This document shows positions 1-64,000 of a DNA stretch of 64,000 bases, one piece after another. The notes under the pieces are model-generated. The model saw only the letters and a list, made by a program, of their open reading frames with translations. It made no database searches and had not been told where the DNA came from. Made by a program: the position numbers and the translations under genes. The stretch comes from Hyalangium ruber (lineage in GTDB: Bacteria > Myxococcota > Myxococcia > Myxococcales > Myxococcaceae), in NCBI RefSeq assembly GCF_034259325.1, contig NZ_JAXIVS010000006.1:124001-188000 (forward strand), written 5' to 3'. How positions within the stretch are numbered: the stretch's first letter is position 1; every line of letters begins with the position of its first letter.

Positions 1-855
1 CGGCGCTCGCTGCCGGAGCGCGGCCGTCTGGCGCTGAACATGATGTTGATGACGTCCACCGGGCAGGCCTCGTACGACTGGGCGGACGAGGCTGACGCCG
101 TGCGTAAGACGGTGCTGGTGGCGCGGCTGGCCCCGCTGATGGTGGCGCTCTACGCCAACAGCCCGCTGCTGGAGGGCAAGCCCTCGGGCTTCATGTCCTT
201 CCGCAACCGTGTCTGGGAGGAGGTGGACCCCACCCGCTGTGGCTACCTGCCGTCCTTCTTCGACGGCTCGTTCTCCTATCGCCAGTACGTGGAGTGGGCG
301 CTGGACGCGCCGCTGCTCTTCCTGCGCCGGCGCGGGGAGTACCTCTACCCGAAGCTCACCTTCCGCCAGTTGATGAAGGAGGGCTTCGAGGGCCAGCCCC
401 CGGACATGGGGGACTGGACCGACCACCTGTCCACGCTCTTCCCCGAAGTGCGCCTCAAGAAGGTCATCGAGGTGCGTGGGGCGGACTGTGTCGGGGCGGA
501 GATGACGGGGGCGCTCGGTGCGCTGTGGCGCGGGCTGCTCTACGAGAAGGGCGCCATGGACGAGGCCGAGCGGCTGCTGCCGAAGCTGTCCTTCACCGAG
601 CACCAGGCCTTCCACGACACCGCGCGTCGCGAGGGGCTCTCCGGGCGCCTCGGGCAGCAGGAACTGCACCGGCTCGCCTCGGAGATGGTGGGCATTGCCC
701 GCCGGGGCCTGGAGCGTCTGGATCCCCAGGACGCGCCGCTGCTGGAGCCGCTGGCCCGAGTGGCTGCCTCGGGCCGCTCGCCCGCCCAGGCGGTGCTGGA
801 GGCCTGGGAGAAGGACCCGCGCCCGGAGGCGGTGCTGTCGCGCTTCACGCTGTAG
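1..855 (+). CDS. gshA: Glutamate-cysteine ligase, GCS2/plant-type (5' partial)
   Basis: The reading frame is open from base 1 with no start codon that fits, so this is the C-terminal 284 residues of a protein that begins outside the window. The stretch MTSTGQASYDW, then the segment around NSPLLEGKPSGFMSFRNRVW and the later FFDGSFSYRQY region are typical of the plant/alphaproteobacterial-type glutamate-cysteine ligase family, which joins glutamate and cysteine in the first step of glutathione synthesis in the cytoplasm. Family members are around 450 residues, so roughly the first third is missing. A related EgtA-like role in ergothioneine synthesis cannot be excluded without the N-terminus. 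It converges on the next gene with a 33-bp gap. Confidence 0.85.
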   Translation, partial: RRSLPERGRLALNMMLMTSTGQASYDWADEADAVRKTVLVARLAPLMVALYANSPLLEGKPSGFMSFRNRVWEEVDPTRCGYLPSFFDGSFSYRQYVEWALDAPLLFLRRRGEYLYPKLTFRQLMKEGFEGQPPDMGDWTDHLSTLFPEVRLKKVIEVRGADCVGAEMTGALGALWRGLLYEKGAMDEAERLLPKLSFTEHQAFHDTARREGLSGRLGQQELHRLASEMVGIARRGLERLDPQDAPLLEPLARVAASGRSPAQAVLEAWEKDPRPEAVLSRFTL

Positions 856-888
856 CCAGGCGCGGGTCGGTCGTCGGGGTGGGGTTGC

Positions 889-1506
889 TTAGAAGCGCCC
901 ACCCAGGGTGATGCTGGCGTTGAAGAGGCTGCCGTCGGCATCTCCGGCGAAGTCGTCGGCATAGCCCTCGCCATACATCAGCCGGTAGGTGGCGCGCGCC
1001 CCCGCGAAGATGGCGCCGAAGTTGTAGTCCACGCCCGCCGCCAGCGGCACCTCGCTGACCACGTCGTTGTCGAAGAGCGTCTCCGCCCCATCGCTGACGT
1101 TGAGGTAGCTCAGACCCACGCCCGCGCCCACGTAGGGCCGCCACTTCTGATCGATGAGCGGGCCTGCCTTGGCGAGCAGCCCGACGTTGTGGCGGTACAG
1201 GGCCTCGCCGTCTCCGACGATGTCATCACTGATGGGCAGGCGCTGCCCCTCGTACCCCAGCTCGACGCCCAGGGCCTTCCACACCTGCGCTCCGGCCGCG
1301 ATGCCTAGCAGCGGGCCCGTGTCGGTCTCCTCTCCCAGCTCTCCTGTCACGCCACCGAGGCCGACGCGGACATCCAGGCCGACCTTCGCCCGCTCCGCAT
1401 CGAAGTCGAGTTCCTCGTCCACGCGCTGGGCCTCGATGGCCAGCGCTGGACCCGCGAACAACACCGCCGCTGTGGCGAGGCTCCCCATCACCGAACGAAT
1501 CCGCAT
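889..1506 (-). CDS. Outer-membrane beta-barrel protein (opacity/OmpA-like porin fold)
   Basis: A 205-residue secreted protein. Residues 1-23 form a signal peptide ending ALA before IEAQ. The rest alternates short hydrophobic strands rich in Gly, Tyr and Val (GLDVRVGLGGV, YVGAGVGLSYLNV, FAGARATYRLMY) and ends in a C-terminal Phe (ITLGGRF), the usual signature of a small 8-stranded barrel inserted by the BAM complex. A Shine-Dalgarno GGAGG lies about 6 bases before the ATG. The ligand or role is unknown; many such barrels are structural or adhesion proteins. It is transcribed alone, with 143 bp to the next gene. Confidence 0.75.
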   Translation of the reverse strand: MRIRSVMGSLATAAVLFAGPALAIEAQRVDEELDFDAERAKVGLDVRVGLGGVTGELGEETDTGPLLGIAAGAQVWKALGVELGYEGQRLPISDDIVGDGEALYRHNVGLLAKAGPLIDQKWRPYVGAGVGLSYLNVSDGAETLFDNDVVSEVPLAAGVDYNFGAIFAGARATYRLMYGEGYADDFAGDADGSLFNASITLGGRF

Positions 1507-1649
1507 TGCGCCCTCCGAGATTGTGAGTCACGGAACAATCTGGGCATCCACGTGGAGTGGGAGTGGGGGGCGTCATTCCGAGCGGATGCGCCCGTATGGG
1601 CTCCGGAGCAGGAGCCTCGGGGCTGGACGCCTGCCTGCTGGCCGGGCGC

Positions 1650-4355
1650 CTAGCGTTTGCCGAACAGCTTGCGCAGCCCGGAGAACAGGCCGGTGGGGCG
1701 CGCCTCCACCTCTGTGGCGAACGGAGAGCGGGCCAGGAGCGCGTCCCGAGCCGCGTCATCCAGGTCCTCGGTGACGAGAGGTACCGGCTGCCGCTTCGAG
1801 CCGGGCAGGGTGGCCGACAGCGAGAGGATGCCGTCCTGGGAGAGGGAGAAGTGAATCTCGGCCTCGCCCGCGCGCTCGAGCTGGAAGTGGAGCGCGCCGA
1901 GGTACTCGCTCTCGGCGACCAGGGGCGAGGGGCCCTGGAAGAGCGCGAGCGAGAGCGGGCCCAGGGTGACGGGCAGCACGAGCGTCTTGTCCGCGGGCAG
2001 GCGGGTGTTGCGCTCGAAGACGCGGCGGATGGTGCCTCCGCGCTCGCCGACGCCCAGGGGCACGGAGAGAACGTCGGAGACGGTGGCGCCCGGCTTGCCC
2101 GAGTCGATCTCCAGCAGCGAGCGCCCGAGGAGCGCCGCGCCCAGGGCCACCGCGCCGAGCGGGTCCACGTCGGAGCGCACCGGCACCCCGAGGCTCTCCT
2201 CGAGCCGCCGTCGCACGAGCGGGGCGCGGCTTTGGCCTCCCACGAGCAACACCGCGTCCAGTCCCTGAGGGGTGAGGGCGCTCGACTCCAGCACCTCGCG
2301 GGTGGCCTCTGTCACGCGCTGCGCCAGGTCTGCGGTGAGCGCCTCCACGCGTTCTCGGCTGAGGGAGAGCTGGGCGCCTCCCCGCAGGGAGACGGTCGTC
2401 TCCTCCTGCTCGCTGAGGACCACCTTGGCGGACTCAGCGGCGGCGCGCAGCGAGCCCCAGTCGGGCGGAGACTCCGGCGAGGGCTCGGCCTGCCCTCGCA
2501 GCTCCGCGTTGAGCGCTTCGGCGATGCGCGCGTCGAAGTCCATGCCGCCGAGCATCGGCTCGCAGCCGGTGGTGACGATCTCCAGGTCATCGCCGGTGAC
2601 TTGCACGACGGAGATCTCCAGCCCGCCTCCGCCCAGGTCCACCACGAGGACGCGCTTGCGAGCCAGTCCGCGCCCGTGGCCGTAGGCGAGCGTCGCCGCG
2701 GCGGGGGCGTTGAGGATGCGTGAGACCTGGAGGCCCGCGAGCTCGGCCGCCTCGCGCAGGGCGGCGCGCTGGCGGGCATCGAAGTGGGCTGGGACGGACA
2801 GCACCGCGCGCGTCGCCTCGCGGCCGAGGAACGCGGCGGCGGAGGACTTGAGCTCGCGCAGGAGGTGGGTGGCGAACTCGGTCAGGGGAATGACGCGGCC
2901 ATGCAGCTCGACGCTCGCGTCACCGCGCGGATCGGCCGTGACGGAGAAGGGCAGACCCACGAAGCCGCGAAGTCGAGGGGAGCGGGCCCGCAGTCCCAAC
3001 AGGCGCTTGAGGCCAGTGGCGGCGTGGCGTGGCGTCCGCTCGGCCTCGGCCTGGGCCGCCGTGCCGACGAGGAGCTGCCCGGAGGCGTCAACCGCCAGCA
3101 TTGAAGGCAGGCCTCGCGCCTCCTGGCCGCCCGTGGGGATGAGTCGGGGCGCGCCTTCGTGGAACACCGCGACCCGGGCCTCGGTCGTGCCCAGGTCGAT
3201 GCCAAGCACCACCTCGGGAGCGGCGGGCGCCACGGGAGCGGCGACAGGCACCTCGAGCACCGTTCTCCTGCGGCCCTTGAACTCAGGGCTGCGGCGGATG
3301 TCCTCGGGTGGGGCAGGCGCGGGGGCCTCGACGCGAGGAGGAGGCTCCTCTGGGGCACGCTCGATCGGCGCGGCGGGAGCAGCGGGCTCGCGCGCGACGG
3401 GGGGAGGTGTTTGCACGGAAGCCGGAGCGGGATCCACCGGCGTGGGGTTCCGCGCAACGGGAGGCGGCTCGGTTCGGGTGGCCGTAGGAGCGGCGCTGGG
3501 TGGTGCGACCTGAACAGGAGCGGGTGGTTCGGCCCGCGTTGCTCCCACGGTGCTGCTCGGTGGCGCGACGGGAGCGGCGGGCGGAGGGTCCACCGGAAGG
3601 GGTTGCACCGGGCGGACCGGTTCAGGCGGCCTGGCGAAAGGAGCCTCCACCGGTGGCGTGGGGGACTGACGCTGGGGAGGTGGCTCGGCGCGACGGGGAG
3701 CTTCTGCCTGAGGCGCGGGAGGCGCCGCCACGGGGCGTGTCGTCGCCGTGGGAGGCCGCACCGCTTCCGGTGGCGCGACTGCAGGCGCCGAAGGAGGCGC
3801 GGCCGCAGGCGCCGGAGCCGTCCGGCGAACCATCCCGGGAGGTGGCGGCGTGGAGAGGAGGCCTGCGGCGTTGGTGCCCACGCTCGGAGCTGGAGGCGCA
3901 GCGGGTGCCGCCGGGCGCCTCTCGGCAGCCACGGGCGCGGGGGACGCAGCGGGAGCCGGAGTCGGTGTCGCGACGGGACGCGATGGCGCGGCAGGCGCAG
4001 CACGGACCTCCGGAGGCGAGGCGGGCTCCCCACTTCGGTACGCCACCAGCCGCTCGATGAAGACCTTGCTCGGCGCATCCAGCTTCACGAAGCGCACGGT
4101 CATGCCCGAGCGCCCGCCGCCTTCATCGATCTGCGCCTTCACGACGACGCCCTCGCCGCGCAGCAGCCGCGTCCCATCGGCGAGGACGAACTCGAAGGCG
4201 AGCGCGGTGCCCTCCTCCTTGAGGGCTCGGGTGGCGATGAACACACCCCCACGCGCGACGTTCGAGCCGTACTTCTCGATGAACTCCTCCTCCGTGGTGT
4301 ACGGGAGGCGGATGCGCAGCGGGAGGAGGTTGGGCGCGACCGTCACCGTTCTCAC
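1650..4355 (-). CDS. PilZ-like domain fused to an Hsp70 (DnaK-type) ATPase
   Basis: A 901-residue protein with three parts. Residues 1-115 look like a myxobacterial PilZ-like domain (RIRLPYTTEEEF, NVARGGVFIAT, GMTVRFVKLD). Residues about 116-380 are a Pro/Ala/Arg-rich disordered linker. From about 383 on there is an Hsp70 nucleotide-binding domain with the phosphate-1 motif GIDLGTTEARV, the phosphate-2 motif VLVVDLGGGGLEISV and the adenosine motif LLVGGQSRAP, then a short beta-type substrate domain (DVLSVPLGVGERGG) with no obvious lid. The start is GTG, 15 bases after the upstream lipoprotein gene, so the two are probably co-transcribed with alaS. Classic PilZ RxxxR c-di-GMP residues are not evident, so ligand binding is unproven. 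Likely a specialised chaperone or scaffold. Confidence 0.82.
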   Translation of the reverse strand: MRTVTVAPNLLPLRIRLPYTTEEEFIEKYGSNVARGGVFIATRALKEEGTALAFEFVLADGTRLLRGEGVVVKAQIDEGGGRSGMTVRFVKLDAPSKVFIERLVAYRSGEPASPPEVRAAPAAPSRPVATPTPAPAASPAPVAAERRPAAPAAPPAPSVGTNAAGLLSTPPPPGMVRRTAPAPAAAPPSAPAVAPPEAVRPPTATTRPVAAPPAPQAEAPRRAEPPPQRQSPTPPVEAPFARPPEPVRPVQPLPVDPPPAAPVAPPSSTVGATRAEPPAPVQVAPPSAAPTATRTEPPPVARNPTPVDPAPASVQTPPPVAREPAAPAAPIERAPEEPPPRVEAPAPAPPEDIRRSPEFKGRRRTVLEVPVAAPVAPAAPEVVLGIDLGTTEARVAVFHEGAPRLIPTGGQEARGLPSMLAVDASGQLLVGTAAQAEAERTPRHAATGLKRLLGLRARSPRLRGFVGLPFSVTADPRGDASVELHGRVIPLTEFATHLLRELKSSAAAFLGREATRAVLSVPAHFDARQRAALREAAELAGLQVSRILNAPAAATLAYGHGRGLARKRVLVVDLGGGGLEISVVQVTGDDLEIVTTGCEPMLGGMDFDARIAEALNAELRGQAEPSPESPPDWGSLRAAAESAKVVLSEQEETTVSLRGGAQLSLSRERVEALTADLAQRVTEATREVLESSALTPQGLDAVLLVGGQSRAPLVRRRLEESLGVPVRSDVDPLGAVALGAALLGRSLLEIDSGKPGATVSDVLSVPLGVGERGGTIRRVFERNTRLPADKTLVLPVTLGPLSLALFQGPSPLVAESEYLGALHFQLERAGEAEIHFSLSQDGILSLSATLPGSKRQPVPLVTEDLDDAARDALLARSPFATEVEARPTGLFSGLRKLFGKR

Positions 4356-4370
4356 CGCCTCACGGACGAC

Positions 4371-5005
4371 TCATTGCAGCGCGAGGCGAACGTCCCCGCT
4401 GCTGGCGGGGAGCACGAGCGTCATTCCAGCGCCGATGGCCGCCGGGGGCAGCTCGAAGAGGATCACCACCTCGGTGCGCTCCTCGAGCTCCCAGGTGCGC
4501 CGCAGCTCGCGCGTGCCGCCGACGATCTGCGCGTCTCGGGCCACCCGGTGCTCCTTACCCTCCGCATCCACCAGCCGCGCCCCCTCCAGGGACAGGCTGA
4601 CGGGCGCCGTGCCCACGTTCTGGGTGACGAGGTGTACGCTCAGGAAGCGCTCCTCGGTGGTGAGGCCCACCTTGCCCGAGCCCTGCACCGAGTTCGAGGC
4701 CAGCAGGCCCGTGAGCTTCACGGCCAGCGAGTCCACGTGAACAGTGTCGTTCTTCTCGGGGAGGGGCAGCTTCTGGCTCTCGGCGCCCTCACCGGTGGCG
4801 AGGTCCGCGAGCCCCGCGTTGGGGCCCACGGGAACGTCGGAAGCCTGGACGGGCGGGCCCGAGGGCGTACCTCCTTGCTCCACGCGCTTCGCCTCGGCGC
4901 GCAGCTTGGCGAGCGTGCGGTCCTCCTGGGGCGGAGCCTCCTCCTTCGTGCAGCCCCACGCGAGGGCCGCCGCCAGGAGCAACGGGGAGAGGGAGGTGCG
5001 CACGC

Positions 5006-5009
<4 letters not shown>
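4371..5009 (-). CDS. Lipoprotein with a DUF4352-like beta-sandwich domain
   Basis: 212 residues. The N-terminus has a lipoprotein signal (SLSPLLLAAALAWGC) with the acylated Cys at residue 20. A Glu/Lys-rich stretch follows, then a domain from about residue 90 with the pattern VHVDSLAVKLTGL, FLSVHLVTQNVGTAPVSL and ARLVDAEGKEHR that resembles DUF4352-type folds, exported domains of unknown ligand. Its ATG overlaps the alaS stop codon as ATGA, which implies translational coupling. The downstream PilZ-Hsp70 gene starts 15 bases after its stop. Function unknown; the assignment to DUF4352 is from pattern only. Confidence 0.7.
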
Positions 5010-7693
<2,684 letters not shown>

Positions 7694-7801
7694 GGTGTGG
7701 GTATATGCCACAAGAGGACGGTCCGCAGGAGTTCTTGCTACCCGAGCACTCAGCAAGCCAGCGATCGAGCCCAAAGGTGGGATACACTCCGCCCCTGTCC
7801 C

Positions 7802-8533
7802 ATGCGGCTGCTCTGCATCGTCCTCTTCCTGGTGTCCTTCCCTGCTCTGGCGCAGGTGGATGCCCGCGTGGCCTTCCTGACCCGGCAGTTGGAGAAGGGT
7901 AAGGATCCACGTGCTCGTTCCCAGGCGGCGCTGGTGCTAGGCGCTACCGATGAGCCCGACGCCATGGGCCCCTTGTGTACGGCGCTCAAGGATGAGAGCG
8001 AGGTGGTGCGCTCCGCCGCGGCCAAGGGGTTGGCGACGCTCAAGGAGGTCGCCGCGCTCGACTGCCTCAAGGCGCACAAGGAGGAGGACGCCGCCACGCT
8101 GGTGGCGGTGCGCGAGGCCATCCAGGGCCTGGAGGCGCTCAAGTCGCGTCCTCCGCGCATCTACGTGGACCTGGAGGACCTGAAGGACAAGACGGGCGCG
8201 CTGCCGCCGGACCTGCTGAAGGCCACGCAGGACCGGCTGAAGCGGCGGCTCCTCCAGTCGGGCGCGCTGCTGGCGCCGCGCAAGGAGCCGAAGAAGACGG
8301 CCAAGGGCGTCCTCAAGAAGCACGGTATTTCGGGTTATCGCCTCTCCGCGGAGGTCCGCACCACGGAAGAGGGGGGCCTGAGAATCGTGGTCGTCTGCCT
8401 CACTTATCCGGACCTGGCGCTGCTGGGTCAGGTAGATGTGCAGGCGTCTGGAGCCCAACCCGCGGATCTCCTCAAGGCGCTGGCCCCCAAGGTCATCGAG
8501 GAAGTCGCGGCAACTCTCGAGTGGAGCACTTGA
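7802..8533 (+). CDS. Exported HEAT-repeat protein
   Basis: 243 residues. It starts with a signal peptide (MRLLCIVLFLVSFPALAQ), followed by paired helices of HEAT/PBS-lyase type (ARSQAALVLGATDEPDAMGPLCTAL, EVVRSAAAKGLATLKEVAALDCL) over about residues 35-110. The C-terminal part (about 120-243) predicts mixed alpha/beta with Lys-rich segments and is not recognised. No catalytic motif is seen, so a periplasmic binding or scaffold role is the safest guess. The ATG was chosen because it begins the signal peptide. It is divergent from alaS across 108 bp and is followed 3 bases later by the HAMP protein gene, so the two and the next small gene probably form an operon. Confidence 0.72.
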   Translation: MRLLCIVLFLVSFPALAQVDARVAFLTRQLEKGKDPRARSQAALVLGATDEPDAMGPLCTALKDESEVVRSAAAKGLATLKEVAALDCLKAHKEEDAATLVAVREAIQGLEALKSRPPRIYVDLEDLKDKTGALPPDLLKATQDRLKRRLLQSGALLAPRKEPKKTAKGVLKKHGISGYRLSAEVRTTEEGGLRIVVVCLTYPDLALLGQVDVQASGAQPADLLKALAPKVIEEVAATLEWST

Positions 8534-8536
8534 TTC

Positions 8537-9265
8537 ATGTCCCGAGTCGCACAGGAAGACAGCAAGAAGCGCAAGTGGCGCAACTTCCTCCTCGAGCCAC
8601 GCTTTCAGCTCAAATTCACCGGGTATTTGATGGCCGTGTCGCTGGTGTTGGCGGCGCTGCTGGGCACCTTCCTCTTCCGTAACACGCAGGCGCTGCTGAA
8701 CATGGCCGGTGAGGCGGTGGAGTCCCGCTCCCACGCGGCGGAGGCCAGCCGCGAGCTGTCCAACGCGACGCTCTCCAACGAGCTGCTCAAGCGGATGGGA
8801 GACCCGGTCTTCGCGGCGCAGCTGGAGTCCACGTCGAAGGAGATCGACGCGCGCTTCGAGGCCGAGCGCTCGGCGGTGGTCTCACAGCGCGCGGAGCTGG
8901 TCCGGCGCCAGCGGCTGACGTGGCTGGCGTTCGGCGGGACGCTGGCGGGGTTCATGGGGCTCATCGCGCTGGTGAGCATCGCGCTGACGCACCGGGTGGC
9001 CGGTCCGCTGATGCGCATCCGGCGCATGGTGAACGACGTGGCCTCGGGGCAGCTTCGCCCGCCTCCATATGGGCTGCGGGAGAAGGATGAGCTGAAGGAC
9101 ATCTTCGACGCGACGCGGGGGATGATCCACGTGCTGCGCAAGCAGCAGGAGGACGACCTGCTGGTGCTCTCGCACGCGCTGGAGCGCGCGCGGCAGCAGG
9201 GCGTGGAGGGGGAGTGGGTGGAGGACCTCAAGGCGATGGAGGCTCGGATCAAGGGCCGCTTGTAG
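8537..9265 (+). CDS. Membrane protein with a HAMP domain and no output domain
   Basis: 242 residues. A first membrane helix lies at about 29-49 (LMAVSLVLAALLGTFLF), then an extracytoplasmic helical stretch of about 80 residues. A second membrane helix at about 130-152 leads directly into a HAMP domain (HRVAGPLMRIRRMVNDVASGQL) and a short C-terminal coiled coil that ends at residue 242. HAMP domains relay signals from receptors to kinases, methyl-accepting or cyclase domains, but here nothing follows. It may act by binding a separate partner or as an assembly factor. The next gene starts one base after its stop codon. Confidence 0.75.
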   Translation: MSRVAQEDSKKRKWRNFLLEPRFQLKFTGYLMAVSLVLAALLGTFLFRNTQALLNMAGEAVESRSHAAEASRELSNATLSNELLKRMGDPVFAAQLESTSKEIDARFEAERSAVVSQRAELVRRQRLTWLAFGGTLAGFMGLIALVSIALTHRVAGPLMRIRRMVNDVASGQLRPPPYGLREKDELKDIFDATRGMIHVLRKQQEDDLLVLSHALERARQQGVEGEWVEDLKAMEARIKGRL

Positions 9266-9266
9266 A

Positions 9267-9659
9267 ATGTCGGCGCCTGGAGTCATCCGCCGACTCTTCG
9301 GGACCGCGACCCATGCGGTGCGGACGGCGGTCGGGGTGGTGACGACGATCATCATCGTCGCTCGACCGAACCGGGCGGGCAGTGAGCGGGCGCGGAAGAA
9401 CGCGGAGCGGATCATCGCCGCGTGCAAGGCCTTCCGGGAGAGGCATGGCCGGTTCCCCGACACGTTGGAGGAGCTGGTGCCGGAGTTCTTCCCGGAGCTG
9501 CCCCCCGCCAAGTACGCGGGCCCTCATTTCGGCTTCGTGTACGACGTGAGCGGAGGGGAGCTCGGTCCGAAGCGGCACGTGCTGGGCTGGACGGAGCTGA
9601 TTCCCTTCGGGCGCCCCTTCTACGTCCTGGAAGAGGAGCGCTGGGGTTACCTGGACTGA
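9267..9659 (+). CDS. Small membrane-anchored protein, pseudopilin-like C-terminal motif
   Basis: 130 residues of unknown function. A hydrophobic segment (AVRTAVGVVTTIIIVARP) at about 18-35 may anchor it. It is followed by RKNAERIIAACKAFRERHGRFPDTLEELVPEF; the part RHGRFPDTLEELVP resembles the 'G-x-YP-x-L-x-x-L-V' signature of GspG-type pseudopilins, but the canonical GFTLIE leader is absent. It is one base downstream of the HAMP protein gene and its last 13 bases overlap the end of the convergent P450 gene. A degenerate pseudopilin or a periplasmic domain that borrowed this motif are both possible. Confidence 0.6.
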   Translation: MSAPGVIRRLFGTATHAVRTAVGVVTTIIIVARPNRAGSERARKNAERIIAACKAFRERHGRFPDTLEELVPEFFPELPPAKYAGPHFGFVYDVSGGELGPKRHVLGWTELIPFGRPFYVLEEERWGYLD

Positions 9660-11002
9660 GCCCCGGCCCGGTGGAAGCGGAGCTGGATGCCGCTCTTGGG
9701 CTTCGGGAAGGGGAACAGGACGTATTGGAGGTCCTGCCCTGGCACCAACTCCCAGGTGTAGTGCTTGAGCAGCAGCGCCAGCATCACGCTCATCTCCACC
9801 ATGGCGAAGTGCTGGCCCAGGCAGATGCGCGGCCCGCCACCAAAGGGAATGTACGTGCCCGGCTTCTTCTGCTCCTGGCGCTCGGGGCTGAAACGCTCGG
9901 GATCGAAGTGCTCGGGCTCCGTCCAGTTCGCCTCCGCGCGCGTGGCCCCGATGCTCACCATCACCGTCCAGCCCTCGGGGATGCGGTAGCCGTTGTAGAC
10001 GACCTCCTGCGTGGTGGCCCGGAAGGCGCCGCCGATGGGCGGAATGAGGCGCATCCCCTCGAAGAGGAGCCACGTCAGCCGCGGCGTGCCCCTCAGCGTG
10101 TCCAGCGTGAGGGGCGTCGGCAGGGCTGCGAGCGCGTCGCGGCCCTTCTGGAGCTCCTCGGGGTGCTGTGCCAGGAGCAGCATCAGGTTGGACATGGCCG
10201 TCACGGTGGTGTCGTGCCCGGCGAACAGCAGGAGCTGAAGCTCCTCCACGATGGTCTCTCGCGGCAGCGGGTTGCCCGCGTCGTCCCGGCTGTTGATCAG
10301 CGAGCCGAGCAGATCTGGCGGCTGCTCCGTGCGCTGTTGCCGCTCGGAGACCACGCGGTCCAGGGAGTCCAGCATGGCCTGCTTCGACGCGAGCGCGCGT
10401 CCGAAGGGGGTGAACGGCAGGTTCACGGGCGCGACGCTGAACAGCCCCGCGGTCCATGTCTGGAAGTGCCGCAGCAGGAAGGGCACGTCCACGCTGTTCT
10501 GGCCGAAGATGAGCGTCAGGGCGATCTCGAACGTCAGGGTGCGCATGGCATCCCAGAGGCGGAAGTCGCCGGGCCGCGCGGCCCACTGCTCGAAGTGGCG
10601 GGTCGCCAGCGCCTCGATGGTGGGCACGAAGTCGCGCATCGCCGCGTAGCTGAAGTGCGGCGCGAGCAGGCGCCGTCGCTCCAGGTGCTCCTGGCCTTCA
10701 ATCAGCGAGAGGCAGCGGGCTCCCAGAAGCTGGCGGATGGCGTAGCTCCACCGGTTCTTCAGGTACTTGCCCTCGCCCGCGAAGATCCACTGGTTGGCCT
10801 CTGCGCCGATGAGGAACACCGTCTTGCCGCCGAGGATGTTCGTGCGGAAGACGTCGCCGTGCTGCTTCCGCCGAGCGTTGATGAACTGCTGGGACCCGCG
10901 CAGGAAATCCAGCGTCTCGCCGAGCAGCGGAAGCCCAAAGCTCCCAGGCGGCAGAGGGACTTCCTGGGGCGTCGAAGGCGGGGTGGAGGCTGGAGGAGTC
11001 AT
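9647..11002 (-). CDS. Cytochrome P450 (CYP120/CYP26-like)
   Basis: 451 residues, the usual length of a soluble bacterial P450. The I-helix oxygen-activation motif FAGHDTT, the K-helix ExxR (EGMR) and the heme-ligand loop FGGGPRICLG with its axial Cys are all present. The N-terminus has a proline-rich start (PLPPGSFGLPLLGETLDFL) like that of CYP120/CYP26-class enzymes, which hydroxylate retinoids, sterols or fatty acids; the substrate cannot be read from sequence. No redox partner is encoded nearby. The start lies 22 bases after the helicase stop codon, with GAGG about 8 bases before the ATG, so the two may be co-transcribed. Confidence 0.93.
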   Translation of the reverse strand: MTPPASTPPSTPQEVPLPPGSFGLPLLGETLDFLRGSQQFINARRKQHGDVFRTNILGGKTVFLIGAEANQWIFAGEGKYLKNRWSYAIRQLLGARCLSLIEGQEHLERRRLLAPHFSYAAMRDFVPTIEALATRHFEQWAARPGDFRLWDAMRTLTFEIALTLIFGQNSVDVPFLLRHFQTWTAGLFSVAPVNLPFTPFGRALASKQAMLDSLDRVVSERQQRTEQPPDLLGSLINSRDDAGNPLPRETIVEELQLLLFAGHDTTVTAMSNLMLLLAQHPEELQKGRDALAALPTPLTLDTLRGTPRLTWLLFEGMRLIPPIGGAFRATTQEVVYNGYRIPEGWTVMVSIGATRAEANWTEPEHFDPERFSPERQEQKKPGTYIPFGGGPRICLGQHFAMVEMSVMLALLLKHYTWELVPGQDLQYVLFPFPKPKSGIQLRFHRAGAQSR

Positions 11003-11024
11003 CGGGAGCGCCTCTCTGACAGCT

Positions 11025-13961
11025 CTAACGGTGGGAATCGACGGTCAGGCCCATCTCGCGCAGCTCCGTATGGAGCTTCAAGCGGGCCTGCGCCCAGGGC
11101 AGGGCTTCCACGCGGTAGCCCGACAGGGCCTCGAGGATCTGCTGGCGGTAGCTGGCGTTGCCTGGGTCGGCGATGACGACCACGCCGCGATCGCCATACG
11201 AGCGGATGAGCCGGCCGACGCCCTGGCGCAGGAGCAGCAGTGCCCGGGGGAGTCGGTAATGGATGAAGCCCAGGTATTCGCTGCCGCCCCGCGCCAGGTG
11301 CTCCTCGCGGGCGGCCACGAGCGGCCGGGAGGGCGGCTCCAGCGGAAGCTTGTCGATGAAGACGCACCCCACGCCGCGCCCGGGGATGTCCACGCCCTGC
11401 CAGAAGCTCTTGGTGCCCAGCAGCACCGTGCCCGCGTCCCGCTCCTGCCGGGCCGCCAGCGAGCGACCGTGTCCGCGCGTCTGGCGCATCACCTCGATGC
11501 CCAGGGGCTCCAGCCGCGTCTGCACCTCGCGGCCCACGCGCTCCATCCGCCGCGTGGAGGCGAAGAGCCCCAGCACCCGGCCGCCCATTACCTGCGCCAG
11601 CCCTGAGATGCGCATCGACGCCCACTCCACGAAGGGCTCCTCGTGGGCACGGGGTGCGTCCGTCACCAGCACCACCAGCGCCTGCTCGCGCAGCTTGAAC
11701 GGGGAGGGCGCTCGCATCAGCCGAGGCGCCGGCGTCTCGCCCCTTCCGAGCAACCCCAGTCGCTTCAAGACGAACGGGCTCTCGGGCCCCGTGCTCAGCG
11801 TCGCGGAGGTGAGCACCAGGGACCGCTTCTGGGCCGCGAAGTCCTTCGACACGTAGGCGGACACGTCGATCGGCTGTGCCCCCACGCTCCAGCGCTGTCG
11901 CTTGGGCTCGGCCGTGGCCGCGTAGCACCGGCCCTCGGCCGGCTCTCCCGCGAGCTCCTTCGCCAGGCCCGTCAGCTCCGCCAGCTCCGTGGTCGCGCCG
12001 GACAGCTCGCGCTCCAGTGTGGGCTGCCGTGCCGCCAGCTCGGGCAGTGCCTCCAATGTCCGCACCGCCAGCAGCTTGTGCAGCTCCTGGAGGGTCTCGT
12101 GTACATCCAGCAGCCCCTCGCGCACGGGCTCCCAGGCCGGGGAGGCCCGCACCGCCGCCGTCACCCGCAGCTCCGGCGCGTATGCCGCCTCGTCCGAGTC
12201 CTCGTGGGGCGTGGCCGCCGGCTCGCACAGCTGGGTAATTCGCTCGCCCAGCCCCCGAGCGGCGGACAGCAGGGCGCCGAGCGCGGACTCCACCTCGTTC
12301 ATCAACACCTTGCTCTCGGCCCGCCGCGTCCCGGCGAGCGCCCGCCGCAGCTCCGCGAAGAGGCCGCGCCGCCCATCCCGCCCGTGCAGCCGCTCGGTGA
12401 GCCGGGCGAAGGCCAGCTCCGACAGCTCCAGCGTGAGCGCCGTGGTGGCCACGTCCTCCACCTCGTGCGCCTCGTCCAGCACCAGGTGGTCCAGCTTCGG
12501 GTAGCGCGCGGGCCACGCGAAGGCCAGGGACTGGTTGATGACGAGCACGTCCGCCGCCTTCGCCTGCGCCACCGCCGAGTGGTAGTAGCAGCGGTTGAAG
12601 TGCGGACAGCGCTCGCCGAGCGTCGTCGCCGCCTCCGAGCGCACCGAAGGCACCAGCGCGCCCAGCACCGGGAAGCGCTCGCGGAACCAGTGGCTCAGCC
12701 GGTCCAGGTCTCCGTCCGGGCCTCTCCTTAGGAAGGCGCGCAGGTACGCGCGGGGCGCCCGGGCCTCGTGCCCCATGCCCGGCTCCACCCGTGTTGCCTC
12801 CAGCGCGCGGCGGCGGCACAGGTAGTTCGTCTGCCCCTTGAGCAGCGCATAGCCGAAGGCGCCGCCCGTGGCGCGGTGCAGCCGGGGCAGGTCCTTCTCG
12901 ATGAGCTGGTCCTGCAGCGTCTTGGTATGGGGCGCCACGCCCACCTTGCGCCCATTGCGCGCGGCGAACAGCGCCGCGGGAGCCAGGTACGCCAGGGACT
13001 TGCCCGTGCCGGTGCTCGCCTCCACCGCGAGCTGTCCCCCGTCCGAGAGCGTGCGCGCCACCGCCTGCGCCATCTCCAACTGGGCCAGGCGGCTGGCAAA
13101 CCCCTCCACCGCCTTCTCCAGCGCGCCTCCGGGCCCCACCAGCGCCGCCACCTCGTTCGCCTTCACCGGCTGCACGGGCGTTCCAGGCTCGGGCTCCGGA
13201 GGCGCCTTGGCCCCCCCGGCGCGCAGGCGCTCGGGACGGCCCGGCAGAAACCCTCCGGTCGTCTCCAGCTTCAGCCCCACCGGAGTCTCCCGGCACGCCT
13301 CCCACAGGCGAGAGAGCATCGCCAGCAGCGGACGCTCCTCCGAGCTCCCCTCCAGCTGCGCCTCTCCGGCCTCCACCTGGGCGAGCCGCAGGGACATGCG
13401 CGGATCCAACGTGGACAGCAGATCCGCGATGTCATCCGCGCGGCCCTCGCGGATGCACCCGTCCAGCGCGTGTACCAGCACCGCATGCGTGGCCAGACAG
13501 TCGGTCACCACGCGGTGTGCGGTGCGCGGCTGGAGCCCCGCCCACCGCAGCATCGCCTCCAGCGAGTGGCTGGACAGCTCCGGGTGCAGGTAGTGCAGCA
13601 GCTCGCACGAGTCGAGCACCGGGGCGCGGATGGGCCCCAGCAGGTCCGGCAGGAAGCCCTTCTCGAACGGCGCGTTGTGCGCCACCACCGTCCAGCCGGC
13701 GAGCGCCTCGCGCAGCTCGCGCAGGTCGCTTCCGAAGCGGGGCTTGCCCGCCAGCATCGTGTCGTCGATGCCCGTCAGCCGTCGGATGGTGATGGGCAGC
13801 GGCCGAGAGGCGGAGTACAGCCGCGCGATGCGGCGCACTTCCTGGCCGTTCTCGAAGAACAGCGCGCCCAGCTCGATGACCTCGTCCACGCGCGGGTCGA
13901 GTCCCGTCGTCTCGAGGTCGAGGAAGACATGCCGGGTGAAGAGTTCCGCCGCGCCGCCCAT
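11025..13961 (-). CDS. dinG: DinG-family helicase with N-terminal DEDDh exonuclease domain
   Basis: 978 residues. The first ~180 form a DnaQ-like 3'-5' exonuclease (FLDLETTGLD, then VVAHNAPFEKGFL). From about 300 on there is a superfamily 2 XPD/DinG helicase: Walker A VEASTGTGKSLAYLAP, DEAH box LVLDEAHEVEDV, and the late motifs GTKSFWQGVDIPG and QGVGRLIRS. This architecture matches the Firmicutes-type DinG, which has an exonuclease domain. In the Fe-S region only three cysteines stand out (NYLCRR, GERCPHFNRC), so the usual 4Fe-4S cluster may be absent or incomplete. Likely role: DNA repair or recombination on 3' or R-loop substrates. Confidence 0.9.
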   Translation of the reverse strand: MGGAAELFTRHVFLDLETTGLDPRVDEVIELGALFFENGQEVRRIARLYSASRPLPITIRRLTGIDDTMLAGKPRFGSDLRELREALAGWTVVAHNAPFEKGFLPDLLGPIRAPVLDSCELLHYLHPELSSHSLEAMLRWAGLQPRTAHRVVTDCLATHAVLVHALDGCIREGRADDIADLLSTLDPRMSLRLAQVEAGEAQLEGSSEERPLLAMLSRLWEACRETPVGLKLETTGGFLPGRPERLRAGGAKAPPEPEPGTPVQPVKANEVAALVGPGGALEKAVEGFASRLAQLEMAQAVARTLSDGGQLAVEASTGTGKSLAYLAPAALFAARNGRKVGVAPHTKTLQDQLIEKDLPRLHRATGGAFGYALLKGQTNYLCRRRALEATRVEPGMGHEARAPRAYLRAFLRRGPDGDLDRLSHWFRERFPVLGALVPSVRSEAATTLGERCPHFNRCYYHSAVAQAKAADVLVINQSLAFAWPARYPKLDHLVLDEAHEVEDVATTALTLELSELAFARLTERLHGRDGRRGLFAELRRALAGTRRAESKVLMNEVESALGALLSAARGLGERITQLCEPAATPHEDSDEAAYAPELRVTAAVRASPAWEPVREGLLDVHETLQELHKLLAVRTLEALPELAARQPTLERELSGATTELAELTGLAKELAGEPAEGRCYAATAEPKRQRWSVGAQPIDVSAYVSKDFAAQKRSLVLTSATLSTGPESPFVLKRLGLLGRGETPAPRLMRAPSPFKLREQALVVLVTDAPRAHEEPFVEWASMRISGLAQVMGGRVLGLFASTRRMERVGREVQTRLEPLGIEVMRQTRGHGRSLAARQERDAGTVLLGTKSFWQGVDIPGRGVGCVFIDKLPLEPPSRPLVAAREEHLARGGSEYLGFIHYRLPRALLLLRQGVGRLIRSYGDRGVVVIADPGNASYRQQILEALSGYRVEALPWAQARLKLHTELREMGLTVDSHR

Positions 13962-14012
13962 GGGTCGGCCCCAGCCTACCCTCCTTCCCGCGTAGGGCGT
14001 AGCGCCCCGGGG

Positions 14013-14426
14013 CTACTCCACCATGAACACGCCGCTGATCATCTGCCCCATGGCGCAGCCGTAGGTAAGCGTTCCCGACTTGTTCGGGGTGAACGCGATT
14101 TCCACGGGCGTGTTGAGGGGCAGCGGGGTGTTGATGTTGTACTCCTTCATCACCAGCTCATTGGCGCACGTCTGGTCCGTCTTGCGCGTCACCACCAGCT
14201 TCACCGGCTCGTCCTTGGTGAGGGTGATGGGGCTCGGCTCGTAGCCCTTCTCCGTGACGCTCAGTGAAATCTCGCGCGGACCCTCGGAGGGCTTGCGAGC
14301 CTGGGTGGCCGCGGGCGCCTGCTCGGGGGGCTTGGATTCCTTCGAGCACCCCTGCTGCGAGGAGAGCACCGCGGCGGAGGCCGCCAGGGCGAGCAGGGGC
14401 TTGATGATCTTGGAGAAGAAGCGCAT
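14013..14426 (-). CDS. Cupredoxin-domain lipoprotein
   Basis: 137 residues. The N-terminal signal ends in a lipobox-like LSSQQGC (Cys 27), followed by a Pro/Ala linker. Residues about 50-137 form a cupredoxin fold (EKGYEPSPITLTKDEPVKL) with candidate copper ligands TCANEL, and CAMGQM near the end (Cys-x-x-x-x-Met). This pattern is typical of small cupredoxins found beside copper-export or cytochrome oxidase genes, but no such genes are next to it here. The gene begins 9 bases after the stop of the upstream Sm-like gene and its Shine-Dalgarno (AGAGGA) lies in that gap, so the two look co-transcribed. Likely copper or electron carrier facing the periplasm. Confidence 0.75.
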   Translation of the reverse strand: MRFFSKIIKPLLALAASAAVLSSQQGCSKESKPPEQAPAATQARKPSEGPREISLSVTEKGYEPSPITLTKDEPVKLVVTRKTDQTCANELVMKEYNINTPLPLNTPVEIAFTPNKSGTLTYGCAMGQMISGVFMVE

Positions 14427-14435
14427 TCGGTCCTC

Positions 14436-15644
14436 TTAGGCGTCGGGAGCCGGCTCCGAGGCGAGGGCCTCGAAGCGCAGGATGGCGTGCAGGGGAACGA
14501 AGACCTCGGTGCCGGGCTCACCCAGCAGCAGGTCGAACCGCCCCGCCTTCAACAGCGGAAGCTTCAGGGTGATGCCGTTGCGCAGCACCAGCTTCACCGG
14601 CTGCCCCACCTGCGGCAGGAAGGGGCGCGGATCCGAGTACGGCCGCTTGTCGGGCTGCCGGGCGACGCTGGCGGGCTTCTGGGTGAGCTTCGCATCGCGC
14701 TCCAGCGTGGGCAGCATCTTGTCCCAGTCGGCCCGGCGCGCCAGCACCACCACCTGGAGCTTCTCCAGCCGGCTGGTGCGCTCGAAGGTGAAGGCGATGG
14801 GCTCCTCGGCGGTGAGCGTGTCCAGCACGGTGCGCTCGGCGAGCACCACCGCCATCTCCGTCTTGGTGGAGATGAGCGTGGCGAGGAAGTCGGCCACCGC
14901 GGCGTTGTCCACCTCGCCGCGGGCCTGCTTGATGGCGGCCTTGCGCTGGGTGCGCTCCTTGCGCGCCATGAACTCCGCCACCGTCATCCCACTCTGGAGC
15001 ACGCCGAAGGCATCCCCGAGCGACAGCCCCGGCGTCTGGCCCATCAGCGCGTACACTTGGTCGAAGCGCTTGGCCTCCTCGGCGTGCAGCTTGCGCCAGA
15101 TGCGGCACTTCATCTTCCCTTCGAGCTCACCCTTGGCGATGCGCGCCGGAACGTGCTCGCGCTGGGCCAGGGCGAGGATCTGCTCGGGCGTCGGCGGCGG
15201 CCGGGGCGTGCTCGAGCGGAAGGGAGGGCGTCCGCCGCCGGGGCGGGGCGCGAAGCCGGAGCCCGGAGGCCCCGAAGGCCGAGGGCCCGAGGAGGGCCGG
15301 GGACCCGAGGCGTACGGTCGAGGCGCGGGCGCCGCGGGCCGAGGTGGCAGCGCGGCGGTGCCCGTCGGGGTGCCAGGGACCGGAGCGCTGGTCACTGGCG
15401 CACTCGGCGCGGGAGCCGCCGGAGTCACGGTGCCAGGAACGGGAGCCGCCGGAGGCGGGGCGCTGGCCGCAGGAGTGGGGGGCGTCGGGGCGCTGGGAGC
15501 GGGTCTGGGCGTAGGTGCCGACGAGGGCCGGGGGGTGGGAGAGGGAGTCGCGGTCGGCGCAGAGGAGGCGCTGCCCGGCGTGGCGGCAGGGCGCCGGATG
15601 ACTTCGACTGCGGGAGCTACCCGCCGTGGCTTCCGATCGTTCAC
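14436..15644 (-). CDS. Proline-rich protein with a C-terminal Hfq/Sm-like domain
   Basis: 402 residues. Residues 1-170 are Pro/Ala/Ser/Thr/Gly-rich and probably disordered. Residues about 175-335 form an unrecognised helical domain rich in Lys and Arg (ARIAKGELEGKMKCRIWRK, FMARKERTQRKAAIKQARGE). The last ~60 residues read VGQPVKLVLRNGITLKLPLL, then FDLLLG and VFVPLHAILRFE. This matches the Hfq pattern of an Sm1 strand pair ('v-L-x-NGi-L-x') and an Sm2 'HAI' strand, which suggests an RNA-binding Sm fold. The family is inferred from motif alone. The start is GTG. It precedes the cupredoxin gene by 9 bases. Probably a cytoplasmic RNA-associated protein; no catalytic motif is seen. Confidence 0.6.
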   Translation of the reverse strand: MNDRKPRRVAPAVEVIRRPAATPGSASSAPTATPSPTPRPSSAPTPRPAPSAPTPPTPAASAPPPAAPVPGTVTPAAPAPSAPVTSAPVPGTPTGTAALPPRPAAPAPRPYASGPRPSSGPRPSGPPGSGFAPRPGGGRPPFRSSTPRPPPTPEQILALAQREHVPARIAKGELEGKMKCRIWRKLHAEEAKRFDQVYALMGQTPGLSLGDAFGVLQSGMTVAEFMARKERTQRKAAIKQARGEVDNAAVADFLATLISTKTEMAVVLAERTVLDTLTAEEPIAFTFERTSRLEKLQVVVLARRADWDKMLPTLERDAKLTQKPASVARQPDKRPYSDPRPFLPQVGQPVKLVLRNGITLKLPLLKAGRFDLLLGEPGTEVFVPLHAILRFEALASEPAPDA

Positions 15645-15664
15645 GGTTTCACGCTACCTGATAG

Positions 15665-15688
15665 CCGGGTGCAAGAGTGAGCACCCGG
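15665..15688 (-). terminator. Intergenic stem-loop, possible terminator
   Basis: CCGGGTGC, an 8-base loop, and GCACCCGG form a perfect 8-bp GC stem between the stop of the lipoprotein gene and the GTG of the Sm-like gene. There is no clear U-tract on the minus strand, so it may act as a pause or processing site rather than a strong terminator. Confidence 0.4.
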
Positions 15689-15691
15689 GCC

Positions 15692-16096
15692 TTACTGCTT
15701 TAAGGAATCTGATAGATCGATCTTCCATCCGGAGGCCTCGCGCACCATCCGGACCTCACGCGCCTGGCCCGAGGAAAGCACGCGCACCGTCGCCGCGTCG
15801 CCCTCCTCACGCACGACCGTGACCTCCGTAACATCCGCCGGGGTGGCGGAATTCACGAAGAACAGCTCGTAGGGCTCGGCCTTCAAGCTCCCTCCCGAGG
15901 CCTCTTTCAATTTCTGGGCCTGGGCATCGATGACGTCGCGGGTGGGTTGGGACAGCGCGGCATAGGCCTTCTTGTAGTCCTGCTTCCGCACGTGGGTGTG
16001 GAAGGCGGTGTAGGCCGCCACGGGCGAGTCGGTGCCACGGCAGCCGACGAAGCCGAGCAGGGCGCACACGAGGAGCAACATCGCGGACAGGCGCAT
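15692..16096 (-). CDS. Lipoprotein with a DUF4878/NTF2-like domain
   Basis: 134 residues from the ATG that begins the signal (MRLSAMLLLVCALLGFVGC, acylated Cys 19); an earlier in-frame start would put 35 odd residues before this signal. The mature part (SPVAAYTAFHTHVRKQDYKKAYAALS... ending VREASGWKIDLSD) has the NTF2-like pattern of DUF4878 lipoproteins: an alpha helix with a 'K-x-x-Y-A-A-L-S' turn and a last strand 'G-W-K-I'. Function is unknown. It lies 47 bases downstream of the diguanylate cyclase gene and upstream of the Sm-like gene. Confidence 0.75.
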   Translation of the reverse strand: MRLSAMLLLVCALLGFVGCRGTDSPVAAYTAFHTHVRKQDYKKAYAALSQPTRDVIDAQAQKLKEASGGSLKAEPYELFFVNSATPADVTEVTVVREEGDAATVRVLSSGQAREVRMVREASGWKIDLSDSLKQ

Positions 16097-16143
16097 GTCG
16101 TACGATCTAGGCCAAAGCCCGTCCGGCGCAAAGCGGCACGATG

Positions 16144-17217
16144 TCATTCTTCGTGCTGGCGAACGCGGTTTCGCCCCGCTCCCTTGGCGGCATAGAGACA
16201 CTCATCGGCCGCGTGCATCAGCTCCTCCATGGTCTGCAGGGAGGGGGAGGGGATGGAGGCCAACCCCAGGGAGGCCGTGCAGCGCACCGGGCGCTTCGTG
16301 CCATCCGAGGCGCGGTGCTCCAACTGCAGCCCTTCGATGGCCTCGCGCACCCGCTCACAGGCCCGCAGCGCGTCCTCCGGGCTCGTCTCCGGCAGCAGGG
16401 CGATGAGCTCTTCGCCGCCGTAGCGCGCCAGCAGATCCACCTCGCGCAGCCGCGCCCGCGTCACCTGGGCCACCGCTCGCAGCACTTCGTCCCCGAAGGG
16501 GTGCCCGTAGGTGTCGTTGACGCGCTTGAAGTAGTCGATGTCCAACATCACCAGCGACAGCGGCGAGCGGTAGCGCCGGGCGCGGGCGAACTCCTCCTGC
16601 AGGCGCTCCTCGAAGTAGCGGCGGTTGGACAGGCCGGTGAGCGGATCGGTGCGGCTGAGCGCCAGCAGCTCCTCGCGCTTGCGGGCCAGCTCCTTGTTGG
16701 CCCGGTCCAGCTCGCGGTTCTTCTCGATGAGCGCGTCCTGCAGCCCCTTGAGCCGCAGCATGGACTTCACCCGCGCGCCCAGCTCCAGCATGTCGAAGGG
16801 CTTGACCAGGTAGTCATCCGCTCCCAGCTCCAGGCCCTCCACCTTGCCGGCCGCCTGGCGCGCCGTCATGAGGATGACGGGGATGAAGCCGAAGCCGCCC
16901 TCGCCCGAGTTCGCCTTGACGATGCGGCACACCTCCACGCCGCCCAGGCCCGGCATCTCCACGTCCATGAGGATGAGATCCGGCCGGTGCTCGCGGATGG
17001 CCGAGAGCGCCTGCGCTCCGTCTCGCGCCTCGCGGAACGTGTAGCCGTGGGGCGCCAGGCCCTGACGCACGTGCTGCACATGCGCCGGGTCGTCATCCAC
17101 CAGCAACACGGTGCGGCCGGCGAACTCCCCGCTGGGCGCGGGACGGCGGTTGCCTTCCGGCATCTTCTTGCTGGTGCTGTCCGGTATCATCTCCACCCCA
17201 GAACCCTCCAGCAGCAC
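16144..17217 (-). CDS. Response regulator with GGDEF (diguanylate cyclase) output
   Basis: 357 residues from a GTG start; an ATG nine codons in (base 17190) is an equal candidate because it follows GGTGG closely. The receiver domain (VLLVDDD, phospho-Asp in LILMDVEMP, Lys in VKPF) is followed by a coiled coil (IEKNRELDRANKELARKREE) and a GGDEF domain from about residue 185 (TDPLTGLSNRR). The active-site loop is RYGGEEL, a functional variant of GGDEF, preceded by REVD five residues before it, which matches the RxxD inhibitory site. This predicts synthesis of cyclic di-GMP from two GTP, with product inhibition, under control of an unknown histidine kinase. No kinase is adjacent. Confidence 0.93.
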   Translation of the reverse strand: MLLEGSGVEMIPDSTSKKMPEGNRRPAPSGEFAGRTVLLVDDDPAHVQHVRQGLAPHGYTFREARDGAQALSAIREHRPDLILMDVEMPGLGGVEVCRIVKANSGEGGFGFIPVILMTARQAAGKVEGLELGADDYLVKPFDMLELGARVKSMLRLKGLQDALIEKNRELDRANKELARKREELLALSRTDPLTGLSNRRYFEERLQEEFARARRYRSPLSLVMLDIDYFKRVNDTYGHPFGDEVLRAVAQVTRARLREVDLLARYGGEELIALLPETSPEDALRACERVREAIEGLQLEHRASDGTKRPVRCTASLGLASIPSPSLQTMEELMHAADECLYAAKGAGRNRVRQHEE

Positions 17218-17278
17218 GGGCGTTCCCGGATTCTCTCCAGGTGGGTGGGGGATGCCAAGTCACTCCCTCGGTATTCTT

Positions 17279-17899
17279 TCAAGCAGGCTTGATGAGCCGG
17301 CCCCGGTAGACGGGCTCGCCGCTCTGGAGGTAGCGCCGCTCTCGCGTCGAGGGCACCTCCTCCGGGTCATACGGGTGGAACACCCCGCGCCCGAGCGGAT
17401 TGACGAAGCCAGCCTCCTCCAGGACGGAGAGCATGCCCACGCCCCGGTCCTCCACGTCCGTGCGCAGATCGAACCGGCCTCCAGGCGCCAATCTGTCCAA
17501 AAGAAGACGGGCGAACTCCGGCTGGATGATGGCGCGTTTGAAGTGGGAGCGCTTCCACCAGGGGTCGGGGAACTGCAGGTGGACGACTGCCAGGGAGCCC
17601 GAGGCGAAGATGCGGGGCACGATGGCGCGCGCATCGGCCTCGATGACGCGCAGGTTCTTCAGGCCCATCTTCTCCCCGCGCGCCTGGGTGTCGCGGGCGT
17701 ACTTCTTGCGCCACTCGAAGCCCACGTAGCGGACCTCGGGGTGGCGTCGGCAGTACTCCAGGGCGTGGCCGCCAGCGCCCGAGCCGATCTCCAGCTCCAG
17801 CGGGCCGGAGAAGCCGAACTCCGCGTCCCAGTCGGGCGGGGCTTCGAGCTTCATGAACTTCAGGCCGACCGGGTCGGGCAACAGGCGGGGACGAGCCAT
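17279..17899 (-). CDS. trmB: tRNA (guanine-N7-)-methyltransferase
   Basis: 206 residues, about the normal length. It places a methyl group on G46 of tRNA using S-adenosylmethionine. The SAM-binding motif ELEIGSGAGGHALEY, the family hallmark FPDPWWKRSHFKRAI and the C-terminal tRNA-contact region (RRYLQSGEPVYRGRLI) are present. The gene is divergent from ribF with 80 bases between the starts. Expressed separately from the neighbouring response-regulator gene, 61 bases away. Confidence 0.95.
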   Translation of the reverse strand: MARPRLLPDPVGLKFMKLEAPPDWDAEFGFSGPLELEIGSGAGGHALEYCRRHPEVRYVGFEWRKKYARDTQARGEKMGLKNLRVIEADARAIVPRIFASGSLAVVHLQFPDPWWKRSHFKRAIIQPEFARLLLDRLAPGGRFDLRTDVEDRGVGMLSVLEEAGFVNPLGRGVFHPYDPEEVPSTRERRYLQSGEPVYRGRLIKPA

Positions 17900-17979
17900 G
17901 GCGTGGGCCGCGCTCTATGCACGAGGGCGCGGGGCTTGAACAAGGCAAAAGCGCGGGGTTGGGGGTATACCGGCGGGCC

Positions 17980-18915
17980 ATGAAGGTCTTCCACGCGGTG
18001 ACGGAGGCAAAAGAGGCGAAGGAGCTGGCCGGCGGAGCGATCGCGCTGGGCAACTTCGACGGAGTCCACCTGGGCCATCAAGCCCTGTTCGCCGAGGCTC
18101 GGCGCCAAGGCGTCACCGCCGCCGCGCTCACCTTCAACCCGCACCCGGGCAAGGTGCTGCAACCGCACCTGGCCCCCAAGCTCATCACCCTGCTGCCGCG
18201 CAAGCTGGAGCTCTTCGAGGCGTGCGGCCTGTCGGTCGCCATCGTCCAGCCCTTCAGCCGCGAGTACGCGCGCACCTCGGCCACCGCCTTCGAGGAGTCG
18301 CTGCTGGACGAGGTGGGCGTGCGGCACGTGGTGGTGGGCAGCGACTTCACCTACGGGGAGAAGCGCAGCGGCACCGTGGAGACGCTGCGCGAGGCCGCCT
18401 CCCGCCGAGGCGCCCAGGTCCACGTGGTGTCCCCGGTCGCCGTCGAGGGCGTGGTGGCCTCCTCCAGTCGCATCCGCGAGTACATCCTCGAGGGCCGGGT
18501 GAGCGCGGCGCACCGGATGCTCGGGCGGCCGTTTGATCTCGACGGCATGGTGGTGGCGGGCGCCGGGCGTGGGCGGGGTATCGGCTTTCCCACGGCCAAC
18601 GTGGACACGCAGAACGAGCTGCGCCCCGCGCCGGGCGTCTACGCCATCCGCGTGCGCCTCAAGGAGGAGCTCGGCGGCTCCTGGCGCCCGGCGGTGGCCA
18701 ACATCGGCGTCAAGCCCACTTTTGGAGGCTCCGAGGTCACCATCGAGGCCCACCTGCTGGACTTCAGCGGAGACCTCTACGGCAAGGAGCTGCGGGTGCA
18801 GTTCCTGGAGCGACTGCGCGCCGAGCAGCGTTTTGGCTCCGTGGCAGAGCTCGTGGGCCAGATCAAGAGGGACGTCGAGGCCGCCCGGCCGGTCATCGCC
18901 CGAGCAGACAGCTGA
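17980..18915 (+). CDS. ribF: Bifunctional riboflavin kinase/FAD synthetase
   Basis: 311 residues, the family size. The N-terminal nucleotidyl-transferase half makes FAD from FMN and ATP: GNFDGVHLGHQAL (HxGH motif) and later the SSSRIREY segment. The C-terminal half is a flavokinase that makes FMN from riboflavin: GRGIGFPTANV, ANIGVKPTF and the last helix with VEAARPVI. The ATG at the MKVFHAV start was chosen because upstream in-frame sequence is not conserved-looking. It is transcribed towards pilB with 192 bases between them and so probably is a single gene. Confidence 0.95.
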   Translation: MKVFHAVTEAKEAKELAGGAIALGNFDGVHLGHQALFAEARRQGVTAAALTFNPHPGKVLQPHLAPKLITLLPRKLELFEACGLSVAIVQPFSREYARTSATAFEESLLDEVGVRHVVVGSDFTYGEKRSGTVETLREAASRRGAQVHVVSPVAVEGVVASSSRIREYILEGRVSAAHRMLGRPFDLDGMVVAGAGRGRGIGFPTANVDTQNELRPAPGVYAIRVRLKEELGGSWRPAVANIGVKPTFGGSEVTIEAHLLDFSGDLYGKELRVQFLERLRAEQRFGSVAELVGQIKRDVEAARPVIARADS

Positions 18916-18972
18916 GAGTTTTTCTGTGTGAGTTCAATGGCTTGCGACTTTTGCAGACGCCCGGCAGTTACC

Positions 18973-19002
18973 TTGACAGGGTACGCGTCCCTTCTCTCTA
19001 AT
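18973..19002 (+). promoter_or_regulatory. Sigma-70-type promoter for the pilB operon
   Basis: A consensus -35 TTGACA (18973-18978) and a -10 TCTAAT (18997-19002) are separated by 18 bases. Both hexamers stand out in this GC-rich sequence, and they lie about 105 bases before pilB. Inference: main promoter of pilB-pilT-pilC-pilS-pilR. Confidence 0.6.
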
Positions 19003-19107
19003 CCATGAGCGGACTCTGCCAACGGGTCCGAATCTCCAACGTGCCCTCGTTCGCGCCCTGCGCCCCGGGGGACCCTGCCCGTTTTTCCTTCCGCTTGAGG
19101 CTCAAGA

Positions 19108-20808
19108 ATGTCCGGTCGACTTGGTGAACTGCTGGTCCGCGAGAACCTGATCACCGTCCAGGCTCTCCGCAAAGCGCAGGAGGAACAGCAGAAGAGTGGC
19201 GCACGCATTGGCACGGCCCTCATCAAGACGGGCGCCATCGAGGAGTCCAAGCTCACGGACTTCCTCTCCAAGCAGTACGGCGTGCCCGCGATCAACCTGA
19301 AGGACTTCGACGTCGACTCGGAGATCATCAAGCTGGTCCCGAAGGAAGTCGCCGAGAAGCACCTGGTCATCCCCGTCAACCGCGCCGGCCCCTCGCTCAT
19401 CGTGGCGATGTGTGATCCGTCCAACATCTACGCGGTGGACGACCTGAAGTTCCTCACCGGCTACAACATCGAGGCGGTGGTGGCCTCGGAGATCTCCATC
19501 CGCGAGGCCATCGAGCGCTACTACGCCGAGAAGGGTCCCTCGCTGGACGCCATCGTCGGCGAGATGGCCGATGACATCGAGGTCGCCAAGGACGAGGACG
19601 AGAACATCGAGGAGATGGCCAAGGCGGCTGACGACGCGCCGGTGGTCAAGCTGGTGAACCTCATCCTCATGGACGCCATCAAGAAGGGCGCGTCCGATAT
19701 TCACGTCGAGCCGTACGAGAAGGACTTCCGCGTCCGCTTCCGCATCGACGGCTCGCTGTACGAAGTCATGCGCCCGCCGATGAAGCTGCGCAACGCCATC
19801 ACCAGCCGTCTGAAGATCATGGCCGAGCTGGACATCTCCGAGCGGCGCCTGCCGCAGGACGGCCGCATCAAGATCAAGATGGGCGGCGGCAAGGAGATGG
19901 ACTTCCGCGTCAGCGTGTGCCCCACGCTGTTCGGCGAGAAGGTCGTTATGCGTCTGTTGGACAAGTCGAACCTCCAGCTGGACATGACCAAGCTGGGCTT
20001 CGATCCGCAGCCGCTGGCCTGGTTCAAGGAGGCCATCGAGCGTCCCTACGGCATGGTGCTGGTGACGGGCCCCACGGGTTCGGGCAAGACGACGACGCTG
20101 TACTCGGCGCTCTCCTCGCTCAACCAGATCGACACCAACATCTCCACCGCCGAGGACCCGGTCGAGTTCAACTTCGCCGGCATCAACCAGGTGCAGATGC
20201 ATGAAGACATCGGCCTGAACTTCGCCGCGGCGCTGCGCAGCTTCCTCCGTCAGGACCCCGACATCATCATGATCGGTGAGATCCGAGACTTCGAGACGGG
20301 CGAAATCGCGGTGAAGGCGGCGCTCACGGGCCACCTGGTGCTCTCCACGCTGCACACCAACGACGCCCCTGGCACGGTGAGCCGTCTGCTCAACATGGGC
20401 ATCGAGCCGTTCCTCGTGACCGCCTCGCTGAACCTGATTCTCGCCCAGCGTCTGTGCCGCCGCCTCTGCAAGGACTGCAAGCGCCCGGCGACCGAGGTGG
20501 ACGAGAAGGCCCTCATCGACGCGGGCGTGCCCCCGGAGCGGATGGGCCAGTTCACCATGTACGAGAAGGTTGGCTGCCGCGAGTGCAATGACCGCGGCTA
20601 CCGCGGCCGCGTGGCCGTGTACGAGGTCATGCCCTTCTGGGACGGCCTCAAGGAGCTGGTCATCAACGGCGCCTCCGCCGCCGAGCTCAAGCAGGAGGCC
20701 ATCCGCCTGGGCATGAGCTCTTTGCGCATGTCCGCCCTGGCCAAGATGATGGACGGCGTCACCACCCTCGACGAGGTCGTGGGCAACACCGCTCCGGACC
20801 GCTTCTAA
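19108..20808 (+). CDS. pilB: Type IV pilus extension ATPase PilB
   Basis: 566 residues, the usual PilB length. Residues 1-160 form the MshEN/N1 region found in PilB and GspE (GRLGELLVRENLITVQAL), which binds c-di-GMP in several relatives. The ATPase core has Walker A GPTGSGKTT (about 321-329), the Asp box (TAEDPVEF), Walker B (IGEIRDFET) and the His box (LSTLHTNDA). A zinc-binding tetra-Cys module is visible as CRRLCKDCK and GCREC. The protein powers pilus extension in the cytoplasm, working with PilC and PilM. It is the first gene of pilB-pilT-pilC-pilS-pilR, behind a good promoter. Confidence 0.98.
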   Translation: MSGRLGELLVRENLITVQALRKAQEEQQKSGARIGTALIKTGAIEESKLTDFLSKQYGVPAINLKDFDVDSEIIKLVPKEVAEKHLVIPVNRAGPSLIVAMCDPSNIYAVDDLKFLTGYNIEAVVASEISIREAIERYYAEKGPSLDAIVGEMADDIEVAKDEDENIEEMAKAADDAPVVKLVNLILMDAIKKGASDIHVEPYEKDFRVRFRIDGSLYEVMRPPMKLRNAITSRLKIMAELDISERRLPQDGRIKIKMGGGKEMDFRVSVCPTLFGEKVVMRLLDKSNLQLDMTKLGFDPQPLAWFKEAIERPYGMVLVTGPTGSGKTTTLYSALSSLNQIDTNISTAEDPVEFNFAGINQVQMHEDIGLNFAAALRSFLRQDPDIIMIGEIRDFETGEIAVKAALTGHLVLSTLHTNDAPGTVSRLLNMGIEPFLVTASLNLILAQRLCRRLCKDCKRPATEVDEKALIDAGVPPERMGQFTMYEKVGCRECNDRGYRGRVAVYEVMPFWDGLKELVINGASAAELKQEAIRLGMSSLRMSALAKMMDGVTTLDEVVGNTAPDRF

Positions 20809-20859
20809 GAACCTTTCCTCTCCACTTCACACCCCACCGGCTCACAAGGGATTTCTTCC

Positions 20860-21969
20860 GTGGCAAACCTGCACCAGCTTCTCAAGGCGATGGTCGAGAA
20901 GGGCGCTTCCGACCTCCACGTCACCACTGGCTCTCCGCCGCAGCTGCGCGTGGACGGCGAGCTGGTGCCATTGAAGACGGCGCCCCTCACGCCGGTGGAG
21001 ACCAAGCAGCTGTGCTACTCCATCCTCACGGATGCGCAGAAGCACAAGTTCGAGGAGGACAACGAGCTCGACCTGTCCTTCGGCGTGAAGGGCCTGTCGC
21101 GCTTCCGCGCCAACATCTTCATGCAGCGCGGCGCGGTGGCCGGCGCCTTCCGGACCATTCCCTTCAAGATCCTCACCTTCTCGGAGCTGGGTCTGCCGGC
21201 GGTGGTGGCCGAGCTCATCAAGCGGCCTCGCGGTCTCATCCTCGTCACCGGCCCCACGGGCTCGGGCAAGTCGACGACGCTGGCGTCGATGATCGACAAG
21301 ATCAACAGCGAGCGTCATGAGCACATCATGACGATCGAGGATCCGATCGAGTACCTGCACCCGCACAAGAACTGCCTGGTCAACCAGCGCGAGGTGGGCG
21401 CCGACACGCGCAACTTCAAGACGGCGCTCAAGTACATCCTCCGCCAGGACCCGGACGTGGTGCTGGTCGGTGAGCTCCGAGACCTGGAGACGATCGAAGC
21501 GGCGCTCACCATCGCCGAGACGGGCCACACCTGCTACGCCACGCTGCACACCAACAGCGCGGTGCAGACCATCAACCGCGTGCTGGACGTGTTCCCGCCG
21601 TACCAGCAGCCTCAGGTCCGCGCTCAGCTCTCCTTCGTGCTCGAGGGCGTGATGAGCCAGTCGCTGGTGGCCAAGGCAGGCGGTCCGGGCCGCGTGCTGG
21701 CGCTGGAGGTCATGGTGCCCACGCCCGCTATCCGCAACCTGATCCGTGAGGACAAGGTCCACCAGGTCTACTCCTCGATGCAGGTGGGTCAGGCCAAGTA
21801 CGGCATGCAGACCTTCAATCAGGCCCTGGCGGCGCTGCTCCAGCGCCGGATCATCAGCCAGGAAGAGGCCCTCGGCCGCTCCAGCGATCCCGAGGAGTTG
21901 CGCAACATCCTCGCGGGCGGTTCTCCGGGTCTTCAGCAGCGGCCAGGCGGCGGAGCCCCCGGCCGTTAG
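20860..21969 (+). CDS. pilT: Type IV pilus retraction ATPase PilT
   Basis: 369 residues, starting with GTG at MANLHQLLKAM; the N-terminus is typical. Walker A GPTGSGKSTT lies at about 131-140, followed by the Asp box (IEDPIEYLH), Walker B (VGELRDLET) and the His box (ATLHTNSA). The AIRNLIRE motif conserved in PilT is seen as PTPAIRNLIRE. PilT disassembles pilin at the base and pulls the pilus back, which drives social motility. It lacks the PilB zinc module and long N-domain, which separates the two. It lies 51 bases after pilB. Confidence 0.98.
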   Translation: MANLHQLLKAMVEKGASDLHVTTGSPPQLRVDGELVPLKTAPLTPVETKQLCYSILTDAQKHKFEEDNELDLSFGVKGLSRFRANIFMQRGAVAGAFRTIPFKILTFSELGLPAVVAELIKRPRGLILVTGPTGSGKSTTLASMIDKINSERHEHIMTIEDPIEYLHPHKNCLVNQREVGADTRNFKTALKYILRQDPDVVLVGELRDLETIEAALTIAETGHTCYATLHTNSAVQTINRVLDVFPPYQQPQVRAQLSFVLEGVMSQSLVAKAGGPGRVLALEVMVPTPAIRNLIREDKVHQVYSSMQVGQAKYGMQTFNQALAALLQRRIISQEEALGRSSDPEELRNILAGGSPGLQQRPGGGAPGR

Positions 21970-22025
21970 TTATGGGTTTTTCAGACGCGCGGTAGACTCA
22001 CGGTTCCCCGCGGAGGTCCAGAGTT

Positions 22026-23270
22026 ATGGCAGCACCTCAAATGCAGAAAACGGCTTCGGCCAAGAAGACGACCCAGTGGCTCTGGGAGGCGAAGAGCAAG
22101 AGCGGGGAGCTGAAGAAGGGCGAGATGGAGGCGGGCGACGCCGAGGCGGTCAACGCGCGCCTCAAGTCGCTGGGCCTCAGCCCCGTCAAGGTCAAGAAGA
22201 AGCCGATGGAGTTCAACCTCCCGGCGCTCTCCGGTGGGGTGACCGGCAAGGACATCCTGATCTTCACGCGTCAGTTCGCGACGATGATCGACGCGGGTCT
22301 TCCCCTGGTGCAGTGCCTCGAGATTCTCGGCAGCCAGATGGACAACCCGGCCTTCCGCAAGGTCATCTTCGCCATCAAGGGCAAGGTCGAGCAGGGCTCC
22401 ACCTTCGCCGACGCGCTGAAGGACCACCCCAAGGTCTTCGACGAGCTGTTCGTGCAGCTGTGCGCCGCGGGCGAGGTGGGCGGTATCCTCGATACCATTC
22501 TCAACCGTCTGGCGACCTACCGTGAGAAGGCGGAGAAGCTCAAGCGCAAGGTCAAGAGCGCGATGACCTATCCGGTCATCGTTATCTGCGTGGCCATCGG
22601 CGTGACGGCGCTGCTGATGCTCAAGGTGACGCCGGTGTTCGCCAAGATGTTCGGTGACTTCGGCTCGGCGCTGCCGGCTCCCACCCAGTTCGTGGTGGAC
22701 ATGTCCGAGTGGCTGCAGAAGTACATCATCCACCTGGTGGTCGGCATCGCCAGCTTCGTCTTCGCCATCGTCACCACGTACCGCAACCCGAAGGGCCGCA
22801 AGCTGCTGGACAAGCTGATGCTCAAGGCGCCGGGGTTCGGCCCCGTCATCCGCAAGGTGGCCGTGGCGCGCTTCACCCGCACGCTGGGCACGATGATCGC
22901 CTCGGGCGTTCCCATCCTCGACGCGCTGGACGTGACGGCGAAGACGGCCGGTAACCGCACGGTGGAAGAGGCCATCTACTACGTCCGTGGCAAGATCGCC
23001 GAGGGTAAGAACATCGCTGGTCCGCTGCTTGAGACCAACGTCTTCCCGTCGATGGTGGTGCAGATGATCGGCGTCGGTGAGGCGACGGGCGCCATGGACG
23101 CGATGCTCAACAAGATCGCCGACTTCTACGACGACGAAGTGGACGCTGCCGTCGCTGGCCTCACGGCGATGATCGAGCCGCTGCTCATGGTGTTCCTGGG
23201 CGGCGTGGTCGGTGGCTTCCTCATCGCGATGTACCTGCCCATCTTCTCGATCGCCGGTGCCATCAAGTAG
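22026..23270 (+). CDS. pilC: Type IV pilus inner-membrane platform protein PilC
   Basis: 414 residues with two GspF repeats, each ending in membrane helices. The first repeat has FTRQFATMIDAGLPLVQCL, the second FTRTLGTMIASGVPILDAL, and both carry the conserved GE motifs (AAGEVGGIL and IGVGEATGAM). Membrane segments are at about 178-200, 229-251 and 379-402, the last near the C-terminus (MVFLGGVVGGFLIAMYLP). PilC couples the ATPases to pilin insertion. A GGAGG Shine-Dalgarno at 22012-22016 precedes the ATG by 9 bases. Confidence 0.97.
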   Translation: MAAPQMQKTASAKKTTQWLWEAKSKSGELKKGEMEAGDAEAVNARLKSLGLSPVKVKKKPMEFNLPALSGGVTGKDILIFTRQFATMIDAGLPLVQCLEILGSQMDNPAFRKVIFAIKGKVEQGSTFADALKDHPKVFDELFVQLCAAGEVGGILDTILNRLATYREKAEKLKRKVKSAMTYPVIVICVAIGVTALLMLKVTPVFAKMFGDFGSALPAPTQFVVDMSEWLQKYIIHLVVGIASFVFAIVTTYRNPKGRKLLDKLMLKAPGFGPVIRKVAVARFTRTLGTMIASGVPILDALDVTAKTAGNRTVEEAIYYVRGKIAEGKNIAGPLLETNVFPSMVVQMIGVGEATGAMDAMLNKIADFYDDEVDAAVAGLTAMIEPLLMVFLGGVVGGFLIAMYLPIFSIAGAIK

Positions 23271-24874
23271 AGCTGCCGCGGCGCTCGCCCCATTGCCGGG
23301 CGAGCCCGAGCTGCGGGTCCGGTTGACATGGCTGTCCGTCTTCCGGACCGTGGCCACCAGTCTGCTGCTGGGCGTGTATGCGCTCCGGTTGCTGGCGGCC
23401 CCGCGTGAGCTGTCGTTCAACGACACCTTCGCGTTCATCGTCATCGGCCTCGTCTACGTCCTCACGCTCATCTACGGGCTGTGGCTACGGCGAGGCCGGG
23501 TGGGGCGCTCGGCCGTCATCGTCCAGGTGGCGGGGGACATCCTCATCGCCTCCGGCCTCGTCTCGGTGACGGGCGGGCCCGAATCTCCCTTCTCCTTCAC
23601 GTACTCGCTGGCGGTCATCGCAGCCTCCATCCTGCTGTCGCAGCGCGGGGCCTTCGTCACCGCTGCGGTGTGCTCGGGGGTGTATGGCGCGCTGGTGGTC
23701 ACGCACCTGCTGCGCATCAGTGCCTCGCCGCCTCCCTCGCTGGTGGTGCGCGCAGCCTTCCACTTCGCCAGCAATGCCCTGGCGCACTTTCTCATCGCCG
23801 CGCTGGCCGGCTACCTCAGCCGGCAGCTCCTGGCGGCCGGTGGGCGACTGTCGGCCAGCCAGGCGGATTTGCGGCGCCTGGCCACGCTCCACGAGCAGAT
23901 CCTCGACAGCACCCCGTCCGGGCTCCTCACCTGTGAGACCGACGGGCGCATCACCTTCATCAACCGCGCGGCGCTGATCATCCTCGGGATGGACGACGCG
24001 GCCGTGCGGCACCGGCCAGTGCAGGAATTGTTGCCGGGGCTGCCCGGCCTGGAGCGCGTGCCGCGCTACGAGCTGAAGGTGGACACTCCGAGAGGGCCCC
24101 GAATCCTCGGTTTGACGCTGGCGCCCCTGGAGGGCACCGAGCGCGCCACGCGCCTCATCGTCTTCCAGGACCTGACGGCGCTGCGGCGCGCGGAGGACGA
24201 GCTGCGGCGGGCCGATCGGCTCGCGGCGCTGGGGACGCTGGCGGCGCAGCTGGCCCATGAGATCCGCAATCCACTGGCGGCCATGCGCGGCTCGGCGCAG
24301 ATGCTGTCCCAGGACGGGGCAGGGGACCCAGGCGTGGCGCGGCTGACCAACATCCTGCTGCGCGAGTCGGACCGGCTGTCGCGGCTGGTGGAGGAGTTCC
24401 TGCGCTTTGCCCGCCCGCCGCCGCCTCAGCGCAGGACGGTGGACATGGAGGGTCTGGTGCGCGAGACGCTGGAGATGCTGCAGACGGATCCGCTCAGCCG
24501 GGGAGTGGCGCTGGAGACGGACCTGGCGCCGGTGTCGGCCTCGGTGGACCCGGATCAGATCCGGCAGGTGCTCATCAACCTGGTGCGCAATGCCTTCGAG
24601 GCGGCGGAAGGCGGTAAGGTGCGCGTGTCCCTGGGAGGCGAGGGAGGCACGGCTCACCTGCGTGTCTGGGACTCGGCGGGGGCCATCCCAGAGTCACACC
24701 TGGGGCGTATCTTCGAGCCGTTCTTCACCACGCGCAGTGGTGGGACGGGCCTGGGGCTGGCCACGGCATACTCCATCGTGCGGGCGCACGAGGGGCGGCT
24801 TCAGGTCACCTCCTCGCCCGAGGCGGGGACGGAGTTCATGGTGGAGCTGCCGCTATCGGCTGAGGAGGTTCAGG

Positions 24875-24897
<23 letters not shown>
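23257..24897 (+). CDS. pilS: Sensor histidine kinase PilS
   Basis: About 546 residues from the GTG at 23257, which overlaps the pilC end by 14 bases; a TTG at 23293 is also possible, and neither has a strong Shine-Dalgarno. Six membrane helices fill residues about 25-205, as in PilS of Pseudomonas. A PAS domain follows (LHEQILDSTPSGLLTCETDGRI), then the phospho-acceptor box (LAHEIRNPLAAM) and the ATPase region (VLINLVRNAFEAAE, GTGLGLATAYSIV). It should phosphorylate PilR to control pilin transcription; in Pseudomonas PilS can sense the pilin level in the membrane. The partner gene pilR overlaps its last 23 bases. Confidence 0.93.
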
Positions 24898-26269
<1,372 letters not shown>

Positions 26270-26291
26270 CGACCGGGCCGGCCCGTGGGGC

Positions 26292-27062
26292 CTACTTGAA
26301 GTCGCGGCGCGAGAAGAGGATGACCGCGATGACGATCATCACCGTGGCGTAGGCCACCGCGTAGAGCATCGACGGGACCAGCTCGCCGATGGGCGTGGGA
26401 ATCTCGTAGGTGGCCTGTACGCGGTAGTTGAGCCGCGAGAGGTTGGGCAGCGCGTAGTAGATGCCCTTGCCCACCCACTGCAGCAGCGGGCTGTCCGCCT
26501 TGCGCGACATCTCATAGATGTCGCCGCCCAGGTGACCGGCGAAGTACGCGCCAATGGTCACCGTGGCCGACACCATCTGGCTGGAGAAGCTCGACATCGC
26601 GAAGCCGATGCTGCTGAGCACCAGCAGCTCGAAGAAGAGCATGCCGATGGCGACGAACTGCGCCTCGGTGATGAGCGTGCCGTACAGGGCGATCTGCGCG
26701 AAGAAGAGCACCCCCATGGCCAGCAGCAGCACCCCCAGCGTCAGCATGTTCCCCGCGAAGCGCGCGGTGAGGAACAGGGCGCGGGAGATGGGCTTGGAGA
26801 CGATGAGGAAGAGCGTCTTGCGTTCGATCTCCCGGCTGAGCATGCCGCTGGAGAGGAACACCGCCAGCAGCACCAGGACGATGCTCATGACGCCGATGCC
26901 CACGTCCGTGAGCACCCGGTCGAAGGTGGAGACGCTCAGGTTGGTGAGCAGGGTGGAGGCCACCAGGAGCCCGAAGGCAAACGCGCCGACTACCACCGTC
27001 ACCCGGTTGCGGCGGGCCTCCCGGAAGCCATTGAGCGTGAGCGCGAGGAACGGCCGCATCAT
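26292..27062 (-). CDS. pilI: ABC transporter permease PilI
   Basis: 256 residues with about six membrane helices, in the pattern of ABC-2-type permeases of the NosY family (MLSREIERKTLFLIVSKPISR is the cytoplasmic coupling segment; this stretch is found in many such permeases). It is encoded directly after the ATPase pilH, with which it overlaps by 4 bases (stop/start). In Myxococcus xanthus the pilG-pilH-pilI genes were described as needed for pilus assembly. The transported substrate is not known. It faces pilR tail to tail with a 22-base gap. Confidence 0.85.
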   Translation of the reverse strand: MMRPFLALTLNGFREARRNRVTVVVGAFAFGLLVASTLLTNLSVSTFDRVLTDVGIGVMSIVLVLLAVFLSSGMLSREIERKTLFLIVSKPISRALFLTARFAGNMLTLGVLLLAMGVLFFAQIALYGTLITEAQFVAIGMLFFELLVLSSIGFAMSSFSSQMVSATVTIGAYFAGHLGGDIYEMSRKADSPLLQWVGKGIYYALPNLSRLNYRVQATYEIPTPIGELVPSMLYAVAYATVMIVIAVILFSRRDFK

Positions 27063-28030
27063 GACTGGATCTCTCCTCCCACGGTTCCGTGCTTGGCCTC
27101 GCTCATCGCCTGGAGGAACAGGTCCTCGAGCGAGAAGCGCGCCGGTTGCAGCTTGGTGACGCGGCCACCCGCGCTCAGCACGCTCTTGAGCAGCGGCTGC
27201 ACGTGGGCGTCTCCGGCGCGCACCAGCACGCGGTTGGACAAGTCCTGGGCCTGCTCCAGCGGGTGGCCCAGCCCCCGCACCGCCTCCAGCTCCAGCCCCT
27301 CGATGGTGAGCTCCACCAGCGGCACCTGCGCGGTGAGCAGCTCCTGCACGCTGCCCTCACGCGCCAGCTTGCCGTTGACGAGCACCGCCACGCGCGTGCA
27401 GAGCGCCTCCACGTCCGGGATGATGTGCGTGCAGAAGAGCACCGTGGTGCCCCGCTCGCGCTCCTGGAGGATGAGGTCGCGGATCTCTCGCCGGCCCACG
27501 GGGTCCAACCCGCTCGTCGGCTCGTCCAGCACCAGCAGCTTGGGCCGCCCGACGATGGCCTGCGCCAGGCCGATGCGCTGCACCATGCCCTTGGAGTAGC
27601 GGCGAATCTGAAGGCTTGCGGTGCGCGCCATGCCCACCGCGCCCAGCACCTCCTTCACGCGCCCGTCCAGCTCATGGCCGCTCAGGCCCACCAGCTGCCC
27701 CGCCAGCCGCACGAACTCCTCGCCCGTGAGGTACTCGTACGGGGCGGGGTTCTCCGGCAGGAAGCCCACGTTGCGGCGGGCCTCCTTCGCGTCCGGCTCG
27801 TGCCCGAAGATGCGGGCCATGCCGCTCGTCGCCTGGACGAGGTTCATCAGGATCTTGATCGTCGTGGACTTGCCGGCTCCGTTGGGTCCGAGCAGGCCGT
27901 AGACCTGTCCTGGCTGGATGGCGAGGTTGAGGCCTTGGAGGGCCAGCACCCGCTTGTTCATCCAGAATCCCAGCCGGTACGTCTTCGACAGGTCCCGGGT
28001 CTCGATGGCCAGCGTTTCGGTGGCGCTCAT
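27059..28030 (-). CDS. pilH: ABC transporter ATPase PilH
   Basis: 323 residues. A complete nucleotide-binding domain: Walker A GPNGAGKSTT, the signature YSKGMVQRIGLAQ (a variant of LSGGQ), Walker B LLVLDEPTSGLD and the switch His in FCTHIIPD. The C-terminal ~90 residues (VPLVELTIEGLELEAV, DVALFLQA-like) are the extra domain seen in drug-export type ABC ATPases. Start and stop codons overlap its neighbours (pilG stop, pilI start) by 4 bases each, which indicates translational coupling. It should energise PilI in the inner membrane. Confidence 0.93.
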   Translation of the reverse strand: MSATETLAIETRDLSKTYRLGFWMNKRVLALQGLNLAIQPGQVYGLLGPNGAGKSTTIKILMNLVQATSGMARIFGHEPDAKEARRNVGFLPENPAPYEYLTGEEFVRLAGQLVGLSGHELDGRVKEVLGAVGMARTASLQIRRYSKGMVQRIGLAQAIVGRPKLLVLDEPTSGLDPVGRREIRDLILQERERGTTVLFCTHIIPDVEALCTRVAVLVNGKLAREGSVQELLTAQVPLVELTIEGLELEAVRGLGHPLEQAQDLSNRVLVRAGDAHVQPLLKSVLSAGGRVTKLQPARFSLEDLFLQAMSEAKHGTVGGEIQS

Positions 28031-28974
28031 GGGGGGCTCTGGGTGTCTTGCTGTGGTTGCTGCTGCTGCTGTTGCTCCTGCTGCTGCTCCTTCTCACGGG
28101 CCCTCTTGCGGAAGTCGAGAGGCTCCAGACGCACCGGGCTGGAGGTAGAGCTGGAGCGCCCGTCGGGACCGATGATGATGACTCCGCCCATGGGATCCTG
28201 GGGGATGGAGGGCAGGTCCCCCTTGGAGACCAGCTCCGAGAGCGTCTGGGGCAGCCGGCCCTCGCGCTTCTGGAAGGCGGCGATGGCGTCATCCACCTGG
28301 ATGAGCACCTTCTCGCGGTGGATCTCGTTCACGCGCTCCTCGAACATCTGGCGCATCTCGGGATCCGTTTCGCTGTCCCGGAAGGACTCCACCAGCGCGA
28401 GCGCGGCGTCGAAGCGCCGGTTGTACGCCAGGAGCCGCGTGGCGATCTCTGGCACGTACTTGTTCACGTTGGGCAGCGTGGCGGCGATGCGCAGGTGCTC
28501 GGCGGCGGCCGCGTGCTCTCCGTGGAAGTAGCTCAGGTTGTAGGCCAGGAACAGCCGGAGCGCGGAGTTCTCGGGGAAGTTCTTCACTCCCTTCTCGAGG
28601 ATCTTCCGGGCCTCCGTCGTGTTCACCCACGTCTCGCGGCCGAGGTTGGTGGGAATGGTGTTGCCCGCGTACATGTAGACCTTCTCGAACTTGGGATCGA
28701 GGTCGGTGACCAGATCCGAGTAGTAGAAGAGGTCTAGATAGCGGGTGGGGTCCGTCGTGCTCTCGCTGCCACGGCCCGCGGCTTGGATGGCCTGCAGCCA
28801 GTAGTAGTCGGTGACGAGCGAGCGCTGGCCGGCACCGACCACGCGCAGCATCTCGATGCGAGGCAACAAGGGGGCCCGATAGGGCCCGCGGGGACGCTCA
28901 CGAGGAGGCTCGGAGAGCCAGGAGACCGTCCCCACGCTGATGAGTAACAGCACCAGGGGGATGAAGGACTTCAT
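28027..28974 (-). CDS. pilG: Pilus assembly protein PilG (membrane-anchored)
   Basis: 315 residues. An N-terminal membrane helix (FIPLVLLLISVGTVSWL) is followed by a mostly helical domain with TPR-like spacing (RKILEKGVKNFPENSALRLFLAYNLSYF). The C-terminal tail has a glutamine tract encoded at 28048-28086. Identification rests on position: in Myxococcus pilG precedes pilH and pilI and is required for pili. It probably is a third component of the PilHI transporter, exposed to the periplasm. The protein is not similar to the response regulator of the same name in Pseudomonas. No promoter or terminator is obvious between the upstream pilin gene and this start. Confidence 0.85.
   Translation of the reverse strand: MKSFIPLVLLLISVGTVSWLSEPPRERPRGPYRAPLLPRIEMLRVVGAGQRSLVTDYYWLQAIQAAGRGSESTTDPTRYLDLFYYSDLVTDLDPKFEKVYMYAGNTIPTNLGRETWVNTTEARKILEKGVKNFPENSALRLFLAYNLSYFHGEHAAAAEHLRIAATLPNVNKYVPEIATRLLAYNRRFDAALALVESFRDSETDPEMRQMFEERVNEIHREKVLIQVDDAIAAFQKREGRLPQTLSELVSKGDLPSIPQDPMGGVIIIGPDGRSSSTSSPVRLEPLDFRKRAREKEQQQEQQQQQQPQQDTQSPP
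28048..28086 (-). repeat. Glutamine-codon tract at the PilG C-terminus
   Basis: CAG/CAA codons encode QQ, six Q in a row and QQQ, broken only by P and E, just before the PilG stop codon. Such tracts are rare in bacteria, and slipped-strand change could alter the number of glutamines without a frameshift. Confidence 0.85.
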
Positions 28975-29055
28975 GGCGGGGTCCGTACACTACCACCAGG
29001 ATGGAGGCATCGAGAGGAATTCGCACGGACAACAGCGGGAAGCAGGCCCTATTTC

Positions 29056-29691
29056 CTAGTCGCAGGAGACGTCGTTGCTGACGTTGAAGGGCTCACCGGC
29101 AGAGACGCGCTCGGGCTGGGCCGTGACGGGGCAGGCCGGCGTCACCAGGCCATCCGAAGAGGAGACCAGCCAGGTGTCGGCCGCATCACCGAACGAGTTG
29201 TCCACGTCGCCAGCGGCAAAGCTCATGAAGTCCCAGTTCGCGCCGTCGCCGAACATGCCCGGGTCCAGGCCCATGCCGTTGGCGGTGGCCTTGGTGTTCC
29301 AGTTGGCGGCGGTGGGCGGCACGCGCGGGAAGAGCGCCGGCATCCCCGTGAACTTGAAGCGGTCCACCTCGATGCAGTCGTCGGTGGGGTGCTGGGTGAT
29401 GTTGACCGCCGACCGGTCCTCGGAGGCCGAGCAGGGGTCATTCATGTAATAGGTGAAGCGGTTGCCGCGCTCCGGGGCGAAGCCAGGCACGCGGATACCC
29501 GACTGCGGCTTCATCTCGAAGGTCCTCAACCCGGTGAACAGCGTCTTCAGGTTGGAGTTGACCTCCGACTGACGCGCCCGGGCCTGGAAGCGGATGAAGT
29601 TCGGGATGGCGACGGCAGCCAGGATTCCAATGATCGCCACGACGATCATCAACTCAATCAGCGTGAAACCGTGAAGCTTGCGACGGGGCAT
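29056..29691 (-). CDS. Second PilA-type pilin (downstream tandem copy)
   Basis: 211 residues from the ATG behind GGGAGG. The prepilin leader is short (MPRRKLHG), cleaved before Phe in [18 protein letters not shown], with Glu 5 of the mature protein kept. The rest follows the PilA pattern of Myxococcus: FAPERGNRF, a central variable region and a tail [13 protein letters not shown]. It is about as similar to PilA as the next gene, sharing the helix [18 protein letters not shown]. It is placed between the main pilin and pilG. A terminator hairpin lies just before it, so expression is probably low compared with the upstream pilin. Whether it is a minor pilin or a second major pilin is open. Confidence 0.92.
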
Positions 29692-29709
29692 GTGAGTGCC
29701 TCCCAAACA

Positions 29710-29745
29710 AAACAGGCTGGGATGAACGAGCATCCCAGCCTGTTT
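29710..29745 (-). terminator. Intrinsic terminator between the two pilin genes
   Basis: A perfect 15-bp stem (AAACAGGCTGGGATG and its complement) with a 6-base loop, followed on the minus strand by TTTTGTTT. It begins 29 bases after the upstream pilin stop codon and ends 5 bases before the GGGAGG of the next pilin. This is the strongest terminator in the window. Confidence 0.88.
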
Positions 29746-29774
29746 CTTATCACGTAAGGTGATGTACGTCTGAA

Positions 29775-30425
29775 TCAGTCGCAGTTCACGTCGTTGCTGA
29801 TGTTGAACGGCTCGCCAGCGGCGACCTTCTCGGCAGGGCCCACGGGAGCCGGGCAAACCGGCTGCAGCTCGCCGTCGGACGAGGAGATGGACCACGCGTC
29901 AGCGGCGTCCAGGGGGCTGTTGTCGACGTCGCCCATGCCGTAGGCGAGGAAGTCGAAGGAGCCCGTGCCACCCGCGGCGTTGAAGATACCGGCGTCCATC
30001 GCCATGCCGTTCGCGATGGCGTTGTTGTTCCAGGTCGCGGCGCCCAGGGCAACGACCGGGAAGGTCGTGGGGAAGCCCGCGAACTTGAAGGTGTCAACGC
30101 CGATGCACACGTCGTTGTCGTGCTGGACCACGTTGATGGCGCTGCGATCCTCGAACACGCCGCAGCCGTTATCCAGGTGGTAGCTGTAGCGGTTGCCGCG
30201 CTCGGGGGCGAAGCTGGTGGCGCGGATGACCGCGGGAGGCGTGCGCTGCTGGGTGCGCAGACCGGTGAAGAGCGACTTGAGGTTGGTGTTCACCTCGGAC
30301 TGGCGGGCGCGCGCCTGGAACCGGATGAAGTTCGGGATGGCGATGGCGGCCAGGATGCCGATGATCGCAACCACGATCATGAGCTCGATGAGGGTAAAGC
30401 CACGATTGCGACGGGTCTGGGTCAT
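29775..30425 (-). CDS. pilA: Major type IV pilin PilA (sigma-54 controlled copy)
   Basis: 216 residues from the ATG with GGAG about 9 bases upstream. The leader (MTQTRRNRG) is cut by PilD before the N-methylated Phe of [19 protein letters not shown], and Glu 5 is present. The mature protein has FAPERGNRY, two Cys pairs and a tail [13 protein letters not shown], which match Myxococcus PilA. A sigma-54 promoter lies 59 bases before the start codon and a terminator follows 29 bases after the stop, so it is a monocistronic, strongly regulated gene, consistent with a major pilin. It is the fibre subunit for social motility. Its neighbour is a paralogue from a tandem duplication. Confidence 0.93.
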
Positions 30426-30483
30426 GGTCTGCTGCTCCTTGCAGTCGGCGAGGACTGGGGGTCTGAACGACGACGCAAGACAT

Positions 30484-30499
30484 AGCAAAGGTCGCGCCA
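30484..30499 (-). promoter_or_regulatory. Sigma-54 (-24/-12) promoter of pilA
   Basis: On the minus strand the sequence is TGGCGCG-ACCT-TTGCT, a near-perfect match to TGGCACG-N4-TTGCW. The expected start is near 30472, about 47 bases before the ATG. PilR is encoded in the same locus and carries the sigma-54 contact loop. Confidence 0.85.
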
Positions 30500-30523
30500 C
30501 TTGCGCCAGATCTGCTAAGTGGG

Positions 30524-30575
30524 CTGATCTTCGTGGGATAGGGGGGCGGGGTGCCGGATCAGGTCAGGTCTGATC
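30524..30575. promoter_or_regulatory. Candidate PilR upstream activating sites (CTGATC motifs)
   Basis: CTGATC occurs at 30524-30529 and 30570-30575, and its complement GATCAG at 30557-30562; the last two form an inverted repeat with a 7-base spacer. Relative to the predicted pilA start they lie at about -52 to -103, the normal distance for an NtrC-type activator. That PilR binds here is inference. Confidence 0.4.
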
Positions 30576-30580
30576 GACAA

Positions 30581-30612
30581 AATTTGGCACCCGGCGACGA
30601 ATTTGGGCACCC
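30581..30612 (+). repeat. Short direct repeat upstream of pilD
   Basis: AATTTGGCACCC (30581-30592) and AATTTGGGCACCC (30600-30612) differ by one inserted G and are 19 bases apart from start to start. This near two-turn phasing suggests a binding site on one face of the helix. Confidence 0.45.
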
Positions 30613-30620
30613 AGGGCCCG

Positions 30621-30636
30621 GAGAGGCTAGCCTCTC
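30621..30636. repeat. Perfect 16-bp palindrome before pilD
   Basis: GAGAGGCTAGCCTCTC is its own reverse complement and ends 8 bases before the pilD ATG, where no Shine-Dalgarno is seen. It could be an operator for a dimeric repressor or an RNA hairpin that affects pilD translation. Confidence 0.55.
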
Positions 30637-30644
30637 GGCCCTCC

Positions 30645-31658
30645 ATGGACCCGGAGTTCCCGCCTTTTCTAATGACGTTGCTGGCTGTCTGGCTCTTCAT
30701 TTTGGGCCTGTGCGTCGGCAGTTTCCTGAATGTCGTTGTTGCTCGAGTGCCCCACGGGCAGAGCATCGTCAAACCACGGTCTCGGTGCCCGAAATGCGGG
30801 CACACGCTGTCCTGGTACGAGAACATCCCGCTCCTGTCGTGGCTGGCACTGCGGGGCCGCTGCCGAGGGTGCAAGTCGCCCATCTCCATCCGCTACCCGC
30901 TGGTGGAGCTGCTCACCGGGTTGCTCTTCCTGGCCTGCCTGCGGCGCTTCGACTGGTCGTGGGAGCTCGTCGCCGCGCTGGTGCTCATCACCCTGTTGGT
31001 GCCGCTCACCTTCATTGATCTCGAGCACTGGATCCTTCCGTTTTCCCTCACCGTGCCCGGCATCATCGCGGGCGTGGCACTCGCGGTGCCCCGGGGGATG
31101 GAGGCACTGAGGGACGCGGCCATCGGCGCCGCGGTGGGCTTCCTCGCCTTCCGGCTGATGGAGTACCTGGGCTGGAAGCTGTTCCGGAAGGAGGCGCTGG
31201 GGGGCGGGGACAAGTTCCTGGTGGCGATGCTGGGGGCATTCCTGACCTGGAAGGCGCTGCTGGGCATCCTCTTCCTCTCCTCGCTCCAGGGCGCCGTGGT
31301 GGGGGTGCTGCTCATCGCGCTCACTGGCCGCGCGGGGCCGCGTACCGAGGTGCCGGAGTCGGAAGAGCCCGAGAAGGAGGCTCCGGAGCCCGAGCTGACG
31401 ATGACGTGGGAGTTCACGAAGCCAGGGCTGCCGCTGTGGCGCCGGTTGGTGTTGGTGCCCTGGTGCCTGCTCTTCCAGCCCATCCCGGACGAGCCCAAGG
31501 ACGAGGCGGGCGAGGAGATCGACTGGGTGCCCGGCACGACGAACATCCCGTTCGGGCCGTGGCTGGCGCTGGCGGGCCTGGAGATCCTCCTGCTGGCGCC
31601 GTGGCTGTCGCGGGTGCTGCCGCCCCAGCTCGCCTTGCTGCTGGGCGGCCTGCCGTGA
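30645..31658 (+). CDS. pilD: Prepilin peptidase / N-methyltransferase PilD
   Basis: 337 residues from the ATG that begins MDPEFPPFLMTLL; a longer in-frame start would run into the palindrome. The N-terminal cytoplasmic domain has the two Cys pairs of the methyltransferase/zinc site (CPKCGHTL and CRGCKSP) with RYPLVELLTG next to them. The catalytic aspartates are in FIDLEHWILP and GGGDKFL, as in aspartic proteases of this family. It cuts the pilin leaders and methylates the new N-terminus. About 70 extra residues rich in Glu and Pro (from about 240) form a loop before the last membrane helix. It has the divergent pilA region upstream and pilS2 16 bases downstream. Confidence 0.95.
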   Translation: MDPEFPPFLMTLLAVWLFILGLCVGSFLNVVVARVPHGQSIVKPRSRCPKCGHTLSWYENIPLLSWLALRGRCRGCKSPISIRYPLVELLTGLLFLACLRRFDWSWELVAALVLITLLVPLTFIDLEHWILPFSLTVPGIIAGVALAVPRGMEALRDAAIGAAVGFLAFRLMEYLGWKLFRKEALGGGDKFLVAMLGAFLTWKALLGILFLSSLQGAVVGVLLIALTGRAGPRTEVPESEEPEKEAPEPELTMTWEFTKPGLPLWRRLVLVPWCLLFQPIPDEPKDEAGEEIDWVPGTTNIPFGPWLALAGLEILLLAPWLSRVLPPQLALLLGGLP

Positions 31659-31674
31659 GGGGGCCCGAGCCGAG

Positions 31675-32793
31675 ATGAAGTGGCGCATCGCCAGCGTGGC
31701 CTTCCTGCTGGGCTCGCTCTCCACGGGTCTGTCGTGGCTCACGCTCCAACCCGCGCTCATCCGCCTGCTGGACGTCACGCGCCGGCTGGCTCCTCCCGAC
31801 AGCCCCGAGGCAGAGGTGCTCTCGCGCGTGCGCGGCTTCCTGCCCTTCGCGCTCGCGCTGGATCTGCTGGTGCTGGCGGTGCTGGTGTACTTCGTGCTGG
31901 ACCTCACCGTGGGCCGGCCTCTGAGGGCCACGGAGATGGCGGTGGAGCAACTGGGCCGGCTGGAGCTGAATCTGCCGCCGGTGTCCCAGGGCGGACCGCT
32001 GATGTCGCGCATCCAGAGCGCGCTCAACCGCATGGCCGAGGCGCTTCGCCGGGAGCAGGCCCTCACGCGCTCTCAGGTGGAGGCGTTGCAGCAGGCCAAC
32101 GCGCGACTGGCCCGCGCGCATACGGAGCTGGTGTCCGCCGAGCGGCTGGCCACGGTGGGAAAGCTGGCCGCGGGCGTGGCCCACGAGGTAGGCAATCCCC
32201 TGGCGGGCATCCTCGGCTACCTGTCCCTGGCGCGCATGAAGGCCACCAGCCCGGAGCTGAAGGAGTACCTGGGCCACATTGATCATGAGGTGCATCGCAT
32301 CGATAGCATCGTCCGGGGGCTCTTGGACCTCGGGAGGCCTCGGCCCGCCACGCTGGCGCCGGTGGACATGAGTCAGGTGGTCGAGACGTGTGTGCGGCTG
32401 GTGCGTGCCGGGCCGGAGCTGTCCCATGTGGAGGTGGACTTCACGCTGGAGCCCGGGCTTCTGGCTCGGGCGGACGCGGGGCCGCTCTCACAGATCGTCA
32501 TCAACCTGCTGCTCAACGCCGCGCAGGCGATGAAGGGGCAGGGCAGGGTGCGCGTCTCCACCCGGCGCGAGGGGAGCGAGGCCCTGCTGGCGGTGGAGGA
32601 CACCGGCCCGGGTATCCCTCCCGAGGTGATGCCGCGCCTCTTCGAGCCCTTCTTCACCACGAAGGAGGGCAAGGGCACGGGGTTGGGGCTCGCGGTGTCG
32701 CTGCACCTGACCCAGAGCATGGGCGGGCGGCTCACCGCCGAGAACGTTCAGGGGAGCGGTGCCCGCTTCACCCTCCACCTGCCGGCGACCTGA
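31675..32793 (+). CDS. pilS2: Sensor histidine kinase (PilS2-like)
   Basis: 372 residues with two membrane helices (about 5-25 and 60-81) and a short periplasmic loop, then a HAMP domain (TVGRPLRATEMAVEQL), a coiled coil, a phospho-acceptor box with the unusual GVAHEVGNPLAG (Val for Ile/Leu after HE, Gly for Arg), and an ATPase domain (VINLLLNAAQAM, GKGTGLGLAVS). Its gene follows pilD at 16 bases and precedes an NtrC regulator, so the pair are probably partners. The name follows the order of the M. xanthus locus as I recall it. The signal is unknown. Confidence 0.85.
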   Translation: MKWRIASVAFLLGSLSTGLSWLTLQPALIRLLDVTRRLAPPDSPEAEVLSRVRGFLPFALALDLLVLAVLVYFVLDLTVGRPLRATEMAVEQLGRLELNLPPVSQGGPLMSRIQSALNRMAEALRREQALTRSQVEALQQANARLARAHTELVSAERLATVGKLAAGVAHEVGNPLAGILGYLSLARMKATSPELKEYLGHIDHEVHRIDSIVRGLLDLGRPRPATLAPVDMSQVVETCVRLVRAGPELSHVEVDFTLEPGLLARADAGPLSQIVINLLLNAAQAMKGQGRVRVSTRREGSEALLAVEDTGPGIPPEVMPRLFEPFFTTKEGKGTGLGLAVSLHLTQSMGGRLTAENVQGSGARFTLHLPAT

Positions 32794-32848
32794 GCAGGGA
32801 ACTACCTTGAGTCAGGACGCTGGGGGATGATGGGTCCCCCGAGCGACC

Positions 32849-34252
<1,404 letters not shown>

Positions 34253-34455
34253 GCGTGCAGGTGAGCACAGTGGGGGGTATTTGACGGAGCGCGCCCCAGG
34301 CCGGAAAATCGGCCCCGAGAGGCGTTACTGCGGGGGCGCGGGCGGAGGGCACGGCGGGCGTGCCCGACCGGCCGTGGAGCGAGCGGGCGCCGGTCAACTT
34401 TTAGGCGGGGTTGCGCGCTGGTGCTACGCTGGCGCCCTCTCCACGGGAGAACTGA

Positions 34456-35538
34456 ATGGCGAAGGGCAAACTGGCACTCGGTCTCGATATCGGATCGACC
34501 TCTGTAAAGATGATCCTCCTCAAGGAGCAGCGCAAGCGCGGCGAGGTCGGCTACGCGCTGCAGAGCTTCGGCATGAAGGCGCTGCCGCCGGAGGCCATCG
34601 TCGACGGGGCGTTGATGAACTCGACGGCCATCGTCCAGGCGGTACAGGAGCTGATGAACGAGCTCAAGGTGAAGAGCAAGGAGGTCGCCATCGGCGTCTC
34701 CGGCCACTCGGTCATCATCAAGAAGATTCAGATGCCCCGCATGAGCCAGGAAGAGCTCGAGGAGAGCATCCAGTGGGAGGCGGAGCAGTACATCCCCTTC
34801 GACGTGAAGGACGTGAACATCGACACGCAGATCCTCGACTCGGGCGCCAATGACGCCACCGGGCAGATGGATGTGCTGCTGGTGGCCGCCAAGAAGGACA
34901 TGATCAACGACTACACCACCGTGGTCTCCGAGGCGGGGCTGCAGCCGGTGGTCGTCGACGTGGACGCCTTCGCCGTCCAGAACATGTTCTCGGCCAACTA
35001 CGACATCCCCGAGAAGGAGACCGTGGTGCTCATCAACGCGGGCGCCTCGGTGGTCAACATCAACATCATCTCCAACGGAATCACCGTCTTCACGCGTGAC
35101 GTGACGATCGGTGGCAATCAGTTCACCGAGGAGATCCAGAAGCAGCTCAACGTCTCCTACGAGGAGGCCGAGGCGCTGAAGATCGGCGGCAACGGCTCGG
35201 ACGCCGACGCCGTGGTGCCTCAGGAAGTGGAGCGCGTGCTGACCAGCGTGGCCGAGCAGGTGGCCGGCGAAATCCAGCGCTCGCTGGACTTCTACGCGGG
35301 CACCGCCGCCGACGCCAACTTCAGCAAGGTCTACATCTCGGGTGGAACCGCGAAGATCCCCGCGCTGTTCAAGACCATCGAGAGCCGCGTGGGCGTGCCG
35401 GTGGAGATCCTCAACCCGTTCAAGAAGATCGAGATCGACAACCGCAAGTTCGACCCGAACTTCATCATGGATGTGGCGCCCGTGGCCGCGGTTGCCGTGG
35501 GGCTGGCTCTGCGCCGTCCCGGCGACAAACTGAACTGA
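34456..35538 (+). CDS. pilM: Type IV pilus actin-like protein PilM
   Basis: 360 residues. Actin/FtsA fold with the phosphate-binding GLDIGSTSVKMILL at the start, IGVSGHSVIIKKI, then VLINAGASVVNI and YISGGTAKIPAL near the end. It forms the cytoplasmic ring that binds the N-terminus of PilN and links to PilB. GGGAGA lies about 7 bases before the ATG. The 203 bases upstream, after pilR2, show no promoter I can call with confidence. It starts the pilM-pilN-pilO-pilP-pilQ operon. Confidence 0.97.
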   Translation: MAKGKLALGLDIGSTSVKMILLKEQRKRGEVGYALQSFGMKALPPEAIVDGALMNSTAIVQAVQELMNELKVKSKEVAIGVSGHSVIIKKIQMPRMSQEELEESIQWEAEQYIPFDVKDVNIDTQILDSGANDATGQMDVLLVAAKKDMINDYTTVVSEAGLQPVVVDVDAFAVQNMFSANYDIPEKETVVLINAGASVVNINIISNGITVFTRDVTIGGNQFTEEIQKQLNVSYEEAEALKIGGNGSDADAVVPQEVERVLTSVAEQVAGEIQRSLDFYAGTAADANFSKVYISGGTAKIPALFKTIESRVGVPVEILNPFKKIEIDNRKFDPNFIMDVAPVAAVAVGLALRRPGDKLN

Positions 35539-35571
35539 TAGACCCCTCTCCCTGAGAAGGAACCGACGCAT

Positions 35572-36261
35572 ATGATGATCCGCATCAATCTTCTGCCCGT
35601 CCGGGTGGCGAAGAAGCGGGAGATGGGCAAGCAGATCCTTGTCCTCTTCGCCGCTGTCATCGTCGCTGCGGTCGTGGGCAATTACATGTGGTACGCCGAT
35701 CGCGACGCGGAGTTCCAGGCGAACGCCGCGGGCATCCGCCAGGTCCAGACGAAGATCGAAGAGCTCAAGAAGGTCATCGGCGAGGTCGACAAGATCAACG
35801 ACCGCAAGGCCGAGGTCGAGAAGAAGCTCGGCGTGCTCGATGGTCTGCGCAAGGGCCGCTCCGGTCCGGTGAAGATGATGGACGCGCTGGCCTCCGCGAT
35901 GCCCAAGAAGCTGTGGCTGCGCAACTTCATCGAGGACAAGAGCGGCGTGAAGATCGCCGGCTCGGCCGTCAGCCACGACGAGGTGGCCGAGTTCATGCGC
36001 GGCCTGAGCAGCATGGTGTGGACGCCCAAGGGAATGGGGCGGCTGGTGGAGCAGCGGCGCGACGCGAAGACGAGCCGCGTGGAGCTGCTCACCCCGGACG
36101 CCACCATCGAGGAGTTCCCGGTGTCGGCCATCAAGCCGTTCTTCAACGCCATCGAGCTGAAGGACGCGGTGCAGAAGACGGCCTCGGCCTCGAGCAGCGA
36201 CCCGAACGCCATCTCCACGGTCGACTTCAACATCAACCTGACGGCCAACTACGCCATCTGA
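35572..36261 (+). CDS. pilN: Type IV pilus alignment protein PilN
   Basis: 229 residues. The cytoplasmic N-terminal motif MIRINLLPVR is the conserved PilM-binding peptide. A membrane helix follows (ILVLFAAVIVAAVVGNYMWY), then a periplasmic coiled coil and a ferredoxin-like domain. It forms a heterodimer with PilO. Two ATG codons are adjacent (35572, 35575); AAGGA lies about 11 bases before the first. The 33-base gap to pilM and 15-base gap to pilO support an operon. Confidence 0.95.
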   Translation: MMIRINLLPVRVAKKREMGKQILVLFAAVIVAAVVGNYMWYADRDAEFQANAAGIRQVQTKIEELKKVIGEVDKINDRKAEVEKKLGVLDGLRKGRSGPVKMMDALASAMPKKLWLRNFIEDKSGVKIAGSAVSHDEVAEFMRGLSSMVWTPKGMGRLVEQRRDAKTSRVELLTPDATIEEFPVSAIKPFFNAIELKDAVQKTASASSSDPNAISTVDFNINLTANYAI

Positions 36262-36276
36262 GAGGCCTCGCGAACC

Positions 36277-36909
36277 ATGGAACAGTACCTCGACAAGATT
36301 GCGAAGGCCCCCGCGGGCATCAAGTACGGCGGCCTGGTGGGCCTCGTCGTCGCCCTTACGGTGGCCAACTTCTTCCTGCTCGTGCAGCCGACGGAAGACA
36401 AGATCAAGCTGCAGGTCGAGCAGCGCCGCAAGCTCGACCTGGACCTGGCCGAGAAGAGCGAGATCGCCCAGAACCTCAACGAGCGCCGGCGTGAGCTGGA
36501 CGTGCTGGATCAGAAGCTCGCCGAGGCCCTCACCGAGCTCCCGGAGAAGAAGGAGATCGACGAGCTGCTCGCGCAGATCAACGACATCGGCAAGAAGTCC
36601 GGTCTGGAGATCGCCCGCGTGGAGCCGGGCAAGGAGACCATCGGTGGCGGCGAGTTCTTCGCCCGCATCCCGATCAAGATGACGGTGAGCGGCAACTATC
36701 ACGAGGTCGCCATGTTCATGCAGGAGATCGCGAACATGCGCCGCATCGTGAACGTCAATGGCATCACGCTCGACAAGCCGGCGGTCAAGAACGAGAAGGT
36801 CATCCTTCAGAGCTCGTTCGTGGCCACGACGTTCCGGTTCATCGAGGCCAGCCAGATGCCGCAGGATCCGAAGAACAAGGGCAAGAAAGTTGCGCCGGCC
36901 CCCAAATAG
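36277..36909 (+). CDS. pilO: Type IV pilus alignment protein PilO
   Basis: 210 residues. A membrane helix near residues 17-38 (LVGLVVALTVANFFLLVQP), a periplasmic coiled coil with heptads of Glu/Lys/Leu, and a C-terminal ferredoxin-like domain (ARIPIKMTVSGNYHEVAMFM) typical of PilO. It pairs with PilN and contacts PilP. It is a member of the pilM-pilQ operon, with pilP 21 bases downstream. Confidence 0.95.
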   Translation: MEQYLDKIAKAPAGIKYGGLVGLVVALTVANFFLLVQPTEDKIKLQVEQRRKLDLDLAEKSEIAQNLNERRRELDVLDQKLAEALTELPEKKEIDELLAQINDIGKKSGLEIARVEPGKETIGGGEFFARIPIKMTVSGNYHEVAMFMQEIANMRRIVNVNGITLDKPAVKNEKVILQSSFVATTFRFIEASQMPQDPKNKGKKVAPAPK

Positions 36910-36930
36910 GGTGACAAGAGGAACCAGAGG

Positions 36931-37491
36931 ATGAAGACGCTCAAGTACAAGATGACCACGGCTGCGCTGGCGCTCTCGCTGGTGGCTTGTGGCGGTGGAC
37001 AGAAGGCGGCGCCCGCGCCGGCCAAGCCCACTGCTGCCAAGCCAGCTGCCACCACCGCCGACGCCAAGAAGGACGCGGTCGTCGAGTCCTCCGTGAACTA
37101 CACGTACAACCCGGTTGGCAAGCGCGACCCGTTCCGCAGCCCCCTCGAGGAGCTGCAGGGCAGCAAGCAGGACACGGTGGTGACGTCCTGCAGCGAGCCG
37201 CTCTGCCTGTGGGACATCGACCAGCTGAAGCTGGTCGCGGTCGTCACTGGCGACGCCAACCCCATTGCCATGGTGGAAGATCCCCTGGGACGCGGGCACA
37301 TCGTGCGCCGCAACGCCCGCATGGGACGCCAGGGCGGCCGGGTGACACAGATCCTCCGGGACTCGGTGACGGTCACCGAGTTCATCCAGGCGGAGGGGAA
37401 AGTCATCCCCAATCCGGTGGGCCTCCAGCTCAAACCGGATGTCAAGCGGGACCCGATGTACGACCTGTCCACGGGCAGGAACTGGGAGTAG
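36931..37491 (+). CDS. pilP: Type IV pilus lipoprotein PilP
   Basis: 186 residues. The lipobox (LSLVAC, Cys 20) is followed by an Ala/Pro-rich linker. The conserved PilP beta domain begins with YNPVGKRDPFRSP and continues LWDIDQLKLVAVVTG and AMVEDPLGRGHIV. It bridges the PilNO dimer to the N-domains of the PilQ secretin. GAGG lies directly before the ATG. Confidence 0.95.
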   Translation: MKTLKYKMTTAALALSLVACGGGQKAAPAPAKPTAAKPAATTADAKKDAVVESSVNYTYNPVGKRDPFRSPLEELQGSKQDTVVTSCSEPLCLWDIDQLKLVAVVTGDANPIAMVEDPLGRGHIVRRNARMGRQGGRVTQILRDSVTVTEFIQAEGKVIPNPVGLQLKPDVKRDPMYDLSTGRNWE

Positions 37492-37540
37492 CTCCTCGGG
37501 CCAGCAGCCCGGGCCCGATTCCAACTTGTAGAGGGGTAGC

Positions 37541-40303
37541 ATGCTCGCGAAGAGCGATGTGACGAGGGGCAAGTGGATGATCGCGGCTGCTTTGGCGGTC
37601 GCGATTGCGGGCGCCAGGGCGGACGGCGCCGAACTCAATACGCTGCGCGATCTGCAGGTGCGGCAGACGGGTAACGGGGCCCAGGTAGTGGTCTCCGGCA
37701 CCCGTCCGCCCACCTTCACCGTGTTCCGGCTCAGTGGGCCGGAGCGACTGGTGGTGGACCTCTCGTCCGCGGATGCCACGGGTATCAAGGGCCATCACAA
37801 TGGCCAGGGTCCCGTTACGGGCATCGTCGCCTCGCAGTTCTCGGACGAGCGCGCCAGCGTCGGCCGGGTGCTGGTGGCGCTCGACAAGGCCTCGCAGTAC
37901 GACGTGCGCGCCGACGGCAACCGGGTGATCATCTCGGTGGACGGCGGGGCGGCCAAGGTCGAGACGGCCCAGCTCGAGGCGAGCAAGCCCGAGGCCCGTC
38001 CCGAGCCCAAGGCCGCCGAGGCCGTCGCCCAGGCGCCCGTCACGGCTCCCGCGGCTCCGGTCACCCCGGCGCCGGTGGTGGCCCGCTCCGCGGCGCCCCA
38101 GGTGGCCCCGGTGGTGGTCGAGGCGGGTGAGCCCCAGGCGGCTCCCGCTCAGGCCGCGCTGCCGGAGAACGTGGTGGCCGCCGAGGCGGATGAGCGCGAG
38201 GTGACCAACCCCGCCCACCGCATCACCGCCATTACCTACGCCAAGGACACGCTGGCCATCCGCACCGATGGCGAGATCGCCCGCTACGAGGTGCTCGAGC
38301 TGGCGGATCCGCCGCGCCTGGCGCTGGATGTGTACGGCGTGGACCTGGATGCGCGTACCCCGCGCGTGAATGGCAAGACGCTCAAGGGCGTTCGCGCCGG
38401 TGAGCACGCCGACAAGGTTCGGCTGGTGCTCGACGTTCCGGCCGGCATGCCCGCCTACCGCGTGGACCGCGCGGCTCGGGGCCTGGAAGTAGTGCTCGGC
38501 GCCGCGGTGGCTCGCAAGGCTCCGCCCGCTCCCGCGCCTCAGGAGGCCATCGCCGAGGTCGCTCCGCTGCGCCCGGCGCCCATGGCCGCCGAGTCGGCCC
38601 AGGCCTCGGTGGTGGACGTGAAGGACCTGTCCTTCGTCGAGAGCGACGATGGCGGCCGCGTGCAGATCAAGCTGTCGGGCCCGGCCACCTGGAAGGTGGA
38701 CCGCCCGGATCCGCGCAGCGCGGTGCTGACGCTGGAGAACGCGAAGCTGCCCCGCAAGCTGGAGCGCAGCCTGGACACCAGCGCGCTGGAGACGCCGGTG
38801 AAGATGATCAGCGCCTTCTCGGTGCCGGGTGAGGGCCAGCGCGTTCGCGTGGTGGTCGCCGCCGACGGGGCCATCGAGGAGACGGTGACGCAGCACTCGG
38901 GCTCCATGAGCTGGAACCTGTCGGTGCAGGGCGTGAAGACGGAGCAGGTCGCCGTCACCCAGCGCACCGCCGGCTTCACCGCCGAGGAGTCCACCTACGC
39001 CGCCGAGGGCGCGCCGAAGCAGGCCCGCTACCGTGGCAAGCGCGTGTCCTTCGAGTTCAAGGACATCGACATCCAGAACCTGCTGCGCGTCATCGCGGAG
39101 ATCTCCAAGAAGAACATCGTCGTGGCCGATGACGTGAGCGGCAAGGTGACGATCCGCCTGCGCAACGTGCCCTGGGACCAGGCGCTGGACCTCATCCTGC
39201 GCACCAAGAGCCTGGGCAAGGAGGAGGTGGGCAACATCGTCCGCATCGCTCCGCTCAAGACGCTCGAGGAGGAGGCGCGGCTGCGCCAGGAGACCCTCAA
39301 GGCCAAGCAGCAGCAGGCCGACCTGCTCGTGAACCTCATCCCCGTGAACTACGCGGTGGCCGCCGACATGCAGGCGCGCGTGAAGGACATCCTGTCCGAG
39401 CGCGGCTCGGTCTCGGTGGATGCGCGCACCAACGTGCTCATCGTGAAGGACGTGCGTGCCAACATCGAGAAGGCGCGGGCGCTGGTTCGCAACCTCGACA
39501 CGCAGACGCCGCAGGTGCTCATCGAGAGCCGCATCGTCGAGGCGAACACCGCCTTCAGCCGCTCGCTGGGTGTGCAGTGGGGTGGTCAGGGCCAGCTGGC
39601 GGCCGCCACCGGTAACACCACCGGCCTCATCTTCCCCAACTCGGTCAACGTCTTCGGTTCGGCGCCCGGTGAGTCGCCGGGTCTGCAGACCCCCAACTAC
39701 GCCGTCAACCTGCCGGCGCCTACCAGCCAGGGTATCGGTGGTGCGCTCACCTTCGCCTTCGGTTCGGCCGGTGGCGCGCTGGGCCTCAACCTGCGCCTGT
39801 CCGCCGCGGAGAACGAGGGCTACGTGAAGACCATCTCCGCGCCCAAGGTGACGACGCTGGACAACAACACCGCTCGCATCAGCCAGGGTGTGTCCATCCC
39901 GTTCAGCCAGACGTCGGCCCAGGGTACCAACACCCTCTTCGTCGAGGCGCGCCTGTCCCTGGAAGTCACGCCGCACATCACCCAGGACGGCAGCATCCTG
40001 ATGAGCATCAACGCCGCCAACAACCAGCCTGACCCGGCCAACACCGGCGCCAACGGCCAGCCGGCCATCCAGCGCAAGGAGGCCAACACGCAGGTGCTCG
40101 TGAAGGACGGCGACACCACGGTCATCGGCGGTATCTACGTGCGCCGTGGCAGCACCGCCACCGCCGCCATCCCGTTCCTGTCGAAGATCCCCGTGCTGGG
40201 CTTCCTCTTCAAGCAGACGACGGAGCGTGACGACCGGCAGGAACTGCTCATCTTCATCACGCCGCGCATCCTCAACCGGCAGACCATCGCGCAGTCCCTG
40301 TAG
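37541..40303 (+). CDS. pilQ: Type IV pilus secretin PilQ
   Basis: 920 residues, close to the M. xanthus PilQ size (about 900). A signal peptide lies in the first 28 residues (AAALAVAIAGARA). Three AMIN-like peptidoglycan-binding domains (about 30-130, 218-320 and 350-445) are joined by Ala/Pro/Val-rich linkers. The N0/STN domain begins at about 498 (VSFEFKDIDIQNLLRVI) and the N1/secretin_N domain at about 595. The beta-barrel secretin domain runs to the end (about 665-915), with IPFLSKIPVLGFLFK and LLIFITPRIL. It forms the outer-membrane gate for the pilus. Confidence 0.98.
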   Translation: MLAKSDVTRGKWMIAAALAVAIAGARADGAELNTLRDLQVRQTGNGAQVVVSGTRPPTFTVFRLSGPERLVVDLSSADATGIKGHHNGQGPVTGIVASQFSDERASVGRVLVALDKASQYDVRADGNRVIISVDGGAAKVETAQLEASKPEARPEPKAAEAVAQAPVTAPAAPVTPAPVVARSAAPQVAPVVVEAGEPQAAPAQAALPENVVAAEADEREVTNPAHRITAITYAKDTLAIRTDGEIARYEVLELADPPRLALDVYGVDLDARTPRVNGKTLKGVRAGEHADKVRLVLDVPAGMPAYRVDRAARGLEVVLGAAVARKAPPAPAPQEAIAEVAPLRPAPMAAESAQASVVDVKDLSFVESDDGGRVQIKLSGPATWKVDRPDPRSAVLTLENAKLPRKLERSLDTSALETPVKMISAFSVPGEGQRVRVVVAADGAIEETVTQHSGSMSWNLSVQGVKTEQVAVTQRTAGFTAEESTYAAEGAPKQARYRGKRVSFEFKDIDIQNLLRVIAEISKKNIVVADDVSGKVTIRLRNVPWDQALDLILRTKSLGKEEVGNIVRIAPLKTLEEEARLRQETLKAKQQQADLLVNLIPVNYAVAADMQARVKDILSERGSVSVDARTNVLIVKDVRANIEKARALVRNLDTQTPQVLIESRIVEANTAFSRSLGVQWGGQGQLAAATGNTTGLIFPNSVNVFGSAPGESPGLQTPNYAVNLPAPTSQGIGGALTFAFGSAGGALGLNLRLSAAENEGYVKTISAPKVTTLDNNTARISQGVSIPFSQTSAQGTNTLFVEARLSLEVTPHITQDGSILMSINAANNQPDPANTGANGQPAIQRKEANTQVLVKDGDTTVIGGIYVRRGSTATAAIPFLSKIPVLGFLFKQTTERDDRQELLIFITPRILNRQTIAQSL

Positions 40304-40333
40304 CCAGGGACGTGTCAGATACGGAGTCCACTT

Positions 40334-40951
40334 ATGAAGCGACTGATGCTCATCGCGGCGCTGGCCGCCAGCGCCTCCGCGTGTGTCGAAGGGAACAGAC
40401 CGGTTCAGCTCCTGGAGGCCAGGCCCCTGGACCCCACCAGCGACTGTGAGCCGGGCGGGCCGGTGCTCAACGGCCGGCTGAACTTCGACATCAGCCAGCA
40501 GTACCGGATGGCCTTCACCCTCGCCTCGCCGCTCGGGGACACCTCCGGTGCCAGCCTCGACTTCTACGGCGAGGAGATCATCCTCAGCTACGAGGCGCGC
40601 AACCCCTCGGTGTCGCTCAAGGAAGAGCGTCGGCCCATCTACCTCGTGGTGCAGGGCGCGGATGACGACAGCACCGTGGAGGTCAACCTGATCGGCGATG
40701 AGGCCCGCCCGCGGCTGGAGACCTCGGTGCCGTCGTCGCCGGAGGCCATGACGCTGCTGGTGTCGATGAAGATCGCCGGCAAGCTCTCCTCGGGGGCCTC
40801 GGTGGAGACCAACGAGGTGAAGTTCCCCATTGTCATCTCCCGCGAGGGCAACCCCTGCGCGGCCGGAGAGGTGCCCACCCTGGGCGAGGGCAACGCGGCC
40901 TGCTTCAACCCGGGTCAGGACGGTCAGGCGTTCACCTGCCAGACGCCTTGA
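40334..40951 (+). CDS. Lipoprotein next to pilQ, function unknown
   Basis: 205 residues. A lipoprotein signal with an acylated Cys at 17 (LAASASAC) precedes a beta-rich domain with paired cysteines near the end (NPCAAGEVP, AACFNPGQ). No family is recognised. Its gene follows pilQ by 30 bases and is probably in the same operon; the roadblock gene follows 36 bases after. Position suggests a partner of the secretin, but this is not shown by sequence. Confidence 0.75.
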   Translation: MKRLMLIAALAASASACVEGNRPVQLLEARPLDPTSDCEPGGPVLNGRLNFDISQQYRMAFTLASPLGDTSGASLDFYGEEIILSYEARNPSVSLKEERRPIYLVVQGADDDSTVEVNLIGDEARPRLETSVPSSPEAMTLLVSMKIAGKLSSGASVETNEVKFPIVISREGNPCAAGEVPTLGEGNAACFNPGQDGQAFTCQTP

Positions 40952-40987
40952 CGGGCTGACGGTCTTCTCCTATCAGCGCTCGTCGCC

Positions 40988-41350
40988 ATGTCCTTCCGCG
41001 CACACTTGGAGTCGGTGGTCAGTCAAGTCGACGGAGCCCTCGCGTGTAGCGTGATGGGCTTCGACGGCATCTCCGTGGAGACCTACCAGAAGGACGAGGC
41101 CACGGACCTCGAGCTCAACGGGGCCTGGGTGGAGTACGCCAACCTGCTCACCCAGTTGAAGAACGCCGCCGACGTGTTGAAGACGGGGGCGGTGACGGAG
41201 TTGAGCGTCAACAGCGACAAGGTGTTGACCATCATCCGACTGGTATCGCCCGAGTACTTCCTCGTACTGGCGATGCGGGCGGAGGGTAACTACGGCAAGG
41301 GCCGATACGTGCTGCGGGTCACCGCGCCGAAGGTCCGCGCCGAGTTGTAG
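40988..41350 (+). CDS. Roadblock/LC7-domain protein (MglB-like fold)
   Basis: 120 residues, a single roadblock/LC7 domain: an N-terminal helix (RAHLESVVSQVDGAL), a strand (CSVMGFDGISVETY), a long helix (VEYANLLTQLKNAADVL), then strands (VLTIIRLVSPEYFLVLAM). In bacteria these dimers act as scaffolds or GTPase-activating proteins for small Ras-like GTPases; in Myxococcus MglB acts on MglA to set polarity. Whether this protein binds MglA is not known. It lies between pilQ and efp and is four genes before the SgmX-like gene, so a polarity role is a fair guess. A stem-loop follows. Confidence 0.85.
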   Translation: MSFRAHLESVVSQVDGALACSVMGFDGISVETYQKDEATDLELNGAWVEYANLLTQLKNAADVLKTGAVTELSVNSDKVLTIIRLVSPEYFLVLAMRAEGNYGKGRYVLRVTAPKVRAEL

Positions 41351-41377
41351 GGCAGGCGAGCAGACGGAGCGCCTGCC
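41351..41377 (+). terminator. Stem-loop after the roadblock gene
   Basis: GGCAGGCG and CGCCTGCC pair perfectly over 8 bp with an 11-base loop, beginning directly after the stop codon. A clear T-run is missing (TCCGCTTTCC follows). It may end the pilM-pilQ transcript and separate it from efp. Confidence 0.45.
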
Positions 41378-41455
41378 TCCGCTTTCCCCCTTCCAAAGGG
41401 AAAGGCCATCGGCTAGACACCCCGGACTTTTTCAGCAGTCCGAAGGAGCTGTTCC

Positions 41456-42034
41456 ATGGCCGGTGTCATTGATACCTCCGATTTCCGCAAGGGACTCAAG
41501 ATCGAGATCGACGGCGAGCCGTTCGAGATCGTCGAGTTCCAGCACGTCAAGCCGGGCAAGGGTTCCGCGTTCGTGCGCACGACGATCCGCAGCCTGCTCA
41601 CGGGCCGCGTGCTCCAGCCCACGCTGAAGTCGGGCGAGAAGGTCGGCAAGCCGGACATCGAGGACAAGGAGATGCAGTACCTCTATGTCCAGGGCGAGGA
41701 CTTCTACTTCATGGACACTCGCAACTACGAGCAGACCTTCCTCAGCGAGAAGGTGCTCGGCGAGGGCAAGAACTTCCTGAAGGAGAACATCAACGTCTCG
41801 GTGCTCTTCTACAACGGGAAGGCCATCGGCGTGACGCTGCCCAACTCGGTGGACCTCAAGGTCACCAAGTGCGATCCGGGCGTGCGTGGCGATACGGTGT
41901 CCGGCGCGCTGAAGCCCGCGACGCTGGAGACGGGTTACACGTGCAACGTTCCGCTCTTCATCAACGAGGGCGACGTGTTGAAGATCGACACGCGTGACGG
42001 CAAGTACCTCACGCGCGTGGCGACCGCGGGCTAG
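41456..42034 (+). CDS. efp: Elongation factor P
   Basis: 192 residues; AAGGAG lies 7 bases before the ATG. The KOW-like domain I is followed by two OB domains. The tip loop [12 protein letters not shown] has Lys at the modified position (as in EF-P types altered by lysyl-addition), not Arg. EF-P relieves ribosome stalling at polyproline. That matters here, since several neighbours (SgmX, PilZ-Hsp70, Sm-like protein) have long Pro-rich tracts. accB follows at 34 bases. Confidence 0.97.
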
Positions 42035-42068
42035 ACCGGGGCTGAAGCTCCGGCCGGAGAGGGGACGC

Positions 42069-42662
42069 ATGGCGACGAAGCGCAAGGCAACCCGGACCGA
42101 AAGCGAGCCCACGCCAGCTGGCGGCGGACGCGACCCAGGGGCAACCTCCCTGGACGTGGATGCGCTGCGGCAGATCGTGGAGATGCTCGAGGCGTCGGAT
42201 GTGACGCGGCTGGTGTGGCAGCGAGGCGATGAGCGGCTCTACATCCGCCGCGGCCATGGCCCGGCGCCCACCATTGTCCACGCGGCGCCGGTGAGCCCGT
42301 CGGTGAGCCCGGTACCCATGCAGACGGTGGAGTATGCGGCGCCCGCGCGCGCTTCGGCGCCCGCGCCGGCGGCTGCCGCGCCCGCCGCTGCTGCCGCTCC
42401 CGCGAAGGCGGCGGAGAAGCCTGGCCAGCTCATCACCAGCCCGTTCGTGGGGACGTTCTACCGGACGCCCGCCCCGGACCAGCCTGCCTTCGTCGAGGTG
42501 GGCGCGGTGGTGAAGAAGGGCCAGGTGCTCTGCATCATCGAGGCCATGAAGCTGATGAACGAGATCGAGGCCGAGCTGGCGGGACGGGTGGCCGAGATCC
42601 TGGTGGAGAACGGGCAGCCGGTGGAGTTCGGCCAGGCGCTCTTCCGCATCGAGCCGGCGTAG
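42069..42662 (+). CDS. accB: Biotin carboxyl carrier protein of acetyl-CoA carboxylase
   Basis: 197 residues. An N-terminal part (about 1-115) with an Ala/Pro-rich linker joins the C-terminal biotinyl domain, which carries the biotin site [12 protein letters not shown] (Lys about 159) and ends ALFRIEPA. It carries the carboxyl group between the carboxylase and the transferase in fatty-acid synthesis. The ATG at 42069 was preferred over an earlier in-frame start that would overlap efp. accC follows 43 bases later. Confidence 0.96.
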
Positions 42663-42705
42663 CGCGTGCGGGCCGGCCGCGCGCCGGCCTCCAAGGAGGC
42701 AGGGC

Positions 42706-44091
<1,386 letters not shown>

Positions 44092-44158
44092 CGCTCGCCT
44101 GCCTGGTGAGCCTTCGCGCAACCCCCTGATCCGCCTCGGTTGGGGGTCCGGCGATTTC

Positions 44159-44186
44159 TTGACCCGCGAACGAAGATTCCGATAGC
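44159..44186 (+). promoter_or_regulatory. Candidate sigma-70 promoter for the TPR gene
   Basis: TTGACC (44159-44164) and GATAGC (44181-44186) with a 16-base spacer lie about 85 bases before the ATG of the SgmX-like gene. The -35 is close to consensus, the -10 is moderate. Confidence 0.45.
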
Positions 44187-44269
44187 CTCGGGCTTCTCTC
44201 GCCGTCTCCCTGAGGACGCAGGAACCCCAAGAAGTTCCGAGGGGTTAGCCCGGCCGGAAGCCCTGCTCG

Positions 44270-47200
44270 ATGGACAAGAACAAGATCATCGAAGCTGCCG
44301 CGAAGCTCGTCGCGAAGGGCCAATACGACAAGGCCATCAAGGAGTACCAGAAGGTCCTCGAGTCGGACGCGAAGGACGTTCGTGTCCTCCAGAAGATGGG
44401 GGAGCTGTACCAGAAGAAGAACGACAACCCCCAGGCGGCGCACTACTTCACCAAGGTTGCCGAGAGCTACTCCTCCGACGGCTTCTTCCTGAAGGCCGTC
44501 GCGCTCTACAAGCAGGTCCTCAAGCTCAACCCCAACCTGCTGGAAGTGAACCTGAAGCTGGCGGAACTCCACCAGCAGCTCGGACTGATGTCCGAGGCGA
44601 TGGCCTACTTCCAGATCGTCGCCAACCACTACGACAAGGCTGGCGACACCAAGGCTTCGCTCGACACGCTCAAGCGGATGGTCGACCTCGACCCCGAGAA
44701 CGTGGCGTCGAAGATGAAGCTGGCCGAGCTGTACGCGCGCGAGAACATGACGAAGGAGGCGGTGCAGGAGTTCAAGCGCGCCGCCGAGTACCTCAAGCGC
44801 AACAGCCGCACGGACGACTACGCACGCGTCATCGAGCGCCTGTCCACGCTGGAGCCGGACAACATCGCGCTGGCCAAGGAAGTGGCGGCCAGCTACCTGG
44901 CCAAGGCCGACTGGAAGCGCGCGCTGGCCAAGCTCCAGCTCGCCTTCAAGGCCGATGGCCGCGACGTCGAGACGCTCAACCTGCTCGCCCAGGCGTTCCA
45001 GGGGCTGGGGCAGACCTCGAAGACGGTCTCCGTCTACAAGGAGCTGGCCAAGGTCTACCAGGACACGGGTCGTGGTCAGGAGGCCAACGGCGTCTGGGAG
45101 AAGATCGCGGCGATTGATCCGCAGGACGCGGAGCTGCTCGCGCGCAATGCGGCCCCCGCGCCCTCGGCGCCCGCGCGTGCTCCGGCGCCCGCAGCCCCCG
45201 CCCGGGCGCCCGCGCGTGCTCCAGCCCCGGCGCCTGCTCCGGCCCCCGCGCCCGCGCCGGCCCCCGTGGCCCGTCCGGCGCCAGCCCCTGCGCCCGCTCC
45301 GGCTCCTGCGCCCGCTCCGGCCCCCGCACCCGCGCCTGCTCCTCGGGCCGCGCCTCGCTCCTCGCCCACGTCCATCCCCACGCCGGTGATGACGGGGGGA
45401 AGCACGGCGCCGGCCACGCTCGCGGGCGTGTTGACGCGCGACCAGCTCTCCAAGCTGCTCACGGAGACGGACGTCTACGTCAAGTACGGCCTCCACGACA
45501 AAGCGCTCGAGCACCTGCGGAAGATCTTCACGGTCGACCCCGAGAACCTCGACGCGCACGAGCGGGCCTACAACATCTACGTCGCCGCCGGGAACACCGC
45601 GCAGGCCTCCGAGCAGTTGCTCAACGTGCTGCGGCTCTGCACGCGCCGCGCGGACGTGCCGCGTGCCCAGCCGTATCTGGCCACCATCCTCCAGGAGAAC
45701 CCCAACCACCCCGAGGTGCCTGCCTTCCTCGCCGTGCTGCGTACTGAGCAGACGGGGGCGCAGGTCGCCGCGCCGGTCGAGTCGCTGGGCGAGGACGCCA
45801 TCCTGGTGGAGTCCAACGACGAGGAGATCGTCGTCGCCGAGCCGCCGGATGACGCGCTCGCGCAGCCGCCGGGAGACGAGCTGGCGCTGGCCACCCTCAG
45901 CGGGTCGGACTCCGACGAGATCGTCGATGACGGCCACGACGAGGCGGTCATCAGCGACGAGGCGCTCGTCGGCGAGAGCATCGTCTCCGACGAGAGCGAT
46001 TACTACGGCTCCGAGGACAGCACCTCGGTGTCCATGTCGGCCGATGAGTCGCTGGCCGACGAGGGCCTGGTCGTCGGCGACGACACGACCTCCACGAACC
46101 TGGTGGACGAGCCGCTGGCGGAGGACGAGGCCTCGTTCGCTGACGTCGAGGCGCCGTCCGCCGAGTACGTGGTGGACGAGCCCATCGTCACTGGTGGGGA
46201 TGAGCCCATCGTCACCGGCGACGATGAGTCGTTCGGCGAGGAGGCTGGTATCTCGCTCGGGGACGACGAGCCGCCTCCCACGCGGCCGGCGATGCCCTCG
46301 GCGCAGCTGCTCCAGCGCACCACGGAGACGACGGGCTCTCGGGACGCGCTGGGCGACGACGACGAGATGCCCACGCGGGTCTCGATGCGCCCGCTGGAGT
46401 CCGAGTCGTTCGAGAGCGAGCCCGAGGTGACGTCGGCCGGCATGCCGGCCTACTCAGGCGAAGACGAGGTGGAGGAGCACACCACCGTCGTCGGTGCCGT
46501 GCTGGGCGTGGAGGCCTCCGCCGACGAGTCGTTCGGACAGGACTACGCGGAGCCCGGTGCCGAGGCGCAGGGCGAGCCCACCGCGGAGTCGGCCACTGGG
46601 GAAGAGGAGGAGGAGCCCGCGTCGGAGGAGTGCGACGAGGCCAGCTTCTTCCTCGATCAGGGGCTGTACGACGAGGCGCGAGAGATCCTCGAGACGGTGC
46701 TGATCGCCTTCCCGAACCACCGGCGCGCCGGCGAGATGATGGCGCAGCTGGAGGCGGCCCAGGCTGGCGGCGCGTCGACGACGGAGGAGACCGAGACGGC
46801 CGAGCCGGTGTCGGTGCCCTCCGTGGAGCCCATGGTGGAGGCCTCGGGCGAGCGCGACGCGTTCGACCTGGCGGCGGAGCTGGCCGGAGAGATCGACGGG
46901 CTGGGTGACGACTCGCCGGCCCCGGCGGCCTCGGAGGATGACTTCCAGTACTCGGTCGAGGAGGTCTTCGCCGAGTTCAAGAAGGGCCTGGAGAAGGTCG
47001 TCAAGCCCGAGGACGTGGACACGCACTACGACCTGGGCATCGCCTACAAGGAGATGGGCCTGTCCGACGACGCGCTGGGCGAGTTCGCCGTGGCCCGCAA
47101 GGGCTGCGTGGGCAAGCCGCGCGAGCTGGACTGCATCACCATGATTGGCATGCTGCACGGCATGCGTGGCGAGCACGCGGAGGCTGTCAACGCCTTCCGC

Positions 47201-47476
47201 GAGGGGCTCACCAGCCCGGTCGCCACGGGCGAGGCGGCCAAGGCGCTGGGCTTCGAGCTGGCGCTGGCCTACGAGGCCCTGGGCGAGGCCGGCAAGGCGC
47301 TCTACCACTACCAGCGCGTCGCCAAGCTGGACCCGAAGTACCGTGACGTCTCTTCCCAGGTGTCGCGGCTGTCGGCTGTTACAGTACCCGAGGATGACCC
47401 CATCACCCCGGCGGCGGTTCCCCCTCCTGCAGCCGCGGCAGGCGCGCCGAAAGCGCGCAAGGTAGGCTACGTGTAG
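44270..47476 (+). CDS. sgmX: Long TPR protein, probable SgmX (pilus polarity and assembly)
   Basis: 1068 residues, cytoplasmic. Residues 1-290 hold many tetratricopeptide repeats (GQYDKAIKEYQKVLE, GFFLKAVALYKQVLKLNPN, DWKRALAKLQLAFKAD). Residues about 294-368 are an Ala-Pro tract. A further TPR block (about 395-495) precedes a long Asp/Glu/Ser-rich region, and the C-terminus (about 780-1040) has more TPRs (FFLDQGLYDEAREILETVL, YDLGIAYKEMGLSDDAL). In M. xanthus SgmX is a TPR protein encoded a few genes from pilQ; it binds MglA-GTP at the leading pole and promotes pilus formation. The assignment rests on synteny and architecture; similarity itself was not computed. An ATPase gene follows at 18 bases. 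Confidence 0.75.
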   Translation: MDKNKIIEAAAKLVAKGQYDKAIKEYQKVLESDAKDVRVLQKMGELYQKKNDNPQAAHYFTKVAESYSSDGFFLKAVALYKQVLKLNPNLLEVNLKLAELHQQLGLMSEAMAYFQIVANHYDKAGDTKASLDTLKRMVDLDPENVASKMKLAELYARENMTKEAVQEFKRAAEYLKRNSRTDDYARVIERLSTLEPDNIALAKEVAASYLAKADWKRALAKLQLAFKADGRDVETLNLLAQAFQGLGQTSKTVSVYKELAKVYQDTGRGQEANGVWEKIAAIDPQDAELLARNAAPAPSAPARAPAPAAPARAPARAPAPAPAPAPAPAPAPVARPAPAPAPAPAPAPAPAPAPAPAPRAAPRSSPTSIPTPVMTGGSTAPATLAGVLTRDQLSKLLTETDVYVKYGLHDKALEHLRKIFTVDPENLDAHERAYNIYVAAGNTAQASEQLLNVLRLCTRRADVPRAQPYLATILQENPNHPEVPAFLAVLRTEQTGAQVAAPVESLGEDAILVESNDEEIVVAEPPDDALAQPPGDELALATLSGSDSDEIVDDGHDEAVISDEALVGESIVSDESDYYGSEDSTSVSMSADESLADEGLVVGDDTTSTNLVDEPLAEDEASFADVEAPSAEYVVDEPIVTGGDEPIVTGDDESFGEEAGISLGDDEPPPTRPAMPSAQLLQRTTETTGSRDALGDDDEMPTRVSMRPLESESFESEPEVTSAGMPAYSGEDEVEEHTTVVGAVLGVEASADESFGQDYAEPGAEAQGEPTAESATGEEEEEPASEECDEASFFLDQGLYDEAREILETVLIAFPNHRRAGEMMAQLEAAQAGGASTTEETETAEPVSVPSVEPMVEASGERDAFDLAAELAGEIDGLGDDSPAPAASEDDFQYSVEEVFAEFKKGLEKVVKPEDVDTHYDLGIAYKEMGLSDDALGEFAVARKGCVGKPRELDCITMIGMLHGMRGEHAEAVNAFREGLTSPVATGEAAKALGFELALAYEALGEAGKALYHYQRVAKLDPKYRDVSSQVSRLSAVTVPEDDPITPAAVPPPAAAAGAPKARKVGYV
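45148..45370 (+). repeat. Ala-Pro codon repeat tract inside the TPR gene
   Basis: Near-tandem GC-rich codons (gcgcctgctccggcc-like units) encode about 75 residues of mostly Ala-Pro dipeptides. The tract links two TPR blocks, is likely extended and stiff, and could vary in length between strains by replication slippage. Confidence 0.8.
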
Positions 47477-47494
47477 TCCACGTCCGGCGAGCCC

Positions 47495-48436
47495 ATGACG
47501 ACCTACCTCGACTTCTACGAGCTCACCGCAGAGCCCTTCTCCAACGCCCCGGTCAGCCGGTTCTATTACAACTCCACCCAGCACTCGCAGGCCCTCACCC
47601 GGCTGATGCACGCCGTGAGCTACATGAAGGGCCTGTCCATCCTGGTGGGGGACATCGGCGCGGGGAAGACGACGCTGGCTCGGCGCATGCTCGACTCGCT
47701 ACCCGAGGCTGAGTACGAGGCCGCGCTGCTGGTCATCATCCACTCGGGCATCACCGCCAACTGGCTCTTGCGCCGCATCGCCCTGCAGCTGGGCGTGGAG
47801 AACCCGGCCCAGGAGAAGCTGGCGCTCCTGTCCCAGCTCTACCAGCGCCTGCTGCAGATCTACGAGTCCGGCAAGAAGGCCGTCGTCCTCATCGACGAGG
47901 CCCAGATGCTGGAGACGCGCGAGCTGATGGAGGAGTTCCGGGGCCTGCTGAACCTCGAGGTCCCCGAGCGCAAGCTCATCTCCTTCGTCTTCTTCGGCCT
48001 GCCGGAGATCGAGAAGAACCTCAAGCTGGACCCGCCGCTCGCCCAGCGCGTGGCCTTCCGGTACAAGCTGGAGCCGTTCACCGCCGAATCCACCGAGGCC
48101 TACGTCAAGCACCGCCTCCGGCTGGCTGGCTCGCCCCGGGTGCCCTTCACCCCCGAGGCGCTGCTGGCCATCCACAAGGCCTCGGGCGGCACTCCGCGCG
48201 TCATCAACACCTTGTGCGACAACGCCCTCTTCGAGGGCTTCCTGGCGCGCCAGGAGTCCATCGATGAGGCCCTGGTTCGTCGGGTAGCCGACAACCTGGG
48301 CCTGGTGGGCTCGGCGCTGCCGGAGAGCGCGGGCGCGGCCAGCAAGCCGGCCTCCACGCCCGCCAGCCGGGCAGCCGGCTCGAAGGTCGATCTCGCGGAG
48401 ATCGACCGCTATCTCGAGGGTCTCGGTAAGCTGTAG
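47495..48436 (+). CDS. AAA ATPase of the ExeA/GspA type
   Basis: 313 residues. Walker A GDIGAGKTTLARR, Walker B VVLIDEAQML and the sensor region (FFGLPEIEKNL, LAQRVAFRYKLEPFT) are those of the ExeA family, where such ATPases (with a peptidoglycan-binding tail and GspB partner) help place a secretin in the cell wall. Here the C-terminus is only a short Ala/Ser linker and a helix (DLAEIDRYLEGLGKL), with no peptidoglycan-binding or membrane part. It lies between the SgmX-like gene and tamB, 18 and 5 bases from each. Possible role in secretin or pilus machine positioning; inference only. Confidence 0.85.
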   Translation: MTTYLDFYELTAEPFSNAPVSRFYYNSTQHSQALTRLMHAVSYMKGLSILVGDIGAGKTTLARRMLDSLPEAEYEAALLVIIHSGITANWLLRRIALQLGVENPAQEKLALLSQLYQRLLQIYESGKKAVVLIDEAQMLETRELMEEFRGLLNLEVPERKLISFVFFGLPEIEKNLKLDPPLAQRVAFRYKLEPFTAESTEAYVKHRLRLAGSPRVPFTPEALLAIHKASGGTPRVINTLCDNALFEGFLARQESIDEALVRRVADNLGLVGSALPESAGAASKPASTPASRAAGSKVDLAEIDRYLEGLGKL

Positions 48437-48441
48437 CCGCT

Positions 48442-51400
48442 TTGGCCTCCCAGAACCGTCAGGGCGCGCGTCGGGCGCTGCTCGTGGTCGTCCTCCTGCT
48501 CGTGGGGGCGGTCATGGGGCTTCGTACGCGCGTGGCCTGGGACACCGCGTGTACGGTGGCGCGGAGGCAACTGCCGGAGGTGCTCGGGCTGGACGTGGGC
48601 ATCGGCCAGTGTGAGCTGGATCCGCTGGGCCAGAAGGTCGTCATCCGCGGCCTGTCCCTCTTCGCTCCCGGCACGGACACGCCGCTGTTCGCCGCGGATC
48701 TCGCCGAGGTGCAGCTCGGCCTCTCCAGCCCCTTCTCGGGCAAGCTGGCCCTGGACCTGGTGAAGGTGCAGCGGCCTCGCGTCGCGCTGGACCTATCCAA
48801 GCCCTCGAAGACCTCGCGTGACACGCCGAGCACGTGCGCGCTGGAGCCCCTGGAGCGGTTGAGGATCTCCCGGCTGGCGCTCTCCGGCGCGCAGGTGCGG
48901 CTGGCGCTGCCCGACGGCCGGCGTGTGGAGGTGATGGACCTCGACATGGGCTGGAAGGAGCGCTGGGGCATCGCCGAGTTCGACGTGGAGGCCCGCCGCG
49001 GCGTGGTGGACCTGGGGCCGAGCCGAGGAGAGCTGGCGCTGGGGCGGCTGGTGCTCAGCGGCGGCCTGGACGTGGACGCGGAGTCGGTGGAGCTCAACCG
49101 CGCCGAGGTGGCGCTGGACGAGACCAGCGTGAGCCTCTCCGGGCGCGTGGAGCAGCTCTGCGACCCCGTGCTGGCGCTGGACGCGCAGGTGTTCCTGCCG
49201 CTGCGCACGCTCACGCAGGCGCGCCTGTTGCCGAAGCAGGCCTCGGGCCATGTCTGGTCCCGCCTCACGGTGAATGGCCGGCCGTCGGCGCCGAACGTGG
49301 CGGTGGAGGTATCCGCGAGCAACCTCGCGTATGAGCGCTTCGGCCCCACCAGCCTCACGGCGCGGCTGCACTACGCGGGCGAGCGGGTGCGGGTGGAGAA
49401 GCTCACGGTTCCCGTGGGCAGCGGACGCGTCGAGGTGCAGGGCACGGTGCGGCTCACCCCGAACCTCCCCGTGGAGCTGGAGGTGCAGACCTTCGATGCT
49501 TCCTTCGGCCGCATCCTGGCGCAGGCCGGCGTGGAGGGCTCGTGGGTGGACTTCCCCGCGACGACCACGGGCCGCCTGTCCGGGACGCTGCTGCCACGGC
49601 CGCAGCTCGCGGGTGACGTGGACCTGCGCACCGGCCGCTTCGTGCTGGCCACGCATGCCTTCGATGCGCCGGAGCCGAAGGGAATCACGCTGCTGGAGTT
49701 CGACCGGGGCCGTGTGCAGGCACAGGTGAAGCTCCTCCCGGACCGGGTGAGCTTCACCGGCGCCCAGGTGGAGTCGGGAGGCTCCAAGGCGAACGCGGAG
49801 GTGACGCTCTTCTACGACTCGACGCGCGGGCTGGAGGTGCGCGGCCAGGGAGAGCTGGACCTGTCGGACTTCGGCGCCATCGCCGAGCTGCCGTGGGCGG
49901 GCTCGGGTGGGACGTCCTTCACCGTGGTGGGGCCATACGCGGACGTGAAGGTGGATGCGAGCATGTCCATGCGCGACTTCACCTTCTGGGGCTTCGGGCT
50001 GGGCGTGGTGCAGGGCAAGGTGACGTACCACGACAAGGTGATCAACTTCCCGGCGCTGTCCGGGCAGAAGGGGCGCACCCAGTACTTCGGCAAGGCGGCG
50101 CTGACCTTCGGCTCGACGATGCATGCGCGCGCCGAGGTGAACGTGCCTCAGGGCCGCACGGAGGACCTGCTCGACATCATCGCGGGGCTGCACCCGAACA
50201 TCGCGGTCATGCAGGGCACGATCGCGGGCGTGGCCTCCGGGCGCGTGGAGATCGACAGCCCCGTGGACCGCTTCGAGGGGCTGGCGGCGTTCGACTTCAA
50301 GGACACCACCTATTACGGGCGCCGCATGGGCAGCGGCTCGACCCGGCTGCGCTTCGTGGATGGCAAGGAGATGGTGCTGGAGCGCACCGTGCTCGAGGGC
50401 CCGCTCGGCAAGAGCTGGGTGGAGGGCACCTTCACCTTCGCGGGTGGGCTGGACTACCGCTTTGGCGGCGAGGACCTCTCGCTGGCGGAGGCGGTGGGGC
50501 AGGAGTTCGCCACGCGCATGGGCCTGCAGGGCACCCTCACGCTCGCGGGCACCGTGTCCGGCAACTCCACCCTGCCCATCGTCGAGGCGACGCTGACGAG
50601 CCCTCGGGTGGCGTTCGCCGACCGCGACCTGGGCCCGATGCACCTGGTGGCCCGCATGGAGGGCAGGGACCTCGACATCACCGGCAAGCCCTTCCGGGAC
50701 GCCAGCGGCTTCGTGGAGATGAAGGTGAAGGAGCCGTTCCCCTTCGAGGCCTCCGTGATGCTGGCGCTGCCGGAGATCCGCCCGCTGCTGCCCGCCAGCA
50801 CCCTGACGCAGGGCATGTCCGGCGCGCTCTCGGGCATCCTCAGTGCCCAGGGCAACATCCGCAACTGGGAGGCCGTGCAGCTGAGCGCCACCGTGGACCA
50901 GCTCACCCTGGCGCGTGGCGGATTCCGGGGCGCCAACGAGGGCCCGATCGCCCTGAGCTATGTGAACGGCCGGCTGGAGGTGCAGTCCTTCGCCTTCCGG
51001 GGCCCGGACACGGAGCTGTCCGCCACCGGCTGGCTCGGCCCTCGCGCCATGGACCTCACCGTGCGCGGCGCGCTGGACATGCGGGTGCTCGAGTCGCTGG
51101 TGCCGGACCTGGAGCGTACCGGCGGCCGGATGGAGTTCCAGGCACAGGCCAGCGGCCTCATGGACAAGCCCTCCCTGGCGGGCGAAGCGAACCTCTCCGA
51201 TGGGCGGATGGCCTTGCGCGGCCGGCCCGTGACCCTGCGCAACCTCTTCGGGCAGGCCACCTTCACCGAGCAGGGCGTGTTGCTCAAGGGGTTCCGGGGC
51301 CTGCTCAACGAGGGGAGCGTCCGCGCCAGCGGGGAGATTGCCCTCAAGCAGCTCGTGCCCGACCGGCTGTCGCTGGTGGCGGAGCTGGAGAACGTCACCT

Positions 51401-52353
51401 ACCGCTTCTCGGATGACCTGCCCGTCACCGCCTCCGGGGACTTGCAGCTCACGGGCACGCCGGACGCGATGCTGCTCGCGGGCGACGTGGACATCCTCCG
51501 GCTGCGCTACCAGAAGGGCCTGGAGCTCGACAGCGTCCTCAAGAACCTCGGCCGGCGCAGCGGCGTGCTGCCCACCACGGCGGACAAGCCGCGCGAGTTC
51601 CTGACGTATGACGTGCGCGTACACCTGAGGGACGTGCGGGTGGACAACAACCTGGCGCGCGCCCGGATGCTGGGCGACCTGCGGCTCACCGGCACCAACG
51701 TGCGCCCCGGGCTGCTGGGGCGGGTGGAGGCGGCCGAGGGCAGCCAGGCGTTCTTCCGCAACAACCAGTTCGCCATCAGCCAGGCCCAGGTGGAGTTCCG
51801 GGACCGGTACGGGTTCGATCTCGTCTTCGACGTGCGCGCCCAGACGCAGGTGCGCGAGTACACCCTGAAGCTGCACGCGTTCGGGCCTCCGAGCGACCCG
51901 CAGGTGCTGCTCTCCTCGGAGCCCTCGCTGGCGGAGGGTGATGTGCTGTCGTTGCTCACCCTCGGTGTGACCAGTACGGACCGGGATACGGCGGCCTCGG
52001 CCAGCGCGGGCCTGGCCGCCGAGGCGCTCTTCAACGTCTCCGGCCTGGACCGGCAGGTGAAGCGCTTCCTACCGCGCAACGCCATTTTGAAGGACCTGTC
52101 CTTCCAGATCTCGACCACCTACAACGATGCGACCCGGCAAGCGGAGCCGACCGCACAACTTGAGTCGAAGATCCTCAGCGACCAGCTTAAGATCGGTATG
52201 ACACAGCCGGTCAGTGGGCGAGGGACACGCGCCCGCGCCGAGTACCGCTTCGACAACCGCCTCTCCGCTCAGGCTCAGTGGGACAACGAGAACAACGAAG
52301 CCTCCTTCGGCAACCTAGGGCTCGAGCTCAAGCTGAGCTGGGAGGTCGAGTAG
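48442..52353 (+). CDS. tamB: TamB-like AsmA-family outer-membrane biogenesis protein
   Basis: 1303 residues, close to the usual TamB size, from a TTG 5 bases after the previous stop. An N-terminal membrane helix (ALLVVVLLLVGAVMGL) anchors it. The long middle part repeats beta-strand blocks (VEVQGTVRLTPNLPVELEVQ) that form the hydrophobic groove thought to move phospholipids between the membranes. The C-terminal ~350 residues fit the DUF490/TamB domain (VDNNLARARMLGDLRLTGTN, FDVRAQTQVREYTLKL). It is followed by its usual partner, an Omp85 protein, whose frame starts within the last 76 bases. Confidence 0.9.
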   Translation: MASQNRQGARRALLVVVLLLVGAVMGLRTRVAWDTACTVARRQLPEVLGLDVGIGQCELDPLGQKVVIRGLSLFAPGTDTPLFAADLAEVQLGLSSPFSGKLALDLVKVQRPRVALDLSKPSKTSRDTPSTCALEPLERLRISRLALSGAQVRLALPDGRRVEVMDLDMGWKERWGIAEFDVEARRGVVDLGPSRGELALGRLVLSGGLDVDAESVELNRAEVALDETSVSLSGRVEQLCDPVLALDAQVFLPLRTLTQARLLPKQASGHVWSRLTVNGRPSAPNVAVEVSASNLAYERFGPTSLTARLHYAGERVRVEKLTVPVGSGRVEVQGTVRLTPNLPVELEVQTFDASFGRILAQAGVEGSWVDFPATTTGRLSGTLLPRPQLAGDVDLRTGRFVLATHAFDAPEPKGITLLEFDRGRVQAQVKLLPDRVSFTGAQVESGGSKANAEVTLFYDSTRGLEVRGQGELDLSDFGAIAELPWAGSGGTSFTVVGPYADVKVDASMSMRDFTFWGFGLGVVQGKVTYHDKVINFPALSGQKGRTQYFGKAALTFGSTMHARAEVNVPQGRTEDLLDIIAGLHPNIAVMQGTIAGVASGRVEIDSPVDRFEGLAAFDFKDTTYYGRRMGSGSTRLRFVDGKEMVLERTVLEGPLGKSWVEGTFTFAGGLDYRFGGEDLSLAEAVGQEFATRMGLQGTLTLAGTVSGNSTLPIVEATLTSPRVAFADRDLGPMHLVARMEGRDLDITGKPFRDASGFVEMKVKEPFPFEASVMLALPEIRPLLPASTLTQGMSGALSGILSAQGNIRNWEAVQLSATVDQLTLARGGFRGANEGPIALSYVNGRLEVQSFAFRGPDTELSATGWLGPRAMDLTVRGALDMRVLESLVPDLERTGGRMEFQAQASGLMDKPSLAGEANLSDGRMALRGRPVTLRNLFGQATFTEQGVLLKGFRGLLNEGSVRASGEIALKQLVPDRLSLVAELENVTYRFSDDLPVTASGDLQLTGTPDAMLLAGDVDILRLRYQKGLELDSVLKNLGRRSGVLPTTADKPREFLTYDVRVHLRDVRVDNNLARARMLGDLRLTGTNVRPGLLGRVEAAEGSQAFFRNNQFAISQAQVEFRDRYGFDLVFDVRAQTQVREYTLKLHAFGPPSDPQVLLSSEPSLAEGDVLSLLTLGVTSTDRDTAASASAGLAAEALFNVSGLDRQVKRFLPRNAILKDLSFQISTTYNDATRQAEPTAQLESKILSDQLKIGMTQPVSGRGTRARAEYRFDNRLSAQAQWDNENNEASFGNLGLELKLSWEVE

Positions 52354-55300
52354 CGCTCGCCGTGTGCCTGCTGGTGGCCGGCGTGGCCCTGGCGCAGGAG
52401 CCGTCCCCGAGCGCCTCGGAGGACGTGGAGCTCGAGGCGTCCGTGGCGCCCGCGGTGCTGGAGGTGGAGCTGAGCCTGCCGCCGGGCTCGGACCCCCGGA
52501 GCCTGACCGAGCTGTTCGAGCTGGTGATGGTCCGTCGGGGGCAGGTGCTCTCGCCGCTGGCGGTGCGCCGCAGCGTGGAGCGCCTGTGGAACACGGGCCG
52601 CTTCACGGACGTGGTGGCCCGGGTGGTGGACGTGCCTGGCGGCGTACGGCTGGTGTTCCAGCTCACGCCGGTGCAGCGGCTCTCGCGGCTCGTCATTGAG
52701 GGCAACGTCGTCCTGCGGGACGATGAGATCCGCGACGCCAGTGGCCTCCAGGAAGGGGCGCCGTTGGACCCCGACGGGTTGGACACCGCCCTCGCGGCCA
52801 TCGAAGAGGCCTACATCCGCAAGGGCTATGACCAGGCCCAGGTGAAGATGACCCAGGAGCCCACGCCGGGTGGCGTCGTCCTGGTGTTCACGCTCGAGGA
52901 GGGCGAGCCCACCCGGCTGGGCCGCGTGACGCTCACGGGCAGCTTCGGGCTGCCGCTGCCCCGGCTGATGGAAGCGCTGGGGCTGGAGGTGGGCGCGGTG
53001 TTCGACCGGGCCCGGCTCGATGCCGGCCTGGAGCGGCTGCGCGCGGTGCTGCGTGAGCAGCGCTACTACCGGGCGCGGGTGGGCACTCCGCTCGTGACTC
53101 CGGAGAAGGGCGTCGCGACGGTGGCTCTGCCGGTCTCCGCCGGCCCGCGCTACACCTTCCACTTCCACGGCAACCACCGCTTCCCGTCCGCGCTGCTGCA
53201 GCGCGTGCTGTCCTACGACGGCACGGAGGCGCTGGATCCGGGGATGATGGAGCACCTGGCGCGACGGGTGGCAACGTTCTACCGCTACCGTGGCTTCCAC
53301 GATGTGCGCGTCACACCGCGCGAGGTGCGCCGGCCGGACCACGAGGAAGCGGTGCTTGCCTTCGACATCGAGGAGGGCCACCCGCTCGTCGTGACGCAGG
53401 TGCGGTTCCAGGGCAACCGGGCGCTGCCCAGCGGCGTGCTGCGCGAGGTGCTCGCCGAGCGCGTCCGTGCCAGCGAGCCGCTGCCCGACGTGGCGCTGCC
53501 GCTGCGGGACGATCCGCTCCAGCTCGATGGGCGCGACACGCGAGGTCCGCGCTCCCTGCCTCTCGCGCCGGATCCGCACACGGTCTTCGTGGAGGATGCG
53601 TACTTGGAGGCCGCGGAGGTGCTGACCGAGGCCTACCGCGAGCGTGGCTTCCCGAACGCCCGGGTGAGCTTCCGCCACCTGGATCTGGACGTGGCGGGGC
53701 GCACGGCGGTGGCCGAGTTCGTGGTGGAGGAGGGGCCGGAGACGCGGGTGGGCGAGGTCATCGTCGAGGGGCTGCCGGCGGGCCTCAGCGCCGAGGGGCT
53801 GGAGCTGCGCCGGGGCGACTCGCTGAGCGAGGAGGCGGTGGATCGCGCGCGCCAGGGGCTCGTGCGACTGCTCGCGCGGGCGGGCTACCTGTTCGCCCGG
53901 GTGGAGGTGGAGGCGCAGCCGGGCGGCGAGGACCCGTGGGACATGAAGGTGCGCGTGGTGGTGGAGCCGGGTCCGCAGGTGCGCGTGGGCCGCATCATCA
54001 TGCAGGGCCTGGCGCGCACGGATGAGCGGACGGTCCGCGCGCACCTCGACCTGGAGGTGGGTCGCACGCTCGACCTGGAGAAGCTGGGCGAGGGGCGGCG
54101 CCGGCTCGCGCGCCTCAACATCTTCCGGCAGGTGGAGGTGCAGCTCCGGGAGCCGAACCGTCGGGAGGAGATCAAGGACATCCTGGTGACGGTGCAGGAG
54201 CGCCCTCGCATCGATGGCGAGGTGTCGGGCGGCTACTTCCTGGTGGATGGTCCACGCGTCACGCTGGATACGGCGTTCCCGAACGTGGACGGCCAGGGCC
54301 TCAACCTGCTGGCGCGCGCCAAGGTGAACTACGTGGGCTGGAGCGCGGAGGCGCTCTCCGGCAGGTACTCGCTCGACAGCGGGCAGGACGCCTCGCTTCA
54401 GGGCTGGGATGGCTTCGGCGGGCGCGGCAGCGTGTCGCTCACCCAGCCTCGGCTCAACCTGTTCCTGCCGTTCGAGATTGGCGGGCGCGCGGACTTCATC
54501 GGTGAGCGCGTCCACCGGCCCTCGTACCTCTCGACGCGGTTCGCGGCGGTGGCGGGCCTGGACTGGGCGGCGGCCCGGTGGCTGAGCCTGTCGCTCCAGT
54601 ACGAGCTGGAGCACAACCGGCTGAAGTCGCGCGGCGGTGTGCTGCGGGTGCCGAGCCGGGCGGACCAGGAGCGGCTGCGCTTCCCGTACGGCGTCTTCAC
54701 CCTGCACTCGCTGCGCCCGTCGGCCACGCTCGACTTCCGCGACGACCCGACGAATCCGCGCCGGGGCCTGCTCATCTCCACCAGCGCGGAGCTCACCCGC
54801 GACCTGAGCGTGGCGCCCACCGACGCACAGGGCGCCTCCGCGCCGGACTTCCCCATCAACGAGGTGAAGCTGTCCAGCAGCGTGAGCGTGTACGCGCCGC
54901 TGGGGCGCCGGGCCAGCATCGCGCTCTCCGCGCGGGCGGGGACCATCATCCAACTGACCGACGGGGCGCAGTCGATCGGCTCCAAGCTCTTCTACCTGGG
55001 CGGTTCCTCCAGCCTGCGCGGCTTCCGGGAGGACGGGGTGCTGCCCGAGGACCAGCGCGAGGACGTACGCCAGCAGCTGATCGACTGCCGCGCCATCATC
55101 GATCCGTCGGGTTGCCCCGAGGCGCTGGAGGCGGTGCTCTCCGGGCAGGCCCCCATCAGCCAGGGGGGCGAGTTGTTCACCCTCGGCAAGCTGGAGCTGC
55201 GCCTGCCGGCCGTGTCCTCGGTGGACCTGGGCCTCTTCTTCGAGGCCGGCAACCTCTGGGTGGACCGGACCAATTTCGATCCGAGCGCGCTGCGGTACAC

Positions 55301-55430
55301 CGCGGGCGTGGGCCTGCGCTACGTCACGCCGGTGGGCCCGCTGGCCTTCGACGTGGGCGTCAACCTCGACCGGGACGAGGCCATCAACGAGCCGACCTCC
55401 CAGTTCCACTTCAGCATTGGTGTGTTCTAG
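52278..55430 (+). CDS. tamA: Omp85-family outer-membrane protein (TamA-like) with many POTRA domains
   Basis: 1050 residues from a GTG inside the tamB end; the next in-frame GTG (52362) would leave too short a signal. The signal peptide ends GVALAQ after an unusually long Arg-rich n-region. About six POTRA-like modules follow (for example RLSRLVIEGNVVLRDDEI, LGRVTLTGSFGLPL, VTQVRFQGNRALPSGVL, VGEVIVEGLPAG, VGRIIMQGLARTDERTV). The barrel takes the last third, with the lid-loop motif SSSLRGFRED and a C-terminal Phe (FHFSIGVF). E. coli TamA has three POTRAs, BamA five. It likely works with TamB. An insertion with two Cys follows RGF. Confidence 0.92.
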   Translation: MGQREQRSLLRQPRARAQAELGGRVALAVCLLVAGVALAQEPSPSASEDVELEASVAPAVLEVELSLPPGSDPRSLTELFELVMVRRGQVLSPLAVRRSVERLWNTGRFTDVVARVVDVPGGVRLVFQLTPVQRLSRLVIEGNVVLRDDEIRDASGLQEGAPLDPDGLDTALAAIEEAYIRKGYDQAQVKMTQEPTPGGVVLVFTLEEGEPTRLGRVTLTGSFGLPLPRLMEALGLEVGAVFDRARLDAGLERLRAVLREQRYYRARVGTPLVTPEKGVATVALPVSAGPRYTFHFHGNHRFPSALLQRVLSYDGTEALDPGMMEHLARRVATFYRYRGFHDVRVTPREVRRPDHEEAVLAFDIEEGHPLVVTQVRFQGNRALPSGVLREVLAERVRASEPLPDVALPLRDDPLQLDGRDTRGPRSLPLAPDPHTVFVEDAYLEAAEVLTEAYRERGFPNARVSFRHLDLDVAGRTAVAEFVVEEGPETRVGEVIVEGLPAGLSAEGLELRRGDSLSEEAVDRARQGLVRLLARAGYLFARVEVEAQPGGEDPWDMKVRVVVEPGPQVRVGRIIMQGLARTDERTVRAHLDLEVGRTLDLEKLGEGRRRLARLNIFRQVEVQLREPNRREEIKDILVTVQERPRIDGEVSGGYFLVDGPRVTLDTAFPNVDGQGLNLLARAKVNYVGWSAEALSGRYSLDSGQDASLQGWDGFGGRGSVSLTQPRLNLFLPFEIGGRADFIGERVHRPSYLSTRFAAVAGLDWAAARWLSLSLQYELEHNRLKSRGGVLRVPSRADQERLRFPYGVFTLHSLRPSATLDFRDDPTNPRRGLLISTSAELTRDLSVAPTDAQGASAPDFPINEVKLSSSVSVYAPLGRRASIALSARAGTIIQLTDGAQSIGSKLFYLGGSSSLRGFREDGVLPEDQREDVRQQLIDCRAIIDPSGCPEALEAVLSGQAPISQGGELFTLGKLELRLPAVSSVDLGLFFEAGNLWVDRTNFDPSALRYTAGVGLRYVTPVGPLAFDVGVNLDRDEAINEPTSQFHFSIGVF

Positions 55431-55440
55431 GGAGGTGCGC

Positions 55441-55977
55441 GTGCCCACTGCCTGGAGAGCCCTGCTGGTTGCCAGCGCCACCTTCGTGGGGAGCATGGGG
55501 TGCGTCAGCGCTCCGGAGGAGGTGAAGGCCTCGACGCGGCCGAAGTGGATGCCGCCGGAGATGAAGTGCTCGTCGGATGCCATCGCTCAGATGGAGCGGA
55601 TGCAGCTGAAGGTGGGGGACCGCATCCCCGTCGTCGTGGACGAGACGCAGAACCGGCCGGGCTCGGCGCACTACAAGAGCCGGTTCGTCATGTCCCTGCC
55701 GAAGGTGGAGGAGGGCGAGCTCAAGGACATGAGCATCGCGGGCTATCTGTACGTGGCCAACCACCGCGTCTTCGGCCGGTATGACCGCGCCTACGTTCGC
55801 TATTACGAGGACGGCAAGCTGCGGGACTTCTACGAGGTGCCCTTCTGCGGCGTGCTGGTGGATCCCCGGTGGGACAAGGACGGGGAGGGGATCATCTCCT
55901 ACCCAGGCCCGGAGCCGGGCACGGCGGTGGTGCAGGACTCGCAGGGCGTCATCCAGGTGGTGGATCAGTTCCCCTGA
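55441..55977 (+). CDS. Lipoprotein downstream of tamA, function unknown
   Basis: 178 residues from a GTG that lies 5 bases after GGAGG (55431-55435). The signal ends VGSMGC with the Cys at 21. The mature part (KWMPPEMKCSSDAIAQMERM, then RFVMSLPKVEEGELKD) has no known family. It follows tamA by 10 bases, so it is likely expressed with it. Its last 29 bases overlap the end of the convergent membrane-protein gene. Confidence 0.75.
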   Translation: MPTAWRALLVASATFVGSMGCVSAPEEVKASTRPKWMPPEMKCSSDAIAQMERMQLKVGDRIPVVVDETQNRPGSAHYKSRFVMSLPKVEEGELKDMSIAGYLYVANHRVFGRYDRAYVRYYEDGKLRDFYEVPFCGVLVDPRWDKDGEGIISYPGPEPGTAVVQDSQGVIQVVDQFP

Positions 55978-57598
55978 GGTAGGCATCGACCGCCTCGAAG
56001 GTGCGCGAGACCTGTTGGCGGTACTCGGCCGGGTACGCCCACCACAGGCTCTGGAAGTGGAACAGGGACGTCAGCGTGGCCACCGCGGAGAGCGCCACCA
56101 CGAGCGTGAATGCCCGGGGGGAGAGGAGACGAGACGCTCCGCTCCCGGCGCCCGCATGGCGCAGGTACGCCGCGAGGAACCAGACCCCCAATGGGAGGAA
56201 CTCGGCGGTGAACCGGTAGGCCAGCCAGTAATAGGAGAGGATGAGCACGCACTGGGCAGCAAAGGGCAGCGCGCAGAGCACGAGCAGCTGCCGTTCCCCC
56301 GGGCGTCCCCGGAGCGCGAGCCCACCCGCGAGCCCGAGCACGAGCCACGGCGAGACGAGCAGTGGCGAGATGATCAGGGTGGTGAGGTCGCGGTAGAGCT
56401 CCGGCCGAGGAATCATCAACGGGCGGGCGAAGCGCAGGAATGGTGCCTGGGCGCTGAAGTGCTCCAGGGAGATGCGGAAGTAAGCCCAGGCGCCGCTGGG
56501 GATACGGCTCCAGTGGAACGCGCTGTCCACGCCCTGGGGCTTCGGTCCTCCGTAGGCATCGAGTGGGGCGAACGCGAGCGGCGAGCCGAAGCGTGCGTGG
56601 TTGTACCAGAGGGAGAAGAGTCCCGCGGCCAGCGTCGGAAGCAGTGCCAGCGCCACGCGCCCCACGACTCTGGACAGCGGCTGCTGCTCTCTACGCACTT
56701 GAAGCACGAGGAACCGCAGGGCGAGGCCCACGGTGAGCACATAGAGCGGCAGGCCGAAGGTCACCCGCGAGAGGAAGGCGACGCCCGTAGCCGCCGACAG
56801 CAGGGCGAGGCTTCTCCATGCTCCCGCGTCATCCCGGAGTACGCCGAGCGCGAAGGACACGCCCCACAGGGCGGCACACAGCCCCCAGAGAATGGCCTCG
56901 TGGTACAGGTTCGCGAGCGAGCCCAGGAGGACGAGCGGCGAGCCCAGGCCGAGGGCGGCCAACGACGCGAAGAACAGGACACTACGTCCTCGGGCATCGA
57001 GCCGTTCGTTGGCGGCGAGCTGTCGGCGGCAGATGGCGGCGACGGCCCACAGGCAGAGCAGGAGCGCCAGGAAGCCCGAGGCCCGAGACCAGAGTCCGTA
57101 CGCGGAGGGCGCGAGCAGGTCCGGCAGCACGCGCAAGAGCGCGGGGAACGGGCCGAAGTACATGACCGTGCGCCCGCCGGAGCGCCAGGCTTCGATCTGG
57201 ATGTCCTCGGGACGGACCTCCGCCGAGCCCAGGCGGAGGCTGCGCGCCAGCGAGTCGTACGCGCTGCCCAGCGCCTCGCGCACATCCCACGCGAACGTCC
57301 CCCGCGTAACGAGCCACGCCTGGAAGGCCACCAGGCAGGCGAGGACCACGAAGGTGGGCACCCCGGACGGACCCTCGCGCCAGCGTGCATGGGCGAGCAT
57401 GAGCGCCGCCCCAGCGCAGGCGGCGAGTGCCACGGAAGGCGTGGTGATCCAGGCAAGCACCAGTCCCACGCCCAGGCACGGAGCGAGCGGCTTCAGGTGG
57501 CGGCCGAGTGCTTCGATCGCGCGTCGCCTCGACGGCTGCGCACTCTGGCTCTTTCCCAGGAATTCCAAGACGGCCCCAGCCCTTAGCACGCTATCCAC
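55949..57598 (-). CDS. Polytopic membrane protein, glycosyltransferase-like (GT-C)
   Basis: 549 residues with about eleven or more membrane helices. A motif with conserved acidic and aromatic residues (EVRPEDIQIEAWRSGGRTVMYFGPFPALL) precedes a helical bundle, and WYNHARFGSPLAF-like and LSYYWLAYRFTAEFLPL segments recur in GT-C-fold dolichyl/undecaprenyl-linked sugar transferases. The family is a guess; no catalytic Asp pair can be assigned. The start is GTG (57596-57598), with a second GTG 9 bases inside. It overlaps the previous gene at the 3' end. Confidence 0.65.
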   Translation of the reverse strand: MDSVLRAGAVLEFLGKSQSAQPSRRRAIEALGRHLKPLAPCLGVGLVLAWITTPSVALAACAGAALMLAHARWREGPSGVPTFVVLACLVAFQAWLVTRGTFAWDVREALGSAYDSLARSLRLGSAEVRPEDIQIEAWRSGGRTVMYFGPFPALLRVLPDLLAPSAYGLWSRASGFLALLLCLWAVAAICRRQLAANERLDARGRSVLFFASLAALGLGSPLVLLGSLANLYHEAILWGLCAALWGVSFALGVLRDDAGAWRSLALLSAATGVAFLSRVTFGLPLYVLTVGLALRFLVLQVRREQQPLSRVVGRVALALLPTLAAGLFSLWYNHARFGSPLAFAPLDAYGGPKPQGVDSAFHWSRIPSGAWAYFRISLEHFSAQAPFLRFARPLMIPRPELYRDLTTLIISPLLVSPWLVLGLAGGLALRGRPGERQLLVLCALPFAAQCVLILSYYWLAYRFTAEFLPLGVWFLAAYLRHAGAGSGASRLLSPRAFTLVVALSAVATLTSLFHFQSLWWAYPAEYRQQVSRTFEAVDAYLRGTDPPPG

Positions 57599-57696
57599 GG
57601 CGAGGATGCCTGTGTTACTGCCGTGGAAGGCTCGCCTTCCCTCTCGCGAGCGCCGACATCAGTTTCGGGGCGTAGGTGTGCCTCGTAAGGCCACGT

Positions 57697-59583
57697 ATGA
57701 CCCCCGTCGAGCGATTTACTGCCTGGATAGTGGATGACAGCGCCCTGGAGGCGGAGGCGGTTCGGCGCGCGCTGGCGGGCTCCTGCGATGCCGAGGTGTT
57801 CCGCGACGGCCCCTCCGTCCTCGAGCGCATCTCGATGGCGCCATTGCCCGACGTCGTCGTGCTCGACTGGATGCTTCCTGGCTCCTCGGGACTCGAGGTG
57901 TGCCGCTTCCTGCGTCAGAACTGGGACGAGGCGGAGCTGCCCATCCTCATTCTCACCGCGAGGGGGACCAAACCGGATGTCGTCGAGGGGCTGTCCGCCG
58001 GAGCCAACGACTACGTAGCCAAGCCCTATGCAACCGCCGAGCTGGCCGCGCGAGTCTCGGTGCTCGTGCGGCTGCGGCGCACCCACCTGCGTGCGCTTCG
58101 GGCCGAAGCCGAGGTGCGGCAGCACGAGCAGGAGTTCCGCCGGTTGGCGGAGAACCTGCCGGATGTCGTGGCACGCTTCGATCCGCAGCACCGCCACCTC
58201 TACGTGAGCCCGAGCATCACCCGCATCTCGGCCCTTTCTCCCGAGCGCTTTCTTGGCAAGACGAACGCCGAACTCGGCATGCCCGCGCAGCAGGTGGCCC
58301 AGTGGCGCGCCGCCATCGATGCCGCGCTGCAGGGGCGCGAGGTGTCGGTGCGCTTCGAGTTTCCCGCCGAGGACGGACTCCGTCACTTCCACTCCCGGGT
58401 CGTTCCGGAGCGCGATGAGCAGGGGCGCGTGGAGTCGGTGCTGTGTATCGCGCGAGATGTAACGGCCCAGGTCCGCGCCGAGCAGGCCATGCGCGAGAGC
58501 GAGGAGCGGCTGCGGCTGACCATCGAAGCGGGGGAGGTCGGCACGTGGGATGCCCACCTCCATACCCAAGCGCTGAACTTCGATGCTCGCGCCAAGCGGT
58601 TCTTCGGGCTCTCCCCGGACCGGCCGATGAGCGTGGAGCACTTCTTCGCGGCGCTGCACCCCGAGGATCGCGAGCGCATCCGCTCCGACGTGGAGGTCGC
58701 GGTCAAGGGTGGCTTTGAAGGCGTATTCCAGCCCGAGTTCCGCACGGTGGGCTTGGAGGACGGCCTCGAGCGCTGGGTGGCCGCCCAGGGGCGCGTCATC
58801 TTCGACGTTCAGGGCAAGGCCGTGCGGTTCCTCGGGACGTTGAGGGACATCTCCAATCTCAAGCGTCAGGAGGAGGAGACGCGCAGGATGCAGGAGTTCG
58901 AGCAGAAGCTGGTGGGCATCGTGGGGCACGACCTGCGCAACCCGCTGGGCGCGATCCAGGTCTCCGCGGCCCTGCTCGAGCGGCGGCTCAGTGAGCCCGC
59001 CCTCGTGCGCAAGGCGCAGGTCATCTCCGCCGCGGCTGGCCGGGCGGGTAACATCATCAGCGACCTGCTCGATCTCACGAAGGCGCGGCTCGGCGGAGGA
59101 ATCCCGGTGCATCCTCAGTCGTGCGATCTCCACGAAGTCATCCGCGAGGTCGTGGAGGAGCACAGCGCCGCGCACCCCGCGCGTCAGATCCGCCTCGGGT
59201 TGAACGACGCGGCGCAGGGCACGTGGGACCGGGAGCGCCTCGCGCAAGTGGTGGCAAACCTCTTGAGCAATGCCCTGAACTACAGCCCGCCGGAGACGTC
59301 CGTGGAGGTGGCGACGGAGAAGGCCGAGGAGGAACTTCTCGTGCGCATCCACAACGAGGGGCCTCCCATTCCCGAGGCGCTGCGCGCTCGGCTTTTCGAG
59401 CCCTTCAAGCGGAGCCTGGAGGGGCAGGTGCGGCGCGAGGGACTGGGGCTGGGCCTCTACATCGCCGAGCGCATCGTGACGGCACATGGGGGACACATCG
59501 ACGTAGCCTCCTCCGCGCAGCACGGCACCACCTTCAGCGTTCACCTTCCCTGGCGTGCCCGGGAAAGCCTGGAGCGCCAGTGA
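57697..59583 (+). CDS. Receiver-PAS-PAS histidine kinase
   Basis: 628 residues, soluble. A receiver domain (Asp 57 in VVVLDWMLPG, Lys in AKPYATAELAARV) comes first, then two PAS domains (about 145-265 and 268-395; RRLAENLPDVVARFDPQ, LTIEAGEVGTWDAHLH) and a HisKA/ATPase pair (VGIVGHDLRNPLGAIQ, VVANLLSNALNYSP, LGLGLYIAERIV). This receiver-first order is common in myxobacterial kinases and suggests it receives phosphate from another kinase before acting. ATG was chosen at MTPVERF. The DUF188 gene overlaps its stop codon as GTGA. Confidence 0.9.
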   Translation: MTPVERFTAWIVDDSALEAEAVRRALAGSCDAEVFRDGPSVLERISMAPLPDVVVLDWMLPGSSGLEVCRFLRQNWDEAELPILILTARGTKPDVVEGLSAGANDYVAKPYATAELAARVSVLVRLRRTHLRALRAEAEVRQHEQEFRRLAENLPDVVARFDPQHRHLYVSPSITRISALSPERFLGKTNAELGMPAQQVAQWRAAIDAALQGREVSVRFEFPAEDGLRHFHSRVVPERDEQGRVESVLCIARDVTAQVRAEQAMRESEERLRLTIEAGEVGTWDAHLHTQALNFDARAKRFFGLSPDRPMSVEHFFAALHPEDRERIRSDVEVAVKGGFEGVFQPEFRTVGLEDGLERWVAAQGRVIFDVQGKAVRFLGTLRDISNLKRQEEETRRMQEFEQKLVGIVGHDLRNPLGAIQVSAALLERRLSEPALVRKAQVISAAAGRAGNIISDLLDLTKARLGGGIPVHPQSCDLHEVIREVVEEHSAAHPARQIRLGLNDAAQGTWDRERLAQVVANLLSNALNYSPPETSVEVATEKAEEELLVRIHNEGPPIPEALRARLFEPFKRSLEGQVRREGLGLGLYIAERIVTAHGGHIDVASSAQHGTTFSVHLPWRARESLERQ

Positions 59584-60038
59584 AGATCTGGGTCGATGCC
59601 GATGCGTGTCCGGGACCGGTGCGAGACATCCTCCTGCGCGCCGCCGAGCGCCTGCGGGTCCCCACTGTCTTCGTGGCCAATAAACGCCTCAACCTGCCGC
59701 GCTCGGAGTTCGTCTCCTCGGTGCAGGTCGCCGGAGGCCCCGATGTGGCGGACGCGCACATCGCCGCCGCGGCCCAGGCCGGCGAGCTCGCCATGACGCA
59801 GGACATCCCCCTGGCCGCGCTGCTCGTCCCCAAGGGCGTGGTGGTGATCGACCCCCGGGGAGAGCTCTTCAGCGAGGAGAACATCGCCGAGCGCCTCTCG
59901 GTGCGGAACTTCATGCAGGAGCTGCGTGACAGCGGGGTGATGACAGGAGGGCCCGGGGGATTCTCCGCCCAGGATCGGCAGCAGTTCGCCGCCACCCTGG
60001 ACCGCGAACTCACGCGGCTGCTCAAGACGCGCGGGTGA
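59580..60038 (+). CDS. YaiI/YqxD (DUF188) family protein
   Basis: 152 residues from a GTG that overlaps the kinase stop codon. The N-terminus KIWVDADACPGPVRDILL, with its conserved DADACP, and the C-terminal PRGELFSEENIAERLS identify this PIN-like family. The function is unproven; a nuclease-like role is suspected from its fold. No partner is obvious nearby. Confidence 0.93.
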   Translation: MKIWVDADACPGPVRDILLRAAERLRVPTVFVANKRLNLPRSEFVSSVQVAGGPDVADAHIAAAAQAGELAMTQDIPLAALLVPKGVVVIDPRGELFSEENIAERLSVRNFMQELRDSGVMTGGPGGFSAQDRQQFAATLDRELTRLLKTRG

Positions 60039-60060
60039 CGTGTCGGTGTAGAGTCCGGGC

Positions 60061-61377
60061 GTGTTCTACGCGTTCATCCGTGGCCTGGTGTCCCTGACGC
60101 TGGGGCTCTTCTACCGAGTGAAGGTGAATGCCCCGGCCTCCGAGCCCGAGGGCCCGGTCATGTTCGTGGGCAACCACCCCAACGGCTTGATCGACCCGGC
60201 GCTCTTGTTCGTCATCACCCGCCGCCACGTCACCTTCCTGGCCAAGGAGCCCCTGTTCCGGCTGCCCGTCATCGGGTGGATCCTCAAGGGGCTGCGGGCG
60301 CTGCCGGTGTACCGCAAGCAGGACAATCCCACGCAGATGACGAAGAACGAGGGGACGCTGGAGGCGGCGCGCACGGCGTTGGTGCAGGGGCGCGCCATCA
60401 CCATCTTCCCGGAGGGCAAGAGCCACTCGGAGCCGATGCTCGCGGAGCTGAAGACGGGCGCGGCGCGTATCGCCCTGGGCGCGGCGCGCGAGGGAGCCCC
60501 GGTGCGCATCGTCCCGGTGGGGTTCACCTACTCGGAGAAGCACGTCTTCCACAGCGCGGTGCTCATCGATGTGGGGCCCGCCATCGAGGTGGCGCCCTTC
60601 CTGAAGCTCGATGCGGAAGGCGGTGCGGGGGAGAAGGAGGCGGCGCGCCAGCTCACCGAGCGCATCGCCGGAGCGCTCAAGGCCGTCACGGTGAACCTGG
60701 AGCGGTGGGAGGACCTGCCGCTCATCCAGATGGCCGAGCAGCTCTACGCGTTCCGCCAGGGCGAGAAGACGGACCGGGAGCGCCTCAAGCACTGGGCGCG
60801 AGGGCTCCAGCTCTTCCGGACCGAGCAGCCGGAGCGCTTCGAGCAGGTACGCGCGTCCCTGATGTCCTTTCAGCGCCGACTGGAGCTGGTCCACGCGGAC
60901 CCGAAGGACCTGACGCTCGTATACCGCACCGGGCAGGTGACCACGTTCGTGCTGAAGAACCTGGCGCTGCTGTGCCTGGGGCTGCCGCTGTTCCTGTTGG
61001 GGCTGGTGCTCTTCGGCCTGCCGTACCAGGTGCCGCGGCTGCTGGCGCGCAGCGCCGAGCTGGATACCCAGGCCACGGTGAAGTTCCTGGCCGCGCTGCT
61101 CATGTCCCTGCTGTGGTGGCCCGGGCTCACGGTGGCCGCGTGGCTGCTGGGCGGCTGGGGGTGGGGCGTGGCGGCGCTGGTGGGCGTGCCGCCGCTGGCG
61201 CTCTTCACCCTCTACTTCTCCGAGCGCTGGGTGGTGCTCAAGCGCGACATTGGCGTGTTCTTCACGCTGGGGAGTCGCGCGAGGCTCAAGGCCCTGCTCC
61301 TGCAAGATGGGGAGCGGCTGTCCACCGAGGTGGAGCGGCTGGCCGGCGAGTACCGGCCTCGAATGGAGCAGGCCTGA
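60061..61377 (+). CDS. Membrane acyltransferase, PlsC/GPAT-like
   Basis: 438 residues from a GTG. The acyltransferase domain (about 30-200) has the catalytic block GNHPNGLIDPAL, an HX5D instead of the usual HX4D, and the substrate block FPEGKSHSEP. The spacing is like that of some eukaryotic-type GPATs. Two or three membrane helices (about 300-325 and 345-390) follow, and a C-terminal amphipathic helix. It probably adds an acyl chain to glycerol-3-phosphate or lysophosphatidate; the substrate cannot be read. Confidence 0.85.
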   Translation: MFYAFIRGLVSLTLGLFYRVKVNAPASEPEGPVMFVGNHPNGLIDPALLFVITRRHVTFLAKEPLFRLPVIGWILKGLRALPVYRKQDNPTQMTKNEGTLEAARTALVQGRAITIFPEGKSHSEPMLAELKTGAARIALGAAREGAPVRIVPVGFTYSEKHVFHSAVLIDVGPAIEVAPFLKLDAEGGAGEKEAARQLTERIAGALKAVTVNLERWEDLPLIQMAEQLYAFRQGEKTDRERLKHWARGLQLFRTEQPERFEQVRASLMSFQRRLELVHADPKDLTLVYRTGQVTTFVLKNLALLCLGLPLFLLGLVLFGLPYQVPRLLARSAELDTQATVKFLAALLMSLLWWPGLTVAAWLLGGWGWGVAALVGVPPLALFTLYFSERWVVLKRDIGVFFTLGSRARLKALLLQDGERLSTEVERLAGEYRPRMEQA

Positions 61378-62640
61378 TCAGCGCTGCTGGGGTACGGCTT
61401 CGCGGAAGAGCTTCGCGCCGATGATGAGCGCCACGCCGCCCAGCAGCACCGGCACGGCGTTCACCTCGATGGCGGTGGTGAGGCTGGCCACGTCGGCGAT
61501 CTTCCCGATGAGGGTGGGGGAGATGGCATCCCCCAGCAGGTGGATGCACAGCACGTTGAGCCCCATGGCGAAGGCACGGAAGGCGGGCTGCACGCAGTTG
61601 ACGATGGCCGCGTTGATGGGGCCGCTGTTGAGGAAGATGAGGAACTGCGCCACGCCGATGACGGCGAACGTGGCGACCTGCGACTCCAGGTTCACGGCGA
61701 TGAACATGCACGGGGCCGCGAGCAGCAGCCCCAGTCCGGACATGCCCAGGCCGCCGCCCTCGCGCTTGCGGTCCAGCTTGTCGCCGAGCCACCCGCCCGA
61801 CACCGTGCCCAGCAGGCCCGCCACGGCTGTCACCGCGCCGAAGAGGAAGCCCGCCTCGGACTCCGTCATTCCGCGCGTCTTCACCATGTAAGAGGGCATC
61901 CAGAAGGCGAGCCCGCCCACGGAGAACGTCATCAGCGTGTAGCCCGCCGTGGTGGCCCAGAATGCCTTGTTGCCCGCCAGCCCCGAGAGTCCCACGGAGA
62001 AGGGCATCTTCGTCTGGGCGTCCGGCCCGTCCATGGCTCCCCGCTGGGGCTCGGGCATGAAGAAGGCCATGATCGCGAGGATCAGCCCCGGGGCGCCACC
62101 GGCGAAGAAGGCCACGTGCCAGGAGTACGTCTTGCTCAGGAACCCGCCCAGGCCGTAGCCCGCCGCCGCGCCCACGGGGATGGCGATGTAGAAGAACGCC
62201 AGCATGCGGGTGCGCATGGAGCGGGGGTAGAGGTCCGAGATCATCGAGGGCGCCACCGCGCCGTAGCCCGCCTCGCCGATGCCGATGAAGGCGCGCGCGA
62301 CCAGCAGCGCCACGAAGGAGGCCGCCAGGCCCGAGGCTCCGGTGGCGAGGCTCCACATGAGCACGCCGCCCGCCACCAGCATCTTCCGGGGGACGCGATC
62401 CCCGAGATAGCCGCCGAGGGGCGAGGCCAGCATCAACACGATGATGAAGACGGTGCCCAGCATGCCCGACTGGGTGTTGTTGATGTTCAGGTCCGCCTGG
62501 ATGGAGGGCAGCGCGGCCGCGACGATGTACCGGTCGAGGTAGTTGACCAGGTTGATGAGGGTGAGGATGAAGAGCGCGTAGCCCGCGCGCACGGCGGGCG
62601 TGGTGGGCTCGGCGGCGGACACGGCGGGAGTCAGGTTCAT
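61378..62640 (-). CDS. MFS transporter (Spinster-like)
   Basis: 420 residues with about twelve membrane helices. The inter-helix motif GYLGDRVPRKMLV and the mirror motif GGWLGDKLDRKREGG are typical of the major facilitator superfamily. The start region (NLVNYLDRYIVAAALPSI) resembles the Spinster/sphingolipid-lysophospholipid carrier branch. The substrate is unknown. The ATG at 62640 overlaps the Ppx stop as ATGA; upstream in-frame sequence belongs to that gene. Confidence 0.9.
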   Translation of the reverse strand: MNLTPAVSAAEPTTPAVRAGYALFILTLINLVNYLDRYIVAAALPSIQADLNINNTQSGMLGTVFIIVLMLASPLGGYLGDRVPRKMLVAGGVLMWSLATGASGLAASFVALLVARAFIGIGEAGYGAVAPSMISDLYPRSMRTRMLAFFYIAIPVGAAAGYGLGGFLSKTYSWHVAFFAGGAPGLILAIMAFFMPEPQRGAMDGPDAQTKMPFSVGLSGLAGNKAFWATTAGYTLMTFSVGGLAFWMPSYMVKTRGMTESEAGFLFGAVTAVAGLLGTVSGGWLGDKLDRKREGGGLGMSGLGLLLAAPCMFIAVNLESQVATFAVIGVAQFLIFLNSGPINAAIVNCVQPAFRAFAMGLNVLCIHLLGDAISPTLIGKIADVASLTTAIEVNAVPVLLGGVALIIGAKLFREAVPQQR

Positions 62641-63566
62641 GTCCGGGAGGCTCCGAAGCGGTGGGCCAGTAGCCCCCAGCGCAGGCCGCGGTCGCTCACG
62701 CGGCACTGCTCCAAGCGCAGGGCGCGCAGGGCTTCCAGCAGCACGAGCGCGCCACAGGAGATGACATCCGCGCGCTTGGGCTGGAGGCCAGGGAGCTTGC
62801 AGCGCTCGGCCAGCGGGGTGCGGAAGAGCTGCTCCACGAGCTGCTCGAGCTGGGCGCGCGTCAGCGTGCCGCCGTGTACGCGCTCGGAGTCATAGGGGTC
62901 GACGCGGTGCTGCATCGCGTAGAGCGTCGTCACTGTGCCGGCCACGCCCACCAGCTCCGCGGTCGGCGGAGGCGGGGGCAGCGAGGCGAAGGTGTCGCGC
63001 AGGAACTTCTCGACGCGCTCGCGCTCCTCGGTGGAGGGGGGATCGTTTCGGATGAAGCGCTCGGTGAGGCGGACCGAGCCCACGTCGTAGCTGTGTCGGA
63101 AGTCCACCCGGCCGGCGCTGTTGCCGTAGATGAATTCGGTGGAGCCGCCGCCGATGTCGATGACCAGCAGCGGCCCGGCCGCCTCGCTGCCGAAGTCCAT
63201 GTGGGCCGAGGCGAACGAGAGCTGCGCCTCCTGCTCGCCGGAGATGATCTCCACCGTGACGCCAGCGCGCTCCTTGGCGGCTTGCAGGAACTCCGCGCCG
63301 TTCTGGGCGTCGCGCGCCGCGCTGGTGGCGGACACAGCGATGCCCTCGGCTCCGAGTGAGCGCGCCTCCTGGGCGAAGGCAGTGATGACGGAGAGCGTGG
63401 CCTCCATGCCTTCGGGAGACAGGCGGCGGCTCTGATCCACTCCTCGTCCGAGGCGGGTGATCTCGGCGCGCTCCACGACCGACTGGAAGCGACCCTCGGG
63501 AGTTCGGTCCGCTACGAGCAGGAGGACCGAGTTGGTGCCCACATCAATAGTGGCGAAACGCGGCAT
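62637..63566 (-). CDS. Exopolyphosphatase / GppA family phosphatase
   Basis: 309 residues, short for the family (E. coli Ppx 513) as in actinobacterial and Aquifex forms. The phosphate loop ATIDVGTNSVLLLVAD, the segment VIDIGGGSTEFIYG and EAQLSFASAH are intact. It removes phosphate from polyphosphate or pppGpp. It overlaps the MFS gene by ATGA, so both are co-translated. Confidence 0.93.
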   Translation of the reverse strand: MPRFATIDVGTNSVLLLVADRTPEGRFQSVVERAEITRLGRGVDQSRRLSPEGMEATLSVITAFAQEARSLGAEGIAVSATSAARDAQNGAEFLQAAKERAGVTVEIISGEQEAQLSFASAHMDFGSEAAGPLLVIDIGGGSTEFIYGNSAGRVDFRHSYDVGSVRLTERFIRNDPPSTEERERVEKFLRDTFASLPPPPPTAELVGVAGTVTTLYAMQHRVDPYDSERVHGGTLTRAQLEQLVEQLFRTPLAERCKLPGLQPKRADVISCGALVLLEALRALRLEQCRVSDRGLRWGLLAHRFGASRT

Positions 63567-63581
63567 TGGCCGCGAGCCTAC

Positions 63582-64000
63582 TCAACGCAGCAGCGCTTCC
63601 AAAGCCTCGGCGAGGGTCTGGTACTCGGTGTGCGTGTTGTAGAGCTGGGCGGACAGCCGGAGGTGGCGTTGGGGCGCCTGGGGCCAGGCGGTGACGGGCA
63701 CCTCGATGCGCCACTCGTGGAAGAGCCGGTCCTGGAGCGGATCCAGGAAGAAGGGAGGAGGCGGCTGCAGGGGAAAGCCGTCGGGCAGGCCCACGGTGGC
63801 CATGGCGCCCACCATCTCCTCCGGGCAGTGGGGCTCCACGCCGAGGCGCTCGCAGAGCATCCGTCGCGCGGCCAGCACCTTGTCGCGGTTGTCCGCCATC
63901 AGCGCGGGCCAGCCTCCCGGCAGCATGCCGCCCATGACGCGCAGGGCGTGGGGGACGCAGAGCGCCGGGGTGGGGTCGGACGTCCCCGTCCAGTCGAAGT
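63582..64000 (-). CDS. Class V aminotransferase-fold PLP enzyme, CefD/isopenicillin-N-epimerase-like (5' partial)
   Basis: The C-terminal ~139 residues; the gene runs off the right edge. The frame stays open upstream of the first Met and reads FDWTGTSDPTPALCVPHALR, the family's conserved 'DWTGT-DP' segment near the active site. The end (FHEWRIEVPVTAWPQ, RHLRLSAQLYNT) matches the small domain of these epimerases and cysteine-desulfurase-like enzymes. The substrate is unknown. Confidence 0.82.
   Translation of the reverse strand, partial: FDWTGTSDPTPALCVPHALRVMGGMLPGGWPALMADNRDKVLAARRMLCERLGVEPHCPEEMVGAMATVGLPDGFPLQPPPPFFLDPLQDRLFHEWRIEVPVTAWPQAPQRHLRLSAQLYNTHTEYQTLAEALEALLR

Follow-up and report, generated by a model that had tools for sequence, protein, structure and literature searches.

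A predicted tandem Hfq-like protein, conserved in the Myxococcaceae, as a candidate RNA chaperone

The stretch of DNA analysed here (the window) comprises 64,000 nucleotides from Hyalangium ruber, and at positions 14436-15644 of its reverse strand lies a gene with a GTG start codon that encodes a protein of 402 amino acids, hereafter the tandem protein. The gene is shown computationally by its open reading frame, its conservation and its substitution pattern. Protein identity ranges from 47 to 88% across 51 sequences, and within the conserved part of the protein (residues 153-402, a core of 250 residues) the third codon positions are the most variable relative to the relatives, with 27, 12 and 61 differences at positions 1, 2 and 3 in the comparison with Hyalangium. 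A long open reading frame on the opposite strand (14482-15822, +) is interpreted as a shadow of the GC-rich codon structure.

Immediately downstream, 10 bases from the stop codon, is the gene for a cupredoxin-like lipoprotein (14013-14426, -), beyond which lies the gene for a DinG-like helicase that bears an RNase T exonuclease domain at its N-terminus (11025-13961, -); the latter is kept downstream in the crown genera. Upstream lie genes for a small lipoprotein-like protein without a Pfam family (15692-16201, -), a response regulator with a GGDEF domain (16144-17217, -), which is probably the orthologue of MXAN_5791, and a TrmB-like tRNA methyltransferase (17279-17899, -). This order, from trmB through the GGDEF response regulator, the lipoprotein, the tandem gene and the cupredoxin to the dinG-like helicase, is conserved. 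Of the upstream neighbours, trmB is the one retained in the deepest lineages, and it adjoins the tandem gene even in reduced genomes. Divergent from this run are ribF (17917-18915), which lies between trmB and pilB, and the pilB, pilT, pilC cluster (19108-23270, +), which may continue into further type IV pilus genes. The first of these, pilB (19108-20808, +), encodes the type IV pilus extension ATPase and lies approximately 3.5 kb from the start of the tandem gene; it is found at about 3.5-4.8 kb, in divergent orientation, in most relatives whose contig is long enough, the most divergent ones included.

The tandem protein opens with a motif at residues 1-19, VNDRKPRRVAPAVEVIRRP (15588-15644, -), which was compared by eye among 21 open reading frames. 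Its core, [VI][EQ]VIR[RK], can be made out in nearly every relative inspected, including those from two reduced genomes (L042 and L043), and is kept even where the remainder of the arm has changed past alignment. Since this peptide is conserved while the arm behind it is not, a docking site is suggested, and the peptide is likely to be a docking motif for a partner protein, an inference drawn from sequence alone. The arm itself (residues 20-152; 15189-15587, -) is disordered, rich in proline and alanine, and of differing length among relatives; residues 1-152 together carry a net charge of +14.

Behind the arm is a basic helical domain (residues 153-247; 14904-15188, -) with a pI of 9.7 and invariant arginine, lysine, tryptophan and histidine residues. 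It is the most conserved part of the protein, with a mean column identity of 75%, compared with 69% for the second and 64% for the first of the two barrels that follow. When this domain was modelled alone, no convincing fold match was obtained (best Foldseek E-value 0.4, best VIA Z-score 3.5), a result that does not establish a new fold. The first Sm/Hfq-like barrel, D1 (residues 248-303; 14736-14903, -), consists of a helix and five strands by AlphaFold2 and VIA. The alignment then reveals a basic linker with the consensus QKPxxVARQPxxRPxSDPR (residues 322-340; 14625-14681, -), which is arginine-rich just ahead of the second barrel and in which Arg329, Arg334 and Arg340 are invariant. The second barrel, D2 (residues 338-393; 14466-14633, -), was delineated by profile searches, AlphaFold2 and Foldseek. 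In the alignment it carries an Sm1 signature, LRNG (residues 354-357; 14574-14585, -), whose invariant last two residues correspond to Asn28-Gly29 of E. coli Hfq, and an Sm2 signature, PLHA (residues 384-387; 14484-14495, -), in the place of the Tyr-Lys-His-Ala of Hfq.

Scans of the single protein and of all 51 relatives against Pfam and NCBIfam returned no usable family. The tandem protein did not match the Hfq family PF17209, whose curated cut-off was not met, nor did it match PF04352 (ProQ) or PF01423 (LSm). The NCBIfam Hfq model TIGR02383 gave only a weak match (E 0.052) in one of the 51 members, below its curated cut-off, and with no Pfam match beside it, standard annotation overlooks the protein. 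A match to Cas5a, also in a single member of the 51 (E 4e-4), was dismissed as chance.

Profile searches nonetheless connect the protein to Hfq. A core profile built from the 51 sequences was run with hmmsearch against 177,635 PDB sequences, and among the 11 matches with an E-value below 10 the best ten were all Hfq. With D2 alone, 17 of 18 matches were Hfq, the top one being MJ1435 (E 4.7e-4). As these matches belong to one family and are not mutually independent, weight is placed on the best E-value and on the near absence of other families. Using hhalign against nine Hfq sequences, of which seven were database records and two (E. coli and B. subtilis) were entered by hand, D2 aligned with P 3e-5 and 30% identity over 53 columns, compared with P 0.1 over 9 columns for the N-terminal domain used as a control. 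D1 alone retrieved no Hfq match among the PDB sequences, and its hhalign comparison with Hfq was not significant (P 0.007), with the helix and first strand in gapless register up to strand 1 (D-x-F-[LI]-x-x-L). Furthermore, hhalign found no similarity between D1 and D2, and the origin of the tandem by duplication is therefore unproven by sequence. Computation thus shows D2 to be akin to Hfq by both sequence and fold, and D1 by fold.

The AlphaFold2 model of the core (mean pLDDT 89, pTM 0.74, with pLDDT exceeding 90 in most of both barrels) places two Sm barrels in tandem, both with the order helix-beta1-beta2-beta3-beta4-(3-residue turn)-beta5. In this predicted model the Sm pattern occupies core residues 96-151 (D1, protein residues 248-303) and 188-241 (D2). 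Foldseek placed Hfq at nearly all top ranks with a probability of 1.00, and for D1 all 50 rows returned by VIA were Hfq entries, with Z-scores of 8.8-9.8 and 57-65 residues aligned. The best of these was Synechocystis Hfq (3hfo; Z 9.8, 61 residues, rmsd 2.3 A), although it was tied with other Hfq proteins; on 3hfn, 58 residues of D1 superposed at 1.3 A. Two Hfq-like folds are thus shown at the level of the predicted model, and a tandem Hfq-like fold is considered very likely.

An earlier note on this DNA had claimed an Hfq/Sm-like domain at the C-terminus of a proline-rich protein, a claim that held in the PDB profiles, in hhalign and in AlphaFold2. It had pointed to an Sm1 string and an Sm2-like strand, both of which are present, in D2 (VKLVLRNGITLK at residues 350-361 and PLHAILRF at residues 384-391), and the outcome it had named as refuting, a barrel not of the Sm type, did not materialise, as an Sm barrel is predicted, with Hfq as its best structural matches. 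Its "basic helical domain" held only in part: the helical domain spans about 95 residues, and after it comes a second Hfq-like barrel, at residues of about 248-303, which the note had overlooked.

Residue conservation was scored over 52 sequences. D1 was mapped onto Hfq by secondary structure, and this mapping may be off by one away from the turn. With the turn that joins strands 4 and 5 as the anchor of the alignment, Tyr55-Lys56-His57-Ala58 of Hfq corresponds to Glu294-Lys295-Leu296-Gln297 in D1 and to Pro384-Leu385-His386-Ala387 in D2. Lys295, at the Hfq Lys56 position, is invariant in all 52 sequences, as are, in D2, Pro384 and His386, the latter at the His57 position, while Ala387 is found in 51 of the 52. 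Also invariant in D2 are Asp338 (Hfq Asp9) and Asn356-Gly357 (Asn28-Gly29); Phe342-Leu343, the equivalent of Phe11-Leu12, is retained, and residue 370, at the Phe42 position, is phenylalanine or tyrosine. With respect to the Sm1 Asn-Gly and Sm2 Tyr-Lys-His signatures, D2 therefore possesses Asn-Gly and His-Ala but has Pro-Leu in place of Tyr-Lys, and D1 possesses only the lysine. Of the two Hfq-like domains, only D2 still carries the Hfq signature, and this in partial form.

The residues that contact RNA in Hfq are altered in several respects. The arginine patch (R16, R17 and R19 of E. coli Hfq) is deleted in D2 and reduced in D1 to a single lysine at position 19, Tyr55 is replaced, and each domain has lost one of the Lys56/His57 pair. 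Because the Tyr55 position is occupied by glutamate in D1 and by proline in D2, the contacts between subunits must differ from those of Hfq. The curated cut-off of PF17209 and the arginine patch were both tested and both unmet, and for this reason the tandem protein is not filed as a member of that family; rather, it is regarded as a tandem, divergent member of a broader Hfq branch within the Sm superfamily.

Hfq (PF17209, TIGR02383) is a bacterial RNA chaperone that forms a homohexamer with one Sm domain per chain. The tandem protein resembles it in the Sm fold of both domains, in the D2 equivalents of Asp9, Phe11, Leu12, Asn28-Gly29, Phe42 and His57-Ala58, and in the D1 equivalent of Lys56. 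It differs in having two domains within a chain of 402 amino acids, an additional helical domain and arm, no arginine patch, a replaced Tyr55, and a sequence below detection by the Pfam model. With two domains per chain, it does not fit the pattern of a homohexameric ring of single-domain chains. MJ1435, the archaeal Hfq-like protein of Methanocaldococcus jannaschii (2qtx, 5dy9) that is the best PDB match of D2, shares the LRNG Sm1 motif but is a single domain of 71 residues. The Hfq proteins of cyanobacteria (Synechocystis 3hfo, Anabaena 3hfn) are also divergent, and provide the top VIA row for D1, yet they too are single-domain proteins. Double-length Hfq proteins with two Hfq sequences per chain were reportedly described in an early survey of Hfq by Sun and colleagues (2002). 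Their domains are likewise in tandem, but their halves are reported to be ordinary Hfq without extra domains, whereas those of the tandem protein have diverged beyond mutual recognition. No paper on a tandem or double Hfq was found in the open-access literature searched.

When 84,980 bacterial and archaeal genomes were scanned with the single-sequence core, a search that detects close relatives only, 44 loci emerged, essentially all labelled as myxobacteria. The locus BNCN01000001.1 (L023) is labelled Comamonas sp. KCTC 72670, although synteny places its DNA in the Myxococcaceae, as does the protein identity of several genes, mostly 75-92%; either the record's name or its assembly seems to be in error. 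When 195 Myxococcota genomes were searched by profile, the tandem protein turned up in 93, all of them Myxococcaceae, and in no Myxococcota outside this family. These 93 represent all but three of the 96 genomes of the family; of the three without a match, two are incomplete and one is fragmented. Conservation across the family is thereby shown, and it extends to reduced genomes of 2.1-2.7 Mb, in which the gene is retained. No relatives were found in viral contigs. In two other genomes the D1-linker-D2 unit recurs behind a different N-terminal part (L106, G141:C241, and L107, G152:C502), suggesting that the pair with its linker is a working module. The N-terminal part of the proteins of this second type has no Pfam family, and remnants at four further loci (L105, L108, L109 and L110) resemble decaying copies.

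Hfq forms a ring and assists small regulatory RNAs in finding their targets. The development of myxobacteria is controlled by small RNAs such as Pxr, which blocks fruiting in Myxococcus. Myxobacteria have been stated to lack hfq, and the small RNA Pxr to need another chaperone (PMC5568312, PMC5684412), and the authors of the Pxr work have called for such an alternative (PMC5568312, PMC5684412). The earlier note's statement that Myxococcus lacks a classical hfq therefore holds in print, and the canonical hfq elsewhere in the genome that would have counted against its proposal was found neither in the source genome nor in the 194 other Myxococcota. The absence of any other Hfq is thus shown by a PF17209 search of the 195 genomes, the same search being positive in 5 of 14 control genomes. 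ProQ (PF04352) and LSM (PF01423) were also not detected in the source genome, the latter search being positive in 10 of the 14 controls. The proposal in that note of a divergent RNA chaperone and candidate small RNA partner is supported as a reading, while the chaperone role remains an inference.

The pxr gene was located by means of a primer sequence from PMC5684412, and in the source genome it lies at G000:C3:474492 (L149, G000:C3:474200-474800), with a terminator hairpin ending CTTCTTTT. Allowing up to one mismatch, the pxr tag was found in five crown genera only; it was not found in the reduced 2.1-2.7 Mb genomes that encode the tandem protein, although a diverged pxr could escape the search. 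The idea that Pxr is the only client was rejected, given that the tandem protein is family-wide and the pxr tag is confined to the five crown genera. As the distribution of the tandem protein is broader than that of Pxr, a general role is probable.

The interpretation we favour, with a probability of roughly 0.62, is that the tandem protein is a divergent, two-Sm-domain relative of Hfq that acts as an RNA-binding protein and general chaperone; RNA binding, ring formation and chaperone function are all inferred. Under this reading, D1 and D2 sit in one chain, joined by the conserved basic linker and placed behind the basic helical domain and the disordered arm, and three chains would form a closed ring in which six Sm folds, D1 and D2 by turns, take the place of the Hfq homohexamer. 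The proximal pore would be lined by three Lys295 residues from D1 and three His386 residues from D2, an alternation of lysine and histidine that is inferred because both residues are invariant and occupy the Lys56 and His57 positions of Hfq. U-rich 3' ends of RNA may be bound at this pore as in Hfq, for which no RNA-binding evidence exists, and the basic linker and N-terminal domain may substitute for the lost arginine rim. The protein would then serve in the Myxococcaceae as a general RNA chaperone and hub, including for U-tailed small RNAs such as Pxr.

The components of this reading do not stand equally firm. RNA binding, in the absence of direct evidence an inference, is the part towards which we lean; the trimeric pseudo-hexamer, likewise inferred, could as easily prove wrong as right; and the inferred identification of the protein as the Pxr partner is tentative, the balance tipping against it. 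The reading is supported by the retention of trmB, a tRNA modification gene, upstream in the deepest lineages, by the core pI of 9.5, and by the presence in the source genome of Pxr with its terminator hairpin. Conversely, the missing arginine patch, the replacement of Tyr55 and the lack of a significant Hfq sequence match for D1 count against it. A bolder and less likely version is also possible, in which Hfq was lost and a fused trimer ring with an alternating Lys/His pore, equipped with a newly acquired helical domain for RNA binding and an arm for docking, would be the global small RNA chaperone of the Myxococcaceae and would stabilise Pxr.

A first alternative is that the tandem protein is no RNA chaperone but an adaptor of the type IV pilus motor, a partner of PilB, as in cyanobacteria, where Hfq binds PilB, is required for pilus assembly and is thought not to bind RNA (PMC12288463). 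The conserved divergent pilB neighbour at about 3.5-4.8 kb, which recalls this cyanobacterial interaction, speaks for it, as do the top VIA rank of Synechocystis Hfq, despite its tie with other Hfq proteins, and the alteration of several RNA-contact residues. However, the contact for cyanobacterial Hfq is a C-terminal extension of PilB (PMC12288463), and this docking extension is absent here, the PilB of 566 amino acids being matched by its family model over positions 2-562 of 564. Moreover, trmB and ribF lie between the two genes and are equally conserved, such that the link is not specific to pilB, and the core is strongly basic. This alternative is unlikely, albeit not excluded.

A second alternative, likewise improbable but not ruled out, is that the tandem protein binds RNA as part of the machinery of translation or of ribosomes and tRNA, for instance as a factor for assembly or modification whose expression is shared with TrmB, rather than as a chaperone of small RNAs. 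In its favour are the trmB neighbour kept in the deepest lineages, the N-terminal domain, rather than the barrels, being the most conserved part, and retention of the protein in the 2.1-2.7 Mb genomes in which the pxr tag was not found. Yet the N-terminal domain matched no ribosome or tRNA factor by fold or by family, and the protein is restricted to one bacterial family. Finally, while D1 lacks significant sequence similarity to Hfq and SH3-like barrels are common, it is very unlikely that the barrels are a generic SH3-like fold that resembles Hfq by chance without descent from it, as D2 retrieves almost only Hfq among PDB sequences, Hfq fills all of the top 50 structural rows, and the equivalents of Asn-Gly, His-Ala, Asp9, Phe11, Leu12 and Phe42 are correctly placed.

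Should the reading of a two-Sm-domain Hfq relative be true, it would describe a bacterial Sm ring made from fused, diverged halves, in parallel to the passage from homomeric to heteromeric Sm rings in eukaryotes. It also carries the warning that calls of "no Hfq" from standard models can be wrong, and it names, for the missing chaperone of myxobacterial small RNAs, a single conserved gene as a candidate accessible to deletion and tagging in a laboratory strain. In M. xanthus this gene would be about MXAN_5793, a designation that was not named as such in the open-access literature searched and that is inferred from gene order next to MXAN_5791, the gene earlier deleted under that name, whose size the GGDEF neighbour matches.
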